Below, in pieces: positions 1 to 64,000 of a DNA stretch of 64,000 nucleotides. Each line of letters starts with the position of its first letter. The first letter of the stretch is position 1. Source of the DNA: Desulfuromusa kysingii (lineage in GTDB: Bacteria > Desulfobacterota > Desulfuromonadia > Desulfuromonadales > Geopsychrobacteraceae); the NCBI RefSeq assembly GCF_900107645.1, contig NZ_FNQN01000002.1, positions 124,001-188,000 of the forward strand, read 5' to 3'. Below the pieces are notes generated by a model. That model did no database searches. It saw only the letters and a list, made by a program, of their open reading frames with translations, and was not told where the DNA came from. A program made the position numbers and the translations under genes.

Positions 1-493
1 TGAAGCCCATATCAAACATGCGATCAGCCTCGTCGATCACCAAAGCCTCAACGCGGTGCATGGAAAACACCTTCTGCTTGGCATAATCGATCAGGCGGCC
101 CGGGGTCGCGACAATAATATCGACGCCGTCTTTGAGGGCCTGACGTTGCTTTTCGTAATCAACTCCCCCAAAGATAGGTTGGACTTTGAGGCCTGTATGC
201 CGGCCAAGCAGCTCAGCGTCCTTGCAGATCTGGACGACAAGTTCACGCGTCGGAGCCATCACCAAAGCACGGGGATTATGACTGGTACTGTTCTGGTTCT
301 CAAGCAAACGGCAAAAAAGGGAGACCAGAAAGGCCGCGGTTTTCCCCGTACCTGTCTGCGCCTGAGCTGCGACATCTTTGCCCGCCAAGGCCAGCGGGAT
401 TGACTCTTCCTGGACGGGAGTCAGAGATTCGAACCCCGTATCGTTGATCCCTTGTTGGACCACATCCGGAAGATTTAACTCGGTAAATTTCAT
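1..493 (-). CDS. DEAD-box ATP-dependent RNA helicase, N-terminal part (truncated by window edge)
   Basis: The first 164 codons of an RNA-unwinding ATPase of the RhlE/DeaD type. Visible in order are a Q-motif region ([14 protein letters not shown]), motif I AQTGTGKT, motif Ia PTRELVVQ, the GG region, motif Ib TPGRL and motif II DEAD, followed by RMFDMGF at the edge. The C-terminal RecA domain lies outside the window. Its ATG sits inside an ATGA overlap with the trpB stop, so translation is probably coupled to the trp operon. Bacterial helicases of this family usually act in ribosome assembly or mRNA turnover; the specific RNA target cannot be read from the sequence. Confidence 0.95.
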
Positions 494-1689
494 AACAACT
501 CAACTCCTGAAGATTCTGCAACTGTATGAATATCTTTATCCCCACGTCCCGACAAGTTAACTAAGATAATCTTATCGGCTCCTAGAGTTGGTGCAAGTTT
601 TATCACCTGGGCTATGGCATGAGCACTTTCAAGTGCCGGGATGATCCCTTCCAGACGAGTCAATTGATGAAAAGCATGTAACGCTTCATCGTCAGTAACT
701 GATACGTATTGTGCCCTTTCAATGTCGTTCAAATGAGCATGCTCTGGACCGACCCCTGGGTAATCAAGGCCAGCAGAAATGGAATGGGCATGTTGGATCT
801 GGCCGTCATCGTCCTGCAATAGATAAGTTTTATTCCCATGCAGAACCCCCGGAGACCCCGCTGAGATTGAAGCAGCATGCTTACCTGTTGCCACACCAAA
901 CCCGGCCGCTTCCACCCCGAGAAGTTGGACGGAAAGATCGTCAATAAAGGGATAGAACAATCCCATGGCATTAGACCCTCCACCAATACAAGCTACCGCC
1001 ACATCAGGCAAGCAACCTTCAGCTTCCTGCAACTGCTGTTTGGCTTCGATACCGATAACCGATTGAAAATCACGCACCAGCAAAGGATAAGGATGGGGGC
1101 CGGCAACCGTCCCAATCACATAAAAAGTGTCTCGGACATGGGTCACCCAATGGCGCAAGGCATCGTTCATAGCGTCTTTTAGGGTCGCTGTTCCACTGGT
1201 GACTTCGATGACTTTTGCCCCAAGAAGTTTCATCCGGTAGACATTCAATGACTGCCGGCGGATATCTTCCTTGCCCATGAAGACTTCGCACTCCATCCCA
1301 AACAGCGCAGCAACAGTCGCTGTCGCGACACCGTGTTGACCGGCACCGGTTTCAGCAATAACCTTCTTCTTCCCCATCCGCCGCGCCAGCAGAATCTGCC
1401 CCACAGTGTTATTAACCTTGTGGGCCCCAGTATGATTCAAATCTTCCCGCTTGAGATAAATTTTCGCTCCGCCTAATTCGTTGGTAAGCCGTTCGGCAAA
1501 ATAGAGTGGACTTGGGCGACCGACATAATGCTTTAAATAGTAATCAATCTCCCGCTGAAACTCAGGATCTTGTCTCGCTTCAGCGTAAGCCTGCTCCAAC
1601 TCCAGCAATGCCGGCATCAGGGTTTCTGCAACATAACGCCCACCGTACTGACCAAAATGACCACGCTCATCGGGATATTGATAATTCAT
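490..1689 (-). CDS. trpB: tryptophan synthase beta chain
   Basis: PLP enzyme that condenses indole with L-serine to give tryptophan. At 399 aa it has the length of the classical TrpB1 form and begins with the typical N-terminus ([19 protein letters not shown]). The PLP lysine is in HTGAHKVNN (Lys91), and the phosphate-binding loop GGGSNAMG is present. The start overlaps the trpF stop as ATGA, and the stop overlaps the helicase start as ATGA. TrpB1 normally works as a complex with TrpA, which is usually the next gene; here it is replaced by the helicase, so trpA must lie elsewhere or be absent. Confidence 0.98.
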
Positions 1690-2303
1690 ACTTCTCTCAC
1701 TTGTTGAATAAATTTATGAACCTTATCGGGATCTTTGTAGCCGGGGCGCTTTTCCACGCCACTCGAGACATCGACAGCGTAAGGGTGGACCACCCTGATA
1801 GCCTCTGCGACATTTGCGGGAGTTAACCCGCCAGCTAAAATCAGCGGGCTCCCTCCGGTCAGCTGTTTTGCTAGTTGCCAGTCGAAGCTCTCGCCGCTAC
1901 CACCATAATGCTTTTCGCTCCAAGCATCCAGAAGCAATGCTGAGACCTTAAATTTTTCTACCCCCGCGAGAGAATCGGCACCCCGAACACGGACAGCCTT
2001 AATAACAGGATATGGGGCCAAGACACAGGCTTCAGCGGTTTCATCACCATGCAGTTGGACAACACCCAACCCTGCAGTTTGCATAACCTGCAGGATTGTT
2101 GCGGAGCTGGCATTGACAAACAGACCAACAGTGGTCACAAAGGGGGGCAAAGCGGAGGTAATATCTTTCGCCTTCTCAGGACTGATATAACGTGGACTGT
2201 TTGGATAAAAAACAAATCCGAGAGCATCCGCACCAGCGGCAACAGCGGAAAGAGCATCTTCAAGGTTGGTAATTCCGCAAATCTTAACTCGGGTGATCGC
2301 CAT
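1686..2303 (-). CDS. trpF: phosphoribosylanthranilate isomerase
   Basis: Third step of tryptophan synthesis, isomerising phosphoribosylanthranilate to CdRP. A 205-aa single TIM barrel of normal length. The signature KICGIT is at residues 7-12 with its catalytic cysteine, and the phosphate-binding end [12 protein letters not shown] is followed by VDVSSGVE, where the family usually has its C-terminal phosphate loop. It is separated from trpC by 5 bases and overlaps trpB by 4, consistent with one polycistronic message. TrpF and TrpC are separate proteins here, unlike the fused enterobacterial form. Confidence 0.98.
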
Positions 2304-2308
2304 AGACC

Positions 2309-3094
2309 CTATGCTTTTCCTAACAATGAACGTAATTTTGCTTCGATATCTTTTTCCCGCATGAGACTTTCACCGATTAAAAAAGCTCCGGCTCCAGACC
2401 GCTGCAGACGTTCGATATCCGCCCGGTTATGAATGCCACTTTCAGCCACCGCTACCTGTTGGCGCGGAATTTTCCCGGCGAGGCTTTCGGTCACCCCCAA
2501 ATCCGTTACAAAGTTTTTCAGGTTGCGATTATTAATGCCGATCAAATCAACAGGCAACTGCAGTGCCCGCTCCAGCTCAGCGCCATTATGCACCTCTAGC
2601 AGAGTATCGAGTTCCAGCTCAGTCGCCAGTTCTGCCAACTCCAACAGCCGTCCATCATCCAGAGCTGCGGCGATCAGAAGGATCGCATCGGCACCAGCGA
2701 CTCGGGCCTGATAAATTTGATAGGGATCGACAATGAAGTCTTTACGCAACAGAGGGAGATCAACCTGTCTCCGGATCATACCTAGATAATCCAGCGAACC
2801 GTAGAAATATTCGAAATCAGTTAAAACGGAGAGGCAGCTGGCTCCAGAGCGTTCATAACTTCGAGCGATGTCAACGGGATCAAAATCTTCACGGATAATC
2901 CCTTTTGACGGAGAACCCTTTTTTACCTCAGCGATAACCGCCGTCCCCGACAATGACGATTGTCGCAAATGCCTGGCGAAGCCGCGCACTGGATCGACGG
3001 TGGCTAACTTTTTTTTCAATTCTCGCAGTGGTTGACGGAGCCGATCAGCAGCGATTTCGACACGCTTAGTCTGGAGGATTTGGTCAAGAATCAT
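2309..3094 (-). CDS. trpC: indole-3-glycerol phosphate synthase
   Basis: Closes the indole ring of CdRP to give indole-3-glycerol phosphate. A 261-aa TIM barrel. The conserved catalytic segment [13 protein letters not shown], the [12 protein letters not shown] lysine strand and the glutamate strand [10 protein letters not shown] are present, followed by GINNRNL and a phosphate-binding FLIGESLM. The start codon lies in a 4-base overlap with the end of trpD, implying coupled translation. Length and motifs are all as expected for a monofunctional TrpC. Confidence 0.98.
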
Positions 3095-4140
3095 TGGTTG
3101 GTTATCCGTATCAAAGCGTCAAGAGTTGCCTTGGCACGACCCGTCTCAATCGCCTGTCGAGCTTTTTCGATTCCGGCATCAATATCCGTCGACAAACCAG
3201 AGGCAACCAAGGCATAAGCACTATTGAGCAGAACGATATCGAGTGTTGGCCCCGGTTTGCCCGAGAGGACGGCGTTAACAATTTCTGCATTCTGATCGGC
3301 GTCTCCTCCCTGAAGATCTTCCAGACGGCATCGTTTAAAACCAAATTGCTCAGGCTCAACGGTTTGCACTTCAATGCTATGACCACTAATTGCGGCCACC
3401 AAAGTGGCACCGGTCAGAGTGATCTCATCCATCCCATCGACACCATGAACAACAAAACCACGCCGACAGCCTAGATTTAACAGCACCTGTGCCAGAGGCT
3501 CAACCAGATCTCGACTGAACACCCCTAAAACCTGACGATCAGCGCCAGCAGGATTGGTCAGTGGACCAAGGATATTGAAGATTGTGCGAATGCCGATTTC
3601 CCGCCGTGGTCCGATCGCATACTTCATCGCGCCATGAAGAGCAGGAGCAAACAAGAAACCGACTCCCGTCTTTTCAATGGATTCGGTCACCTGTTCCGGT
3701 GAGATATCGAGCTTCACACCAAGCTTCTCTAAGACATCTGCGCTACCGCAGGAAGAAGAGACACTGCGATTACCGTGCTTGGCAACCTTCGCGCCGCACG
3801 CAGCAACGACAATAGCAACCGTTGTGGAGATGTTGAAGCTTTTGGTGCCGCTGCCTCCGGTGCCACAAGTATCGAGGATCGTCTCCCGATCAACATTAAT
3901 ATCATCGCGATCAATATCAAGCACATCACCAACCTGGATGGGTGTCGCGCGTGCCCGCATAACCTTTGCCGCACCAACAATTTCGGGGATCGTCTCCCCC
4001 TTCATCCGCAGCGCAGTAACAAATGCGCCAATTTGTGCTGCAGTCGCCTCACCACCCATGATCTGATTCATGGCATCGATCATTTCCGGTTCGCTCAAAT
4101 TTTGCCGTTCAACTAATTTTGCTATCGCCTCTTTAATCAT
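3091..4140 (-). CDS. trpD: anthranilate phosphoribosyltransferase
   Basis: Transfers phosphoribose from PRPP to anthranilate. The 349-aa protein has the helical N-terminal domain of the nucleoside phosphorylase class III fold, then the PRPP-binding [14 protein letters not shown] (GTGG about residues 93-96), [18 protein letters not shown], and the [15 protein letters not shown] and HGVDGMDEI segments. It lies 4 bases after trpG and overlaps trpC. TrpD here is not fused to the glutamine amidotransferase TrpG, unlike in E. coli. Confidence 0.98.
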
Positions 4141-4144
4141 CGCC

Positions 4145-4723
4145 TCAAACTCCTGATCGGGTCATCGTGAGAAAATTATTCAACAGATCCATCCCCACCG
4201 TGGTCAAAATTGATTCAGGATGAAATTGTACCCCCCAAACCGGCAAATTTTGATGTTGCAGGCCCATAATTTCTCCCTCCGCAGTCCACGCGGTCACCTG
4301 TAAAACAGCAGGGAAGCTCTCCCGTTCCGCAATTAAAGAGTGGTAACGGGTCGCAGTAAAGGGGTTCGGAAGCCCCTGATAAAGACCACGACCATCATGT
4401 TCAATAGGGCTGGTCTTCCCATGCATTAACCGATCTGCTCGCACCACTTTGCCGCCAAAAGCTTCAGTGATCGCCTGATGTCCCAGACAGATACCCAGAA
4501 GCGGGATTTTGCCAGCAAACCGCTGGATCGCTGCAACTGAAATCCCCGCCTCGTTTGGCGTACATGGTCCAGGAGAGATGACCAATCGCTCTGGAGCCAG
4601 AGTTTCAATGTCATCCACAGTCAACTTATCGTTTCTGATCACTTCAACCTCTTCACCAAGCTCAAGAAAGTATTGAACTAAATTATAGGTAAAAGAATCA
4701 TAGTTATCGATCATTAACAACAT
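4145..4723 (-). CDS. trpG: anthranilate synthase component II (glutamine amidotransferase)
   Basis: Supplies ammonia from glutamine to TrpE. A 192-aa class I amidotransferase with the nucleophile in GICLGHQ (Cys79) and the His/Glu pair in FHPES (His168, Glu170). The N-terminus [19 protein letters not shown] is typical of the TrpG/PabA family. Members of this family often serve both anthranilate and aminodeoxychorismate synthase; its place between trpE and trpD argues for the tryptophan role, but a shared role in folate synthesis cannot be excluded. Confidence 0.97.
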
Positions 4724-4735
4724 GGTCCGAGTGTC

Positions 4736-6217
4736 CTATATGAGGCCGCGGTTTGCCATCTCAATGGCACGTCTGGCACCACGGGCTTTATTTAAGGTTT
4801 CCTGGTACTCCATCTCCGGGTCACTATCAGCGACAATCCCGGCACCAGCTTGCAGATAAAGCATATCCTTCTCAATCTGTAGCGTTCGAATCGCAATAGC
4901 CAGATCCATATTACCACTAAAGGAAAAGTAACCGACAGCCCCGCCATAAACTTCACGCCGGGCAGGTTCCAGCTCATCGATGATTTCCATCGCTCTGATT
5001 TTAGGTGACCCTGAGAGGGTTCCAGCAGGAAATGCCGCCCTAAAAACATCGAAGCAATCAAGATCGGGGCGTAATTGCCCACGCACGTTAGAGACAATAT
5101 GCATGACGTGAGAATAGCGCTCAACCACCATCAACTCACTCACCTCAACCGTTCCGCCAACAGCAACCCGACCAACATCGTTGCGCCCCAAGTCAACCAG
5201 CATAATATGTTCAGCACGCTCCTTGGGATCACCAAGCAATTGTTGCTCCAGAGCCAGGTCCTCTGCCGCCGTCTCCCCGCGAGGTAGAGTTCCGGCGATA
5301 GGCCGAACATCGACTTGACGTCCCTCTTTACGCACCAGGACTTCAGGTGATGCGCCGACAACAATCGATTCTCCAAAGCGAAGAAAGAACATATAAGGGG
5401 AAGGATTGATGGTCCGCAGTGCACGATAGATATCAAAGGGATCACTCTGTAGCTTTCCGGAAAACCGTTGTGAAATGACAACCTGAAAAATATCTCCGGC
5501 GCGGATATAATCTTTACATCGCTCAACGGCCCGCTTGAAGTTTTCTTTGCTGAAATTGGTCTCAAGCTCCTGACACCCATCGCCATTATGGTTTTCGTCT
5601 GCGGGCTGCAACGGGCGTCGCAACAGGGTTAACATGTGCTCAATCTGCTGCTGCGCACGCTGGTATGCTGTAGTAGCATCCTCATGTTCCGGCAGGTGAA
5701 CATTGTAGACCAACTTCATTTTCTGACGCATATTGTCAAAAATCAACAGTCGCTCAGTGAACATAAAACAAGCGTCCCAGCCATCTATCTGACGTGGGTT
5801 GTTATCGGGAAGATCTTCAACAAAACGGACCATATCATAACCAAGATAACCAACCGCACCGCCGAAGAAACGCGGCAACCCATCCAACTCAACAGGTTGA
5901 TAAACAGCCATCAGGTCTCGGAGCTTATTCAGCGGATCATCGACTTGGCCTGATTCCTCAAGCCGTCCTTCATAGCGAACCTCATAGTACTGATCCCGGC
6001 AACGAAACACCCGCGCCGGTCCAGTCCCGAGAAAAGAGTAGCGAGCCCACTTTTCGCCCCCTTCAATGGATTCGAGTAAAAATGCGGTCTGTCCGTCATC
6101 TATCTTACGAAATGCAGAAACAGGGGTCTCCATATCCGCTAAAATTTCACGGTATACAGGGATAAGATTGCCTTGCTTTGCTAACTGACAAAAGTCCGCT
6201 TGAGATGGGAAACACAT
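4736..6217 (-). CDS. trpE: anthranilate synthase component I
   Basis: Converts chorismate to anthranilate using ammonia from TrpG; committed step and first gene of the operon. The 493-aa protein has the N-terminal regulatory domain with the tryptophan-binding LLES motif at residues 47-50, suggesting feedback inhibition, and the C-terminal chorismate domain with GxSPE (GASPEVLVRK), PIAGTLPRG, HIMLVDLGRNDVGRV, GTLSGSPKIRAMEII and the final AGAGIVADSDPE. The ATG follows AAAGG at a rather long spacing; the start is supported by family-like N-terminal sequence (GNLIPVYREILADMETPVSAF). Confidence 0.97.
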   Translation of the reverse strand: MCFPSQADFCQLAKQGNLIPVYREILADMETPVSAFRKIDDGQTAFLLESIEGGEKWARYSFLGTGPARVFRCRDQYYEVRYEGRLEESGQVDDPLNKLRDLMAVYQPVELDGLPRFFGGAVGYLGYDMVRFVEDLPDNNPRQIDGWDACFMFTERLLIFDNMRQKMKLVYNVHLPEHEDATTAYQRAQQQIEHMLTLLRRPLQPADENHNGDGCQELETNFSKENFKRAVERCKDYIRAGDIFQVVISQRFSGKLQSDPFDIYRALRTINPSPYMFFLRFGESIVVGASPEVLVRKEGRQVDVRPIAGTLPRGETAAEDLALEQQLLGDPKERAEHIMLVDLGRNDVGRVAVGGTVEVSELMVVERYSHVMHIVSNVRGQLRPDLDCFDVFRAAFPAGTLSGSPKIRAMEIIDELEPARREVYGGAVGYFSFSGNMDLAIAIRTLQIEKDMLYLQAGAGIVADSDPEMEYQETLNKARGARRAIEMANRGLI

Positions 6218-6244
6218 AGGAATTATAAACCTTTGTAAAAGTGA

Positions 6245-6272
6245 ATTCTCTTAACACTATCGCACAAGTCAA
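6245..6272 (-). promoter_or_regulatory. Candidate sigma-70 promoter of trpE operon
   Basis: Reading on the minus strand, TTGACT is followed after 16 bases by GAGAAT. Transcription would start about 20 bases before the trpE ATG, leaving no room for an attenuator. A second TTGACT overlaps 5 bases upstream. Match is moderate. Confidence 0.4.
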
Positions 6273-6704
6273 GTCAAGTTCAGCTGCAGCCTCAAACGGC
6301 ATCGAACAACAGAATTGCCCCCCCCCCACAGCACCGCTTCCTGAAAAATGATTGTGGCCTAAATCAGCACAAAACCGCCTTAACAAAGAAATAGAACGAT
6401 ATTTGATAAAAATGTACAGTCAGTATTTCTGACAATCTTTTTACCAGCGCATAAAAGTTGAATAACCCTAGATAAAACCTTATTTTTTTTCATAGCAACA
6501 AGACAAATCCAAAAAAAAACGTCCTTGCCTAACAAAACATGGCATCTAAACTTTTTTTTAAACACTGTTATACTAATTTAAAGCAAACATGCTCTCAGGG
6601 TTTTATTATTTATTTTTAGTATGTTAGACGATTAACTAGCAAGGATCACCCCTGCTACAGAGCCACTGAATCCTCCAGTGGTAGCCCAATAACAAAAAAG
6701 CGTA

Positions 6705-6733
6705 TTGACATGTTTATAACAGCGTATTATTGT
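6705..6733 (+). promoter_or_regulatory. Candidate promoter of IclR gene with flanking direct repeats
   Basis: A perfect -35 TTGACA (6705-6710) and, after 17 bases, TATTGT as a -10. The octamer AGCGTATT occurs at 6699-6706 and again at 6721-6728, 22 bases apart (two helical turns), overlapping both promoter elements. This is a plausible autoregulatory operator for the IclR protein encoded downstream. Confidence 0.4.
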
Positions 6734-6815
6734 TTCAACATCCTAAATTAATTAAAGGTTAAAAGTTGCTAAAATGAATCTCCTGTTTACAATTGACTAA
6801 AAGGTGCCGGACTAG

Positions 6816-7574
6816 ATGCCAGGTCGAGCAAAAGACTCCTATAACATCAGATCCGTAGAAAATGCCCTGCATCTTCTCGAAGCTCTGGCAGACGAGGAGA
6901 GCGGTTGCAGTCTGGCACAACTGAGTCAGCGTCTGGACATGACTAAGGCCAGCCTGTTCAGAATGATGGCAACATTCGAAAATCACGGGTATGTCCAGCG
7001 CGGTAGCTCTACAGGAGAATACGAGCTTGGGCTGTCAGCATTTGAAGTCAGCCAGAAGCTGCTCTCCAAAATGTCCCTGCTGCGCAAAGCGAAACCCGCA
7101 ATGGCACAACTGGTACGACGGTGTAATGAAACAGCGTACCTTGTCATCCAGAGAGATAACGAAGCGCTGTTCTTAGAGATGCTGGACAGTGCTCAGAAAG
7201 TTAAAGTAATACCGCTGACCAACCAGCGCTTCCCCTTACAACAATGTGCCGCCGGGAAAATTATCCTGGCGTTTAATGAAGCATACGCCCCACGAACAAC
7301 AGACCATCCTGAACTACTAGCTGAGATTAGCCGCTGCCGCAAGCAGGGCTACTGCATCGATAACAACGGTGTTGGTGAAGGGAGTACATGCATGGCTGTT
7401 CCGTTATTTAAGTCAGACAAAATCCTTGCTGGCTGTCTCACGCTGATCGCACCAAGCTTCCGCACCGATGAAAGTCGAATTAACAGAGAGTTGTTGCCAG
7501 CCCTAAAGGCAACAGGGGAAATGATTTCAGCACAACTGGGCTACAACGTTTACGCCCCCAGAAGCATCCCATGA
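6816..7574 (+). CDS. IclR-family transcriptional regulator
   Basis: A 252-aa DNA-binding regulator. The N-terminal winged helix-turn-helix (about residues 11-70) includes SLAQLSQRLDMTKASLFRMM, and the C-terminal IclR effector domain (about 80-245) includes LQQCAAGKIILAF and CMAVPLFKSDKILAGCLTLI. IclR proteins usually sense small organic acids and control neighbouring catabolic or transport genes. The symporter genes start 208 bases downstream on the same strand, so regulation of acetate-type uptake is a reasonable inference. The ligand is unknown. The start ATG has only a weak ribosome site (AAAAGGTG), giving slight uncertainty about the first residues. Confidence 0.92.
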   Translation: MPGRAKDSYNIRSVENALHLLEALADEESGCSLAQLSQRLDMTKASLFRMMATFENHGYVQRGSSTGEYELGLSAFEVSQKLLSKMSLLRKAKPAMAQLVRRCNETAYLVIQRDNEALFLEMLDSAQKVKVIPLTNQRFPLQQCAAGKIILAFNEAYAPRTTDHPELLAEISRCRKQGYCIDNNGVGEGSTCMAVPLFKSDKILAGCLTLIAPSFRTDESRINRELLPALKATGEMISAQLGYNVYAPRSIP

Positions 7575-7781
7575 ATATGCATTAAATAGCGAAAGTCAAA
7601 AGGTCGGGTGGCCATCTAACACCACTCTTTTATGTATAGAAAAATAAACAGATAGGTTTCTTTTGAAAGGAGGAAAACGAAGAAGACAGCAAGATTCTGA
7701 ACAGAAAGCGAAGCATAAAGCTCATCATTTCAATCTTAACTTCAGGGAGTAACATTCATCTTTTTGTGAGGAGGATTTTTT

Positions 7782-8039
7782 ATGACGGACAACAGTAGTA
7801 TCGCGTATTGGAAAGAAACATTGGCTCTGGTCAGAAACATTCTGATTGTCTGGTTTCTAGTTTCTTATGGCTGTGGAATTCTATTTGCTCCAGCACTCAA
7901 CAATATTTCACTCGGCGGCTACCCACTCGGGTTCTGGTTCGCCCATCAAGGGGCTATGTATTGTTTTATCGCGATGATTTTCATCTACGCAAAAATGATG
8001 GGAAAACTCGACGAAAAATACGACGTTCACGAAGACTAG
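7782..8039 (+). CDS. Na+/solute symporter small subunit (DUF4212), copy 1
   Basis: An 85-aa two-helix membrane protein. The second helix region contains GGYPLGFWFAHQGAMYCF, matching the family that accompanies VC_2705-type sodium/solute symporters, and the C-terminus reads KMMGKLDEKYDVHED. A strong GAGGAGG ribosome site precedes the ATG. It ends 14 bases before the large subunit, so the two are surely co-translated. Such pairs occur in acetate-using delta- and gammaproteobacteria; the small subunit is thought to assist the large permease, by analogy rather than direct evidence here. Confidence 0.93.
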   Translation: MTDNSSIAYWKETLALVRNILIVWFLVSYGCGILFAPALNNISLGGYPLGFWFAHQGAMYCFIAMIFIYAKMMGKLDEKYDVHED

Positions 8040-8053
8040 GGAGGAATTAGAAT

Positions 8054-9865
8054 ATGGGATTACAAGCTATGACATATCTCGTTGTCGGGATCACCTTTGC
8101 CATCTACATCGGCATTGCAGTGTGGGCTCGCGCGGGAAGCACAAGTGAATTTTATTCTGCTGGTGGCAATGTTGGTCCAGTCGTTAACGGTATGGCAATC
8201 GGTGCTGACTGGATGTCAGCAGCGTCCTTTATCTCCATGGCCGGCCTCATCGCCAATATGGGTTTTGGTGGTGCATTATTCCTGATGGGTTGGACTGGTG
8301 GATACGTGCTGTTGGCGATGCTGCTGGCTCCGTACTTGCGCAAGTTCGGTAAGTTTACTGTACCGGCGTTCGTCTCAACCCGCTACTATTCCAAAGGTGC
8401 CAGCGTAGTCGCCGTCCTCTGTCTGCTGGCCGCATCCGGCACCTATATCATTGGCCAGATGACCGGCGTTGGGGTTGCATTTTCCCGTTTCCTGGGCGTT
8501 TCCAACTCAACAGGTATCTACATTGGTATGGGTATTGTTTTCCTGTATGCTGTTTTTGGTGGCATGAAAGGAATTACCTACACTCAGGTTGCTCAATATT
8601 GTGTTCTCATCCTTGCCTACACTGTACCTGCGATCTTTATCTCCATGCACTTGACCGGCAACCCCATCCCACAACTGGGGCTGGGTTCCGAATTTGGTCA
8701 CACCGGAGTAAGCTTGTTAAGCAAACTGGATGAAGTCGTGACCGGGCTAGGTTTCGGCAAATACACAACTCAACTTCCAGGCAGCATGCTCAATATGTTT
8801 GTCTACACGGTATCACTGATGATCGGTACTGCCGGACTCCCTCACGTTATTATGCGCTTCTTTACAGTTGCTACAGTTAAAGACGCACGTTACTCGGCAG
8901 GTTGGGCTCTGATTTTCATCGCTCTTCTTTACACCACCGCTCCGGCTGTCGCTGCTATGGCACGTTTGAACCTGCATGCAACTGTTAATACCGCAGTTCT
9001 TGAGGACAACGGGGATCTATTTGCACCGGAAAGCAGTATTGTTTACGAGACTCGCCCCGCTTGGATGAATCGTTGGGAAGTCACCGGCCTGCTGAAGTTT
9101 GAAGATAAAAATGGTGACGGCCGGGTTCAGTATTACAATGAAAATTCCAAGGATGCTGCCTTTCAAGCCAAAGTTGCAGCTGCGGGATGGAAAGGTAGCG
9201 AGCTTAAAGTCAACCAGGATATCATGGTTCTTGCAAACCCTGAAATTGCACTGCTGCCCAACTGGGTTATCGCTCTGGTTGCTGCCGGTGGTCTTGCTGC
9301 TGCCCTGTCTACTGCTGCGGGACTGCTGCTGGCAATCTCCTCGGCAATCTCTCATGACCTCTTCAAGAACATCTGGTTCAAAGATATGACTGAAAGTCAG
9401 GAACTTATGGCCGGTAAAATCGCCATGGCCTGCTCCATCGTGGTCGCTGGTTATCTGGGGCTCAACCCTCCAGGTTTTGCTGCCGGAACCGTTGCTATTG
9501 CCTTTGGCCTAGCAGCCAGCTCAATTTTCCCTTGTTTGATGATGGGTATCTTCAGCAAAACTATGAACAAAGAAGGCGCCATCGCCGGTATGTTATCAGG
9601 TCTCGGCATTACCATGCTGTATGTTTTTGCTCACAAGGGGCTCTTCTTCATCAAGGGGACAGAATTCCTTGGTCTATTTGGTGGTAAAGCGAATTTCTTC
9701 TTTGGCATTTCTCCAAATGCCTTCGGTGCCATCGGCGCGATTGTTAACTTCGCTGTTGCCTTTGCGGTCAAGAATATGACTCCACCAGTCCCAGAGCACA
9801 TCGCTCAAATGGTTGAAGATGTTCGCATTCCACGTGGCTCAAAAGCGGTTGATGGAGCCCACTGA
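8054..9865 (+). CDS. Sodium/solute symporter (acetate permease-like, VC_2705 family), copy 1
   Basis: A 603-aa SSS-family permease related to ActP, probably importing a short-chain carboxylate such as acetate with Na+. The family core is visible as ADWMSAASFISMAGLIANMG, GWTGGYVLLAMLLAPYLRK, GMKGITYTQVAQYCVL and LPNWVIALVAAGGLAAALST. Between two membrane helices lies a soluble insert (about residues 320-390) with an EF-hand-like loop DKNGDGRVQYYNE beginning at Asp351. The gene starts after GGGAGG at good spacing and is followed by a clear terminator. Substrate assignment is by family and context only. Confidence 0.93.
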   Translation: MGLQAMTYLVVGITFAIYIGIAVWARAGSTSEFYSAGGNVGPVVNGMAIGADWMSAASFISMAGLIANMGFGGALFLMGWTGGYVLLAMLLAPYLRKFGKFTVPAFVSTRYYSKGASVVAVLCLLAASGTYIIGQMTGVGVAFSRFLGVSNSTGIYIGMGIVFLYAVFGGMKGITYTQVAQYCVLILAYTVPAIFISMHLTGNPIPQLGLGSEFGHTGVSLLSKLDEVVTGLGFGKYTTQLPGSMLNMFVYTVSLMIGTAGLPHVIMRFFTVATVKDARYSAGWALIFIALLYTTAPAVAAMARLNLHATVNTAVLEDNGDLFAPESSIVYETRPAWMNRWEVTGLLKFEDKNGDGRVQYYNENSKDAAFQAKVAAAGWKGSELKVNQDIMVLANPEIALLPNWVIALVAAGGLAAALSTAAGLLLAISSAISHDLFKNIWFKDMTESQELMAGKIAMACSIVVAGYLGLNPPGFAAGTVAIAFGLAASSIFPCLMMGIFSKTMNKEGAIAGMLSGLGITMLYVFAHKGLFFIKGTEFLGLFGGKANFFFGISPNAFGAIGAIVNFAVAFAVKNMTPPVPEHIAQMVEDVRIPRGSKAVDGAH

Positions 9866-9906
9866 AAAACTTAGTTTAATGCGATCAGCAAACGCTTGAC
9901 GACTTG

Positions 9907-9937
9907 GTCCCGCCAGTCCAGCTGGCGGGACTTTTTT
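9907..9937 (+). terminator. Rho-independent terminator after symporter 1
   Basis: A 10-bp perfect stem GTCCCGCCAG/CTGGCGGGAC with a 5-base loop is followed by six T. It closes the IclR-linked symporter transcript. Confidence 0.93.
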
Positions 9938-10030
9938 AGATACGCAAACAACAGGCAGATACTGAATCATCTTGATCGCCACACCAAGCACGGATAAAAA
10001 ATTTAAAAACTACTGACTCAGGAGTTAAAA

Positions 10031-10426
10031 ATGGTTTTGGATATTGGCGTTATACTGACCTGGTTACTTTTTCTCGCTCTGTTCCCCATGTCTTTTTTCT
10101 GGTTACGACGAGTATGGCGCATCTTCATCAAAAAAAATTACGCTGAAGTCGCCTTGAAGAACGGGCTACCACCGGCAAACCCAAAGAGATGGGCGGTGGT
10201 TGTCGGCCTGCTCAATCTTGTTTGTGGTGGGATAGTCACTTGGATTATTATTGGCGTTCCGTTCTGGATCTCCACAGGGATTCCCATCGGCCCCTTTCAA
10301 AGTTACGAAACCTGGAGCGCGATCGCCGGGATGACCATTTGGGGAAAAATTATCGCCGATTTGATCATCCGCTTTCAAGCGCACCCCATCAAACTGGGCA
10401 GAAAAAAAGATCCCGTCAGCAGTTGA
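10031..10426 (+). CDS. Small integral membrane protein of unknown function
   Basis: A 131-aa protein that I do not recognise by family. It has about three hydrophobic segments: residues 6-28 (ending before RRVWRIF), 53-78 (VVVGLLNLVCGGIVTWIIIGVPFW) and a weaker one near 98-115 (AIAGMTIWGKIIADLI), with a basic tail (KLGRKKDP). A clear CAGGAG ribosome site precedes the ATG. It stands between the first symporter and the cNMP/CBS/DUF294 protein, so a role in the same transport system is possible but unproven. Confidence 0.75.
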   Translation: MVLDIGVILTWLLFLALFPMSFFWLRRVWRIFIKKNYAEVALKNGLPPANPKRWAVVVGLLNLVCGGIVTWIIIGVPFWISTGIPIGPFQSYETWSAIAGMTIWGKIIADLIIRFQAHPIKLGRKKDPVSS

Positions 10427-10491
10427 ACGAAATGATGAAAGACAAACCTTCCTAACAGCACCATGATTATGATATTGTCCTCTAGCTCACG

Positions 10492-10516
10492 AAAGGCTTT
10501 CTCATGGAAGCCTTTT
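10492..10516 (+). terminator. Hairpin with short T-run after the small membrane protein gene
   Basis: AAAGGCTT (10492-10499) pairs with AAGCCTTT (10508-10515) around an 8-base loop, followed by TTTT overlapping the stem. It is a weak terminator candidate. Its position argues that the first in-frame ATG at 10504, which lies in the loop, is not the start of the next gene. Confidence 0.45.
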
Positions 10517-10563
10517 CCGTTGGGAGAAATCTCATTAATCTAACAAGCGAGATAGGAATATCC

Positions 10564-12477
10564 ATGGGACTCATCAATACTCTACGGGAAACCGAACCAT
10601 TCAATGAACTACCTGAAGAAATCTTCACAGAGCTTAATCAGGTTGCAGAGACCAAAACATTTCCAGCTCAGACGCATATTTTTCACCAACACAGCGATCC
10701 CACCGGATTCCTCTATGTGATTAAATCGGGGTTAGTCGAAATTGTCGCCCAGACCCCTGGCGGGGTCGAAATGATTGTCGATTACCGTAAAGCCGGCGCC
10801 TTTTTTGGTGGCACCCCCATCTTTACCGATGAAGGCTACTCCGCTGGAGCGCGAGCAGCAAAAGAGAGTGTCTGCTACCTGATTCCAGGGAAGCTTCTCA
10901 CAAAAATTTCAGAAAATTACCCTCACATTACCGAGTTTTTTAATAAAGCGATTTACTCCCGCGTGCGCAATCTTTACTCAGACATGGTCAATCATCACGC
11001 TGAAAATACTCTTACACAAATGGAAGCCTACCCTTTTAAAAAGAGGCTTTCTGAGATCATGTCAACAAAAACAGTGACCTGTACTGCGGAAACATCAATC
11101 CGGGAGATTGCCAGGAAGATGATTGAACGGGGGATCAGTTCCGCATTGGTGTGCGACAAAAAGAATAAATTAACCGGCATCATCACCGAGCATGATCTGG
11201 TGGCGAAAGTTCTCGCCCGAGAATCTTCAGATTGCGAAACATCCAGTGCGGCAACGGTCATGACTCCGAAACCCCATACAATGGCTCCTGAAACGTTCAT
11301 GTATGAAGCAGCAACATTCATGATCGGGCACAAAATCAAGCATATGCCGATTCTGGATCAGGATGAAATTGTCGGTATTGTCACCCTCCAAGACCTGATG
11401 AAGTTCCGCAGCCAGAAATCCATGCTACTGATTGGCAATATCAGCAAGGCACGAACGGTTGAAGATTTGATCTCTGCACGGGTTGAACTTGTCAAAGTCG
11501 CTCGAGCATTGTTGAGTGAAAACCGCTCACACATTGAAACGATGGAGATCATCTCCTATATTCATCACCGCATCATCCAACGCTGTCACGACATTGTCCT
11601 TGCTGAAATGAAACGACAAGGGCACGAACAACCTGAGATCAAATTTTGTTTTATCATCATGGGCAGCGGTGGTCGCAAAGAGATGCTTTTGGGACCAGAT
11701 CAAGATAATGGTTTTATCTATGAAGATTTCCCTGATGAAAAAAAGGAAGAAGTTGATGCCTTCTTTGTCCCTTTCGCCGACAAACTTGTCGCTGCCCTCG
11801 CCCGTATTGGTTACCCGCGCTGCGATGGTGACGTCATGGTTAACAACCCCTTGTGGCGCGGTCGCTTAAAAGACTGGCAAGAACGTATATCCGACTGGAT
11901 CCGTGTTCCTGAGGCGCAAAAAGTTCGCTATTCTTCAATCTTTCTGGATTTTATGCCTATCGTCGGTGAAGCATCTCTGTGCCATGACCTGCGTGAAATT
12001 GTTTTCGCTGAGATAAAAAAACATCCGATTTTCCTTTATCACATGATGGAACTTGACTTTAAACACAAGGTGCCATTGAGTTTGATCGGCAGATTCTCTC
12101 TGGAAAAGGAACCAAAGCACAAAGGGAAACTTTCCATCAAACAAGCAGGCAGTATCTTTATTGTTGACTGTGTGCGCATGTTCCTTCTGGAAAAACAGGT
12201 TGAAGCAACCACGACCACAGAGAGAATTGATCAGTTGGTTAAACTCAAGGTCTTCAACCTTGAAACAGCAGACCATATCAAGGCTGCCTTTGAAGCATTC
12301 ACCTTCTTGCGCCTGCGCAATGAGATCGAGTTGACGGATCAAGGGAAATTCCCGACCCACTACCTCGATCCGTACGCATTGACGAAAAATGAACAAGACT
12401 TATTAAAAGAAGCGTTCAGGGTTGCCAGTAAATTACAGGATTCAACCAAAAGGCATTTCTCCAAAATAGTCAGCTAA
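10564..12477 (+). CDS. Cyclic-nucleotide-binding/CBS-pair/DUF294 nucleotidyltransferase-like protein
   Basis: A cytoplasmic regulatory protein of 637 aa. Domains in order are a cNMP-binding-like domain (about 20-135; GFLYVIKSGLVEIVAQTPGG), a pair of CBS domains (about 158-285), a DUF294 nucleotidyltransferase-like domain with GSGGRKE and DQDNG (about 367-383), and a C-terminal DUF294_C helical domain. This architecture often sits beside acetate-type symporters, where it is thought to sense nucleotides and control transport or signalling. I chose ATG 10564 (after AGGAATATCC) because the upstream in-frame ATG at 10504 is inside a hairpin and would add an unconserved-looking 20 residues. Confidence 0.92.
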   Translation: MGLINTLRETEPFNELPEEIFTELNQVAETKTFPAQTHIFHQHSDPTGFLYVIKSGLVEIVAQTPGGVEMIVDYRKAGAFFGGTPIFTDEGYSAGARAAKESVCYLIPGKLLTKISENYPHITEFFNKAIYSRVRNLYSDMVNHHAENTLTQMEAYPFKKRLSEIMSTKTVTCTAETSIREIARKMIERGISSALVCDKKNKLTGIITEHDLVAKVLARESSDCETSSAATVMTPKPHTMAPETFMYEAATFMIGHKIKHMPILDQDEIVGIVTLQDLMKFRSQKSMLLIGNISKARTVEDLISARVELVKVARALLSENRSHIETMEIISYIHHRIIQRCHDIVLAEMKRQGHEQPEIKFCFIIMGSGGRKEMLLGPDQDNGFIYEDFPDEKKEEVDAFFVPFADKLVAALARIGYPRCDGDVMVNNPLWRGRLKDWQERISDWIRVPEAQKVRYSSIFLDFMPIVGEASLCHDLREIVFAEIKKHPIFLYHMMELDFKHKVPLSLIGRFSLEKEPKHKGKLSIKQAGSIFIVDCVRMFLLEKQVEATTTTERIDQLVKLKVFNLETADHIKAAFEAFTFLRLRNEIELTDQGKFPTHYLDPYALTKNEQDLLKEAFRVASKLQDSTKRHFSKIVS

Positions 12478-12543
12478 CCAAAGGGATAGAATTCAAACTG
12501 AGTCACCAGTGACACTCTGACCCAATTATTTGGCGGCAGCGAT

Positions 12544-12804
12544 ATGACCAGAGAGCATGAACTACAAGATTACTGGAAGAAGAACCTGAAATATATTGGC
12601 ATCCTTTTGTCAATCTGGTTCTGCGTCTCATATCTGTTTGGTATCGTCTTGGTTGATCAATTAGATACACTCAAGATTTTTGGTTTCCCTTTGGGATTTT
12701 GGTTTGCCAATCAAGGCGCCGAAGTAATTTTCTGCATGCTGATTGTTGCCTATGTCCTATTAATGAACAGATTGGATCGTCAATATAACGTCTTTGAAGA
12801 TTAA
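12544..12804 (+). CDS. Na+/solute symporter small subunit (DUF4212), copy 2
   Basis: An 86-aa two-helix membrane protein paralogous to the one at 7782. The shared core is FGFPLGFWFANQGAEVIFCM, with the same acidic end (RQYNVFED versus EKYDVHED). The ribosome site is weak (GGCGGCAGCGAT). Unlike in copy 1, 96 bases separate it from the large subunit, and that gap contains a short ORF with its own ribosome site. Confidence 0.92.
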   Translation: MTREHELQDYWKKNLKYIGILLSIWFCVSYLFGIVLVDQLDTLKIFGFPLGFWFANQGAEVIFCMLIVAYVLLMNRLDRQYNVFED

Positions 12805-12826
12805 TCATGTCAGGAGCACTGGCAAA

Positions 12827-12904
12827 ATGACTGGTAAGGATATGATTCTAAAGACCAGAGACGCAAACACATCGAACCACCACCAAAGGGAAAACCGGCC
12901 ATGA
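12827..12904 (+). CDS. Candidate 25-residue upstream ORF coupled to symporter 2
   Basis: ATG follows CAGGAG at about 10 bases. The frame (starting MTGKDMILKTRDANTSN) runs 25 codons and ends at a TGA that forms ATGA with the start codon of the symporter at 12901. The peptide is polar, without a membrane segment. It could be a translational-coupling leader that sets the expression ratio of the two subunits, or simply chance. I do not recognise it. Confidence 0.35.
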   Translation: MTGKDMILKTRDANTSNHHQRENRP

Positions 12905-14730
12905 GTATTACAACCTGGACGTGGATTCTTGTTGGTGTCACCTTCTTTATCTACATTCTCGTTGCCATTCGCGCCCGAGCAGTATCCACGGGCGCTTTTT
13001 ACACTGCAGAACGGACAATTCATCCCGTCCTCAATGGCATGGCGACAGGAGCCGACTGGATGTCTGCCGCCTCATTTCTCTCCATGGCAGGGCTGATCTC
13101 TTTCATGGGCCGTGATGGTTCCATGTACCTTATGGGCTGGACCGGCGGCTACGTCTTACTTGCCATGCTTATTGCCCCCTATCTGAGAAAATACGGGAAG
13201 TTCACTGTCCCTGAGTTTATCGGCGATCGTTACGACTCGCAGAGTGCCCGGATCATTTCCCTTCTCTGCGCTATGTTTATCTCCTTTACCTATGTCGCCG
13301 GGCAAATGCGTGGAGTCGGCGTCGTCTTCTCCCGATTTCTCAATGTTCCAATCAATACCGGTGTCGTTATCGGCATGTGTATCGTCTTTTTTTATGCAGT
13401 GCTCGGTGGGATGAAAGGGGTCACCTACACTCAGGTCGCACAGTATTGCGTCTTGATGGTTGCGTACATGATTCCCGCCATTTATATCTCTATCATGTTG
13501 ACCAACAACCCCTTCCCGGCTCTTGGCTTTGGCAGCACCATTAGTGCCGGTGGAGCAGAAATTCTCCATGACGCCTCGACTCAAGGGAAATATCTGTTAG
13601 ATGTCCTTGACGGCCTTCATCAAGACTTGGGCCTCACCCAATACACGTCGGGAAACCGGCCAAAGATCGATCTCTTCTTTATCGTTATCGCTCTTATGTT
13701 TGGAACCGCCGGACTTCCTCATGTCATCATTCGTTTCTTTACCGTCCCCAAAATAAGAGATGCCCGAGCCTCTGCAGGGTGGGCGTTGTTTTTTATTGTT
13801 TTACTCTATACTGCAGCTCCGGCAGTGGCCGCCTTCGCCCGAACCAACTTTATTAAAACAGTCCACAATGTCAGGTATGATCACGCACCTCAGTGGTTTA
13901 AAAACTGGGAAGAGACAGGATTGATTGCCTGGGTCGACAAAAATAGCGACGGAATCATGCAGTATGGCTCAGGACATTCTTTCACCGGAAAACCCAAATA
14001 TACAGGTTACAAAGGTTCATTCGGACAAGCGATGGTTTCCAATCTTGTTACAGCTGATCCCAATGAGATCTATATTGATCGTGACATCATGGTTCTGGCT
14101 AATCCTGAAATTGCTCGCCTTCCTAACTGGGTTATTGCTCTGGTTGCTGCTGGTGGACTCGCGGCAGCCCTATCAACCGCAGCCGGACTGCTGTTGGTTA
14201 TTTCTGCTTCGATCTCACACGACCTGATGAAAGGGGTGCTGATGCCAAGCATGTCTGAAAAGGGGGAACTCCTGTGGGCTCGTTGTGGGGCAGCTGGGGC
14301 TGTCGTCGTGGCGGGACTGTTCGGAATATTTCCTCCCGGCTTTGTCGCTCAAGTTGTCGCCTTTGCTTTCGGTCTGGCTGCAGCCTCTTTTTTCCCTGTC
14401 ATCATCATGGGCATTTTTTCGAAAAAGACAAACGTCTATGGTGCCATGACTGGGATGATCGCTGGAATCAGCATTACGACCGTTTATATTGTTTATTTCA
14501 AATTTCTCAACCCGGGAGCCAACAAACCTGAACACTGGTGGTTTGGAATTTCACCAGAAGGGATTGGCACTGTCGGCATGATGATCAATTTCATATTGAT
14601 GTACTTCGTTTCCAGAATCACCCCGGAACCGCCGCAAGAGATCCAAAATCTGGTCGCCAAGTTACGTTATCCGGTAGAAAGAAGTCTTGGCGAAACCAAA
14701 ATATCCACTGACGCTCGCCGCCCCTATTAA
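12901..14730 (+). CDS. Sodium/solute symporter (acetate permease-like, VC_2705 family), copy 2
   Basis: A 609-aa paralogue of the symporter at 8054, sharing GADWMSAASF, GWTGGYVLLAMLIAPYLRKYGKFT cut at conserved blocks, GMKGVTYTQVAQYCVL and NWVIALVAAGGLAAALST. It also carries the soluble insert (about 320-395), here with EF-hand-like DKNSDGIMQYGS beginning at Asp346. The two copies differ in the insert and termini, suggesting an old duplication with different affinity or substrate. The start overlaps the stop of a short upstream ORF. AAGGG lies 11-13 bases before the ATG. It is followed by a strong bidirectional terminator. Confidence 0.93.
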   Translation: MSITTWTWILVGVTFFIYILVAIRARAVSTGAFYTAERTIHPVLNGMATGADWMSAASFLSMAGLISFMGRDGSMYLMGWTGGYVLLAMLIAPYLRKYGKFTVPEFIGDRYDSQSARIISLLCAMFISFTYVAGQMRGVGVVFSRFLNVPINTGVVIGMCIVFFYAVLGGMKGVTYTQVAQYCVLMVAYMIPAIYISIMLTNNPFPALGFGSTISAGGAEILHDASTQGKYLLDVLDGLHQDLGLTQYTSGNRPKIDLFFIVIALMFGTAGLPHVIIRFFTVPKIRDARASAGWALFFIVLLYTAAPAVAAFARTNFIKTVHNVRYDHAPQWFKNWEETGLIAWVDKNSDGIMQYGSGHSFTGKPKYTGYKGSFGQAMVSNLVTADPNEIYIDRDIMVLANPEIARLPNWVIALVAAGGLAAALSTAAGLLLVISASISHDLMKGVLMPSMSEKGELLWARCGAAGAVVVAGLFGIFPPGFVAQVVAFAFGLAAASFFPVIIMGIFSKKTNVYGAMTGMIAGISITTVYIVYFKFLNPGANKPEHWWFGISPEGIGTVGMMINFILMYFVSRITPEPPQEIQNLVAKLRYPVERSLGETKISTDARRPY

Positions 14731-14733
14731 AAA

Positions 14734-14771
14734 AACGCCCTTGAAAGCATATCTTTCAAGGGCGTTTTTTA
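14734..14771. terminator. Bidirectional terminator between symporter 2 and tpx
   Basis: AAACGCCCTTGAAAG pairs with CTTTCAAGGGCGTTT around CATAT, with A-rich and T-rich flanks on the two sides. It serves the converging symporter and tpx transcripts. Confidence 0.95.
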
Positions 14772-14794
14772 ACCTGAATTGTCTTTTGGTCTAA

Positions 14795-15319
14795 TTAAAG
14801 AAGTTTTTTTACCGCTTCCAAGGCAGCAACATAGTTTGGCTCTGAAGTCACTTCTGGCACCAGTTCTACATAAGCGACCTTATCATTCTTATCGATGACA
14901 TAAACAGCTCTTGCCAGCAGCTTCAATCCTTCCAGCAACAGTCCGTAGTTCAGCCCAAACGAACGGTCTTGATAATCGGAGAGGGTCTGTACCTTGTCTA
15001 TTCCCGCATTACCACACCAGCGTTTTTGTGCAAAGGGAAGATCGACACTAATCGTATAAACAACGACACTATCCGGCAGTGAAGAGACATCCTGATTGAA
15101 GTGCCGGGTCATGGCATCACAAACCGGCGTATCCAAGGAAGGAACAACGGTAATTAAGCGAACCTTTCCAGCATCAGTCGCCAAAGTAACTGGCTGTAAG
15201 CCATTATCGACAACCCGGAAATCGGGAGCAGAATCCCCCACTTTTATTTCTGGCCCCAGTAAAGTCGACGGATTCCCTTTAAATAAGACAGCAGCTTCAC
15301 GTTTTTGATAATCACTCAT
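14795..15319 (-). CDS. tpx: Thiol peroxidase
   Basis: Thioredoxin-dependent 2-Cys peroxiredoxin of 174 aa that reduces peroxides, probably in the cytoplasm since it has no signal peptide. The peroxidatic cysteine is Cys67 in SLDTPVCDAMTRHF and the resolving one Cys102 in QKRWCGNAG. I chose the ATG at 15319 because GGAGAAATATC immediately precedes it; a longer open frame upstream adds 27 residues without a ribosome site. It lies downstream of uspA on the same strand, but a terminator in between makes it an independent unit, consistent with an oxidative stress gene. Confidence 0.97.
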   Translation of the reverse strand: MSDYQKREAAVLFKGNPSTLLGPEIKVGDSAPDFRVVDNGLQPVTLATDAGKVRLITVVPSLDTPVCDAMTRHFNQDVSSLPDSVVVYTISVDLPFAQKRWCGNAGIDKVQTLSDYQDRSFGLNYGLLLEGLKLLARAVYVIDKNDKVAYVELVPEVTSEPNYVAALEAVKKLL

Positions 15320-15418
15320 GATATTTCTCCCTGATTGGTTGGATAATCTATATATGACTGAATTTGTAAAAATATTTACATTCCAAAACAGAACTGTCAA
15401 TCAAATAATTAGTTTAAA

Positions 15419-15448
15419 GAAAAACCCCGCTGAAAGATTCCAGCGGGG
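15419..15448 (-). terminator. Terminator after uspA
   Basis: CCCCGCTG/CAGCGGGG stem (15425-15432 with 15441-15448) with an 8-base loop; on the minus strand it is followed by TTTTTCTTTAA. Confidence 0.9.
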
Positions 15449-15484
15449 CAAAACATTAGTGAATACCGGTTTAGATCGACCGTT

Positions 15485-15970
15485 CTACCTCGGTGGAACA
15501 ATTGTAACGGTCCGGTTCGTTTTTCTGAGGACCTTCTCCGCGACACTTCCCAGAAAAGCGTAATGCAGCTTCCCTTTGCTATGACTTCCCAAGATAATCA
15601 TATCAACATCCAGACGATCTGCGACCGCCAGAATCATGGAGGTTGGATCGCCGTGATGAACCTCAATTTGGGGAGGATTAACATGATCTTCCGCCATCAG
15701 TTCCGTCTCAGTCTTGATAATCTCATCTAACTGCACACGCGTCTTCTCAGCAAGATCGGCTTCATTCAAGGCATTAAACTTTGCCAGTGTATCTGCCCCC
15801 ATAGTCAGAGCCACTCGGTTGAGAACCGATGAATCGACGGTTGGCATGACGTGCAGAACGTGCACCTGCGCATGAAATTTACAACCTAACTCCAACGCAT
15901 ACCGAATAACTCTTGAGGAACCTTTACTCAAATCCTTGGCAACAAGAATTTTATTCATTTGAAAATTCAT
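15485..15970 (-). CDS. Universal stress protein (UspA family)
   Basis: A 161-aa Usp with an N-terminal KILVAKDLSKGSSRVIRYALELG and C-terminal IILGSHSKGKLHYAFLGSVAEKVL ending VTIVPP. The usual ATP-binding signature is G-x2-G-x9-G-S/T; here the second glycine is serine (GSHS), so nucleotide binding may be altered. AAGGAGG precedes the ATG at 15970. It lies 90 bases after a TRAP permease gene on the same strand with no visible terminator between them. The precedent is TeaD, a Usp encoded with the TeaABC TRAP transporter that modulates its activity. Confidence 0.95.
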   Translation of the reverse strand: MNFQMNKILVAKDLSKGSSRVIRYALELGCKFHAQVHVLHVMPTVDSSVLNRVALTMGADTLAKFNALNEADLAEKTRVQLDEIIKTETELMAEDHVNPPQIEVHHGDPTSMILAVADRLDVDMIILGSHSKGKLHYAFLGSVAEKVLRKTNRTVTIVPPR

Positions 15971-16060
15971 AGTGGCCTCCTTTCATCAAATTATCGTTGC
16001 CTACAACCCTCTCCTCTAAGCATAGCATAATCAGCAGAGAGAGCACTTATACTGCATTCA

Positions 16061-18667
16061 TCAAGCGGAGATTGCCGGGGACTCTAGCTTTTTCTTTCGC
16101 CGCAGTTGAATCATGAAAAGGAAACCATATAGACTCAGGATCGGGATATAAACCAACTCTTTGGGCAATCTATGGGTTGGCACCTGAAGGTTCAGAATTT
16201 CCTGATCAAAGTCAATACCCGCTTTCTCAGCGGCACTTGAAAACACCACGTTATCAATAAAGATGCGTCCTTCTTCGTCTCGGGTTTCAAAGCCAACCTC
16301 AGCCATACGTTCGGCACCAGTCGTTTCATCACCGATCTTCAGCATAATAACTTTAGTAAATTCCTTACCATTCATTTTTTCGCCTTTAAGGACAAGGCGT
16401 AAAGATGAGCCGGGATCCATATCAGCAACGTACTCTTCAAGTTGTGCGGCCGGTTCTTCAATCAACGGCGGGAAAATCCTGTCCCAGACGATACCGGGTC
16501 GAAACAACAGCAATGCAATCACGAGCAATGCAGCCGTTTCCCAAATGCGGTTTTTAACCAGCCAAAAGCCCTGTGTCGCCGCCGCAAAAGCCAGCATCGC
16601 CAACACCGCACCAACGATAGTGACAAGCAGATGATACCAGTGATCAATGCCAATCAACAGCAACTGCGTGTTGAAGATAAACATGAAGGGTAAAATGGCG
16701 GTACGGATATCGTAGGTAAAGCCTTGAATACCGGTTTTAATCGGATCCCCACCCGATATCCCGGCGGCAGCAAAAGCTGCAAGCCCTACCGGCGGAGTAT
16801 CATCCGCAAGAATGCCAAAGTAAAAGACAAACAGATGGACGGCAATCAACGGAACAATCAGGCCGTTCTGTGCACCAAGATCAACAATAACCGGTGCCAT
16901 CAAGGTCGAGACGACAATGTAGTTCGCCGTCGTCGGCAACCCCATCCCCAGGATCAAGCTGATAATCGCAGTAAACAGCAAGATCATCATCAGGTTACCG
17001 CCAGAGATAAATTCAACAAATTCGGTCATCACCAGGCCAATCCCCGTCAAGGTCACGGTCCCGACAACAATCCCCGCTGCCGAAGTTGCCACACCGATAC
17101 CAATCATGTTCCGCGCACCAGAGACCATCCCGTTGATCAGATCGGCCAAACCTGAACGGATAGAGAAGTAGTCCCCTTGGGTCTTACGGAAAAAACCTTT
17201 GATAGGACGTTGCGTGACAACAATAAAGATCATCAAGACGGTTGCCCAATAGGCAGATAGAGCTGGCGAAAGACGCTCAACAGTCAAACACCACATCAGC
17301 ACAACAACCGGAAGCAAAAAATAGTAACCAGCCTGAGCTGTCGCCCCCAACGGCGGCAACTCATTAATCTCTGTCGTATGCTCCAGTTCCGGGACCCGAC
17401 AGGCCAACCAGAGCAGGAACAGATAGGAGACTAGGAGTAGAGCAGAAACAATATAAATCGTAGCTGCACCGCCAACATGCTTGATCCAACCCAACCCGTA
17501 GTAAGTCACTCCACCAATAATGATCAAGGTTAAGATGGTAAAAGTAAATGAAAGTATCCGCTGAGAAGCGGTTTTCACGATAGGTCTTTTCATCCCCTCA
17601 AGGCCCATCTTACAAGCCTCAAGGTGGACAATGTAGACTAAGGCAATATAGGAGATAATCGCAGGTAAAAACGCATGTTTAATAACGTCAATGTAGTTAA
17701 TGCCGACATACTCAACCATCAGGAAGGCTGCAGCACCCATGACTGGTGGCATCAGCTGACCGTTGGTTGAACAGGCGACCTCGATTGCGCCAGCTTTTTC
17801 AGGTTTAAAACCAACTTTTTTCATCAACGGGATAGTAAACGTTCCTGTCGTAACAACATTGGCGATAGATGATCCGGAAACCAATCCCGTCAAACCAGAA
17901 GAAACGACAGCAGCTTTAGCCGGCCCCCCTTTCAGGTGACCTAACGCAGCGAAAGCGGTGCGGATAAAATAGTTACCGGCACCAGCCGATTCAAGCAGCG
18001 CTCCAAAAAGGACAAACATAAACACCATCCCGGTGGAGACACCCAAGGCTACCCCGAAAACACCTTCAGTTCCCAACCAGTAGTGCGACATCCCTTTTGC
18101 CAGACTGGCCCCTTTATGGGCAATAACGTCCGGCATATATTGACCACCAAAGGTATAAGAGATAAAGACGGTTGCAACAACCATCAATGGTGGACCGAGC
18201 GCACGACGGGTGGCTTCGAGTAATAGAATCAGACCAATAACAGAGACCACTAGATCAATCTGCGATGGATTGCCGGGGCGATCGGCAAGGGAATTATAGA
18301 AGATATAGAGGTACGCCGAACAAAAAGCGCCTATCAAGCCGACGATCCAGTCCTGGATAGGAATATAAGTCTTAGGGGACTTCTTCAGAGTTGGAAATGC
18401 GGTAAAGGATAAAAAGATGGCAAAAGCCAAGTGAATAGCCCGAGCTTCAGTGTCATTGATAACAAAAAAGTTAAAAATAAACGGTAACGGGGAAGCATAC
18501 CAGAGCTGAAAAAGCGTCCAGATCAAGGGAACGAAATAAAGAACTTTTTTTGAGAAAGAACCAGTCGGATTACGGGCACCAGCCTCTGAATTGGCAAGCT
18601 CCTCGGCGAGCTTAAGATCGGCGGCCAATTCTTCTTCTGTGGTCGTACTATCGTTCGTCTTGGTCAT
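16061..18667 (-). CDS. TRAP transporter fused permease (DctQM-type, 4TM/12TM) with C-terminal extension
   Basis: An 868-aa inner-membrane permease of the TAXI-type TRAP class, in which the small (DctQ) and large (DctM) subunits are fused. The large domain shows GLTGLVSGSSIANVVTTGTF, CSTNGQLMPPVMGAAAFL, GMGLPTTANYIVVSTL and DDTPPVGLAAFAAAGISGGDP. After the last DctM helices there is a soluble stretch (about residues 730-840, resembling DUF3394) and a final helix ending in KKKLE. The N-terminus is acidic and cytoplasmic. It follows the TAXI binding protein gene after a terminator, and presumably transports a carboxylate or amino acid using Na+ or H+. Confidence 0.95.
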   Translation of the reverse strand: MTKTNDSTTTEEELAADLKLAEELANSEAGARNPTGSFSKKVLYFVPLIWTLFQLWYASPLPFIFNFFVINDTEARAIHLAFAIFLSFTAFPTLKKSPKTYIPIQDWIVGLIGAFCSAYLYIFYNSLADRPGNPSQIDLVVSVIGLILLLEATRRALGPPLMVVATVFISYTFGGQYMPDVIAHKGASLAKGMSHYWLGTEGVFGVALGVSTGMVFMFVLFGALLESAGAGNYFIRTAFAALGHLKGGPAKAAVVSSGLTGLVSGSSIANVVTTGTFTIPLMKKVGFKPEKAGAIEVACSTNGQLMPPVMGAAAFLMVEYVGINYIDVIKHAFLPAIISYIALVYIVHLEACKMGLEGMKRPIVKTASQRILSFTFTILTLIIIGGVTYYGLGWIKHVGGAATIYIVSALLLVSYLFLLWLACRVPELEHTTEINELPPLGATAQAGYYFLLPVVVLMWCLTVERLSPALSAYWATVLMIFIVVTQRPIKGFFRKTQGDYFSIRSGLADLINGMVSGARNMIGIGVATSAAGIVVGTVTLTGIGLVMTEFVEFISGGNLMMILLFTAIISLILGMGLPTTANYIVVSTLMAPVIVDLGAQNGLIVPLIAVHLFVFYFGILADDTPPVGLAAFAAAGISGGDPIKTGIQGFTYDIRTAILPFMFIFNTQLLLIGIDHWYHLLVTIVGAVLAMLAFAAATQGFWLVKNRIWETAALLVIALLLFRPGIVWDRIFPPLIEEPAAQLEEYVADMDPGSSLRLVLKGEKMNGKEFTKVIMLKIGDETTGAERMAEVGFETRDEEGRIFIDNVVFSSAAEKAGIDFDQEILNLQVPTHRLPKELVYIPILSLYGFLFMIQLRRKKKLESPAISA

Positions 18668-18773
18668 GGCATTCTGTCCTTCGGCATGAAAAATATATTC
18701 TTATTTTATTGCAATTGTTTTTATTTCAGACGTTCAAAACTCTCAATTCTTCAACATTGATGGCGGCAAAAAA

Positions 18774-18799
18774 AGTGCACCGCATTATTGCGGTGCACT
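18774..18799 (-). terminator. Terminator/attenuator between TAXI binding protein and TRAP permease
   Basis: An 11-bp perfect stem AGTGCACCGCA/TGCGGTGCACT with loop TTAT. On the minus strand it is followed by seven T. It lies within the transport operon and would give more binding protein than permease. Confidence 0.92.
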
Positions 18800-18823
18800 T
18801 TTAATTGTGCGCTAAACAGCCAC

Positions 18824-19798
18824 TTACATCAAACCAGCTTCCTTGTAATACTTGATGGCGCCATCATGCAAAGGAGCGGAAAGACCATCTTTGATCATTT
18901 CTTCTTTTTTCAGATGAGCAAAAGCAGGATGAAGCTTTTGAAAATCTTCGAAGTTTTCAAAAACAGCCTTGACAACATTGTAGATAACATCTTCAGGAAC
19001 CTTGGCTGAAGAAACGAAAGTTGCACCTACACCGAAAGTTTTGGTGTCTTCATCAGTACCACGATACATTCCACCAGGGATGGTGGCGGTACGGTAGTAG
19101 GAATTATCTGCAATGATTTTATCAATTTTAGGACCACTGACATTAACCAGAACAGAATCACAAGAAGTTGTTGCTTCTTTGATAGAACCACTTGGATGAC
19201 CAACAACGAAGACCATAGCGTCAACTTTGTTGTCACACAATGCAGCAGCTTGTTCTGAAGATTTCAGCTCAGAAGCAAGTTTGAAGTCGTCCATGGTCCA
19301 GCCATAAGCGTCCATGACCACTTCGATGGTTCCACGTTGACCTGAACCGGGGTTACCGATATTGACACGTTTGTCCTTGAGATCAACAAAGTTTTTGATC
19401 CCAGAATCTTTGCGGGCAACAACAGTGAATGGCTCAGGGTGAATAGCAAAAACAGCACGCAGATCAGTGTTTGCACCTTGATCGGCAAACTTGCTGGTAC
19501 CATGATATGCATGATACTGCCAGTCAGACTGGGCAACACCCATGTCTAACTCGCCGGCGGCAATGGTATTCAAGTTATAAACTGAGCCACCGGTACTTTC
19601 GACAGAACAACGAATCCCATGCTCTTTTCTGGTTTTGTTCACCAAACGACAGATTGCGCCACCAGTTGGATAGTAAACACCTGTGACACCACCGGTGCCA
19701 ATAGTCACAAATTGATTCTCAACGGCCTCAGCCTGACTGACAGGGACAAAACTGGCAGCAACTGCAAAAGCCAGCAAGTACATAAACATTTTTTTCAT
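18824..19798 (-). CDS. TAXI-family TRAP transporter solute-binding protein
   Basis: A 324-aa periplasmic receptor. The signal peptide ends near SQAEA (residue 24). The mature start [26 protein letters not shown] is the typical TAXI signature, and [22 protein letters not shown] is the usual mid-region. Ligands of TAXI proteins are mostly glutamate-like or other carboxylates; the one here is unknown. A candidate sigma-54 promoter lies about 90 bases upstream, and a sigma-54 activator is the next gene upstream on the same strand. Confidence 0.96.
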
Positions 19799-19885
19799 TG
19801 GGACTCCTCCTCAAAAAAGAATGGTTTCTATCCACCCAGTGTGGACAGCAGGTTAAACATCAATAGGATACAACGGTATCTCATT

Positions 19886-19901
19886 AGCAAAGAAGATACC
19901 A
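19886..19901 (-). promoter_or_regulatory. Candidate sigma-54 promoter for the TAXI-TRAP genes
   Basis: The minus strand reads TGGTATCTTCTTTGCT. It has the invariant GG and GC separated by 10 bases and agrees well with TGGCACN5TTGCT. Transcription would start near 19876, about 78 bases before the ATG. The adjacent gene encodes a GAFTGA-containing activator, which strengthens the call. Confidence 0.65.
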
Positions 19902-20047
19902 CTTCTTCAAAAATATCGGCCGGTCAATACAAACTATTGATTTATAATATTGTTTTATACTTGGAAAAGCAGATCAGGCAGAAGAAACCCTCATAACCAA
20001 ATTAACAGAATTTTTTTCAACAATAGGAATAAGTTTGCAATTTAAGC

Positions 20048-20066
20048 AGGTTACGCAGAATAACCT
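20048..20066. promoter_or_regulatory. Inverted repeat, candidate enhancer site for the sigma-54 activator
   Basis: AGGTTA-N7-TAACCT, perfect 6-bp arms, about 180 bp upstream of the predicted transcription start of the TAXI gene, a typical distance for activators of this class. Only one such site is evident. Confidence 0.4.
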
Positions 20067-20111
20067 AATGAATAGACATAACAAAAGTTATAGGCTTTAG
20101 AGATTACAGAT

Positions 20112-21515
20112 TTATTTTAATCGTTTACTCAGTGCTGGTTGGGATATCCCCAATAACCGCGCAGCGATACTTTGATTTCCAGTAGAACGGTTCATCGCCT
20201 CTTCAACCAGCAATTTTCCCGCCTGTTGTAGGGTTGGTAAATTTTCCACGCTGGAAAATGGATTGCTGAAAGAATGAGTTTGATCTAACGGCAAAGGCTC
20301 AACCTGTGTATCAATCCGTGCCAGAAAGCTCTTCATCGACAAGATTTTTTGATTGTGCTGACTAACAGCATCATACACCATCGCCTCTAACTCTCGAATA
20401 TTCCCAGGAAAACTGTATGTTGACAACAAAACAACTAATTCTTTAGGTGGTGTTGGCTTCTTTTTTCCTAATTTAACCGCTGCTTCGGTCAGGAAATGAT
20501 CCAGCAACAAAGCGAGATCATCTTTTCTCTCCCGCAGTGGGGGTAAATGCACATGGTGTGAGTAGAGGCGGTAATAGAGATCACGACGAAACGTCCCCGC
20601 CGCCATCTTTGCGTCCAGATCAGCATGGGTCGCAACGACGACTCGGGCAGTCATCTGCTTCGGTTGATCGCTTCCCAACGGATAATATTCCCCATTCTGG
20701 AGCAAGCGCAATAACTTAACCTGCGATGCCGAGCTAAGATCGCCAATCTCATCAAGGAACAGAGTCCCTCCTGCTGCCGCCTCAATCATCCCTTTGCGGA
20801 TATTTTCTGCGCCGGTGAAAGCCCCACGCACATGGCCAAAGAGAGTATCGGCAAATACATTATCATCCAGACCAGCCACATTGATCGAAACCAGTGATCC
20901 CTCCTTGGCACTGAGAGTGTGGATTGCCTGAGCGACCAGTTCTTTACCAACACCACTCTCACCGGTGATTAAAATCGGCTGGGTACTTGGTGCCACAGCT
21001 TCAATATATTGAAATCTCGCTCGCATGGCGGCACTATTGGTAACAATAGGAGCAAACACCTCAGGATTATCAAGCTGATCGTAGAAAAAGCGACGGCGGA
21101 TTGCGTGGTTCTCTGACTCCAATTCAATCATTTTTATCGCTCGACGAACACCATCGACCAGACGATCTTCGTCGACCGTCTTGACAAAATAATCGAAGGC
21201 GCCAGCACGCATGCAACTTACAGCGGTTTCCAACTGGTTCATACCGCTGAGAATAATGACTCGAATATGCGGATATTCAGCAACAATCTGCCCCAATAAT
21301 TCTTCCCCGGAGCGGTGCGGCATGGTCAGATCAAGGAGGATCAGACCGATCTCCTGTTGCTCGAGGATGGTCATCACTTCCCGACTGTCGGCACATTGCA
21401 ACAGGTTGGTAATGCCACCAGGTCCCTCCAGAGTCAAGCTCAGACTCCGCAACCACGGCTGTTCGTCATCGACCAGCAACACTCCAAACGCTGGATATCG
21501 ATTATCTCCCATCAT
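20112..21515 (-). CDS. Sigma-54-dependent response regulator (NtrC/DctD class)
   Basis: A 467-aa activator. The receiver domain (about 10-125) carries the phosphorylatable Asp62 in LILLDLTMP. The AAA+ domain (about 150-380) has Walker A GESGVGKE, the sigma-54 contact GAFTGA (about residues 231-236) and Walker B GGTLFLDEIGDL. The C-terminal Fis-type helix-turn-helix is QSIAARLLGISQPALSKRL. The start ATG overlaps the stop of the kinase gene as ATGA; a second ATG directly follows. Its probable target is the TAXI-TRAP operon just downstream, by analogy with DctB/DctD. Confidence 0.96.
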   Translation of the reverse strand: MMGDNRYPAFGVLLVDDEQPWLRSLSLTLEGPGGITNLLQCADSREVMTILEQQEIGLILLDLTMPHRSGEELLGQIVAEYPHIRVIILSGMNQLETAVSCMRAGAFDYFVKTVDEDRLVDGVRRAIKMIELESENHAIRRRFFYDQLDNPEVFAPIVTNSAAMRARFQYIEAVAPSTQPILITGESGVGKELVAQAIHTLSAKEGSLVSINVAGLDDNVFADTLFGHVRGAFTGAENIRKGMIEAAAGGTLFLDEIGDLSSASQVKLLRLLQNGEYYPLGSDQPKQMTARVVVATHADLDAKMAAGTFRRDLYYRLYSHHVHLPPLRERKDDLALLLDHFLTEAAVKLGKKKPTPPKELVVLLSTYSFPGNIRELEAMVYDAVSQHNQKILSMKSFLARIDTQVEPLPLDQTHSFSNPFSSVENLPTLQQAGKLLVEEAMNRSTGNQSIAARLLGISQPALSKRLK

Positions 21516-23257
21516 TGCCTCTCCTCATAAATCGGCAGAAACAGCCTCACCACCATTCCTTGTTGAGGCTGAGATGAAAATTCCAAGCGGCCATGATGGT
21601 CCTTCACTATCCCTTCGGAGACCGAAAGACCAAGACCGGTTCCGCCAGTCTTCCGTTTCGTCGTAAAAAACGGGTCTGTTATCCGCCGTAAGTTATCTTC
21701 ATCCAAACCACAACCCTGGTCACGGACTTCGAGAACAACCATATTGTCCTCTTGATGTTCATAAGTCCGCAACCTGATAGCTTGATCAACAGAGGTTAAC
21801 GCCTGACAGGCATTCAAAACCAGATTAACCACAACCTGTTCGATACGATGGCCGTTACCACGAAAACATGGTAGAGCAGCACAGTAATCAACCTGAAAGT
21901 GCCGCGTTGCTTTACGGATTGCGTTATCGACCAGTCGTAACGCTGAACGGACAACCTTGTTCAAATCGGCCATATCGTCAAGCCCGGAATCGTTGCGACG
22001 AGCAAAATCCTTCAAGTCTTCAACAATCCGCTTGATCCGGTTGGAGCTTTCAAGCATCTCCTCCAACATTTTCGGAATCTCCTGACGCATGCGCGAATAA
22101 TCAAACCACCCGAGCTTGAAGTCACCATGTTGCTGATAATAATCATCCAATATCGGTTCGATACTTTTGTGCGCCTTGGTCAGTTGCGGCAGGCTCAATT
22201 GAATCAATCCGTTCGGATTATTGATCTCATGAGCAACCCCGGCCACCAAAATCCCCAGCGAGGTCATCTTGTCAGCATGCAGCAGTTGTTTTTGGCGAAT
22301 CTGCAACTCTTCGGCCGAGCGCATTCGCTCAGCAATCTCTCGCTCCAACTCCTCCGTCCTTAAAAAAACCTGACGACGTAAAGTCCAGGACCAGAGAGCA
22401 AAAGCGACCAAAACCAAGACTAACGGTCCAATGATGAGGGTGCCATAGCGAATAACATTTTTCCACGAAATCGGTTCCGGCTGTAAAACTCCAAGCCACC
22501 GTTCTCTGATCTGACGGTACTCGCCGGACTTTTTCAACAGCGAGAGTCCCTCATTAAATCGACCCAGGAGCTCCAGATTGCCCCTCTTCACCGCAAACCC
22601 ATAGTCCTGAGCAACCAATGGGCGGGCAATGGGATGGATATTATTCAAAGCCGGATCACTGAGAAGATACTCACCGGGCAACTTGGCAACCAAAGCACAG
22701 TCATGATGCCCCGAAGCCAGCAACCTGAGGGCATCGGCAAGAGTCTGCACCATATAGAGGTCGGAGGTGATTTCATGCTCAAGCATGTAATCGTGCATCA
22801 CACTTCCCTTCATCACGATAACTTCCTTGCCGACCATGTCCTTTACTGAGCGAATGGTGGTGTTATCATCGCGAATCCAGATTGATTGATGAACTTTTGC
22901 ATGGGGGATAGAAAATTCAACCTCCCCGAGACGATCTTCGGTGTGGGCCATCCCCATAAGCAGATCGACATCCCCCTTTTCCAGAGCTTGGCGCATTTCA
23001 CTCCAGGACGCCAACTGGATATTGATCTCCATCCCCATCACCCGGGCAACAGCTTGAGTCAGCTCAACGTTATACCCGGTAGGCAAACCATCCTGATCCA
23101 GATATTCATAGGGGGGATAATTATAATCACCACCGATACGCACCGGCAGATAGAGCTGGGCCGGATCTTCTGCACGGACTTCTCCACCATTGAAGCCGAT
23201 CAACAGCAAAAGGATCAGGGCAAATAGAAGAATCTTCTGCAAACTAGAACTGTGCAT
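21512..23257 (-). CDS. Sensor histidine kinase with periplasmic amino-acid-binding-like (SBP_bac_3) domain
   Basis: A 581-aa membrane kinase. It has a signal anchor (residues 8-22), a periplasmic SBP_bac_3 domain (about 37-257; GGDYNYPPYEYLDQDGLPTG), a transmembrane helix (272-291), a short coiled region, HisKA with His343 in GVAHEINNPNG, and HATPase with VVNLVLNACQAL, DQGCGLDED and GGTGLGLSV. The periplasmic domain implies direct sensing of an amino acid or similar solute. The ATG lies 14 bases inside asnS and lacks a strong ribosome site, so translation may be coupled to asnS. It is partnered with the response regulator it overlaps. Confidence 0.95.
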   Translation of the reverse strand: MHSSSLQKILLFALILLLLIGFNGGEVRAEDPAQLYLPVRIGGDYNYPPYEYLDQDGLPTGYNVELTQAVARVMGMEINIQLASWSEMRQALEKGDVDLLMGMAHTEDRLGEVEFSIPHAKVHQSIWIRDDNTTIRSVKDMVGKEVIVMKGSVMHDYMLEHEITSDLYMVQTLADALRLLASGHHDCALVAKLPGEYLLSDPALNNIHPIARPLVAQDYGFAVKRGNLELLGRFNEGLSLLKKSGEYRQIRERWLGVLQPEPISWKNVIRYGTLIIGPLVLVLVAFALWSWTLRRQVFLRTEELEREIAERMRSAEELQIRQKQLLHADKMTSLGILVAGVAHEINNPNGLIQLSLPQLTKAHKSIEPILDDYYQQHGDFKLGWFDYSRMRQEIPKMLEEMLESSNRIKRIVEDLKDFARRNDSGLDDMADLNKVVRSALRLVDNAIRKATRHFQVDYCAALPCFRGNGHRIEQVVVNLVLNACQALTSVDQAIRLRTYEHQEDNMVVLEVRDQGCGLDEDNLRRITDPFFTTKRKTGGTGLGLSVSEGIVKDHHGRLEFSSQPQQGMVVRLFLPIYEERQ

Positions 23258-24635
23258 GCCCAGGTGTCCGTGGGAAAGGGATGACGTCGCGGATATTTTC
23301 CATCCCGGTCAGGTACATCAACAAACGCTCAAAGCCAAGACCGAATCCGGCGTGTGGACAGGTTCCCCAACGACGGATATCCAGATACCAATCCATATCA
23401 CCCTGAGCAATTCCCTGTGCCTCCATGCGAGCTTGCAACACGTCAAAACGTTCTTCACGTTGACTGCCACCGATGATTTCGCCGACTCGTGGTACCAGTA
23501 GATCCATGGCAGCAACAGTCTTTTGATCATCATTCATCCGCATATAAAATGCCTTGATCTGTTTTGGATAGTTGGTCACAAAGACCGGGCCGTTGAAGAC
23601 TTTTTCGGTCAAATAACGCTCATGTTCCGATTGCAGATCATGCCCCCATGCTACCGGGAATTCAAAAGATTGTCCCTTCTTTTGCAATTGCTCAACAGCC
23701 TCGGTATAGCTGATCGTACGGAATTCTGCCTTGGCCAGTGACTCGAGTTTTTCGATCAACCCTTTTTCGACTCGTTGATTAAAAAAGTGAAGATCCTCTT
23801 GGCAGTTTTCCAAGGCATAGGTGACCAGATAACGGAGAAAGTCCTCGCCCAGCTGACAATTATCATCCAGATCGGCAAAGGCAATCTCTGGCTCAATCAT
23901 CCAAAATTCCGCGGCATGACGGCTGGTGTTAGAATTTTCGGCCCGAAATGTTGGCCCAAAGGTATAAATGTCGGAAAATGCTGTCGCAAATAATTCCCCC
24001 TGCAACTGCCCACTAACAGTCAATCCGGTGCGCTCACCAAAGAAGTCCTGCTTCCAATCCACCTGACCGTCGTCCAGCGGCGGATGAATCGGATCCAGCG
24101 TACTCACCCGAAACATTTCTCCGGCCCCTTCACAATCATTAGCGGTAATAATCGGGGTCTGCACATAGACAAAGTCCCGTTGTTGAAAAAACTGATGCAC
24201 CGCAAAGGCAAGCTTGCTACGCATCCGAAATACCGCACCAAAGGTGTTGGAGCGCGGCCGCAGATGGGCGATTGAGCGCAGGTATTCGAGGCTGTGACGT
24301 TTTTTCTGCAATGGATAGTTTTCATCGGCGGCACCCACAATCTCAATGGTCCGGGCCTGAACCTCCCACGCCTGTCCTGCCGCTGGTGATGCCACAAGTT
24401 CTCCGACCACAACCAGACAAGCCCCGGTCCCAACCTTAGAGGCCACTTCATAGTTCTCAAGTTCAGGAACAAGGACAATCTGTAGCGAAGCGAAGCAACT
24501 ACCATCATTTAAGGTCACAAATGCAACCCCCTTGCCCCGTCGGATTGAACGAACCCATCCCCTCACACAAACGGACGCTTCGGGCTGCTGTGATTGCAAC
24601 AACTCCTTGACTGATATCTTTGATAATCCATTCAT
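23244..24635 (-). CDS. asnS: Asparaginyl-tRNA synthetase
   Basis: Charges tRNA-Asn; a class IIb synthetase of 463 aa, close to the 466 aa of E. coli AsnRS. The N-terminal OB-fold contains VCVRGWVRSIRRGKGVAFVTLNDGS (read as two blocks), and the catalytic domain has the FRAENSNTSRHAAEFWMIEPE motif-2 region and motif 3 GFGLGFERLLMYLTG. I chose ATG 24635 because AAGGA precedes it by 9 bases; the upstream ATG at 24659 has no such site. Its presence suggests direct Asn-tRNA formation. It shares a 14-base overlap with the downstream kinase gene. Confidence 0.97.
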   Translation of the reverse strand: MNGLSKISVKELLQSQQPEASVCVRGWVRSIRRGKGVAFVTLNDGSCFASLQIVLVPELENYEVASKVGTGACLVVVGELVASPAAGQAWEVQARTIEIVGAADENYPLQKKRHSLEYLRSIAHLRPRSNTFGAVFRMRSKLAFAVHQFFQQRDFVYVQTPIITANDCEGAGEMFRVSTLDPIHPPLDDGQVDWKQDFFGERTGLTVSGQLQGELFATAFSDIYTFGPTFRAENSNTSRHAAEFWMIEPEIAFADLDDNCQLGEDFLRYLVTYALENCQEDLHFFNQRVEKGLIEKLESLAKAEFRTISYTEAVEQLQKKGQSFEFPVAWGHDLQSEHERYLTEKVFNGPVFVTNYPKQIKAFYMRMNDDQKTVAAMDLLVPRVGEIIGGSQREERFDVLQARMEAQGIAQGDMDWYLDIRRWGTCPHAGFGLGFERLLMYLTGMENIRDVIPFPRTPGHAQF

Positions 24636-24723
24636 TGCACTTTTTCCTTTCAGAGCCATGGGAGATCACGAACCTCTGATTATCACCAAATTAAGAGCTG
24701 ATCTGCAAGTGATATAAAATAAA

Positions 24724-24749
24724 AAGGCTGCCCTGTTACGGACAGCCTT
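24724..24749 (-). terminator. Terminator after the large sensor kinase
   Basis: AAGGCTG (24724-24730) pairs with CAGCCTT (24743-24749) around an internal CC..CGG loop; the minus strand continues TTTTTATTTTA. Confidence 0.8.
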
Positions 24750-24849
24750 AATTATCTAGGGGCAGAGATAGAATTCCCCCGCGAAATAAATTTCAAAAAA
24801 TAATGATGGGCCCCATCCGTTCCACAGAACTCGCAGTCAGTAAATCGGT

Positions 24850-27570
24850 TTAGACGACCAGGGGTCCGGTGGCATTTTTGATTGGCAGGATCATCTCAAA
24901 ACAACTCCCTTGCCCAGCCTCTGAACTTACTGCTAAGCGACCATTATGGTTATGGGTAACAATAAAGTAGGCAATTGACAATCCAAGCCCGGTCCCTTGG
25001 CCAACCTTCCGAGTGGTATAAAACGGATCAAAGATACGGGTCATAACATCGTCCGTCATCCCCGGGCCATTATCTGTAACTTGTATCGAAACCTGATCAT
25101 CTCCATAGGGAGATATTCTCAACGTGATTCGGGGATCTTTGATATCGGAGGTCAACACCTGTGCGGCATTCTTGAGCAAACTGAGAAAGACCTGTTGAAT
25201 CTGTCCGGCCTCACAACAAACATCCGGCACCGGCTGGTATTCACGAACAATGTTGATCTTCTTGAAATCAAACTGGTGGCGCATCTCATAATCACTGGCC
25301 GCCAACTCAATCATCCGATCGAGAAGATCGGCAAGAGAACAGGGGATAAAGTTAGAAACTCCACTACGGCTAAAACTCTGCATATTTTCGATAATCTTTG
25401 CGGCACGTTGACCAGCATCTGAGATCGAGTGAAGCATTTTTTTACACCCGCGAAGTTGCAAATATTCACTGATTATCTCGATGGTCGTCCCCAAATCTTC
25501 CGCTATCTGTCGATTTTTATCTAATTCCGGAGACAAGCGGCGCGACACAACCTGAGCATTTTGCAAGATGACCGCCAGCGGATTGTTAATTTCATGCGCG
25601 AGACCAGCAGCCAATCCGCCGATAGATTGCATTTTTTCAGAGCGAACCATCATCTCTTCCAGATGTAATAGTTCGGTGACATCATCCATATAGACCACTG
25701 CTCCACCGCCGCCGATTAAGGACAATGGGTAGATCAGAATGTCAAAGAAGCGACTTCTCCCATCCTCCAATTTTTTAAGGCTTTCGACCTTGCGTAAGCG
25801 GGTCGGCTTTCGCGTCTGTAATGTCTCCGCCAACGCCGCAGTATAAACCTTGTTGTCAAACAATCGGCAAACCTTGGAGATAGACAGCCCTGCCGCCTCC
25901 TCAGCAGAGAGAATACTTTCCTGTTCCGCGCGCTTATTCCAGAGAGTAACTTCCATGTCAAGGTTAACTCCGATCAACACTGAAGGCATGGAGTCAATGA
26001 TGTTCTGTAAATAGACATGTAATCGCTGGAGAGCCTCTTGAGCTTTTTTCTGCGCCGAAACGTCCCTCACGGTTCCTTCAATATAAGAGATATGACCGGA
26101 AGTGCTACGCACAAAATGACCATTCATTGACGCCCAGAAAGAGCCACCATCTCTGCGCAATAGCTGCACCTCAAAATCTCGAACACCATCCTGTTGATGT
26201 AGCAACTGCAACCAGCGACGGCTATCAATCGGTTGTTTATAGACGTCATTATGGAAATTGAGGGTTGTCTGCACCGATGTGACTTCCGCTTCACTGACCA
26301 GATCGTAACCTAATATTTCCACCAAAGCTGGATTAATCTTTAACAAATCGCCATCAATTGTCGTCTGAAAAATACCGTCACTGGAATTGTTGAAAATATC
26401 ACGATAGTTCTGCTCAGATTTTTGCAAAGCAGAAACACTTTCTGCCAGATCTGCAAGCATCAGGTTAAAAACAGATTCAATATCCGCCCATTCATCGTGT
26501 CGATTTAATTGCATTGGCGAACTGTGGTCCCCCTGCTGGAAAGCCTGCAAACGGGCACTGACCAAAGCCATGGGGTCTTGAATATGTTTTTTAAAAAAAA
26601 TCTTGATAGAAACCCAGAAGATGATGGCTAACAACAACAACAGCAGTTGTACAATCCCGACCGTATTGATGATAGCCTTATTGATTTGACTCTCGGATTG
26701 ATGCACAGTTTCAGCAGTGCTCAGATCAAGATTCTCCATAGCGGTTAAAATTTGCTGGGTGAGTTGGCCCAGACCTCTGCTCAACTCACCCAGTCGCACC
26801 ATTTCATCCTGATATTGTTGCATCTGGAACTGGTAGTATAAAAAGTGATCCACCAGATGCCTGCCCAACCGGTCAACTGGCGCTGCATAATGACTTAAAC
26901 CTTGCAACTGCAAAATCAGATCGTGGAGTTCTTGTTTCAGCGGGATTGGGGTATCAAACGCGAGATCTAATAAGCGCACAGGATTTTCTTCTGCACTCAT
27001 CTTGGCAATCATCGCCAACCCGACTTGACATTTAGAAACGAGTAGCACAAGTTGTTCCAAGGAATCCGTATCATCCCCAGCCAATCGAGCCGTCATCAGC
27101 TTTTCTGCTGCGATTTCCTGCAACAGCAAAAACAGCTCACCGATATCCTCATCTTCCTCTAAACGCCAGAACAGTAAATAATTGACCCATTCACGACGCT
27201 GCAAATAAACCTGAAACTGTGCTTGCAACGTTTCTAGCAAACTTGTCATTTCAGTATCAGAAACAGTTCTCTGCAACTGGGCGATGTCTTTTTCAATCCC
27301 TTGGCTTTCGAACTGATACCAAACATCATCAACTTTAAAAGTGCCCTTAAAGACACTGAGACGCGCATTTAACAACCCAAAATCACGACTATTCTGTAAA
27401 CTTTGAGCGGTATGCTTCAAGGTATTTTCGACGATCTGCCCAACACTTGTCCGCACTCTTTGAGAAGCAATATAGAGGATCAGAGCAATGGCAATAAAGA
27501 TCAAAATAGCGGCCAAAGAGAATTGCCTTAAACGACCTTTAATGGATAGACGTGATGTATTTTTAAGCAT
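24850..27570 (-). CDS. Orphan multi-PAS sensor histidine kinase
   Basis: A 906-aa inner-membrane kinase. It has a first transmembrane helix (about 17-35), an all-helical periplasmic region of about 265 residues rich in Leu/Gln, a second helix (about 303-326), HAMP, two PAS domains (about 390-510 with IFNNSSDGIFQT, and 520-640 with IIDSMPSVLIGV), HisKA with the histidine in GLAHEINNPLAV (about residue 659) and HATPase with DNGPGM and GTGLGLSIAY. AAGGA precedes the ATG. There is no response regulator next to it, and the helical sensor region gives no hint of its ligand. Confidence 0.94.
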   Translation of the reverse strand: MLKNTSRLSIKGRLRQFSLAAILIFIAIALILYIASQRVRTSVGQIVENTLKHTAQSLQNSRDFGLLNARLSVFKGTFKVDDVWYQFESQGIEKDIAQLQRTVSDTEMTSLLETLQAQFQVYLQRREWVNYLLFWRLEEDEDIGELFLLLQEIAAEKLMTARLAGDDTDSLEQLVLLVSKCQVGLAMIAKMSAEENPVRLLDLAFDTPIPLKQELHDLILQLQGLSHYAAPVDRLGRHLVDHFLYYQFQMQQYQDEMVRLGELSRGLGQLTQQILTAMENLDLSTAETVHQSESQINKAIINTVGIVQLLLLLLAIIFWVSIKIFFKKHIQDPMALVSARLQAFQQGDHSSPMQLNRHDEWADIESVFNLMLADLAESVSALQKSEQNYRDIFNNSSDGIFQTTIDGDLLKINPALVEILGYDLVSEAEVTSVQTTLNFHNDVYKQPIDSRRWLQLLHQQDGVRDFEVQLLRRDGGSFWASMNGHFVRSTSGHISYIEGTVRDVSAQKKAQEALQRLHVYLQNIIDSMPSVLIGVNLDMEVTLWNKRAEQESILSAEEAAGLSISKVCRLFDNKVYTAALAETLQTRKPTRLRKVESLKKLEDGRSRFFDILIYPLSLIGGGGAVVYMDDVTELLHLEEMMVRSEKMQSIGGLAAGLAHEINNPLAVILQNAQVVSRRLSPELDKNRQIAEDLGTTIEIISEYLQLRGCKKMLHSISDAGQRAAKIIENMQSFSRSGVSNFIPCSLADLLDRMIELAASDYEMRHQFDFKKINIVREYQPVPDVCCEAGQIQQVFLSLLKNAAQVLTSDIKDPRITLRISPYGDDQVSIQVTDNGPGMTDDVMTRIFDPFYTTRKVGQGTGLGLSIAYFIVTHNHNGRLAVSSEAGQGSCFEMILPIKNATGPLVV

Positions 27571-27745
27571 TCAGGGTCCTTAACAAAAAGCAAACCGTCA
27601 CTATCAGCGAGCGCTGCATTTTATCCAGTCAGCAACTTAGAGCTCTGTTGCGTGCAATATCTGTCATCGTCCAAAGAACGGCTACAAATAATCCACAAAT
27701 AATGAACTAGAACAAATATAAACAGAACCCAGCAATCCAAACAAC

Positions 27746-27775
27746 AAAAAAAGGGCCACAACGCGGCCCTTTTTA
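27746..27775 (-). terminator. Terminator after prfC
   Basis: GGGCC/GGCCC stem extended by A/T pairs on both sides (AAAAAAAGGGCC ... GGCCCTTTTT) with loop ACAACGC; on the minus strand it ends in a T run. Confidence 0.9.
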
Positions 27776-27803
27776 ATAACGATTTTCGATTTTTCTCCCT
27801 CTC

Positions 27804-29396
27804 TCAGCTATGTTCACGCGACTTCAAGAACTGCACACCGTCCCATTCTTCCATGGTGTGTCCCAGCCGCCATTCACTTGCGGCCAGATAAGTCAGATGG
27901 CCTTCTGCGTCATGTGCCAGCCGTCCCTGTTCCCGTTTTTGGAATTGGTCAAAAAGTTTTCGATCTGCACATTCAACCCAACGTGCAGTGGTATAATCCA
28001 CCCCTTCATAGACAGCGTTGACATTATACTCAGCCTTGAGCCGCTCCATCGTCACATCAAACTGCAACACACCTACAGCCCCAAGGATAAATTCGGCTCC
28101 GGTTACCGGCTTGAAGACCTGCACCGCCCCTTCCTCGGCCAGCTGTGTCAACCCTTTTTGCAACTGCTTCGACTTCAACGGATCTTTCAAGCGGACACGG
28201 CGGAAATGCTCTGGAGCAAAGCTTGGAATGCCAGTAAACTTTAGAACTTCACCCGTTGTAAAAGTGTCGCCGATCTTGATCGTGCCATGGTTGTGCAGAC
28301 CGATAATGTCTCCGGGAAAAGCCTCTTCAACATTAGCGCGATCCTGGGCCATAAAAATTGTAGCATTGGACAATGCGATCTCTTTACCAAGACGGTGATG
28401 TTTGACTTTCATCCCACGGGTGAACTTCCCGGAACAGATCCGTAAAAAGGCAATCCGATCACGATGAGCAGGATCCATATTAGCCTGAATTTTAAAGACA
28501 AATCCCGAAAACTGCTCTTCGTCTGGCTCAACAATCCGCTCGGCAGTTTCCCGCATTCCTGGGGCTGGAGCCAGCTCAACAAAGGCATCCAACATCTCCT
28601 GAACGCCAAAATTATTGATAGCACTGCCAAAAAACACCGGAGTTTGGCTGGCACGTAAATATTCTTTGGCACTAAATGGGTTGGCGGCCCCCTCTAAGAG
28701 TTCAATATCATCTCGTAATTCATCCGCCTGACTTCCCAACAGCTGATCCAATTGAGGGTCACTCAGATCTGCAATTTTCACCGTTTTAGTGCTACGGATA
28801 TCATCCCCTGGCCGGAATAGATTCAACTCTTTACGATACAGGTTGTAGACCCCCCGAAAGCGTTTCCCCATGCCGATAGGCCATGAGAGCGGGGTACATT
28901 CAATCTGCAATTTTTCTTCGATGTCGGCAAGGATCTCAAGTGGCTCCAAACCTTCACGATCCAGTTTATTGATGAAGGTGAGCACCGGGGTATTCCGCAT
29001 ACGACAAACTTCCATCAGTTTTTCCGTCTGCGGCTCAACTCCTTTGGCACTGTCTATCACCATCAAGGCACTATCAACGGCAGTCAAAACCCGATAGGTA
29101 TCCTCAGAAAAGTCCTGGTGACCCGGGGTATCAAGCAAATTAATTTCAAAATCCCGGTAATTAAATTTCATCACTGATGAGGAAACGGAAATCCCCCGTT
29201 CTTTCTCGATGCTCATCCAGTCACTGGTCGCATGACGATCGGATTTTCGCGCTTTAACGGTTCCGGCCATCTGAATCGCCCCACCGAATAACAACAACTT
29301 TTCGGTCAGGGTCGTTTTACCGGCATCCGGGTGACTGATAATGCCAAAAGTGCGCCGTTTGGCGATTTCTCGTTGCAGTTTTTTACTCACTTGCAT
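27804..29396 (-). CDS. prfC: Peptide chain release factor 3 (RF3)
   Basis: GTPase that recycles RF1/RF2 from the ribosome after termination. It is 530 aa from the chosen start, against 529 in E. coli. G1 is [17 protein letters not shown]3 [15 protein letters not shown]4 INKLDREG. An in-frame upstream ATG at 29480 would add 28 residues overlapping the preceding gene. Within the AAAGGGAATGCAAGTG context the start could be ATG 29396 or GTG 29390; the GTG is better spaced from AAGGG. It overlaps the end of the acyltransferase gene by 14 bases. Confidence 0.96.
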
Positions 29397-30300
29397 TCCC
29401 TTTAACTTGTTTGTTTTTAACCCGCCAGCGTTTATGCATCCAAAACCATTGGCTTGGATCACGCCGAATTGCAGCTTCAATGATATCGGTTAAAAGCTGG
29501 GTGTTACTTTCAACACTCTGGCCATTATCAGCCGACAACAAGAGCATCGGCTCAATCCAGACATCATAGCGATCATCCGGTTTGCGCAAACAGAATATTG
29601 GCACCACAGGAACCTGATATTTCATCGCCAGGTTTGCGATCGCCGTCGTGGTGTAAGCCTTGCGGCCAAAAAAATCCGTCGGCACTGAACCTGGGGGAGA
29701 AATATGTTGATCCAGCAAGACCCCGACGCTCCTCTTCGCCCGCAAAGATTTCAATATTCGCTTGGCACCTTTACGGCTGGAGAGAATATTCGCACCAAAA
29801 CTTTTTCTGATTTTTTCAAAATATGCGTCGGACAATGGATTCTTTAATGGTTTGGCGACAATATCAACGGGGACTCCCAACTCGGTCGGGATAGAGGCCC
29901 CTAATTCCCAAAAGCCCAAATGACCTGTCAGGAGAATAGCTCCTCGGTCAAGAGCTAGAGCCTCCTTAAGATGGTTTTCTCCTGAAATATCAATATGATT
30001 GCGAACAGCTTTAGGGTCGGACGCTGGCAAATCAAATCGCAACATCTCCATGCTCGACATGCCAAAATGTTCAAAACACCGACGCAGGTTCGTTTCAATC
30101 TCAGCAGAACTTAACTCCGGTAACGCCTTACTCATATTTTCTTTCGCCTGCTGGTAGCGACCAGGGAGCAGTTTCATCCCCAAACGTCCGAGGAGACGAC
30201 CCACTTTCAGCGCCACCTTGCGTGGCAGCGGCCTGATCAGAGCCGCAGCAAGTCGCAGCCCAAGGTACTCAAGACGATGTTTAAAAGAAACAGAAGCCAT
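29383..30300 (-). CDS. Lipid A biosynthesis acyltransferase family protein (LpxL/HtrB-like)
   Basis: A 305-aa membrane-associated acyltransferase, probably adding a secondary acyl chain to lipid A. The H-x4-E catalytic motif is in [13 protein letters not shown]. Further family blocks are [40 protein letters not shown] and the C-terminal [14 protein letters not shown]. The N-terminus is hydrophobic and basic as usual for a monotopic anchor. It precedes prfC with a 14-base overlap; no functional link between the two is known to me. Confidence 0.93.
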
Positions 30301-30467
30301 TAAGTCTATATCCAGAAATGATAAAAAAACGATCTCAGTATCGTGACAAGCCGATGATTATAACGCAACTCCCAGAAAATAAGAAAGTTGTTTTCCCACG
30401 GGCAATAAAACATTACCCGATGCTAACACAATATCTTCAGTTTAAGTCATTGTCTTTGTTTAAGTTC

Positions 30468-30496
30468 TTGACCCACAGAATTGATAATTTTATGCT
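30468..30496 (+). promoter_or_regulatory. Candidate sigma-70 promoter of upp
   Basis: TTGACC, 17 bases, TATGCT. Transcription would begin near 30503, about 47 bases before the upp ATG. Confidence 0.5.
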
Positions 30497-30549
30497 GCGC
30501 TGTTAAAACATCACCTATTCATCCCCCTCAATGTCCTAAGGAGAAAATC

Positions 30550-31176
30550 ATGGCCGTCTTTGAAGTCAATCACCCCCTGGTCAAACATAAACTGGGCCTG
30601 ATTCGTCAACACGATATCAGCACCAAGGATTTTCGTGAACTCGCCTCTGAAATCGCCCGGCTACTCACTTATGAAGCAACCAAAGACCTCGAAACTGAAC
30701 CGGAAACGATCACCGGTTGGAATGGCCCCGTCAAGGTTGAAAGAATTAAAGGCAAAAAGATTACCGTGGTGCCAATCCTCCGGGCGGGTCTGGGAATGAT
30801 GGATGGAGTCCTTGACCTGATTCCCAGTGCACGTGTCAGCGTTGTCGGCTTGTACCGCAATGAAGAGACCTTGGAACCGGTCGCCTACTATGAAAAATTC
30901 ACCAGCAATATCAACGACCGCACCGCCTTGATTCTCGATCCCATGCTGGCGACTGGAGGCTCGTTGGTGGCATGTATCAATATGTTAAAAAAAGCTGGCT
31001 GTACCAGCATCCGTGGACTCTTTCTGGTCGCTGTGCCAGAGGGGATCGAGCGGGTCCAAAAGGAGCATCCTGATGTTGACATCTATGTGGCGTCAATTGA
31101 TGAGAAATTGAATGAGAACGGCTACATTCTGCCAGGGCTTGGTGACGCCGGAGACAAAATATTTGGAACAAAGTAA
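30550..31176 (+). CDS. upp: Uracil phosphoribosyltransferase
   Basis: Salvages uracil plus PRPP to UMP. It is 208 aa from the ATG at 30550, identical in length to E. coli Upp. That start has AAGGAG at 30538-30543, whereas the longer open frame from 30481 has no ribosome site. Visible motifs are the N-terminal [27 protein letters not shown], the PRPP loop [12 protein letters not shown] and the uracil-binding C-terminus [20 protein letters not shown]. The uracil permease gene follows 38 bases downstream, forming a salvage operon. Confidence 0.98.
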
Positions 31177-31214
31177 TCCCCCCAACAACCTTTTGCGGAG
31201 AAGGAATTGAAAAC

Positions 31215-32534
31215 ATGAAACAGACCCCATCCCCCACAGACTATAACTTTCGGGCGAAGGACTGCCTGCTTGGTGCCCAGATGCTGTTTGTTGCCTTTGG
31301 CGCCTTGGTCCTGGTGCCGCTGCTGACCGGGCTTAATGCCAATGTTGCCTTATTTACCGCTGGTGCCGGGACCTTGATTTTTCAAGTGATCACGCGCGGC
31401 CGTGTGCCCGTGTTTCTCGCCTCCAGTTTTGCTTTTATCGCGCCCATCATCTACGGGGTTAACCAGTGGGGAATCGCCGGAACCATGTGCGGCCTGGTTG
31501 CTGCAGGTCTCCTCTACGCGGTGCTGAGTGTGGTTGTCCGCGTTTTTGGCTCAGGAATTCTGCACAAAATTCTGCCGCCAATTGTTACCGGACCGGTGAT
31601 CATGGTTATTGGCCTAGTTCTGGCGCCTGTCGCCATCCACATGGCTTCAGGTCGAACCGGAGACGGTTCCGCTTGGTTGGTTCCTGAGACCACCGCGTTG
31701 ATCATCGCAGGGGTTGCCCTGGCGGTCACCATCTTGGTCTCCCTGCTGGGACGCGGGTTATTCAAACTCATCCCCATCCTTAGTGGCATCACCGCCGGTT
31801 ATATTACCTCATTAATCCTTGATGGCACCGGTTTCTCGGCCACTGCTCAAGCCGCTTTTGATCCAGGGGCACTACAAAATTGGACAGCTCCTGCCTTGAT
31901 TTCCATGCAGGCCGTCACAACGGCACCCTGGTTCGCCATGCCCGATTTCACCTTTCCAGTCTGGAACTTGGAAGCGATCCTATTTATTGTCCCGGTCGCT
32001 ATTGCCCCGGCAATTGAACATTTTGGTGACATTCTGGCAATTGGCGGTATTTCGGGGAGAGACTATGTTGACGATCCAGGGATTGAAAACACCCTCCTGG
32101 GTGACGGCGTTGCCACCAGCTTTGCAGCCCTCCTTGGTGGACCTCCGAATACCACTTATTCAGAGGTTTCCGGCGCTGTGGCACTGACAAAATCCTTCAA
32201 TCCGGCGATCATGACCTGGGCGGCCATCACCGCAATCCTGCTTGCTTTTGTCGGCAAACTTGGCGGTTTCCTGAACACCATCCCGGTTCCAGTCATGGGT
32301 GGGATCATGGTGTTGCTGTTTGGCGCCATTGCTGTTATCGGCATCAATACCTTGATTAAAGCGGGAACAGATCTGATGCAACCACGCAATCTGGCGATTG
32401 TTGCCATTATTCTGGTCTTCGGTATTGGTGGCATGAGTTTCGATCTTGCGATTGTTAAACTTGGCGGGATTGGGCTTGCTGGTGTTGTTGGGGTTCTCCT
32501 GAACCTGATCCTCCCCGCAGGACATGAAGCTTGA
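31215..32534 (+). CDS. uraA: Uracil/xanthine permease (NCS2/UraA family)
   Basis: A 439-aa inner-membrane transporter with about 14 helices. Family features are LGAQMLFVAFGALVLVPLLTG near the N-terminus, PIVTGPVIMVIGLVLAPVA, the substrate-site helix VAIAPAIEHFGDILAIGGISG and GGPPNTTYSEVSGAVALTKSF. Proton-driven uracil uptake is the likely activity given co-transcription with upp. A weak GGAGAAGGAATTG precedes the ATG. Confidence 0.97.
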   Translation: MKQTPSPTDYNFRAKDCLLGAQMLFVAFGALVLVPLLTGLNANVALFTAGAGTLIFQVITRGRVPVFLASSFAFIAPIIYGVNQWGIAGTMCGLVAAGLLYAVLSVVVRVFGSGILHKILPPIVTGPVIMVIGLVLAPVAIHMASGRTGDGSAWLVPETTALIIAGVALAVTILVSLLGRGLFKLIPILSGITAGYITSLILDGTGFSATAQAAFDPGALQNWTAPALISMQAVTTAPWFAMPDFTFPVWNLEAILFIVPVAIAPAIEHFGDILAIGGISGRDYVDDPGIENTLLGDGVATSFAALLGGPPNTTYSEVSGAVALTKSFNPAIMTWAAITAILLAFVGKLGGFLNTIPVPVMGGIMVLLFGAIAVIGINTLIKAGTDLMQPRNLAIVAIILVFGIGGMSFDLAIVKLGGIGLAGVVGVLLNLILPAGHEA

Positions 32535-32571
32535 TATTTACAGAATGAACAGATTTAATCGTAGTTAAAAA

Positions 32572-32608
32572 AACGGGTTGAACTCTGAAGTTCAACCCGT
32601 TTTTTTTA
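32572..32608. terminator. Bidirectional terminator between uraA and the SPFH gene
   Basis: A 12-bp perfect stem AACGGGTTGAAC/GTTCAACCCGTT with loop TCTGAA; T8 on the plus side and TTTTTTTAACTA-like run on the minus side. Confidence 0.95.
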
Positions 32609-33460
32609 TTTACCAAGCCCCCCAAAGATACCCCGGATCGCAGCAGGCAAATCAGCTGGAAGAATAATTGTTTTACTGTTGTTACTCGTCGCCGCTTGTT
32701 GGATAGCCTGAACATATTTTTCACCTAACAGGTAATGAACCGACAAATCTCCATGTTGAGCCGCTTTGGCGACCATCTCAATTGATCGCTGAGACGCTTC
32801 AGCTTGAACAATTTTCGCCTTGGCATCACGTTCCGCAGCTTCAAGACGACCTTCTGCTTCAAGAATTGCAGCAGACTTCTCTCCCTCAGCAGCGGTGACA
32901 GTCGCACGCCTCTCCCGCTCTGCAGCAGCCTGTGCTTCCATCGCCTTAGCCATGGTGGCAGACGGATTGACATCCTGAACTTCAACCGTCTTAAGGGTGA
33001 TTCCCCAGTCAGCAATATCATCGGATATCGCCTGCTTCAATTTCGCTTTGATATGATCGCGACCGGAAAGGGCGGAATCAAGAGACATCTCACCAATGAT
33101 GGAACGCAGGCTGGTTTGAATCAGTGCGCCGATTGCCGAATGAAAATTCTCAATCCCGTACACCGATTTTTCTGGGCTGATGATGTTAATAAAACCAATC
33201 GCATTGGTGGTAATAACCGCATTATCTTTAGTGATACATTCCTGAGGAGCAACATCAACTTGAATGTCTTTCGTCGTCACCTTGTAAGCCACCGTGTCAA
33301 CATAGGGGATAATAATATTGAGTCCAGGAGAGAGCGTCTTATGGTATTTCCCCAATCGCTGCACAACATGCTTGGAACCCTGCGGCACAATACGCACCCC
33401 CATACCAAGGGTGAAGATAATCAGAACGGCAAAAACGAGGACGATAATCAAACTTTCCAT
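32606..33460 (-). CDS. qmcA: SPFH/band-7 membrane protein (QmcA-like)
   Basis: A 284-aa stomatin/prohibitin-like protein. An N-terminal membrane helix (residues 4-24) is followed by the band-7 domain (about 26-185; VPQGSKHVVQRLGKYHKTLS, GINITLKT-type WGITLKTVEVQDVNPS), then a long charged coiled coil (about 190-240; ERERRATVTAAEGEKSAAI) and the C-terminal PADLPAAIRGIFG. These proteins oligomerise on membranes and are nearly always paired with an NfeD protein, as here with the gene 63 bases upstream on the same strand. Roles proposed for the pair include membrane quality control. Confidence 0.95.
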   Translation of the reverse strand: MESLIIVLVFAVLIIFTLGMGVRIVPQGSKHVVQRLGKYHKTLSPGLNIIIPYVDTVAYKVTTKDIQVDVAPQECITKDNAVITTNAIGFINIISPEKSVYGIENFHSAIGALIQTSLRSIIGEMSLDSALSGRDHIKAKLKQAISDDIADWGITLKTVEVQDVNPSATMAKAMEAQAAAERERRATVTAAEGEKSAAILEAEGRLEAAERDAKAKIVQAEASQRSIEMVAKAAQHGDLSVHYLLGEKYVQAIQQAATSNNSKTIILPADLPAAIRGIFGGLGK

Positions 33461-33523
33461 TGAATTCCTCCGATGTTGTTATGATGTTGATGGTGCAAAA
33501 AATCACGAGCCAAAGGGCCCTGT

Positions 33524-34024
33524 TTATTCAATGTCAATAGGTGAAGATGGATCAATTTCCGGAGTACTGACGGGGCAGACAACCAAGCTATTCCCCATGA
33601 CATCTTTAATCTCAACCGTCTCCCCGGCGTTGATGGCGGTATTGGCAACACAGGGCCAGGTATCACTACCCAGAAGCGGAACCTGAAAACGGACCTCGCC
33701 ACGTTGTCCCGGCTTACCGGTTGCTTTGATCAGCAGCCCCCGTTCCCCAAGGACCGCTTCACGAGAGAGCCCAGCCATTGTCCGATCGACCGAAAGCGGT
33801 TTGATAATTTTAAACCAGCCAAAAGCAAACGCAACCGATGAGATCAACCATAACAATATCTGCCAGTTCAATGATAACGTCAGTCCAGTCCAGAGAATCA
33901 AACCAATCAGGCAAGCTCCCAGCCCAAACCAGAAAACCGTAAAAGAAGCCAGAAATATTTCAGCGACGACCAGCAGCATCCCGGCCACAAGCCAATGCCA
34001 ATAGAGGGGGGTCATACCATCCAT
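33524..34024 (-). CDS. NfeD-family membrane protein (YbbJ-like)
   Basis: A 166-aa protein with about three transmembrane helices (residues 5-75; HWLVAGMLLVVAEIFLASF, FWFGLGACLIGLILW) and a C-terminal OB-fold domain (about 105-160; GERGLLIKATGKPGQRGEVR, INAGETVEIKDVMGNSLVV). I chose ATG 34024 because AAGGAG lies 7 bases before it; the longer frame from 34054 includes that ribosome site inside the coding sequence. Partner of the downstream SPFH protein. Confidence 0.92.
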   Translation of the reverse strand: MDGMTPLYWHWLVAGMLLVVAEIFLASFTVFWFGLGACLIGLILWTGLTLSLNWQILLWLISSVAFAFGWFKIIKPLSVDRTMAGLSREAVLGERGLLIKATGKPGQRGEVRFQVPLLGSDTWPCVANTAINAGETVEIKDVMGNSLVVCPVSTPEIDPSSPIDIE

Positions 34025-34302
34025 TATCATGCTCCTTTTGAAACCATCATCCATGCAGTCATGGTGAGAAAATCAGTGTGCACTTTTTTACTCAAGAAGA
34101 CAAACCGACCATCAAAGCGAAAGGGCCTGAGCATTCAGAGTTTTCTGTCCCGCTTTGTTGACCAGATTTCAATGTGTCAGCAGGATGGAACTCATCAACA
34201 ATGGAGAGTCACATCCAAGGCTTGGTCCTTAGGGAAGATCCAAGCTGTCATAAAATCGTTGCAAATTACCTGCGACAACAAAAAACCCAACTCCGGAACT
34301 TG

Positions 34303-35640
34303 TTAGCAAATCTTACGGCACTCCAGATAAAACCGTTTTTCATCCGCTTCGCCCATCGAGAAGGTTTTGCGTGGTAACGCTCCATCCAGCACAATTGTTT
34401 TGAACAGGTCGTGCTTGGAGATAGCAGGAAGATAAAAACCCACACAACCGGTCTTACTGCCGAGATCGGTAACCGCTTTTTCACCATGAATATAATCGAT
34501 ACGGGCAGAGGGGTTTTCCTCGAGATAATGGTCAAGAAATGCCTGCAGAGTTGCAACCGTCAACGTATATTCAGGTTTTTCAACTATACACACACCAAAT
34601 CGGCCGCCAAGAACAATGGGGAAGGCATGAGCGCCTTCGTTTCCTTCAGCAAGGGTCTGTGCCTCCTCAAGATTAGAGCACAATGTAAAATCCAACGGGG
34701 TCTTTCGTGCAGCAAAAAAAGCCTTCATCTGTTGTTGCAAATGGACACAATTGACGTTAAACAACACCCGGTGAATCGCCTCAAAGTCGAGCCCAGAATC
34801 ATGCACATTAACCAGTTCCACCAGCGCAAAACGGGCAGGATGATTCATCACCTGATCAGGGGCGCTAGCCTCTTGCTTCAACTTTTCCCAGATCGCTTTA
34901 GCGGTAGCAAACGAATGATTGCCGTCACCCATCGCATAGAGCATTGGGGCACCATCAACATTATATTTTTCATGATAAGCGTCAGGGTCGGCAAGTTTTT
35001 CCAGTGCAGTGACGATTTGTTCAATCAGTTGTGGTTGATCAACCCGGTATCCCTTGAGATGACCACCATTCTCCAGCAATTCAAAGTCATAGACGGTTTC
35101 GAGTTTTTCAGAGAATAAAGGCTCAATGACCGTTTGCTGCGGGTCATCGATCAAGACCATGATATGAGGCAACTCAATCGCGGCATCCTGACGCACCTTG
35201 ATTCGTGGAGGCAACCGGTCGAGAATAGTTCCCTCGGTTGCCCGGATCAGACTTTGTGCCCCTGCGGTATAATCATAACGCTCCAGATCAAGAGCGACAA
35301 TCAGCCCCTTACGTGATGCTGTTGTTGTCGTTTTACGATCAACCAGGATAAAACCGGGTGGTTGTTCTTCCAGACTGCCGTCAGCCAGATATTTTTCCAT
35401 TGTCTGATTAATTGCACTAATCCGCTCTTCAGTCTCTTCATCGTCTAGATATGCCTCGGGAAAAATCAAATTCAAAGTAGAAATATTCCCAGCCGTCTGC
35501 TGTTCCAAGCGCTGCCAATAGGCCTGATCAGAAGTATACTGATCGCAGGCAATCACCGCCCAGCGGTGCATATCTGTCCCCTGTTTCGGCAGCAAAACTT
35601 TCGGCAGCTGCATCCCTATTGCTTCAAAAATCGTCTTCAC
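34303..35640 (-). CDS. DUF1015 family protein
   Basis: A roughly 445-aa soluble protein of the DUF1015 family. Recognisable blocks are VIACDQYTSDQAYWQRLE, YLDDEETEERISAIN, LIRATEGTILDRLPPR, LYAMGDGNHSFATAKAIWE and HGEKAVTDLGSKTGCVGFYL. Family members often sit near serine or phosphoserine genes, but no such neighbour is present. No ATG is well placed: AAAGGGG is followed by tandem GTG codons (35643 and 35640), so a GTG start is preferred over the ATG at 35667. Function unknown. Confidence 0.88.
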   Translation of the reverse strand: MKTIFEAIGMQLPKVLLPKQGTDMHRWAVIACDQYTSDQAYWQRLEQQTAGNISTLNLIFPEAYLDDEETEERISAINQTMEKYLADGSLEEQPPGFILVDRKTTTTASRKGLIVALDLERYDYTAGAQSLIRATEGTILDRLPPRIKVRQDAAIELPHIMVLIDDPQQTVIEPLFSEKLETVYDFELLENGGHLKGYRVDQPQLIEQIVTALEKLADPDAYHEKYNVDGAPMLYAMGDGNHSFATAKAIWEKLKQEASAPDQVMNHPARFALVELVNVHDSGLDFEAIHRVLFNVNCVHLQQQMKAFFAARKTPLDFTLCSNLEEAQTLAEGNEGAHAFPIVLGGRFGVCIVEKPEYTLTVATLQAFLDHYLEENPSARIDYIHGEKAVTDLGSKTGCVGFYLPAISKHDLFKTIVLDGALPRKTFSMGEADEKRFYLECRKIC

Positions 35641-35818
35641 CACAATTATCCCCTTTGGAGTAAGCATTTCTATTTAGGTCTCATAGGTAACATGATTCCA
35701 GCAGCTTGAGAAGTATTTGTCAGTGACTATGCTCGCTAAAAATCATATTGAAGCTATTTTCTCAACCTAATTTTTTTTTGCATGTAGAAGATTATTTCCG
35801 CAACCTGATTTTTTTTAC

Positions 35819-35847
35819 TTGCAGAAAATCACCTGATGAACTTTAAT
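35819..35847 (+). promoter_or_regulatory. Candidate promoter of the cob operon
   Basis: TTGCAG, 17 bases, TTTAAT, placed about 20-25 bases before the first helix of the riboswitch. Confidence 0.5.
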
Positions 35848-35868
35848 CGCGGCAGAAAAAAAATGGAT

Positions 35869-35956
35869 AAAGAAAAAGGAATACGGTGAAAATCCGTTGC
35901 GGACCCGCCACTGTAACCATGGAAGATATTTCCTTGGAAGCCAGATACTTTTCTTT
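35869..35956 (+). ncRNA. Cobalamin riboswitch, compact form, upstream of cobU
   Basis: The conserved B12 aptamer core is visible: AAAAGGAA, CGGTGAAAATCCG, ACCCGCCACTGTAA and GGAAGCCAGATAC. A closing helix AAAGAAAA/TTTTCTTT (35869-35876 with 35949-35956) encloses only 88 bases, so the large peripheral helices of long B12 riboswitches are missing. A terminator hairpin follows at 36024, suggesting transcriptional control of cobU and the genes after it. Confidence 0.93.
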
Positions 35957-36023
35957 TCTCATAATTACTGCCTAAGCTTCGTGGATTGAGGAACAGGCAG
36001 ATCAGTCATGGATAAAAATCGGT

Positions 36024-36063
36024 ATCCCGGACCCTGAATCATCAGGCTCCGGGATTTTTTTTT
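36024..36063 (+). terminator. Riboswitch expression-platform terminator before cobU
   Basis: ATCCCGGA..CCTGA/TCAGG..TCCGGGAT hairpin (36024-36055, one internal mismatch, loop ATCA) followed by a run of T, ending 17 bases before the cobU start. Confidence 0.93.
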
Positions 36064-36079
36064 GGGAAGGAAAAACAAT

Positions 36080-36622
36080 ATGAATAAGCTGATATATGTC
36101 AGTGGTGGCTGCCGCAGCGGCAAGAGTCATTACGCTCAGCAACGGCTCGAGTCCCTGCCCGGTAAACGCGCTTACCTCGCAACCTGCCCGCAGATCGATG
36201 CAGAGATGGAACAACGCATTGTTAAGCATCAACAACAGCGGGCCCATAAAGGGTGGGAAACCATCGAAGCACCACTTGACCTCGCTGGCGCTATTGAACA
36301 AGCTCATGGCTTTGACTTTCTGCTCGTCGACTGCCTCACTCTGTGGGTCAATAATCTCCTCTACGAAGCGGAACAACAAGGGATCATCCTCACTGAAGAG
36401 GCGATCAGTCATCGCGGAGTTGAACTGGTCAATGCCTGCCGTAAAACCAATCAAACTATCATTTTTGTAAGCAATGAACTGGGGATGGGATTAGTCCCAG
36501 CTGACCCCGTCTCCAGACGTTACCGGGATTGTCTCGGACGTTGCAACCAGACTCTGGCAACACGGGCAGATGAAGTTGTATTCATGGTCTCAGGTCTCCC
36601 TCTCATTCTAAAAGAAGGTTAA
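36080..36622 (+). CDS. cobU: Adenosylcobinamide kinase / adenosylcobinamide-phosphate guanylyltransferase
   Basis: Bifunctional enzyme that phosphorylates adenosylcobinamide and then makes the GDP derivative. It is 180 aa from ATG 36080, which has GGAAGG upstream; an earlier in-frame ATG lies next to the terminator T-run and is rejected. The P-loop GGCRSGKS occupies residues 9-16. RIVKHQQQR carries the conserved histidine region that receives GMP, and LLVDCLTLWVNNLL is the Walker B-like block. It is first gene of the riboswitch-controlled nucleotide-loop assembly operon. Confidence 0.97.
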   Translation: MNKLIYVSGGCRSGKSHYAQQRLESLPGKRAYLATCPQIDAEMEQRIVKHQQQRAHKGWETIEAPLDLAGAIEQAHGFDFLLVDCLTLWVNNLLYEAEQQGIILTEEAISHRGVELVNACRKTNQTIIFVSNELGMGLVPADPVSRRYRDCLGRCNQTLATRADEVVFMVSGLPLILKEG

Positions 36623-36629
36623 AAATCTC

Positions 36630-37691
36630 ATGCAGTTACTGAATCAAACCATTACTTCTATCGAAGGCCAAAGCGAAACCTCCCGGCAACAGGCGAAGGA
36701 TCGCCTGGATCAACTCATCATGCCACACTGGGCTTTGGGCCGGTTAATGGACCTAGCAGTCGATATTGCCGGTATTAGCGGCTCTATCCGCCCCAATGTT
36801 AAGCGAAAAACCATTGTTGTCATGGCGGGTGATCACGGTATCGTCGATGCCGGAATCAGTTTATACCCACAAGAATTGACAGTGGAAATGGTGCGCGGCT
36901 TTGTCAATGGCGTTGCTGGAATCAACGTCCTCGCCAGACAGGCGGGTGCTGACGTCAAGGTGGTTGACATGGGCGTTGCTGGCGACCTTTCCGATCTAGC
37001 GATCAATGGTGACATCATTGACCGGAAAATCGCAGCGGGAACCAATAACTTCGCTACAGGGGAGGCGATGAGCCGGGCGCAAGCGATCCGCGCTCTGGAA
37101 GCAGGCATCAGCGTCGCTCACGATCTGGCAGGCACCACTGATGTCTTTGGAACGGGTGACATGGGGATCGGTAACACGTCTCCGAGCAGTGCCATTATTG
37201 CGACCTTTTGTCAGTTACCGGTCGCAGACACTGTCGGACGAGGAACCGGGCTGGACGACGCACAGCTTGCAAACAAAATCAAAGTTCTGGAGAAAGCGCT
37301 GGAACTTAACAACCCTGACCCGACCGACCCGATTGATGTTTTAAGCAAAGTGGGCGGTTACGAAATCGCCGGAATAGCAGGTCTGATTCTCGGAGCTGCA
37401 ATATTAAAAAAACCGGTTATTGTGGATGGCATTATCTCAACCGCAGGGGCGTTGTTAGCCGCCCGACTGGCTCCTAAATGTACCGAGTACATGATCGCAG
37501 CACACCGCAGTGTTGAAAAAGGACAGATCGCAGCATTAGCCGACATGGGGAAAGAGCCACTTCTGGATCTGCAGTTCCGTCTCGGTGAAGGGACAGGGGC
37601 AGCGGTCGCCATGAATCTGGTCGAAGGTGCCGTTGCTATTTTAACCGAGATGGCAACATTCAGTGAAGCCACCGTATCGATGGAAAAATAG
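36630..37691 (+). CDS. cobT: Nicotinate-nucleotide-dimethylbenzimidazole phosphoribosyltransferase
   Basis: Activates the lower-ligand base (dimethylbenzimidazole or a related base) to its alpha-ribotide. The 353-aa protein shows KTIVVMAGDHGIVDAGISLYP, TDVFGTGDMGIGNTSPSSAI and the C-terminal FRLGEGTGAAVAMNLVEGA, which includes the catalytic glutamate region. It starts 8 bases after cobU. The operon has no bluB or bza genes, so the source of the lower base is not shown here. Confidence 0.97.
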   Translation: MQLLNQTITSIEGQSETSRQQAKDRLDQLIMPHWALGRLMDLAVDIAGISGSIRPNVKRKTIVVMAGDHGIVDAGISLYPQELTVEMVRGFVNGVAGINVLARQAGADVKVVDMGVAGDLSDLAINGDIIDRKIAAGTNNFATGEAMSRAQAIRALEAGISVAHDLAGTTDVFGTGDMGIGNTSPSSAIIATFCQLPVADTVGRGTGLDDAQLANKIKVLEKALELNNPDPTDPIDVLSKVGGYEIAGIAGLILGAAILKKPVIVDGIISTAGALLAARLAPKCTEYMIAAHRSVEKGQIAALADMGKEPLLDLQFRLGEGTGAAVAMNLVEGAVAILTEMATFSEATVSMEK

Positions 37692-37769
37692 CCATTCAAT
37701 CAATCCCAAAAGAGCAGCAGATGCTATTGATCTTCCCAGCAGGTAACGCAATCAGAGGGAAGCGAAACG

Positions 37770-37850
37770 GTGCGGACTATCAGAGCAAAATGTCTGCGCG
37801 ACAACCGGGGTCACAACCCCGCAATCTTAGAGGTTATCAACATAACCTCT
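37770..37850 (+). ncRNA. Structured cobT-cobS spacer: three consecutive hairpins
   Basis: Three stems lie in series: GTGCGGAC/GTCTGCGC (37770-37777 with 37792-37799; 8 bp, two G-U), CGGGGT/ACCCCG (37806-37811 with 37816-37821) and a perfect 9-bp AGAGGTTAT/ATAACCTCT (37829-37837 with 37842-37850). There is no T-run. I do not recognise a known riboswitch consensus. An open frame from GTG 37770 also runs through it into cobS, so the segment could instead code for an N-terminal extension. Confidence 0.4.
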
Positions 37851-37868
37851 GAAGAGGCCAAGCAAGCA

Positions 37869-38627
37869 ATGGATATTAAACCTTTTTTTTCAGCTTTGCG
37901 CTTTCTCACCATCCTGCCAGTTCCAGAATCATGGTGTGGCGATGCGAACAGCTTTCACAAAAGTCCAAACTGGTACCCGCTGGTGGGACTGATGATCGGT
38001 CTGCTATTGGCACTGCTAGACCTGTTCCTTTGTTGGCTCTTACCTGTGTCTGTCGCCAGTGTGTTGCTGCTACTGGCGATGATCGCAATATCCGGAGCAC
38101 TCCACATGGATGGTCTGGCTGATAGTGCCGACGCCTGGTTCAGCAGTCGCGGACCAGAGCAGATGCTGGAGATCATGAAGGACAGTCGCTCCGGACCGAT
38201 GGGCGTCGTGGCGATCACCATCGTCCTGTTGCTCAAGCTGATGCTGCTCATCGCTCTGCCTGAAGCCTGGCGCTGGCAAATTATTGTGCTGATGCCTCTG
38301 GCCGGACGCTGTGTTCTGCCTGTTCTCAGCAGCCAGCTCCCTTATGCTCGAACCCACGGCACCGCTGCCTTTACTAACGAGGATTTCAACTGTAGTCGTG
38401 TCAGCATTGCCTTCGCCACCCTACTGATCCCTGCGTTGGTCTTATCTGGCTGGACCTCTGGCTTAATAATCGTTAGCAGCGTCTGTTTTGGCGGCTGGCT
38501 GCTGGGAGCATACAGCCGACGTAAAATCGGCGGGTTCACTGGTGACACCTTGGGAGCAACCTGTGAGTTGGTTGAATTACTCCCAGCTCTGTGCACTGTC
38601 ATTCTTGCTCATCGAGGAATAATCTAA
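37869..38627 (+). CDS. cobS: Adenosylcobinamide-GDP ribazoletransferase (cobalamin synthase)
   Basis: Membrane enzyme that joins adenosylcobinamide-GDP to alpha-ribazole (phosphate), the last assembly step. It is 252 aa from ATG 37869, with several helices. Signature blocks are SALRFLTILPVP, GALHMDGLADSADAWFS (DGxAD metal site), MKDSRSGPMGVVAI and GGFTGDTLGATCELVELL. GAGG lies 8-9 bases before this ATG. A GTG at 37770 with AGAGGGA upstream would add 33 residues unlike normal CobS N-termini, so the shorter form is preferred. The stop overlaps the next start by one base. Confidence 0.95.
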   Translation: MDIKPFFSALRFLTILPVPESWCGDANSFHKSPNWYPLVGLMIGLLLALLDLFLCWLLPVSVASVLLLLAMIAISGALHMDGLADSADAWFSSRGPEQMLEIMKDSRSGPMGVVAITIVLLLKLMLLIALPEAWRWQIIVLMPLAGRCVLPVLSSQLPYARTHGTAAFTNEDFNCSRVSIAFATLLIPALVLSGWTSGLIIVSSVCFGGWLLGAYSRRKIGGFTGDTLGATCELVELLPALCTVILAHRGII

Positions 38628-41203
38628 TGGCGTCTCAATTAAAACATGGTGGAAATCTACGTCAAGCTGTTAAAATTAGTGGTTTTCCACAGGAACAACT
38701 GCTCGATTTTTCCGCCAGCATCAACCCTCTGGGATTTCCTTCATGGCTACGGCCGTTGATCAGTTCCCAGGTCAGTCAACTGAGTCACTATCCGGACCCT
38801 GAAGCAGAAGAACTGGTCTACGCGATTGCCGCACACCATCAGCTTGATCCTTCTCAAGTGATTATCGGTAACGGCGCCAGTGAACTCCTCTATTTGCTGC
38901 CTCAGGTGCTGGGACATAAGCGAGCATTGATCACGGTTCCCTGTTATGGAGATTATCTCGCCATCGCCACAGGAGCAAATTTACACATTGATACCTTGGC
39001 GCTGGCAGAAAATGATCATTTCCAACTCAATATTGCGCAACTGGAAACGGCCCTGACCGATGACCATCTGGTCATTCTTGGTCATCCCAACAACCCGACA
39101 GGAAAACTTTATGATGTTCCTGCATTGCAGCAACTGATCAGGAACCATCCGCAAAATCATTTCATCATTGATGAATCTTTTATCGACTTTGCCGACCCGG
39201 CCCATTCTCTGCGCTGGCAGCAGGATGACAATGTGATTATTGTCCAGTCAATGACCAAGTCCTGGGCGATTCCCGGTCTGCGGCTGGGTTACGTTCTGGC
39301 GGATGCCAGCATCATCAGCGCGATGCGCCGCTTGCGTCCCGATTGGTCGGTCAACAGCATCGCTCAGGCGGTGGGGATCCGTGCCTTGCAGGATAATGAT
39401 TTCCTCCAACAGACCCGCAACTATGTTGATCAACAACGGCAGGAACTTTTGACCCAACTACAAGCGATCCGTGGTCTGCATCCGTTTCCCGGTGACGCCA
39501 ACTTCCTCCTTGTGCGGATTGAACACCCAAGCATTGATGCTTCAGACTTGGCGCAACAACTGTTGCAAAAAGGGATCATCATTCGCAACTGTAACACCTT
39601 CCAAGGACTCGACGGCCACTACTTTCGGTTAGCAGTCCGCACCCCTGATGAACAACTAAAACTTTGTACTGAACTACAGCAAATCTTTGCCTCCAACACC
39701 GCGAAGAAAATCTCCCCGAAGACCCCGGCGATCATGTTTCAGGGGACCGGTTCCAACGCCGGAAAGAGTATCCTTACCGCAGCGCTGTGCCGCATCCTTT
39801 ATCAGGATGGCGTCTCGGTCGCTCCGTTCAAAGCACAGAATATGTCTCTCAACTCATGTGTGACATTCCAAGGCGGTGAAATGGGTCGGGCCCAGGTGTT
39901 ACAGGCACAAGCTTGCCGCCTTGACGCCGACGTGCGGATGAATCCGGTGCTGCTCAAGCCGAGTAGCACCACCGGTTCGCAGGTTATTCTCTGTGGCAAG
40001 GTGCTGGAAACCATGCACTTTCAAGACTACGCCCAGCGGCGTAGCAAGATCTTCCCCAAAACCCAACAATGCTACGACGAATTGGCTGCTGAGCATCAGG
40101 TCATGGTCCTGGAAGGGGCCGGTAGTCCGGCGGAGATTAACTTTAAATCACGTGATATCGTCAACATGAACATGGCCCGCTACGCGGATGCCAAGGTATT
40201 GCTGGTTGGCGATATTGACCGCGGCGGAGTCTTTGCCTCCTTTGTCGGCACCATGGAATTGCTCAATGAGTGGGAACGGAAACTGGTCAGCGGCTTCATC
40301 ATCAACCGCTTTCGTGGCGATAAAAACCTCCTCGGAGACGCTCTGGATTTGACCAGTCTGCACACGGGGAAACCGTTTTTCGGCACGGTCCCATTCTTGG
40401 CTGACCTCGGCCTCCCCGAAGAAGATTCCGTCGACTTTAAAGATGGTCGCTTCGATACAGAAAAAAAAGCGGGTGAAGTTCTCGATATTGCCCTTATTGA
40501 TCTGCCACACATCTCCAACTTTACCGATGTCGACGCGCTGCGTGCCGAAACCGATGTCCATCTCCGCCGGGTGCGGCACGTTGACGAGCTGGGGCAACCC
40601 GACGTCGTTATCTTGCCGGGGACAAAAAATGTCATGTCCGATCTCGACTACCTACTGAAATCGGGACTGAGTCACGCGATCCGTCACCTGGCCGAAACAG
40701 AAACGACAGAAATTGTCGGCATCTGCGGTGGCTATCAGTTACTGGGTGGAAAAATTACCGACCCACACGCCATTGAATCTGCTGGTGGTGACGGGCAAGG
40801 GTTGGGCTTACTGGCGATGGAGACCACCCTGCAGCCAGACAAGACCACGACTCACTGTCAGGCCATCCACCTGCCGTCTGGAAAGCCTCTCCACGGCTAC
40901 GAAATTCACCATGGGACCAGCAACGGCAACAATCTCAAACCCATTATTCAGCGTGCAGACGGAATGACCATTGGTGGCTGCATGGACGGGCCAACCCACA
41001 TCTGGGGAACCTATCTTCACGGTATCTTTGACGCCGACGGTTTTCGTCACTGGTTTCTGGATCGGGTACGCCAACGCAAAGGGTGGCAGGTCATTGGTGC
41101 GAGACGCGCGTCTTACGATCTTGAACCCGCACTGGACCGGTTAGCCGATCATGTCCGCGCCTCGGTGGATATGGATAAAATTTATCAGGTGCTGGGCTTA
41201 TGA
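38627..41203 (+). CDS. Fused threonine-phosphate decarboxylase / cobyric acid synthase
   Basis: An 858-aa two-enzyme fusion. Residues 1-360 are a CobD-type PLP enzyme (HGGNLRQA, LDFSASINPLGFP, PLP Lys211 in SMTKSWAIPGLRLGY) that makes (R)-1-amino-2-propanol phosphate from threonine phosphate. Residues 365-858 are CobQ/CbiP, which amidates cobyrinic acid a,c-diamide to cobyric acid: ATP loop FQGTGSNAGKS (from about 370), glutaminase Cys700 in GICGGYQLLGG and His798 in YLHGIFD. Both halves keep their catalytic residues. These supply the two substrates of CbiB, encoded next with a 4-base overlap. The ATG at 38627 follows GAGG. Confidence 0.95.
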   Translation: MASQLKHGGNLRQAVKISGFPQEQLLDFSASINPLGFPSWLRPLISSQVSQLSHYPDPEAEELVYAIAAHHQLDPSQVIIGNGASELLYLLPQVLGHKRALITVPCYGDYLAIATGANLHIDTLALAENDHFQLNIAQLETALTDDHLVILGHPNNPTGKLYDVPALQQLIRNHPQNHFIIDESFIDFADPAHSLRWQQDDNVIIVQSMTKSWAIPGLRLGYVLADASIISAMRRLRPDWSVNSIAQAVGIRALQDNDFLQQTRNYVDQQRQELLTQLQAIRGLHPFPGDANFLLVRIEHPSIDASDLAQQLLQKGIIIRNCNTFQGLDGHYFRLAVRTPDEQLKLCTELQQIFASNTAKKISPKTPAIMFQGTGSNAGKSILTAALCRILYQDGVSVAPFKAQNMSLNSCVTFQGGEMGRAQVLQAQACRLDADVRMNPVLLKPSSTTGSQVILCGKVLETMHFQDYAQRRSKIFPKTQQCYDELAAEHQVMVLEGAGSPAEINFKSRDIVNMNMARYADAKVLLVGDIDRGGVFASFVGTMELLNEWERKLVSGFIINRFRGDKNLLGDALDLTSLHTGKPFFGTVPFLADLGLPEEDSVDFKDGRFDTEKKAGEVLDIALIDLPHISNFTDVDALRAETDVHLRRVRHVDELGQPDVVILPGTKNVMSDLDYLLKSGLSHAIRHLAETETTEIVGICGGYQLLGGKITDPHAIESAGGDGQGLGLLAMETTLQPDKTTTHCQAIHLPSGKPLHGYEIHHGTSNGNNLKPIIQRADGMTIGGCMDGPTHIWGTYLHGIFDADGFRHWFLDRVRQRKGWQVIGARRASYDLEPALDRLADHVRASVDMDKIYQVLGL

Positions 41204-42144
41204 TACCACTCTACATCCAGATCCTGCTGGCCTTAAGTCTTGATTTCTTCATCGGCGATCCGCGTTGGCTGCCACATCCGGTTAAAGGGATTGGCCGTTT
41301 GGCGTTGTTCCTTGAGGGCCCCTTACGCCGGCTCTTACCTCTGCGCATCGCTGGTGTCATCGCGGTGCTGCTGACAACCACCATAAGCGCCGGATCAGTC
41401 TGGCTCTGTTGCTGGTTGATGACAGCCGTCCACCCTCTGCTGGGGGATCTGGTCTCGATCCTCTTCCTTACCACCTGTTTTGCCATGCAGGATTTGCGAC
41501 AACATGCCCTTGCGGTTTACAATGCTCTGTGTGCTGGAGATTTAACTCAGGCCAAAAGCAAGGTCGCCATGTTGGTGGGACGCGACACAAACGACCTTGA
41601 CGCCGCAGAGATCTCCCGCGCTACGGTGGAGAGTGTCGCCGAGAACACCGTGGATGGGGTCACAGCACCACTGTTGTTTGCATTCATCGGGGGAGCTCCT
41701 GGGGCGATTCTCTATAAAGCGATTAACACCCTGGACTCCACTTACGGCTACAAGAATGAACGCTACCTGCACTTTGGCTGGGCCGCTGCCCGCCTTGATG
41801 ACCTGGCAAACTTTCTCCCGGCGCGCATCAGCGCACTGCTGGTTCCGTTGGCGGCGAAAATAACCTTACAGGGCAACACAAACGCATGGGATATTTTTAT
41901 TCGTGACCGGAATAACCATCCCAGTCCTAACGGAGGTCAGATTGAAGCAGCCTTTGCCGGAGCACTGGGGGTCCGACTGGGGGGAGAGATCAGCTACGGG
42001 GGCAAGAGGTCTTTTCGCCCCTACATGGGAGATCTGCGCAACGAAATGACTCCAGAGAAAATAAAAACCACGCTCCATCTGATGGTCGCAACATCACTGA
42101 TCCTCCTTGCGGGAGGAATATTGGTGCAACTCATAGCAATGTAA
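41200..42144 (+). CDS. cbiB: Adenosylcobinamide-phosphate synthase
   Basis: A 314-aa integral membrane enzyme that attaches the aminopropanol (phosphate) arm to cobyric acid. Conserved blocks are LDFFIGDPRWLPHPVKGIGR at the N-terminus, AEISRATVESVAENTVDGVTAPL cut at its conserved core, GAPGAILYKAINTLDSTYGY and the C-terminal SPNGGQIEAAFAGALGVRLGG. Its start overlaps the end of the CobD-CobQ fusion as ATGA, matching the order of the reaction sequence. Confidence 0.96.
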   Translation: MIPLYIQILLALSLDFFIGDPRWLPHPVKGIGRLALFLEGPLRRLLPLRIAGVIAVLLTTTISAGSVWLCCWLMTAVHPLLGDLVSILFLTTCFAMQDLRQHALAVYNALCAGDLTQAKSKVAMLVGRDTNDLDAAEISRATVESVAENTVDGVTAPLLFAFIGGAPGAILYKAINTLDSTYGYKNERYLHFGWAAARLDDLANFLPARISALLVPLAAKITLQGNTNAWDIFIRDRNNHPSPNGGQIEAAFAGALGVRLGGEISYGGKRSFRPYMGDLRNEMTPEKIKTTLHLMVATSLILLAGGILVQLIAM

Positions 42145-42155
42145 AGGATATCCTT

Positions 42156-42677
42156 ATGGCAAAAAACCTTCTGATTTTTACTGGCAATGGTAAAGGGAAA
42201 TCGACCGCAGCCTTTGGTATGGCAATCCGCGCGGCTGGTCATGGACAACGCATTCTTATTCTCCAATTTATGAAGGCGGATGACTCGACCGGTGAACTGG
42301 TCAGCTTACGGGACAAACTCGGTATCGATATCCGTTTAACTGGCCTTGGTTTCGTCCCCAAGCCTGGACATCCTAAGTACCCGGCCCACAAAGAAGCCGC
42401 TCAAAAAGCCTTCGCCATTGCTTGCCAAGCCATGCAAAGTGGTGATTATGACCTGTTGATTCTCGATGAAATCTGCGGTTCTGTAAGCTCTGGACTGGTT
42501 GATGAAGCTCAGGTTCTAGAAGCGGTCAAAGGGTCGCGTGACGACCTGAATATTGTCCTAACTGGACGCAATGCCACTCCGGCAATGATCGAAATGGCAG
42601 ATACGGTGACGGAAATGGTCCCCCACAAACATGCGTTAGAAAATGGCGTCCCGGCACGCATAGGGGTTGAGTTTTAA
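42156..42677 (+). CDS. cobO: Corrinoid adenosyltransferase (CobO/BtuR family)
   Basis: Transfers the adenosyl group of ATP to cob(I)alamin or earlier corrinoids. 173 aa, with P-loop GNGKGKST (residues 10-17), ILILQFMKAD, DLLILDEICGSVSSGLVD and ELTGRNATP-like VLTGRNATPAMIEMAD. This is the CobO type rather than the PduO type. It follows cbiB by 11 bases and closes the biosynthetic operon; it would adenosylate corrinoids brought in by the btu genes downstream. Confidence 0.96.
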   Translation: MAKNLLIFTGNGKGKSTAAFGMAIRAAGHGQRILILQFMKADDSTGELVSLRDKLGIDIRLTGLGFVPKPGHPKYPAHKEAAQKAFAIACQAMQSGDYDLLILDEICGSVSSGLVDEAQVLEAVKGSRDDLNIVLTGRNATPAMIEMADTVTEMVPHKHALENGVPARIGVEF

Positions 42678-42726
42678 TTGCAGCCCCTTCAATCGTTATT
42701 CATGTGAATGGTGAGTTTTTGAGGTC

Positions 42727-42756
42727 TTGACAGCAGAGACAGAATTCGTTTATAAG
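42727..42756 (+). promoter_or_regulatory. Candidate promoter of the btuB unit
   Basis: A perfect TTGACA, 18 bases, TATAAG, ending about 20 bases before the closing helix of the second riboswitch. Confidence 0.6.
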
Positions 42757-42775
42757 CAGGCCACAATTGAATCGT

Positions 42776-42949
42776 TTTACGGTGCTTAACAAGCATAAAT
42801 AGGGAAGTGAGGTGCAAATCCTCCATGGACCCGCCGCTGTAATCGAGTCGAAGCAGGCAACATGCCACTGGGAATCCTCTGGGAAGGCTGTCTGTTTCAT
42901 TGGTGTCACATCACGCCAAAGACTCGTAAGTCAGAAGACCTACCGTAAA
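42776..42949 (+). ncRNA. Cobalamin riboswitch, long form, upstream of btuB
   Basis: The B12 aptamer elements are AATAGGGAAGTGAGGTGCAAATC (in two parts), GGACCCGCCGCTGTAA, CATGCCACTGGGAA, CTCTGGGAAGGC and AAGTCAGAAGACC. The closing helix TTTACGGT/ACCGTAAA spans 174 bases, so the peripheral helices absent from the first riboswitch are present. A terminator follows at 43005. Confidence 0.96.
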
Positions 42950-43004
42950 CCAGCCACTTTTATCTCCCCGGGAACGGGAGCGTGGACGAGCGCGGAAAAT
43001 ACGG

Positions 43005-43037
43005 AACCCGCACCTGTCATCAGGTGACGGGTTTTTT
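43005..43037 (+). terminator. Riboswitch expression-platform terminator before btuB
   Basis: AACCCG..ACCTG/CAGGT..CGGGTT hairpin followed by a run of T, about 45 bases before the btuB ATG. Confidence 0.93.
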
Positions 43038-43082
43038 TATTGTGCGTTCGTCAGCTCTTACGGGAAAACAGGAGGAACACCC

Positions 43083-44924
43083 ATGAAAAGAAGATTCATT
43101 GTCTTATGCATCCTGCTATTCACAGCAGCGCCACTCTGGGCAGAGGTTGTCAAAATGGATCCAGTCGTCGTCACGGCAACCCGCACTGGAACCCCATTGA
43201 GTCAAATTGCCAGCTCTGTCACCGTCATTACCGCTGCAGAGATCGAGGCAAAACAGCAAACCCAGGTTATTGATGTCCTCAGAAGTGTCCCTGGTGTCAA
43301 TATCGTCCAAACAGGATCACGGGGAGGGCAAACCTCAGTCTACTTGAGAGGAACAGACTCCAGACATACGCTAATACTGATTGATGGGATTGAGTACAAA
43401 GACACCGCCTCAATCGGTGGTATCGCCAACATTGAAAATTTAGGTACGGATAATATTGCCCAGATTGAGATTGTCCGCGGAGCACAAAGTGTCCTTTATG
43501 GCTCGGATGCCATTGGTGGTGTCATCAATATCATCACCAAAACAGGGGCACGCGTGCCTGAAGGTTACGTTTCTGTTGAAGGGGGATCGGATAACACCTG
43601 GATTAAGAAATCTGGTGTAGCAGCAGGAAGTGAGACCACAACATTTGCGGCGTCTATATCCAGAATTGATACAGATGGCTTCTCTGCTGCCAGTGAGAAA
43701 GACGGTAATACCGAGGATGACGGATTTCAACAAACCGCAGCGGCGCTTAACCTTGGAATCAAACCGACGGACAACTTTGACTTCAAACTTGTCGGCCGCG
43801 TCGATTCCTCAGAAAAAGATATCGACAGTTTTGCTAGCGGTTCTTTTGCTGACTCCGATGCCATGGTCGAAACAGATGAAAAAATGGGTCGAGCAGAAGG
43901 AACCTTTCATCTCCTCGACGACAGCTGGCAGCTAACTCTGGGGACAGCTGTTACCGATACGGAAAGAACGGGAACCGGGACAGGTTGGTACGACAATTAT
44001 GAATTTGATGGAAAAACCACCAAGTTCGACGTCAAAAATGTCGTGACATTCGGGATCCACACGATTGTCTTCGGGGCGGAAACCGAGAAAGAAGAGTATA
44101 AAAGCAGCACCAGTGGTAGCGGTAGTGCGAGAAATGATGCTATTTTCATTCAGGATCAATTGGTTGTCGGCAATCTCTCCACCGCCATCGGGGTCCGCTA
44201 TGATGACCATGAGTATTTCGGCAGTGAAACCACCTGGAGAATTGCACCGACGTATACGCTGACCGCAACCGGCACCAAAGTCAAAGGATCGATCGGAACC
44301 GGCTTTAAAGCCCCCTCACTGTTCCACCTGTTTTACCCTTATGGTGGCAATGAAAACCTCAACCCTGAAAGCAGCATGAGCCTGGATGTCGGTATTGAAC
44401 AGGCCCTGTTCCATAATGCCTTTCTCGTCGGTGTGACCTGGTTCTATAATGATATTGATGACTACATCGACTGGTACGATGATGGTGATGCAGACTGGTT
44501 TGATGGCGATGGTTACCACAACATCACATCATTGAAAACATCAGGAATTGAATCAACAATTGAGTGGTATCCAAATGATATCTTCAGTATTAAGCTCAAC
44601 TACACTTACACCGATTCAAAAGAAGATAATGATAGCAGAAAAGCGCGAATTCCCCTCCACAAGGGAAGCGTTGACCTCAACCTTTATCCCACTGATAAAT
44701 TACAGCTTAACCTGAACATCGTTTACTCGGGCAAACGCGACGAGTCGAATGCTACGACATTGGCGGCCTACACAGTGACCAACGTGGCGACATCATATCA
44801 GCTGACCGACAACTTCAAAGTCTTCGCACGAGTCGAAAATCTGTTTGACGAAGACTACGAAGAGGCTTCCGGGTACGGAACGGCCGGTTTGTCTGGCTAC
44901 GCTGGCGCCAAACTTTCTTTCTAA
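43083..44924 (+). CDS. btuB: TonB-dependent outer-membrane vitamin B12 receptor
   Basis: A 613-aa outer-membrane beta-barrel for corrinoid uptake. The signal peptide ends at LWA (residue 20). A TonB box-like segment (DPVVVTATR) is followed by the plug domain (about 40-150; DVLRSVPGVNIVQTGSRGGQ, LYGSDAIGGVINIITK) and a 22-strand-type barrel ending in a terminal aromatic (AGAKLSF). AGGAGG precedes the ATG. The upstream B12 riboswitch and the downstream btuFCD genes make the substrate assignment strong. Confidence 0.96.
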   Translation: MKRRFIVLCILLFTAAPLWAEVVKMDPVVVTATRTGTPLSQIASSVTVITAAEIEAKQQTQVIDVLRSVPGVNIVQTGSRGGQTSVYLRGTDSRHTLILIDGIEYKDTASIGGIANIENLGTDNIAQIEIVRGAQSVLYGSDAIGGVINIITKTGARVPEGYVSVEGGSDNTWIKKSGVAAGSETTTFAASISRIDTDGFSAASEKDGNTEDDGFQQTAAALNLGIKPTDNFDFKLVGRVDSSEKDIDSFASGSFADSDAMVETDEKMGRAEGTFHLLDDSWQLTLGTAVTDTERTGTGTGWYDNYEFDGKTTKFDVKNVVTFGIHTIVFGAETEKEEYKSSTSGSGSARNDAIFIQDQLVVGNLSTAIGVRYDDHEYFGSETTWRIAPTYTLTATGTKVKGSIGTGFKAPSLFHLFYPYGGNENLNPESSMSLDVGIEQALFHNAFLVGVTWFYNDIDDYIDWYDDGDADWFDGDGYHNITSLKTSGIESTIEWYPNDIFSIKLNYTYTDSKEDNDSRKARIPLHKGSVDLNLYPTDKLQLNLNIVYSGKRDESNATTLAAYTVTNVATSYQLTDNFKVFARVENLFDEDYEEASGYGTAGLSGYAGAKLSF

Positions 44925-44944
44925 TCTCCGTAAACTGTTCTAGA

Positions 44945-44973
44945 CTGGGAGCCAATAGAACCTAGGCTCCCGG
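44945..44973 (+). terminator. Intercistronic hairpin between btuB and btuF
   Basis: CTGGGAGCC pairs with GGCTCCCGG (9 bp, one G-U) around an 11-base loop, with only TTT after it. It may be an mRNA-stabilising or weak attenuator stem. Confidence 0.5.
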
Positions 44974-44991
44974 TTTAAATTCAGGATTTTT

Positions 44992-45870
44992 ATGCATAAA
45001 AGCTTAATTCTTGGCATCATACTGACCCTCTTCTGCTGCGGCAATGCAATAGCGCTGAACGTCACCGACGCTATCAACCGCCAAGTCACCATTCCCAATC
45101 CTCCCCAGCGGATCGTCTCTCTGGTCCCCAGCGTTACTGAAACGCTGTTCAAACTCGGGTTGGAACAGCGGATTGCCGCGGTGACTGATTTCTGCACTTT
45201 TCCTGAAGCGGCACAGCAATTACCCAAGGTTGGTGGATATGCAGATCCTAGCTTGGAGAGTATCCTGATCCATCAGCCCGACCTGGTCATTGCCGCAGCA
45301 GATATGAACCGTCCAGCCCTGGTCCGGCGGTTGGAACTCATGAAGATTCCTGTCTATGTGATTCATTCCCAGACTGTCGCAGAGACACTCACAACCATTC
45401 AGAACATCGCATCCATCACCGGGGTAGAAGAACAAGGAAAAAACCTTGTCAACTCTATCAAGGTGAGGATCCAGAAGGTTCAAGAGCAAATTGCCGGACG
45501 GACGCCATTGTCAATGATTGAATGTGTCATGTTGCAACCATTGACAGTGGCGGGACCGGATACGTTTATCAACGATGTCATCACCATCGCCGGAGGTCAA
45601 AATGCGGTACCTCAAGGGCCATCACGATATCCAACCTGGAACACTGAGGCACTGCTGAGCATCAATCCTGAAGCGATCATTGTCTCAACTTATCCGGGGC
45701 AACCGACACCAAAACAATTTTTCGACAACTGGCCACAACTGCATGCGGTCAAAAATAATCGCATTATCGAAGTCGAAGCAGACTGGGTTCACCGCCCGGG
45801 CCCAAGGATGATTCTTGGCATTGAAGCATTGGCCAAAGCCCTCCATACAGACATTTCAAATCATGAATAA
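44992..45870 (+). CDS. btuF: Periplasmic cobalamin-binding protein
   Basis: A 292-aa ABC solute-binding protein of the helical-backbone class. The signal peptide ends near AIA (about residue 21). Family blocks are RIVSLVPSVTETLFKLGLEQ, VGGYADPSLESILIHQPDLV and TYPTWNTEALLSINPEAIIV in variant form (SRYPTWNTE). It delivers B12 to BtuCD. It overlaps the start of btuC by 8 bases. Confidence 0.95.
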   Translation: MHKSLILGIILTLFCCGNAIALNVTDAINRQVTIPNPPQRIVSLVPSVTETLFKLGLEQRIAAVTDFCTFPEAAQQLPKVGGYADPSLESILIHQPDLVIAAADMNRPALVRRLELMKIPVYVIHSQTVAETLTTIQNIASITGVEEQGKNLVNSIKVRIQKVQEQIAGRTPLSMIECVMLQPLTVAGPDTFINDVITIAGGQNAVPQGPSRYPTWNTEALLSINPEAIIVSTYPGQPTPKQFFDNWPQLHAVKNNRIIEVEADWVHRPGPRMILGIEALAKALHTDISNHE

Positions 45871-46867
45871 AGCGCAAAAAACATCAGGCCGCTCACTCTG
45901 GCAACGACTCCTGATTTTATCCCCCCTGCTGGCCATATTCATCTCGCTTAGTGCCGGGAACATGGACATCTCCTGGGACAGGTTGTTGACTATTTTCCTT
46001 CAGGGACCGGGGAGCAGCATTGAACAAGTCATCATTTGGGAGGTCAGATTACCACGCGCCTTGCTCGCCGGACTTGTTGGTGCCGCGTTAAGTTTATCCG
46101 GAGTGACCTTTCAGGCGGTCTTGCGCAATCCCCTCGCCGACCCCTACCTGCTCGGTGTCTCCGGTGGCGCCGCCCTGGGTGCGGTCACGGCGTTGACCTG
46201 CGGAGCACAATCCCCGCTCATCATTCCCCTTGCCGCCTTCATTGGCGCGCTCGTTGCGCTACTGTTAGTCTATATGGTTGCGCAAGCGCACACTTGCTCG
46301 TCTCACACCTTAATTTTATCCGGGGTGATGGTTGGCAGCCTGGCTGCGGCATTATTGCTGTTCCTGCTCTGGAGAGCTCCAGCAGATGCCACCCGCCAAG
46401 CTATTTTCTGGCTCGCTGGCAATCTCTCATTGGCTGACCCGGATTGGCTTTCTTGGGGATGGTTATGGGTTCTCATCGGTTTTTTGCTCCTCTGGTCCCA
46501 ATCACTGAATCTCGACTTGCTCACTCAGGGAGAAGAGACAGCGGCAGATCTTGGCCTTGATGTTGGCAAAACCCGACTGATTCTGTTTGCCCTGGCTGGT
46601 GCTTTGACCGCCTGTGCGGTCTCTCTCGCTGGTTTGGTTGGTTTTGTCGGGCTCGTAATTCCCCATATCTGTCGGTTGCTCTGGGGACCGGGACATCGTC
46701 TACTCCTCCCCTTCTCCGCTCTACTCGGCAGCAGCTTTTTGATTATTGCCGACGCCATCGCCCGGAGCCTGTATGCTCCGGCAGAAATCCCGGTCGGTGT
46801 CGTTACAGCGCTTCTGGGTGCCCCCTTCTTCCTGTTCTTATTGCGTCGCAAGGGGGATTATCTATGA
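45863..46867 (+). CDS. btuC: Cobalamin ABC transporter permease
   Basis: A 334-aa FecCD/BtuC-type permease with about 10 helices. Conserved blocks are WEVRLPRALLAGLVGAALSLSG (in parts), RNPLADPYLLGVSGGAALGA and GFVGLVIPHICRLLWGPGHR. The true start is ATG 45863 within the end of btuF; the longer open frame from 45815 lies inside btuF. It overlaps btuD by 4 bases. Confidence 0.95.
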   Translation: MNKAQKTSGRSLWQRLLILSPLLAIFISLSAGNMDISWDRLLTIFLQGPGSSIEQVIIWEVRLPRALLAGLVGAALSLSGVTFQAVLRNPLADPYLLGVSGGAALGAVTALTCGAQSPLIIPLAAFIGALVALLLVYMVAQAHTCSSHTLILSGVMVGSLAAALLLFLLWRAPADATRQAIFWLAGNLSLADPDWLSWGWLWVLIGFLLLWSQSLNLDLLTQGEETAADLGLDVGKTRLILFALAGALTACAVSLAGLVGFVGLVIPHICRLLWGPGHRLLLPFSALLGSSFLIIADAIARSLYAPAEIPVGVVTALLGAPFFLFLLRRKGDYL

Positions 46868-48117
46868 TTCAGGTCAACAATCTCTGCTTTGGGTTTACAA
46901 CAGCCGAAATCTTTAACAATCTCTCCTTTGATATTCACCAAGGAGAAATCCTTTCGGTTATCGGCCCCAACGGGAGTGGCAAGTCGACGCTGTTACGTTT
47001 ATTACGAGGCAGCCTTAAGCCTCAGTCAGGAGAGATTCTCTGGGATCATATTCCGCTAGAGAAAATTCCGACGCCCGCGATGGCTCGTCGAGTTGCAGTG
47101 GTTCCGCAGTCTTCAGCAACCCCCTTTCCCTATAAAGTCAGGGAACTGGTCGCCATGGGACGTTACCCTTATCGGAAAAACTTCCTCAGCTTTGAGAATA
47201 AAAGCGACTTGCAAGCCATAGAACAAGCGTTGGTGATGACCGACATCCTCCCTTTGGCTGAGCGCTCGGTCACCCAATTAAGCGGTGGAGAAATTCAGCG
47301 GGTTCTTCTGGCGCGCGCTCTGGCACAAAACAGCTCGGTGCTGTTTCTGGATGAAGCAACGAACCATCTGGATATCGACCATCGCTTTGAACTGACAGAA
47401 TTGATGTTACGATTGAACCGGGAACAACACACCACGATAGTCCAGATCAGTCATGATCTGGACCTTGCAGCGGCAATCTCCCAGAGAATTCTGCTATTGA
47501 CCGAACATGGGAACATTGCGGCGATAGGTTCTCCTCAAGAGGTGATGACCGCCGCCAACCTGCAACAGATCTTCCGGGTCGATGTCAAGGTTGACAGCAA
47601 CCCCTTCACCGGAGCCCCGCAGATTGTGCCGTTGATAAACAATTCAACCCACCAACTTAATGGTCTTAAGGTTCATCTGATCTGTGGTGGCGGCAACGGT
47701 AAAACATTGCTGCGTCGACTCCATATGGCCAAAGCCAACCTCACTGCCGGACCACTGAATCAGGGAGATTCCGACGAAACTACCGCGAACGTGCTCAATG
47801 TTCCCGTTGTCCAGGAAATCCCGTTCAGTCCGTTTTCAAAAAACACCCTGGCGACCGCAGGTCAATTTATCGCACAAACAGATGTCCTGGTTGTCACCAC
47901 CCGCTGGTGGGGAGCAGGGAATCTTCCCTGCCTTGATCTGGCAGAAAAAGCCATCCAGCAAGGGACAGCCGTCTTCCTTCTCTCGCAACAACAAGACCAG
48001 GACTACACCGGTGGCAAAGCCTGGGACAAAATTCAACAATTGCAGCAACAAGGCGCTCTGCCCGTTCGCAATGAAGAGCATCTCCTCGATGAACTAGAAA
48101 AACTGACCGCGGCTTAA
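46864..48117 (+). CDS. btuD: Cobalamin ABC transporter ATPase with 150-residue C-terminal domain
   Basis: A 417-aa protein, far longer than the roughly 250 aa of ordinary BtuD. The ATPase domain (1-255) has Walker A GPNGSGKST (34-42), signature LSGGE (139-143) and Walker B SVLFLDEA. From about residue 268 a separate alpha/beta domain follows (LKVHLICGGGNGKTLLRRL, EIPFSPFSKNTLATAG, VLVVTTRWWGAGN), including a Walker A-like CGGGNGKT at 274-281. I recall a comparable tail on haloarchaeal BtuD, but cannot verify that here. Function of the extra domain is unknown; corrinoid trafficking or regulation is possible. Confidence 0.94.
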   Translation: MIQVNNLCFGFTTAEIFNNLSFDIHQGEILSVIGPNGSGKSTLLRLLRGSLKPQSGEILWDHIPLEKIPTPAMARRVAVVPQSSATPFPYKVRELVAMGRYPYRKNFLSFENKSDLQAIEQALVMTDILPLAERSVTQLSGGEIQRVLLARALAQNSSVLFLDEATNHLDIDHRFELTELMLRLNREQHTTIVQISHDLDLAAAISQRILLLTEHGNIAAIGSPQEVMTAANLQQIFRVDVKVDSNPFTGAPQIVPLINNSTHQLNGLKVHLICGGGNGKTLLRRLHMAKANLTAGPLNQGDSDETTANVLNVPVVQEIPFSPFSKNTLATAGQFIAQTDVLVVTTRWWGAGNLPCLDLAEKAIQQGTAVFLLSQQQDQDYTGGKAWDKIQQLQQQGALPVRNEEHLLDELEKLTAA

Positions 48118-48289
48118 TTTAGGGCTGTTGCTAGAGCTAAATAAATGTCTGAACGTTGAGATGGCCCCGGTTAAAATCCATAGGACTCCTCTCTTTTTAC
48201 AGCCAGCAAACAAACAGTGTTTATTTGTGCTAAAATAGTATTTAGCTTTTGAGTTTTTGATCACTCCAACTCTATCAGGAGGAAACAGC

Positions 48290-49309
48290 ATGAAACTCAC
48301 GAAAATTCTGGTTCTAGTTCTCAGTCTATGCTTAATGTTGGTCACCTTTGCCCATGCGGGTAAAGACCTGGATGCGGTAAGAAATAAGGGCTTTATCCAA
48401 ACCGGTGTTAACGGTGCGGTCTTTGGCTTCGGCATGCCCGATGCGAAGGGCGTATGGGAAGGTCTGGATGTCGACACCGCTCGCGCTGTCGCAGCTGCTA
48501 TCTTCGGTGATGCCAGCAAAGTCAAGTTCACCCCCCTTTCTGCTCAGCAACGTTTTACGGCTTTACAATCGGGAGAAATTGACATCCTGACGCGTAATGC
48601 CACCCGGACATTAAGTCGTGAAACCCAACTGGGTCTTAACTTCGTCACCGTCAATTATTATGACGGACAAGGTTTTTTAGTCTCTAAAGAGCTCGGCGTT
48701 AAGAGTGCTAAAGAGCTTGATGGCGCAACGGTTTGTGTCCTACCAGGAACAACCACCGAGCAAAATGCCGCCGATTTCTTCCGCACCCACAAGATGGCAT
48801 GGAAACCCGTTGTTATCGAATCTACAGCGGAACTGGCTAAAACTTTCTTCGCCGGTCGTTGTGACGTTTTGACCTCCGATGCTTCTCAGCTTGCAGGTGC
48901 CCGCGCCATCTCTGCAGATCCAAAAGGTTACGTTATTCTTCCAGAAATCATCTCTAAAGAGCCATTGGCTCCTGCTGTGCGTCATGGTGATGATCAGTTC
49001 AGAGATATCGTTGATTTCTCAGTTTTAGCTATGATCAATGCCGAAGAGCTCGGCATTACCTCGAAAAACGTTGATGAAATGCTCAATAGCAAAAACCCAG
49101 TGATCCAACGCTTCCTCGGGGTCTCTCCCGGCAACGGCAAGGCTCTTGGACTGGATGAAAAGTGGGCCTATAACATCATCAAACAAGTTGGTAATTATGG
49201 TGAAGTTTTTGAGCGTAATGTTGGTATCAATACGACATTGGGGATCGAACGTGGTCTCAACGCCCTCTGGACCAATGGTGGCTTGATGTATTCACCACCA
49301 TTTAAATAG
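48290..49309 (+). CDS. aapJ: General L-amino acid ABC transporter, periplasmic binding protein (AapJ-like)
   Basis: A 339-aa SBP_bac_3 protein. The signal peptide ends near AHA (about residue 23). The mature protein shows LDAVRNKGFIQTGVNGAVFGFGMPD (in parts), GLDVDTARAVAAAIFGD, VCVLPGTTTEQNAADFF and the C-terminal ERGLNALWTNGGLMYSPPF, all typical of AapJ-type receptors. AGGAGG at 48278 fixes the ATG at 48290. It is first gene of a four-gene importer for polar or general L-amino acids, separated from the permease genes by a hairpin. Confidence 0.95.
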   Translation: MKLTKILVLVLSLCLMLVTFAHAGKDLDAVRNKGFIQTGVNGAVFGFGMPDAKGVWEGLDVDTARAVAAAIFGDASKVKFTPLSAQQRFTALQSGEIDILTRNATRTLSRETQLGLNFVTVNYYDGQGFLVSKELGVKSAKELDGATVCVLPGTTTEQNAADFFRTHKMAWKPVVIESTAELAKTFFAGRCDVLTSDASQLAGARAISADPKGYVILPEIISKEPLAPAVRHGDDQFRDIVDFSVLAMINAEELGITSKNVDEMLNSKNPVIQRFLGVSPGNGKALGLDEKWAYNIIKQVGNYGEVFERNVGINTTLGIERGLNALWTNGGLMYSPPFK

Positions 49310-49330
49310 TTGATAGGCAGGACACAACAT

Positions 49331-49358
49331 GCCGTCGGAACGTTCATGTTTCGACGGC
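49331..49358 (+). terminator. Intercistronic hairpin between aapJ and aapQ
   Basis: An 11-bp stem GCCGTCGGAAC/GTTTCGACGGC (one G-U) with loop GTTCAT, followed by TCTTTATT. It is a weak terminator or 3'-protecting stem that would favour the binding protein. Confidence 0.7.
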
Positions 49359-49394
49359 TCTTTATTGATCTCTTCAGCCTAGGGAACAGTCACT

Positions 49395-50591
49395 TTGAAA
49401 CCAGAAGATCACTCTACAGCAACTGACACAGGCGAGGCAGCCGTTCCTTTCTGGCACGATGCGGGAAAACGATCGATTGTTTATCAAGTTTTTGCGCTCA
49501 TTGCTGTCATTGCCATCAGCTACTACCTTTTCAGCAATACTCAAGCCAATCTGGCACGACAATCGATTGCCACCGGATTTGGTTTTATGGGGAATGAGGC
49601 CTCGTTCGAAATCGGTGAATCACTGATCCGTTATTCAGCGGCCGACAGTTACGCCAGAGCTTTGCTGGTTGGTGCATTGAATACTCTCAAGGTTGCCTTT
49701 ATCGGCATCATCCTGACAACAATCCTCGGCTGTATTGTTGGGGTTGCACGGCTTTCTACAAATTGGCTCATTTCAAAGCTGGCCGGAGCCTTTATTGAAG
49801 TGATGCAAAATATCCCCATTCTGCTGCAGCTGTTTTTCTGGTATGCAATTTTTTACGAATCTTTCCCTTCGCCACGACAGGCTCTCAATCCGATTACAGG
49901 GGTATTCATTTGTAACCGGGGTCTGATTTTTGCGATCCCGGAACCTCACAGAGCTCATGCGGCAATGGGACTGGCTTTTGTAGCTGTATTGATTGGTGGC
50001 TGGTTTCTCAACCGCTGGGGATATAAACGTCAGGAATTGACGGGTCAATTTTTACCCGCCGGGAAAATCACCCTCGCTCTGGCGGTTTTTATCCCGTTGC
50101 TGGTTTGGGCTGTCTACGGCGCCCCAACCGCTATGAATATTCCGGAATTACGCGGTTTCAACTTTCAGGGAGGATTAACTGTCAGCCCGGAGTTCAGCGC
50201 TTTATTGATCGGACTGGTTCTTTATACCTCCGCTTTTGTTGCCGAAATCGTCAGGGCCGGGATTCAATCCATCAACCGAGGTCAAATCGAAGCCGCCAAA
50301 GCGATTGCCCTTCGGCCGGGACAGGTTCTGCATCTGGTCATCTTGCCTCAGGCATTGCGGGTAATTATTCCACCGTTGACCAGTCAGATGTTGAACTTGA
50401 CAAAAAATAGTTCGCTGGCTGTTGCCATCGGTTATGCCGATTTTGTTGCCGTCGCCAACACAACTATCAACCAAACTGGACAGGCAATTGAGGGGGTCGC
50501 TTTGATCATGGTTGTTTACCTGTTCTTTAGTCTGTCCACGTCTATTTTTATGAACTGGTACAATAAGCGTATGGCTTTGGTGGAGAGATAA
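49395..50591 (+). CDS. aapQ: General L-amino acid ABC transporter permease (AapQ-like)
   Basis: A 398-aa HisM-class permease. The long loop between the first helices and the permease core (FNTLKVAFIGIILTTILGC-type NTLKVAFIG) is typical of AapQ. Further blocks are EVMQNIPILLQLFFWYAIFY, SAFVAEIVRAGIQSINRGQIEAA (in parts) and the EAA loop AKAIALRPGQVLHLVILPQALR. It starts at TTG 49395, preceded by AGGGAA. It lies one base before aapM. Confidence 0.94.
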   Translation: MKPEDHSTATDTGEAAVPFWHDAGKRSIVYQVFALIAVIAISYYLFSNTQANLARQSIATGFGFMGNEASFEIGESLIRYSAADSYARALLVGALNTLKVAFIGIILTTILGCIVGVARLSTNWLISKLAGAFIEVMQNIPILLQLFFWYAIFYESFPSPRQALNPITGVFICNRGLIFAIPEPHRAHAAMGLAFVAVLIGGWFLNRWGYKRQELTGQFLPAGKITLALAVFIPLLVWAVYGAPTAMNIPELRGFNFQGGLTVSPEFSALLIGLVLYTSAFVAEIVRAGIQSINRGQIEAAKAIALRPGQVLHLVILPQALRVIIPPLTSQMLNLTKNSSLAVAIGYADFVAVANTTINQTGQAIEGVALIMVVYLFFSLSTSIFMNWYNKRMALVER

Positions 50592-50592
50592 G

Positions 50593-51684
50593 ATGGCAGA
50601 ATCAACCACAGTTAAGAGAGAACGTTTAAAGCCACCTATCACCAATGTTGGCGTTCTGGGTTGGCTGCACACCAACTTGTTCAATTCCTGGTACAATTCA
50701 CTGCTCACAATTGTCACCCTGATCGTCATGGCTTTTTTGTTACCCCCAGCTTTTCAGTGGGCATTCGTTGACAGTTTGTGGAATAGTTCCGCCGAAGCCT
50801 GCCGTGATATTGATGGTGCCTGCTGGTCGGTCATCCCTAATAACATCCGCTTCATCATTCTCGGTTTTTTCCCCTCAGGGCAAGAATGGCGACCGATTCT
50901 GGCCATGGTGCTATTACTGACATTAGTCGTTTATTCTAAAGAACGCTCACGGTGGAAATCATCGCTGCTTTGGCTCTGGGCTATCAACCTGATTATCATG
51001 GGCACTCTGATGTATGGCGGAATCTTCGGAATGCCGGTTGTTGAGACGTCACAATGGAGCGGGCTGCCATTGACCTTTATCCTCTCCTTCTTCGGGATGA
51101 TCGTCGCCTACCCTCTGGGGATCCTCCTGGCTCTTGGACGGCAATCAAACATGCCGGCAATCAAAACGCTATGTGTTGTCTATATCGAGTTGATCCGCGG
51201 CGTTCCCTTGATCAGTCTGCTGTTCATGTCCTCAGTGATGTTTCCCCTGTTCTTGCCTGAGGGGGTCACCATCGACAAAGTGCTTCGGGCATTGATCGCG
51301 ATCATTCTGTTTACAGCTGCCTATATCGCTGAGGTTGTCCGTGGAGGCTTACAGGCGATGCCAAGAGGGCAATATGAAGCCGCCGATTCTCTTGGGCTAA
51401 ATTACAGCAATACCATGCGTTTGATCATTCTCCCCCAGGCGCTAAAAATTGTCATTCCACCCTCGGTTGGCATCTTACTTTCAGTTTTTAAAGATACCTC
51501 TCTGGTGGTTATTATCGCCTTGTACGATGTTTTAAAGACAACCATGGTGACCCTCTCTAACCCCAAATGGGCAGGATATTCAAGAGAGTCCTATATTTTT
51601 CTGGCGCTCCTCTATTTCGGCTTTTGTTACGCCATGTCGAGCTACAGTCGCAAACTGGAAAAAGAACTCCACACGGGACATTAA
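50593..51684 (+). CDS. aapM: General L-amino acid ABC transporter permease (AapM-like)
   Basis: A 363-aa HisM-class permease, second of the heterodimer. Family blocks are SGLPLTFILSFFGMIVAYPLG, VYIELIRGVPLISLLFMSS and the EAA loop AADSLGLNYSNTMRLIILPQ. GGAGAGATAAG directly precedes the ATG. The first 130 residues hold extra helices, as is usual for AapM. Confidence 0.95.
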   Translation: MAESTTVKRERLKPPITNVGVLGWLHTNLFNSWYNSLLTIVTLIVMAFLLPPAFQWAFVDSLWNSSAEACRDIDGACWSVIPNNIRFIILGFFPSGQEWRPILAMVLLLTLVVYSKERSRWKSSLLWLWAINLIIMGTLMYGGIFGMPVVETSQWSGLPLTFILSFFGMIVAYPLGILLALGRQSNMPAIKTLCVVYIELIRGVPLISLLFMSSVMFPLFLPEGVTIDKVLRALIAIILFTAAYIAEVVRGGLQAMPRGQYEAADSLGLNYSNTMRLIILPQALKIVIPPSVGILLSVFKDTSLVVIIALYDVLKTTMVTLSNPKWAGYSRESYIFLALLYFGFCYAMSSYSRKLEKELHTGH

Positions 51685-51711
51685 CCAGTATCCACAGCAA
51701 GTGAGATCGTC

Positions 51712-52482
51712 ATGAAAGATTTGCAGATGAATAATAAGACCCAAAAGTCAAACCAACCAATCATCGAAATCCACGACATGCATAAATGGTATGGCGACTT
51801 CCATGTGCTCAGCAATATTAATCTTCAGGTGCAGCCACAAGAGAAGATCGTCATCTGCGGCCCGTCAGGTTCGGGGAAATCAACCCTCATCCGCTGCATC
51901 AACCGCCTCGAAGAACATCAGCGCGGTCAAATCATCGTTAATGGCATCGAACTATCTAATGATATTAAGAATATCGAAAAGGTACGCGCAGAAGTCGGCA
52001 TGGTGTTCCAACATTTCAACCTCTTTCCCCATTTAAGCATTATTGACAATCTCACTCTCGGACCGATCTGGGTGCGCAAAACCCCTAAAAAAGAAGCTGA
52101 AGAAATGGCGATGATGTATCTGGAAAAGGTTCAGATCGCCGAACAGGCAAAGAAATTCCCCGGTCAACTTTCAGGCGGACAACAACAGCGCGTCGCCATC
52201 GCCCGCAGTCTCTGCATGAATCCTCAAGTGATGTTATTTGACGAACCGACCTCGGCCCTTGATCCCGAAATGATCAAAGAAGTCCTCGACGTTATGATTG
52301 ATCTGGCAGGAGAAGGGATGACCATGTTGGTTGTCACGCATGAGATGGGTTTCGCCAAGAGTGTCGCTGATCGGGTGATGTTTATGGACGATGGCGAGAT
52401 AGTAGAGCAGAACAGTCCGGATGTCTTCTTTGACAACCCTCAGCATGAACGGACTAAACTCTTTTTGAGCCAAATCCTGTAA
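51712..52482 (+). CDS. aapP: Amino acid ABC transporter ATPase (AapP-like)
   Basis: A 256-aa polar amino acid importer ATPase. Walker [11 protein letters not shown]-loop [12 protein letters not shown], signature [15 protein letters not shown] and Walker [16 protein letters not shown] are all intact. An alternative start five codons later (ATG 51727) is possible because neither has a strong ribosome site. It ends 30 bases from a convergent TAXI gene. Confidence 0.96.
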
Positions 52483-52512
52483 AGGTTTTCGTCTGCTTCC
52501 AAACGACAGAAC

Positions 52513-53487
52513 TTAATGCTCAGCGATATATTGAGCGGCACCAGAGTGCAATTGCAAGCCGTTTTCATCCATCTGCCCAGGTTCCGGGATAAATGGACGC
52601 AATGCTTGATGCGCACTTTGTAGATACGCGCTATTCTTATCGAGAACGTCCATGATGCCATAGACCGTCTCCTGATCCAGATTTTCAGAAGCGACCAGCA
52701 TGGCGCGAGAACCGAAAGTAGTGACTTTCTGGGGCTGAGTAGAATAAATTCCCGCCGGGATCTCAACTTTCCAGAGCGCAGGATCGGCATTAATCAAAGA
52801 AGCAATGTCGTCGTCATCCATATTCAGGAGTGTTCCATTGCAGCTCTTAAGTAACCGCCGCAACGAAAAATCAGGATGGATGTCAACATACAGCATCGCT
52901 TGCATGGTGCCATAACAAAAGGCCTTGGTGTCACTGTTAGATTGGGATCGAGAGAGATCTCCGACCAGACTAAAATCCTCTCGGCTCCACCCTTTTGCGG
53001 TTAAAATTCTTTTCATCTCCCGATACTGAACAGTTCCCGGAGTCCCGCCATTAATCCGTTTCCCTTGCAGATCAGCCAACGATCTGATCCCCGCATCATT
53101 GCGAACAACCATCACAACCGGAGTTTCGTAAAGGGAGGTGATCCCGCGGAGGTTATTATAATCAATATCCAGATAAGCGAACATTCCTGTCTTGTTGACG
53201 GCCGCAAACAGGGGGTGCGAGTCAACCAGAATCATATCCAGTGAACCACCCTGAAGGTTGGTCAGATTGTAAGCGTCATGATCTTCCGTTGCTGCGACTT
53301 GCTGACAGTTAATATCGGTCAGCTGATGATTGATCAACCGGCAAAACACCCGACCGGAAAAATAAGAGAAGGAGCCCGGGGGACCAGTCCCTAAACGAAC
53401 ATCAAAGGCTAAAACAAGACCAGGAGAGAGCAACAGAGCGATAGAGAGCAAAAGACACAGAATCCAGCCAACGGTTTTCGTTTGCAT
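52513..53487 (-). CDS. Orphan TAXI-family solute-binding protein
   Basis: A 324-aa periplasmic protein with a signal peptide ending near LAFD (about residue 27). The mature start VRLGTGPPGSFSYFSGRVFCRLINHQ (in parts) follows the TAXI pattern but replaces the usual GTGGxxGxYYPxG with GTGPPGSFSYFSG. INGGTPGTVQYREMKRIL is the family mid-block. No TRAP permease gene is adjacent; it stands alone, convergent to aapP. It might share the permease encoded at 16061 or act in sensing. Confidence 0.9.
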   Translation of the reverse strand: MQTKTVGWILCLLLSIALLLSPGLVLAFDVRLGTGPPGSFSYFSGRVFCRLINHQLTDINCQQVAATEDHDAYNLTNLQGGSLDMILVDSHPLFAAVNKTGMFAYLDIDYNNLRGITSLYETPVVMVVRNDAGIRSLADLQGKRINGGTPGTVQYREMKRILTAKGWSREDFSLVGDLSRSQSNSDTKAFCYGTMQAMLYVDIHPDFSLRRLLKSCNGTLLNMDDDDIASLINADPALWKVEIPAGIYSTQPQKVTTFGSRAMLVASENLDQETVYGIMDVLDKNSAYLQSAHQALRPFIPEPGQMDENGLQLHSGAAQYIAEH

Positions 53488-53694
53488 GTTGACCTCCCTG
53501 AGAAAGCAACCATATTAAAAAGCAGCATAGGGGGCAAAAGCCTTTGTCACAAAAAAATTATAACAGAGGCCAATGTAAATACAACAAAGCTGCCGTCATC
53601 ATAGTTCGTTTGACAGAGCTTGGCTGTTGCTCTAGAAACCGGATTGTTCAGTTCTTACTCGATAAGGAGGGGCAATGATAGCGGCAGTGACCTC

Positions 53695-54177
53695 TTAAAT
53701 ATTTTCAAAGCGGTTCATGGCAACGTTTTTCCGGGATGAGGCCGGAGCAAAAATTTTGCCATTCATTGCAATCCAAACCCCGGGCGGCAACAACTGTACA
53801 GAGGTTATGGCACTGGCAATATTGTAGATCGCATCGGTAAAACGAAATCTGGCGGGCTGCATAGCCCCCGTTAACACAATGGTTTTACCGGACACATCCT
53901 GTAACCATTGGGCCGTTTTTATCATCGTATCGGTTCCGTGGGTGATCACAATTCTTTCCGCAGCGGATTCAGAGACAACTTTTTTTATTAATTCTCTATC
54001 GGCATCACTGAGATCCAAGCTGTCTTTGCGAAACAGAGGAGTTATGCGATAGTCAATGGTAATATTTGCCTCGCGTAACACATTTTCAATCTGTGGTTCA
54101 CCGATTTCATAACTGCTTTTTGCATCAAAATAAATTTTATCTATCGTTCCGCCCGTCGTTATAATTTCGATCATCAT
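53695..54177 (-). CDS. Small asparaginase-like protein (N-terminal domain only)
   Basis: A 160-aa protein matching only the N-terminal domain of L-asparaginase/glutaminase. TTGGTIDK carries the nucleophile threonine region and ITHGTDTMIKTA the second catalytic block, then VLTGAMQPARF. The usual 150-residue C-terminal domain is absent and no frameshifted remnant follows in the next 200 bases. Similar short forms exist in other proteobacteria. Activity is uncertain because the full active site of asparaginases is formed at domain and subunit interfaces. Two adjacent ATGs follow GAGGGGGG. Third gene of a DUF302-DUF134 operon. Confidence 0.9.
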   Translation of the reverse strand: MMIEIITTGGTIDKIYFDAKSSYEIGEPQIENVLREANITIDYRITPLFRKDSLDLSDADRELIKKVVSESAAERIVITHGTDTMIKTAQWLQDVSGKTIVLTGAMQPARFRFTDAIYNIASAITSVQLLPPGVWIAMNGKIFAPASSRKNVAMNRFENI

Positions 54178-54191
54178 CCCCCCTCACCTAT

Positions 54192-54482
54192 TTAATCATG
54201 TGGTTTTATGACCAAAACGTGCCCCGACAATAGAGCCTCAATGATTTTTTTCCGCCCGCTGGTGACTAGCCGCTGAACCGTACCGCGCGAAACTTCCATC
54301 TGCTCTCCTGCTTCTGCTTGAGTCATCGCATCACGGTCACACAGAGACAAGGCTTCAAGCTCATCAGCCTCAAGTTCCACAACCTGTAGCTTTGAAACAG
54401 GGGTTCCAGCAGGTTTAAACATATGATCAGCAGGGCGTCTGCTTGGGCAACATTTTCTTGGTTTTCGTGGTCTTGGAGACAT
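54192..54482 (-). CDS. DUF134 family HTH protein
   Basis: A 96-aa protein of the DUF134 family. The N-terminus is basic with paired cysteines (RPRKPRKCCPSRRP), followed by FKPAGTPVSKL, an acidic DELEALSLCD and a sigma-70 region-4-like HTH, MTQAEAGEQMEVSRGTVQRL. Such proteins are presumed transcription regulators, some perhaps metal- or ligand-binding through the cysteines. It lies 12 bases after the DUF302 gene and 14 bases before the asparaginase-like gene, and may bind the palindrome in the operon promoter. Confidence 0.9.
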   Translation of the reverse strand: MSPRPRKPRKCCPSRRPADHMFKPAGTPVSKLQVVELEADELEALSLCDRDAMTQAEAGEQMEVSRGTVQRLVTSGRKKIIEALLSGHVLVIKPHD

Positions 54483-54494
54483 AGATTTTTCCGT

Positions 54495-54902
54495 TTAAAG
54501 AGCTTCTTTAATGGCCAGAACTAACGACTCACACACTGCCACATGCTGTGCGGGAAATTCCGCATCATCAACTAACTGAGCAACCAGCGCGTCTGAAATT
54601 TGCAACATCCGCACTTGAGTCTTGCCATCTTTACTAAAAACAACGATATAGCGGGGCAAAAGAACTGCCCGCTCCAGATTCTTCATCAAAGACTGAGCTG
54701 ACTTTTTCGGTGCGCATACCTGCACCATATGCAGATCAAAGCCATCCGCCAAGTCAACACCATGGTGGCCAAAGTGATGAACCATTTCCATCCTATCTTC
54801 ATTATGGATCATGAAACCCTGCATCGCCATCGCTTTGCCAAGGTCTTTGATAAAACGGGGGATACTCTTTTGCGTTTCCGCTAAAAAAACTTCTGCATTC
54901 AT
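54495..54902 (-). CDS. DUF302 domain protein
   Basis: A 135-aa soluble protein with no signal peptide. It has the DUF302-type core: FDLHMVQVCAPKKSAQSLMK, LERAVLLPRYIVVFSKDG and VAQLVDDAEFPAQHVAV. It is rich in Met and His near FMIHNEDRMEMVHHFGHHG, which might bind metal, though that is inference. AAAGGA precedes ATG 54902; a longer open frame from 54980 passes through the promoter palindrome and is rejected. First gene of the three-gene unit. Confidence 0.85.
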   Translation of the reverse strand: MNAEVFLAETQKSIPRFIKDLGKAMAMQGFMIHNEDRMEMVHHFGHHGVDLADGFDLHMVQVCAPKKSAQSLMKNLERAVLLPRYIVVFSKDGKTQVRMLQISDALVAQLVDDAEFPAQHVAVCESLVLAIKEAL

Positions 54903-54931
54903 AAAAGTCCTTTTTGTCACTGCGTCCAATA

Positions 54932-54945
54932 TGTGCATATGCACA
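54932..54945. promoter_or_regulatory. Perfect 14-bp palindrome in the DUF302 promoter
   Basis: TGTGCATATGCACA lies 30 bases before the DUF302 start. A perfect minus-strand TTGACA (54966-54971) places a -10 element, about 17 bases on, at the edge of the palindrome, which fits a repressor operator. Confidence 0.5.
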
Positions 54946-55220
54946 GCAATGATTGTAAACGTAAATGTCAAATCTAGCAAGAATAAGGATATGTAAAATT
55001 GGCAGCCCCCTTATCCCCCTAATAAACCGTAGAAAAATAATGAGGTTCTCAGCTAGACAATTTCCCTTATCTGAGAAATTGGTAACAATAAAGTAGTTGT
55101 TTTTTTTCTCATTATGCAAAATAATACAAAATCCATTTGTTAAATAGCCTACTTGCTCACCCGATAAATGGGTAGCGTCGCATTTCAGAACAAAAAAAGT
55201 ATCAAAGTATCTAGTAAACG

Positions 55221-55251
55221 GAAACAAACAACCTTAATCACAGTTTGTTTC
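55221..55251. promoter_or_regulatory. Inverted repeat upstream of livK
   Basis: GAAACAAAC and GTTTGTTTC form perfect 9-bp arms around 13 bases, ending 55 bases before the livK ATG. It could be an operator or a 5'-UTR hairpin; no T-run follows. Confidence 0.45.
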
Positions 55252-55306
55252 ACTTATCCAAGCACATACAACAGTACTCTATCGAACCCTAAAACGAGGA
55301 GGAACC

Positions 55307-56470
55307 ATGAAACGAACACTAATCACCATATTTATAACTGCCATCGCTGTGATGCTGGCAGTCCCTGCGATGGCAACACAAACCATCAAAATTGGCTTCA
55401 ATATTCCCATGACCGGTGATATTCCAGAAGTCGGTGAAGGTTCCAAAAATGCAGCGGAAATGTATCTTGCTGACGTGAACGGTGCCGGAGGTCTTGACGT
55501 TGGTGGCAAGAAATATATGCTTGAGTTCATTTATATGGACAACGAATCCAAGGCCGATTCTGCTGTTAACGCTGCACTCAAGTTGATCGAACAGGAAGAA
55601 GTTGTAGCGATTATCGGCCCCAATTCTTCCAAACAAGCCGTCCCTGGCGGCGGGACCGCTAACGAAAACCGGGTCCCAATGATCAGTCCTTGGTCTACGA
55701 ATCCCAACACCACCTTGGATCGCCCCTGGGTGTTCCGCGCTGCCTTCCTCGACCCCTTCCAGGGTCCAGTTGTCGCCGACTTTGCCGCTAAAAAATTTGG
55801 TGCCAAAACAGCAGCAGTCCTCTTCGATGTCGCCAACGACTATTCTGTCGGTTTGGCAGAAGTCTTTAAGTCTGCCTGGGAAGCCAAAGGGCTGGGTCCT
55901 GTGGTCGCCTACGAATCAAATGGCACCAAAGATCAGGACTTTTCCGCTCAGCTGACCACCATCATTAAAGCCAAGCCTGACTTTATCTTTGTCCCGGAAA
56001 ACTACAACCAAGTCGCTTTGATCATTCCTCAAGCACGTGATCTCGGCTACAAAGGACCATTTATGGGTTCCGATGCCTGGGGGACCCCAGATCTCGTCAA
56101 ACTCTGTGGTGAGCAATGCAACGGCCAGTACTTCTCAACCCACTATGCTGCGGCTGGGGCAAAGGGTGCGACCAAGGTTTTCATCGACCGTTACATGGAA
56201 AAATACGGTGCAGAGCCAGCTGATTACGCTGCCTTGACCTGGGATTCCATTGGTCTGATGGTCGAAGGGATTAAAAATGCCGGAGTGGTCGATTCCAATC
56301 CGCGTAAAATGCGTAAAGCTATCCGTGATGGCCTCGCCGCTATCAAATCTTTTGACGGCGTTACCGGATCATCCAAGTTTAATGAGCAGGGTGACCCCAT
56401 CAAATGTGCTGTTGTGGTTAAAATCTCTGACGAAGGAACCTTTGTCTTCGAAGAGTCTGTTTGTCCATAA
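55307..56470 (+). CDS. livK: Branched-chain amino acid ABC transporter binding protein
   Basis: A 387-aa periplasmic receptor of the Leu/Ile/Val-binding type. The signal peptide ends at AMA (about residue 23). Blocks include IKIGFNIPMTGDIPEVGEGS, ADVNGAGGLDVGGKKY, AIIGPNSSKQAVPGGG and YAALTWDSIGLMVEGIKNAG. CGAGGAGGAACC precedes the ATG. Two cysteines near the middle (LCGEQC) and one at the C-terminus may form disulfides. Ligand could be a branched-chain or other amino acid. Confidence 0.95.
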   Translation: MKRTLITIFITAIAVMLAVPAMATQTIKIGFNIPMTGDIPEVGEGSKNAAEMYLADVNGAGGLDVGGKKYMLEFIYMDNESKADSAVNAALKLIEQEEVVAIIGPNSSKQAVPGGGTANENRVPMISPWSTNPNTTLDRPWVFRAAFLDPFQGPVVADFAAKKFGAKTAAVLFDVANDYSVGLAEVFKSAWEAKGLGPVVAYESNGTKDQDFSAQLTTIIKAKPDFIFVPENYNQVALIIPQARDLGYKGPFMGSDAWGTPDLVKLCGEQCNGQYFSTHYAAAGAKGATKVFIDRYMEKYGAEPADYAALTWDSIGLMVEGIKNAGVVDSNPRKMRKAIRDGLAAIKSFDGVTGSSKFNEQGDPIKCAVVVKISDEGTFVFEESVCP

Positions 56471-56482
56471 TACTGCGGTAGT

Positions 56483-56515
56483 AAAGCGGGGATCTGAAGA
56501 TCCCCGCTTTATTTT
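56483..56515 (+). terminator. Terminator/attenuator between livK and livH
   Basis: A 12-bp perfect stem AAAGCGGGGATC/GATCCCCGCTTT with loop TGAA, followed by ATTTT. Partial read-through would supply the membrane genes. Confidence 0.88.
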
Positions 56516-56577
56516 GACAACCAAAGAAGTCGTTATTCACGACCTGCAACTCCAATTATTTTGAAGGACAATTTCCA

Positions 56578-57489
56578 GTGGATTTCATTATTCAGAATAT
56601 CCTGAATGCCATGCAATGGGGGAGTTTTTACGCCCTTATTGCTCTGGGCTACACTCTGGTTTACGGAGTTCTGCGCCTGATTAACTTTGCCCATGGCGAT
56701 ATCTTCATGGTCGGAGCCTATATTTCCTTTTTCGTCGCCAGTTTCCTCATCAGTCCCTTCACAGGCCTTTCCCCTGCAATGGCTTTTATCATCACCGTCC
56801 CTTTGACGATGCTACTCACTTCGCTGGTTGGTGTGACCTTAGAGCGAATTGCCTATCGCCCCTTACGGCGCAAAGGGGCACATCGTCTTTACGTTGTTAT
56901 TACGGCGTTGATGTGCGGCTTGATTCTCGAATATTCCAACTTGGCTTTACTGGGCGCCAGCCGCTTGAAATTTCCAGAACTGATCGAAAAACAGGTCTGG
57001 CGTTTCGGTGATGTCACCCTGACCAACCTGAAGGTTATGGTCATCGTCACAGCCGTTCTGGTCTTCTTGTTTCTGCAGTGGGTCGTCACTCGGACACGGG
57101 TCGGGATGGCTATGCGAGCCATCTCCTATGATAAATTTGCCATTCCACTGATGGGGATTCCCATTGACAGAATCATCGTTGTCACTTTTGTCCTCGGATC
57201 CGGGTTTGCAGGACTCGCCGGGCTGCTTTTCGCCATGAGTTATCCAGTTCTAGAACCGTTTATGGGAATGCTCATTGGCTGGAAGGCTTTTATTGCTGCA
57301 GTTGTTGGTGGCATCGGTGACATCAAAGGGGCATTCGTGGGAGGCTTCCTACTTGGTTTTATTGAGGTCGGCGTCGTCACCGTTTTCCCCTCAACCTACA
57401 GAGATCTTTTCGCTTTCACCATTTTGCTGCTGATTTTGTGGATAAAACCCACGGGGCTGTTCGGCATACCACAGTCGACCAAGATATAG
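56578..57489 (+). CDS. livH: Branched-chain amino acid ABC transporter permease LivH
   Basis: A 303-aa LivH-class permease with about 8 helices. Typical blocks are GSFYALIALGYTLVYGVLRLINFAHGD (in parts), ERIAYRPLRRKGAHRLYVVI, GMAMRAISYDKFAIPLMGI and AAVVGGIGDIKGAFVGGFLLG. The start is GTG 56578, with GAAGGA 10 bases before it. First membrane gene after the livK hairpin. Confidence 0.95.
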   Translation: MDFIIQNILNAMQWGSFYALIALGYTLVYGVLRLINFAHGDIFMVGAYISFFVASFLISPFTGLSPAMAFIITVPLTMLLTSLVGVTLERIAYRPLRRKGAHRLYVVITALMCGLILEYSNLALLGASRLKFPELIEKQVWRFGDVTLTNLKVMVIVTAVLVFLFLQWVVTRTRVGMAMRAISYDKFAIPLMGIPIDRIIVVTFVLGSGFAGLAGLLFAMSYPVLEPFMGMLIGWKAFIAAVVGGIGDIKGAFVGGFLLGFIEVGVVTVFPSTYRDLFAFTILLLILWIKPTGLFGIPQSTKI

Positions 57490-57505
57490 GTTAGTAGATA
57501 AAAAC

Positions 57506-58576
57506 ATGAAAAAATACACGTTCAACATCCTTCTGGTCGCCTTTGCCATCGGGCTCCTTTTTGCGACTCACTTCCGCATGATTGATGGCTATATCCAGAT
57601 AGTTGTCATGACCATTGGTATCAACATCATGATGTCCACTAGCCTGAACCTGGTCAATGGCAACATGGGCGAATTCACCTGCGGTCACGCTGCATTCATG
57701 TGTGTCGGAGCCTATGTTTCGTCCATTTTGTCGGTCATCTGTTTTGGGACCAAGTTTGGCGACCCGTTGTTGCCCGCCGCTTCAGTGGTCGTTGTATTCC
57801 CTCTTATTCTGCTGATTGGTGGAGCTGTAGCCGCTGTCTCCTCTTTGTTGATATCAATCCCTTCATTTAAAACCCGCGATGACTATCTAGCTATCATCTC
57901 CATTGCCGTCAATTACATGATTATTTCAGCCATAGAGAACATGGACTTCGTTGGTGGCTCACGGGGATTTCAGGGGATGAAGGATACCGTCTGGGCAATG
58001 GTCGATCTTTTCGATGGCCCGTGGATGCTTTTCTGGGTCATCAACTTCACCATCTTCACCGTCTGGGTGATCCGCCGCTTCATCTCTTCCACCTACGGTA
58101 AAGGTGTCAATGCCATCTGCCAAGATGAAGTTGCCGCGGAAATCATGAGCGTTAACACCAACAAGATCAAAATCATCAACTTCATGGTCGCAGCTGGCTT
58201 GGCTGGTTGTGCTGGCGGTCTTTACGCCCACATCGTCGGCTATGTAAATCCACAGTCATTCAACATTCTCAAATCGACTGAAGCTCTGGTTATGGTCTAT
58301 CTCGGTGGCATGGGATCTCTATCAGGTGCCATCATTTCCGCCATTATTTTTACTGGGCTGTTGGAAGTGCTCCGTTCTCAGGCAATTGTCGACGGCCTCC
58401 TTTCACCTATCACCTTTATGTTTCCTGACTGGGAGCCTTCAGCTGGGGTTATTAAGTGGGTCATGATCCCCCTGATGCTAGTCATAGTCATGCAGTTTCG
58501 CCCTGAAGGAATTATGGGCAACCGGGAATTGGGAGATGTCTTCCCCAAGCTGAAAAAATTTTACAGGTTTAAATGA
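57506..58576 (+). CDS. livM: Branched-chain amino acid ABC transporter permease LivM
   Basis: A 356-aa LivM-class permease. Blocks include LNLVNGNMGEFTCGHAAFM, VNYMIISAIENMDFVGGSRG, INFMVAAGLAGCAGGLYAH and MVYLGGMGSLSGAIISAIIF. It ends in an ATGA overlap with livG. Confidence 0.95.
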   Translation: MKKYTFNILLVAFAIGLLFATHFRMIDGYIQIVVMTIGINIMMSTSLNLVNGNMGEFTCGHAAFMCVGAYVSSILSVICFGTKFGDPLLPAASVVVVFPLILLIGGAVAAVSSLLISIPSFKTRDDYLAIISIAVNYMIISAIENMDFVGGSRGFQGMKDTVWAMVDLFDGPWMLFWVINFTIFTVWVIRRFISSTYGKGVNAICQDEVAAEIMSVNTNKIKIINFMVAAGLAGCAGGLYAHIVGYVNPQSFNILKSTEALVMVYLGGMGSLSGAIISAIIFTGLLEVLRSQAIVDGLLSPITFMFPDWEPSAGVIKWVMIPLMLVIVMQFRPEGIMGNRELGDVFPKLKKFYRFK

Positions 58577-59373
58577 TGGTACAGACACAAAAACAAACAG
58601 AATCGACACCTGTCCTCGAAGTGCGTGGCTTGACCCAGCGTTTCGGTGGTTTAACTGCAGTCAATGACTTCAATGTCAAGCTGATGCCGGGAGAGCTCTC
58701 TGGTCTGATCGGCCCGAATGGCGCGGGGAAGACCACTGTTTTTAACTTGGTCAGTGGCTTCTATCAACCGACTGAGGGGCAAATTTTTGTCGATGGCAAA
58801 CCCACCGCGGCTCTTAAACCACATCGAGTTACCGCTCTAGGTGTCGCCCGTACTTTTCAGAATATTCGTCTTTGGAACGATATGACGGTGCTCGACAATA
58901 TCCGCGTCGCACAACATTATCAATTGGGCTACGGTTTTTTCCATGCCATCGTCCGCAGCAAACATTATCGCACCAGAGAAGAACAGGTTGCCAAAGAGGC
59001 CGAAGAACTGCTCGATGTTTTCGATCTCAAACGCTATGCAGAAGAGATGCCGAAGAATCTTCCCTACGGCACCCAGCGCAAACTTGAGATTGCTCGCGCT
59101 CTTTCAAGTCATCCTAAGCTGTTACTTCTTGATGAACCTGCGGCGGGACTGAACTCTGCCGACGCCAAAGATTTAATCCGTCTGATCCGCTGGATCCATG
59201 AAACCTTTGACGTCACGATCTGGATGATTGAACACCACATGGATGTCATGATGGAGCTCTGCACCCAGATCAAGGTTATTGATTTTGGCGAAACCATTGC
59301 TGAAGGCAGTGCTGAACACGTACGTAATCACCCTGCCGTCATGAGTGCTTATCTGGGAGATGAAAATATCTGA
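58573..59373 (+). CDS. livG: Branched-chain amino acid ABC transporter ATPase LivG
   Basis: A 266-aa ATPase. Walker A is GPNGAGKTT, followed by the LivG-type VARTFQNIRLWNDMTVLDN and Walker B KLLLLDEPAAGLN. The signature position reads LPYGTQRKLEIARAL instead of LSGGQ, which is normal for LivG. Tandem ATG codons at 58573 and 58576; the stop shares one base with the livF start. Confidence 0.95.
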   Translation: MMVQTQKQTESTPVLEVRGLTQRFGGLTAVNDFNVKLMPGELSGLIGPNGAGKTTVFNLVSGFYQPTEGQIFVDGKPTAALKPHRVTALGVARTFQNIRLWNDMTVLDNIRVAQHYQLGYGFFHAIVRSKHYRTREEQVAKEAEELLDVFDLKRYAEEMPKNLPYGTQRKLEIARALSSHPKLLLLDEPAAGLNSADAKDLIRLIRWIHETFDVTIWMIEHHMDVMMELCTQIKVIDFGETIAEGSAEHVRNHPAVMSAYLGDENI

Positions 59374-60098
59374 TGTTATTATCAGTTGAAAATCTTGAAG
59401 TGAAATATGGCAATATCCAGGCCCTGCATGGCATCAGCTTTCATGTGAATGAAGGTGAAATTGTCACTCTGATCGGGGCTAACGGAGCTGGGAAAACGAC
59501 CTGTATGCATACGATTACCCGCCTGCCGCCTCCTGAAGCGCCAAGGGTTATTGCTGGGGATATCAAATTTAAAGGGGAATCGATCCTCAAGACCCAGCCA
59601 AGTGATGTGGTCAAAAAACTGCACCTCGCCTTGTCTCCGGAAGGTCGGCGAATCTTTGGGAATTTGACAGTTTTAGAAAATTTGAAGCTGGCCACCTACG
59701 CCCGCACCAAGGATGCAGACCTAAACACGGAATACAACTATATCTTTAATCTTTTTCCGCGATTAAAGGAGCGGCGTAACCAACGCAGTGAGTCGTTGAG
59801 TGGTGGTGAGCAGCAGATGCTCGCAGTGGGTCGAGCGCTGATGACGGGCTGTAAAATTCTGCTGCTGGACGAACCCAGCATGGGATTGGCACCAGTACTC
59901 AAATACGAAATGTTCCGCAAGCTGAAACAACTCAATGAAGATGGGATGACCATCCTTCTGGTTGAACAGAACGCCAATCTGGCCCTAAAACTGGCACATC
60001 GTGGCTATGTTATGGATACCGGAAATATTGTGGCCGAAGGGACAGGGGCAGAGCTTCTGGATAATCCGGAAGTCAAGAAAGCCTATCTGGGAGGATAG
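59373..60098 (+). CDS. livF: Branched-chain amino acid ABC transporter ATPase LivF
   Basis: A 241-aa ATPase. Walker A GANGAGKTT, signature LSGGEQQMLAVGRALM and Walker B ILLLDEPSMGLAP are intact, and LVEQNANLALKLAHRGYVM is the family H-loop region. Last gene of the liv operon, followed by a strong terminator. Confidence 0.96.
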   Translation: MLLSVENLEVKYGNIQALHGISFHVNEGEIVTLIGANGAGKTTCMHTITRLPPPEAPRVIAGDIKFKGESILKTQPSDVVKKLHLALSPEGRRIFGNLTVLENLKLATYARTKDADLNTEYNYIFNLFPRLKERRNQRSESLSGGEQQMLAVGRALMTGCKILLLDEPSMGLAPVLKYEMFRKLKQLNEDGMTILLVEQNANLALKLAHRGYVMDTGNIVAEGTGAELLDNPEVKKAYLGG

Positions 60099-60162
60099 GA
60101 GTTCAGGCTGACGCGGAACTCTACTTCTCAACGCGTTCCAATATCACCATAAAATTAATCAG

Positions 60163-60212
60163 GCACAAGCCACCAGTTGCGAATTGATGCAGTGGTGGCT
60201 TGTGCTTTTTTT
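60163..60212 (+). terminator. Terminator of the liv operon
   Basis: A 13-bp perfect stem GCACAAGCCACCA/TGGTGGCTTGTGC with a 17-base loop, followed by seven T. Confidence 0.95.
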
Positions 60213-60368
60213 ATCCAGCAACAGTGAATTAAAAAATCTCACTCGCAAAGATTCTCTCACTTGCGCCAAAGGTAAGATCTTCCTATGATAAGCAATAAAA
60301 TGACATTCGGCAGGCGGCAACAAGTTCTTCATCGATGACATGAGTCAAACAACCTCCAAGGAATGATT

Positions 60369-61487
60369 ATGATAACTTCATTGCGCCACCAGATTTCAGC
60401 CAGAATCTTTCTGCTGTTGCTAGGTATCCTGTTCTCAACCAGTCTCTTTGCTGCCGACACAATCAACTCAGGGGAGATGTTCCCGCAAATTGCACTCCCT
60501 GCCCCCATGGACCAACTCCAGCGTTCTTATCTGGGATTGACTGACGAACAACCCTTTACTCTCAACCAGATTGATGCCCGTGTGGCTTTAGTTGAAATCC
60601 TCAACGTCCATTGTCCCCATTGCATCAAGCAGACTCAACCTTACAATAAACTCTACCGGATGATTGAAGCTGACCCCGAAACCCGAGGTCAGATCAAAAT
60701 GCTCGGGGTCGCAGTCGCCAACGACGATGAAGCCATTGACGACTTTGTGGTTATTTATTCTGTCGCCTTTCCGGTTATCCCCGATCGCAATTTTAAACTG
60801 CACAGTGCCTTACGTGCAGGGCCGACCCCGTTTTCAGTCTACGCAGTACGCAACACCCCCAGGGATCTCTTCGTCGTCACCGATACCCATCTGGGTGGTG
60901 ATGATAAAATCGATGAACTGTTTGATTACCTCAAAGATCTATTGAGTATGGATTCTGCCGAGTTCACCTCGCTGCCGCAAACAGAGAAGGCAGCCGCCAC
61001 CGAATTACTGCCGCCACAATCCGAAGCTGAAATCAACACCATGGTCAAGACCGCTTTCGGCCGACAGGGGCAGAATCTCCATGACTTCCGTAAACTTGAT
61101 CTGCCTAGCGACCGCTGGGTTTACTCCGCCACCCTGGAGCGCAACGGCCAACGTCAACCGATATTTGCCGAAGTGGCAAATCGCTCTGCCATCTGCGATG
61201 TCTGTCACAGTGTCCATTTCTTCTATCTCTTTGATCGCAGCGGACTGATCCTCGATTTTATCCCCTTGCAACTGACAAAGTATGGCAATGTCGAGTGGAA
61301 CAAGGGAGAACTGAACTACTTTAGCCGCCGTGTCATTGGCAAACATCTGGCAGATTCCTGGGCCTTTTCTCCCAAAACCGACGCTGTCACCAGTGCCACG
61401 ATGACATCAGCAATCATCTTTGATGATCTGGGACAAGGGCTTAAACTCCTTGAAGAATTGCAGCAAGAAAAATTGTTAGAACCTTAA
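60369..61487 (+). CDS. Periplasmic thioredoxin-fold protein with CxxCH and FMN-attachment motifs
   Basis: A 372-aa exported protein (signal peptide ending near LFA, about residue 28). The first half is a TlpA/redoxin-like thioredoxin fold with CPHC at Cys82/Cys85 (ILNVHCPHCIKQ) and a cis-proline-type GPTPFSVYAV. The second half has CDVCH (276-280), a possible c-haem site, then FDRSGLILDFIPLQLTKYG and DAVTSATMTS (338-347), which matches the ApbE flavinylation motif of FMN_bind domains with Thr344 as the predicted FMN site. I chose ATG 60369 because AAGGA lies 6 bases before it. It probably moves electrons or redox-controls extracytoplasmic proteins; partners unknown. Confidence 0.88.
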   Translation: MITSLRHQISARIFLLLLGILFSTSLFAADTINSGEMFPQIALPAPMDQLQRSYLGLTDEQPFTLNQIDARVALVEILNVHCPHCIKQTQPYNKLYRMIEADPETRGQIKMLGVAVANDDEAIDDFVVIYSVAFPVIPDRNFKLHSALRAGPTPFSVYAVRNTPRDLFVVTDTHLGGDDKIDELFDYLKDLLSMDSAEFTSLPQTEKAAATELLPPQSEAEINTMVKTAFGRQGQNLHDFRKLDLPSDRWVYSATLERNGQRQPIFAEVANRSAICDVCHSVHFFYLFDRSGLILDFIPLQLTKYGNVEWNKGELNYFSRRVIGKHLADSWAFSPKTDAVTSATMTSAIIFDDLGQGLKLLEELQQEKLLEP

Positions 61488-61537
61488 AACGATTATTTTC
61501 AAGACGCTGTAGCAGTGAATCAGTTCCACCAACAGAG

Positions 61538-62254
61538 ATGGATAACATGACCACAAACCATAAAAACGACACGCAAATTCCTTGGGAACTGATTGATACC
61601 GCCCCCATTCCCGGACAGGGGACAGAGTTACAGCTATTTCAACGAGAAGGCGAATTTTCTATCAGTATCCTCGATGGAGGCGTGTTGATGAGTACCTGGG
61701 CACACCAGTCTGAAGATGCTTTGGCTCAATTACCCTGTGCTAAAATTGTCAACCGCAACCAGCCCCGTGTCCTTATTGGGGGGTTGGGGATGGGCTTCAC
61801 TTTGGCTGCCGCGTTAAAAACCCTTGGTCCTGAGGCCAAAGTTGTGGTCGCAGAATTAGTTCCGGGGCTCATCGAATGGAACCGCGGGACCCTTGGCAAG
61901 TATGCCGGCCATCCGTTGCAGGACCCTCGCACTCAGGTTCGGGTCGGAGATGTCGCTAAAGTGCTACGCGAACAACGCCAAGCCTATGATGCCATTCTTC
62001 TGGATGTCGATAATGGTCCTCATGCCATCACCCGCAAGAAGAATAACTGGCTTTACACTACCGATGGCTTGACAGAAGCCTATCGAGCCCTGCGCCCAGA
62101 AGGAATCCTTGCCATCTGGTCCGCCGGACCGGATCGGGAATTCATGCAGCGACTGCAGAAGATCGGCTTCAAGGTGAAACAGGTTCGAGTTCGAGAGCAT
62201 CAGAACAAAGGGGATCTGCATGCCATCTGGTTTGCTGAACGGGAAGCCTGGTAA
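61538..62254 (+). CDS. Spermidine-synthase-like methyltransferase-fold protein
   Basis: A 238-aa protein with a Rossmann SAM-binding fold: motif I VLIGGLGMGFTLAAALK, acidic loop VVAELVPGLIEWNRG, DAILLDVDNGP, and LRPEGILAIWSAGPDREF. It resembles bacterial spermidine synthase relatives of unknown substrate that lack the N-terminal beta-hairpin domain of true spermidine synthases. Methyl or aminopropyl transfer cannot be decided from sequence. The start could be ATG 61538 or 61547. Confidence 0.85.
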   Translation: MDNMTTNHKNDTQIPWELIDTAPIPGQGTELQLFQREGEFSISILDGGVLMSTWAHQSEDALAQLPCAKIVNRNQPRVLIGGLGMGFTLAAALKTLGPEAKVVVAELVPGLIEWNRGTLGKYAGHPLQDPRTQVRVGDVAKVLREQRQAYDAILLDVDNGPHAITRKKNNWLYTTDGLTEAYRALRPEGILAIWSAGPDREFMQRLQKIGFKVKQVRVREHQNKGDLHAIWFAEREAW

Positions 62255-62297
62255 CCCTGCCAGCAACAGATAGATTCTGCAATTGAAAGGGACATTG

Positions 62298-62747
62298 ATG
62301 AAATCTTTTACCCAGAACATTCAGGTCCGCTGGTCAGACCTTGATCCTAACGGTCATGTGCGTCATTCGGTCTATTTTGATTACGGTGCCCAGGCGCGGA
62401 TTGCTTATTTGCAAAAACAGGGGTTAGGCATTGACTGGATGCACCGCAAAGGGATCGGCCCGGTATTGTTTCGCGAAGAAGCTCAATTTCACCGCGAGCT
62501 CAACGCCGGAGATCAGTTGATCATTGACGTACAACTCTCCGGACTATCCAACGATCATCGCAAGTGGAGCATGCGCCATCGCATCCTGCGGGGTGAAGAG
62601 ATCTGTGCCACGCTCAATCTGGACGGCGCCTGGCTTGACCTGAAAAGCCGGCGTATTGCCCCGCCGCCAAATGAGCTGGTGGAAAGATTTGAAGATCTGC
62701 AGCAGACCGAGGATTTTCAAATCATTGCGGCGCAAAAAAAGACCTGA
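62298..62747 (+). CDS. Acyl-CoA thioesterase (4HBT hotdog family)
   Basis: A 149-aa single hotdog domain. The catalytic-type block VRWSDLDPNGHVRHSVYFDY contains the conserved Asp and the GH-N-like region, followed by the long helix ARIAYLQKQGLG. Such proteins hydrolyse acyl-CoA thioesters in the cytoplasm. AAGGG precedes ATG 62298; a TTG at 62283 would put that ribosome site within the coding region. Likely co-transcribed with its neighbours on both sides. Confidence 0.92.
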   Translation: MKSFTQNIQVRWSDLDPNGHVRHSVYFDYGAQARIAYLQKQGLGIDWMHRKGIGPVLFREEAQFHRELNAGDQLIIDVQLSGLSNDHRKWSMRHRILRGEEICATLNLDGAWLDLKSRRIAPPPNELVERFEDLQQTEDFQIIAAQKKT

Positions 62748-62846
62748 GACAACCCGACAAATGGATGTCGTGTTTATTCTCAAACCGGCTGTTCCCCTCC
62801 GGCGGCGTCATATGAGAATCAGTGGTTCAAAGCAGGAGCAACAAGC

Positions 62847-63632
62847 ATGGATATTGTTTCGATCTACCAATTGCAAGGCGACATGGATCAATTGGCCCGT
62901 AATCTCGCCAACGTCCTCGGGACGACCCCCTACGAAGCCCGTGCCCGCGTCAGTATCTCCAGCGGTGGTCCGGCGATCGTTGCTAATTTTGCCACCACTG
63001 AACCCGCCGCAGACTGTGCTGCACGGTTAAAAACTCTCGGCTTCAAAACCCTGGTGGTCGGCTCCGAGCAGATAGAATCTGATCAGCAACGTCAGCTGGT
63101 CAGACAAATCCAATTCACACGCGACTCTTTTCAGCTTGTCACCCGCGATGACACCAAGCTCGACATCCCCTACTCCGAGATCAAACTGTTGTTACGCGGA
63201 ACAGGAATCACCAGCAGTATTCAGGTCGAAACCGACACGAAAAAGAAGTTCGCTCTCGGCCGTGCAGTCGCCACCGGCGGGCTGATGATGAGAAAAAAGG
63301 TCACGACCACAACGACAAACAACACTCAGGATCGTCAGCCTTTCTGCCACATTTATGCAGCTGGTCAACCACCACTGGTCCTCCGTCAGGCAGAAATTGA
63401 CTACAGTGTTCTCGGTGACAACCTGCAACCCAGCCGGGATGCAAACTTCAACTGGATTTGCACAGAACTGCGCCGCCATTGCCCGACTGCAGACTGGGAC
63501 GAGCGCCTGAAAACCCGCTCCGGACTGGCACAACTTCTCGGCCCCGCCTTTGATCCCGAAAGCGACCTCGACCTGGCGATTACTCTCATTGTGCTGGCGA
63601 AAGAAGACAACGACAATGGCGGAGAAGTCTAA
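62847..63632 (+). CDS. Hypothetical cytoplasmic protein
   Basis: A 261-aa protein I do not recognise. It has no signal peptide or membrane segment. The first 75 residues look like a compact alpha/beta module (ARVSISSGGPAIVANFATTE). A middle part (about 85-130; FQLVTRDDTKLDIPYSEIKLLLRG) could be a PH-like beta barrel, followed by a Thr/Asn run (VTTTTTNNTQD) as a linker and a helical C-terminal part. CAGGAG precedes the ATG. Confidence 0.8.
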   Translation: MDIVSIYQLQGDMDQLARNLANVLGTTPYEARARVSISSGGPAIVANFATTEPAADCAARLKTLGFKTLVVGSEQIESDQQRQLVRQIQFTRDSFQLVTRDDTKLDIPYSEIKLLLRGTGITSSIQVETDTKKKFALGRAVATGGLMMRKKVTTTTTNNTQDRQPFCHIYAAGQPPLVLRQAEIDYSVLGDNLQPSRDANFNWICTELRRHCPTADWDERLKTRSGLAQLLGPAFDPESDLDLAITLIVLAKEDNDNGGEV

Positions 63633-63733
63633 AAAGATCGGCCGTCAATTCAATCACAATCTCCCGTGTGACGTAGCTGGAATGGAAGAGTTGATTTGAG
63701 TATAAGAACGGCAAATGTTTGAAAACATCTACC

Positions 63734-64000
63734 CTAAGCCGTTAACCCACCATTAGCACAAATATCCTGCCCCGTAATCCAACCTGACTCAGGGCTGGCC
63801 AACAATGCCACCGCTCCAGCAATATCTTCTGGAGTACCAATCCGGTTGAAAGCCGCCATCGACCCTAACTGCCTGATCTGTTCTTCGCTCTTGCCTTGGC
63901 GAAACAGGTCGGTATCGGTCGGACCGGGAGAAATCGCATTAACGGTAATACCGCGCGCGCCAAGTTCCTTCGCCAACACCTTGGTCAACTCTTCAACCGC
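63734..64000 (-). CDS. SDR-family oxidoreductase, C-terminal part (truncated by window edge)
   Basis: The last 88 codons of a short-chain dehydrogenase/reductase. AVEELTKVLAKELGARGITVNAISPGPTDTDLF is the classical segment after the catalytic YxxxK, followed by RIGTPEDIAGAVALLASPES and the C-terminal GWITGQDICANGG. The Rossmann nucleotide-binding part lies beyond the edge. It is convergent with the hypothetical gene to its left. Substrate unknown. Confidence 0.95.
   Translation of the reverse strand, partial: AVEELTKVLAKELGARGITVNAISPGPTDTDLFRQGKSEEQIRQLGSMAAFNRIGTPEDIAGAVALLASPESGWITGQDICANGGLTA

Follow-up and report, generated by a model that had tools for sequence, protein, structure and literature searches.

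A thioredoxin/FMN_bind fusion protein of Desulfuromusa kysingii and its relatives as a candidate single-chain flavin-dithiol oxidoreductase

Extracytoplasmic thiol-disulfide exchange is generally taken to rely on DsbD/CcdA or on DsbB/VKOR, and flavinylated carriers are known as electron wires. One gene in the window, by which the whole 64,000-nucleotide stretch of Desulfuromusa kysingii DNA is meant, raises the question of whether both kinds of chemistry may be housed in a single protein. Its product carries the motifs CPHC, CDVCH and DAVTSATMTS, in which the first-pass annotation saw a thioredoxin dithiol, a possible c-haem site and an attachment site for FMN, together forming a compact relay. 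The three motifs do stand in one chain, and not by chance, as their Cys, Asp and Thr positions are near-invariant over 125 aligned rows of relatives. It is then to be asked what each half of the protein is, whether a flavin is carried, what the CDVCH stretch does and in which direction electrons would run.

Layout of the gene, its family and the thioredoxin-like half

The gene occupies 60363..61487 on the forward strand, as do all features given below within these limits. The first ATG, at 60363, gives a frame of 374 residues that includes two extra codons, and the ATG at 60369 gives 372 residues. The latter is favoured as the start because the starts of two relatives (L031 and L032) align at residue 3. 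Residue numbers nevertheless follow the 374-residue frame, so that Thr346 here is Thr344 of the earlier numbering. By eye, residues 1-31 (60363..60455) form an N-terminal signal peptide ending in SLFAA, and hydrophobic leaders are also found at the N-termini of relatives. An Rfam scan of positions 59500-62500 returned no match. The product is a secreted thioredoxin-like domain with CPHC, joined to an FMN_bind domain.

The fusion family is widely but patchily spread. Members occur in 35 of the 136 genomes of the window's order, representing 19 of its 53 genera (protein search, E<=1e-10), and in 54 of 395 genomes of a phylum sample (profile of the C-terminal half, E<=1e-3). Two of these 54 carriers are doubtful, G091 with a 31-residue fragment and G213 with locus L199; both were kept as carriers in the ApbE comparison described below. 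The relative in L031, from a Desulfuromusa metagenome-assembled genome, is 69% identical to the window protein, and identity falls to 33% among the 36 full-length rows of alignment A2. Some genomes hold several copies, including tandem triplets in two of them (L124 and L125). Searches of plasmids and of viral contigs found no family relatives. The conservation counts refer to 125 of 130 aligned rows. The five dropped rows were L199 (a weak match without the motifs), L213 (a 75-residue remnant), L140:6980-7519 (a thioredoxin standing alone) and, from L204, two pieces of a copy with a broken frame; the C-terminal one of these carries CDLCH and DAVSTAT. Six later loci, inspected by eye, lie outside the 125: CxxCH is present in L238, L239, L240 and L252, CDVCT stands in L255, and L243 is a C-terminal piece. 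Additionally, the frames of some relatives are longer, at about 460-630 residues; of two such long forms scanned, L194 has two AhpC-TSA stretches and L127 has one. The long forms in L127, L105, L140, L194 and L196 were also seen to end in an extra Cys-rich tail (CPxGG...CSxHG-like).

The N-terminal half had been described earlier as a thioredoxin fold with CPHC, and this description is supported. Its Pfam-matched part covers residues 59-172 (60537..60878) and belongs to the AhpC-TSA/ResA type: the window protein matches PF00578 at E 9.7e-5, with 22.7 bits against a gathering score of 26 and hence below it, and all 36 scanned full-length rows match at E<=0.01. ResA is found by PDB sequence search with this half (E 0.0032). 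The active-site dithiol CPHC (residues 84-87, 60612..60623) is followed by Thr155-Pro156 (60825..60830), where Pro156 is presumably the cis-proline, as judged from the thioredoxin fold. Both marks of a thioredoxin-like protein of the ResA/TlpA/AhpC-TSA kind, CxxC and cis-Pro, are thus present and near-invariant, since no readable row departs from Cys84 (122 of 122) or Pro156 (124 of 124) and a single one lacks Cys87 (121 of 122). By sequence, this half resembles ResA, TlpA and CcmG, proteins that are not known to carry a flavin domain and that rely on CcdA/DsbD.

The C-terminal half and its flavin site

Residues 213-374 (60999..61484) make up the probable FMN_bind domain. Sequence models recover this domain unevenly. 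A Pfam scan of the window protein gave no FMN_bind (PF04205) match; among its relatives, 29 of 37 C-terminal halves match PF04205 at E<=1, the best at 1e-5. At E<=0.01 the model matches 7 of 36 full-length rows, weak matches to NCBIfam RnfG models occur in 1 to 2 of 36 rows, and two family proteins exceed the Pfam gathering cut-off in the ten genomes where the gene adjoins apbE. Comparison by hhalign of the family profile with a canonical FMN_bind profile, built from 30 segments out of 33 FMN_bind loci tried in the window's order and own genome, gave 1.1e-6. As controls, the N-terminal half gave 0.11, ten column shuffles gave values between 0.17 and 0.64, and the reversed profile gave 0.25. 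With the acceptor motif masked the value was 0.097, so the sequence evidence for the fold comes mostly from the motif. A profile search of the PDB returned chance-level rows only: 8p2a, which is an FMN-binding domain, at E 1.5, and at E 3.5 a reaction-centre cytochrome of the multihaem kind.

Independent evidence comes from structure prediction. The full-chain AlphaFold model, made from the window, L031 and L032 sequences only, has a mean pLDDT of 40.1, and the model of residues 213-374 reaches a mean pLDDT of 72.8 and a pTM of 0.72. It consists of strands followed by helices, with Thr346 placed at a helix start. The best two of 50 PDB rows listed by Foldseek are RnfG chains (9eri_G and 7zc6_G), with probabilities of 0.95 and 0.97 and E values of 0.03 and 0.06; none of the 50 reaches 0.001, and the other 48 have probabilities of 0.15 or less. 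When the 50 PDB rows were re-aligned by VIA-align, RnfG and NqrC chains took every one of the best 16 places, with Z from 10.2 down to 7.6, ahead of a next row at 6.0. The E-T-P-x-L-G stretch of the other flavin face is not recognisable in the alignment. Taken together, the PF04205 matches of relatives, hhalign and the three structural methods agree, and the predicted model identifies the C-terminal half as an FMN_bind domain of the RnfG/NqrC fold.

The putative flavin acceptor is DAVTSATMTS (residues 340-349, 61380..61409), with Thr346 (codon 61398-61400) as the predicted FMN site. In the available excerpt of PMC12052999, the ApbE acceptor motif is defined as D-x-x-[S/T]-G-A-[S/T]. The window's DAVTSAT fits D-x-x-[S/T]-x-A-[S/T], the Gly of the motif being replaced by Ser; this Gly is present in 22 of 122 family rows. 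The same excerpt of PMC12052999 reports that flavinylation of fumarate reductase falls to about half when that Gly is changed to Ala. The Ser at this position, together with the missing PF04205 match of the window protein, could be taken to mean that the domain is degenerate, FMN_bind-like in descent and no longer carrying flavin. We give this reading very little credence: among the readable rows Asp340 is invariant (122 of 122), position 345 is always Ala or Gly (122 of 122) and position 346 always Thr or Ser (121 of 121), just as expected of the ApbE-type site first noticed in this chain, and the family gene adjoins apbE in ten genomes where it is the sole FMN_bind gene.

The linkage to apbE deserves closer description. 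Of the 118 family genes that were clustered, from 108 loci, 10 have apbE as the next gene on the same strand; 118 is a lower bound because clustering missed L137, L176 and L184. None of the linked loci lies in the window's order. They fall into two clades with opposite gene order, the family gene preceding apbE in eight loci and following it in two (L107 and L109). At eight of these loci the mechanical reading frames of the two genes share 1 to 8 bases; L115 and L116 instead have gaps of about 400 and 350 bases to apbE. One neighbouring ApbE was scanned and matched at 3.5e-65. In all ten linked genomes the family protein is the sole FMN_bind match at E<=0.1, and six of them (G430, G369, G390, G274, G246 and G218) have a single ApbE match; the protein of G218 shares DAVTSAT with the window protein. 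More broadly, ApbE is found in 79 of 80 carrier genomes examined. In the phylum sample, 52 of the 54 carriers have it, compared with 143 of the 341 genomes that lack the family (Fisher p 1e-15, a value that overstates the case because the genomes are related). The search for apbE in D. kysingii itself, which had been suggested earlier, yielded one ApbE (G000:C20:74495-75346) beside four canonical FMN_bind genes, so that ApbE is available for the window protein. Thus, with the acceptor kept in all readable rows, apbE adjoining and this protein the sole FMN_bind match in ten genomes, covalent FMN on the window protein is likely. The range of likely ApbE substrates would thereby be extended to a family mostly missed by the Pfam model, and the apbE-adjoining genomes in which it is the sole FMN_bind protein offer a clean test bed.

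With RnfG and NqrC (PF04205), the fusion protein shares the fold and the acceptor Thr at the start of the C-terminal helix. It differs from them in having CxxC(H) at the stacking GYxG/GLW loop, a thioredoxin domain in front and Ser for the motif Gly, and its gene lies outside any Rnf/Nqr operon in the window. It is therefore an FMN_bind protein by fold and acceptor site, falling short of the Pfam cut-off and lacking the motif Gly, and is set apart by the CxxC in the flavin loop and by the fused thioredoxin.

The CDVCH loop: dithiol, haem or metal

CDVCH (residues 278-282, 61194..61208) lies in a loop that is predicted to face the flavin. In solved FMN_bind domains the flavin-covering loop precedes the second strand. 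According to the accessible part of PMC10339131, the residue that stacks on the isoalloxazine is Tyr14 in SaFMN3-D2 and Tyr11 in CbFMN4-D1, and in NqrC, as given in a portion of PMC4348036, Leu149 and Trp150 line the flavin pocket. The GYGG stretch that holds Tyr11 of CbFMN4-D1 aligns to GYAG of a PceC-like protein of the own genome (L071). With the wide family profile, Cys281-His282 fall on the AG of this GYAG; other templates shift the gap by a few residues and leave it within the same loop. The CxxC would thus straddle the flavin-stacking position. This placement is based on alignment, as the model has some of its lowest confidence in this loop (pLDDT <50).

The first-pass annotation took CDVCH for a possible c-haem site, and the corresponding arrangement would be a haem-flavin-dithiol relay, in which CDVCH binds c-haem beside covalent FMN and the lineages without the His have lost the haem. 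A c-type haem needs the His of CxxCH, and bacteria of this order are cytochrome-rich, which counts for the haem. The CxxCH pattern itself is present, and intact in 37 of 37 rows of alignment A1. Cytochrome c assembly genes are found in 78 of 80 carrier genomes, which also favours a haem and makes void an argument against it from missing cytochrome c machinery. Moreover, His282 is kept in 114 of 125 rows, one of which (L144:5757-6935) lacks Cys281. In the other 11 rows E, D, T or S takes its place and both Cys are kept. The tree requires two separate changes for the His-less rows, so the cysteines persist without the His in two lineages; it was made by a quick search from the rows with 250 or more filled columns (121 of 125), with the motif columns excluded, and holds 10 of the 11 His-less rows, L198 being left out. 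Over the whole alignment, Cys278 is kept in 125 of 125 rows and Cys281 in 124 of 125. Furthermore, no cytochrome c family matches the window protein (E<=1) or A2 (E<=0.01) or is among the 13 families matched by A1, which include CcmD in one row (0.035) and Globin in one (0.12). No distal ligand is evident either, since the C-terminal half of A1 has no near-invariant His or Met outside CDxCHxxH. With the CxxC aligned to the loop that stacks on the flavin, a haem at this site is unlikely, with some remaining chance in the CxxCH majority of the family, to which the window protein belongs.

A second possibility is that C-x2-C-H-x2-H is a zinc or iron site with no role beyond shaping the loop, the thioredoxin and flavin halves then acting separately. 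His285, three residues past His282 and kept in 100 of 125 rows, counts for this reading. Both His positions vary, as in L200 where both have changed, and the two Cys scarcely do, which makes such a metal site highly improbable. As the cysteines are near-invariant against a His that was lost by two separate changes, the CxxC of CDVCH is best read from the alignment as a putative second redox dithiol in preference to a haem site. The single chain retains its place as a candidate relay, with the order flavin-dithiol-dithiol more likely than the dithiol-haem-flavin order proposed earlier. That earlier proposal had hung on an FMN_bind fold in the C-terminal half and on motif residues that do not vary freely among orthologues; the fold was found and the motif residues are held, except for the His of CDVCH.

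One copy bears on the pairing of the two dithiols. In L144:5757-6935, Cys281 is lost (CDLGH) and Cys87 is lost as well (CLTS), the flavin motif is kept and the tandem partner is intact. The double loss is as a dithiol-dithiol relay predicts, in a single case. A further search, in the order of G416, yielded 22 listed matches from 12 genomes. Every one of these was already among the relatives collected, so no second double Cys loss came to light.

Proposed relay, direction and genomic context

From these features we consider it reasonably probable that the protein is an extracytoplasmic single-chain flavin-dithiol oxidoreductase, in which covalent FMN, CxxC and the thioredoxin CxxC form a relay. 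After export, ApbE would very probably link FMN via its phosphate to Thr346. Cys278-x-x-Cys281, set in the isoalloxazine-stacking loop, would exchange electrons with the FMN, and these electrons would pass between this pair and CPHC in the tethered thioredoxin domain, in one direction or the other. CPHC in turn might act on disulfides, thiols or polysulfides of outside partners. Dithiols take part in two-electron transfer, a point that counts against an FMN-dithiol relay when set beside a one-electron carrier such as NqrC. For NqrC, one-electron transfer is described in the available part of PMC4348036.

As to direction, we lean slightly towards the reductive one, from FMN through CxxC and thioredoxin to the substrate, a preference that comes from the ResA/TlpA character of the thioredoxin half; a disulfide-making protein is nearly as likely. 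Many ResA/TlpA/AhpC-type proteins are reductants, and CPHC is also the active-site motif of the oxidising DsbA. The same anatomy could accordingly serve a QSOX-like thiol oxidase, in which electrons would run from substrate thiols to CPHC, to CxxC, to FMN and on to a quinone, cytochrome or other acceptor. To this oxidase we assign a tentative place, in view of the CPHC motif on the one side and, on the other, a thioredoxin half that matches ResA/TlpA/AhpC-type families and the lack of any acceptor gene generally linked to the family. The neighbour comparison of family genes likewise found no electron donor gene generally linked. One covalent FMN protein has a midpoint of -184 mV in the accessible section of PMC10339131, a value that does not settle the direction.

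The proposed logic has parallels among known systems. QSOX/Erv sulfhydryl oxidases carry a thioredoxin CxxC and a second CxxC beside the flavin in one chain; they use non-covalent FAD, a helical Erv fold and oxygen, and are mostly eukaryotic. Flavoprotein disulfide reductases, thioredoxin reductase among them, hold a Cys pair beside the flavin and pass electrons to thioredoxin; thioredoxin reductase has two Rossmann-type domains, uses NADPH, and is cytoplasmic, with thioredoxin as a separate protein. In both cases the likeness is in logic only, as the flavin domain of the fusion protein has the predicted RnfG/NqrC fold. DsbD flavinylation clusters, with DUF3570, thioredoxin-like and DUF4266 genes, are described in the available text of PMC8238504. 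As far as that text goes, they are alike in combining flavinylation with thioredoxin-type chemistry outside the cytoplasm, and differ in that the flavin carrier (DUF3570, not FMN_bind) and the thioredoxin are separate genes, whereas the fusion protein is one chain. Open-licence PubMed Central searches found no description of a thioredoxin/FMN_bind fusion, and the accessible portions of the flavinylation surveys PMC8238504 and PMC11334425 mention none. We judge it an evenly balanced question whether the family represents widespread, undescribed extracytoplasmic disulfide oxidoreductases, with ApbE-installed FMN, a CxxC in the stacking loop and a tethered thioredoxin, as periplasmic counterparts of thioredoxin reductase or QSOX with independent descent from an RnfG-type carrier. 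If so, covalent FMN and two dithiols would constitute a further route in anaerobes from flavin electron transport to protein thiols or polysulfides.

Gene neighbourhoods were surveyed by a Pfam scan of 97 same-strand neighbours at most 150 bp from family genes, from which the 25 commonest of 87 families were considered. ApbE is the commonest (8), followed by MltA/3D (6), SBP_bac_5, TM2 and AhpC-TSA (5 each), with NrfD at 2; DsbD/CcdA is absent from these 25 families. The window's order offered no useful conserved neighbourhood, the livKHM genes and the thioesterase gene of the window each recurring in three loci, the window counted. Separate thioredoxin-like genes adjoin the long forms in L128 (scanned as AhpC-TSA), L131, L132 and L136, and also L140. 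Their presence fits a thiol pathway, and the AhpC-TSA genes of the neighbour scan likewise count for the relay.

Two near-identical loci of sister genomes (L047:4705-7050 and L048:5989-8334) place the family gene after an NrfD gene. A nitrate-reductase-delta-like gene (chaperone family) was also observed nearby, in an apparent molybdoenzyme-type locus. NrfD is a polysulphide reductase membrane subunit, and the link hints at quinone-linked sulfur chemistry in this one lineage. In Pelobacter carbinolicus, the periplasmic thioredoxins Pcar_0426 and Pcar_0427 were proposed for S0 reduction, according to the available excerpt of PMC3543383. A role of the fusion protein in sulfur respiration stays a guess, with the family so patchily spread over the order and the phylum sample.

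Several further observations were made in passing. The triplets in L124:2662-6397 and L125:6298-10067, from two related genomes, consist of three tandem copies that differ in their CxxC dipeptides and adjoin an FdhE-like gene, identified by scanning in L124 and by membership of the same cluster in L125. The remnant in L213 (G091:C2) and the frame-broken copy in L204 (G425:C150) point to possible gene loss in some lineages. In the genome of D. kysingii, two Nqr-like operons were recognised by eye, L072 (G000:C10) and L073 (G000:C20), the single ApbE lying about 3 kb from the second. Additionally, this genome encodes two PceC-like FMN_bind membrane proteins, L071 (G000:C9) and L074 (G000:C8), each downstream of an ORF that by eye resembles the C-terminal half of a reductive dehalogenase, which suggests organohalide respiration in this organism.
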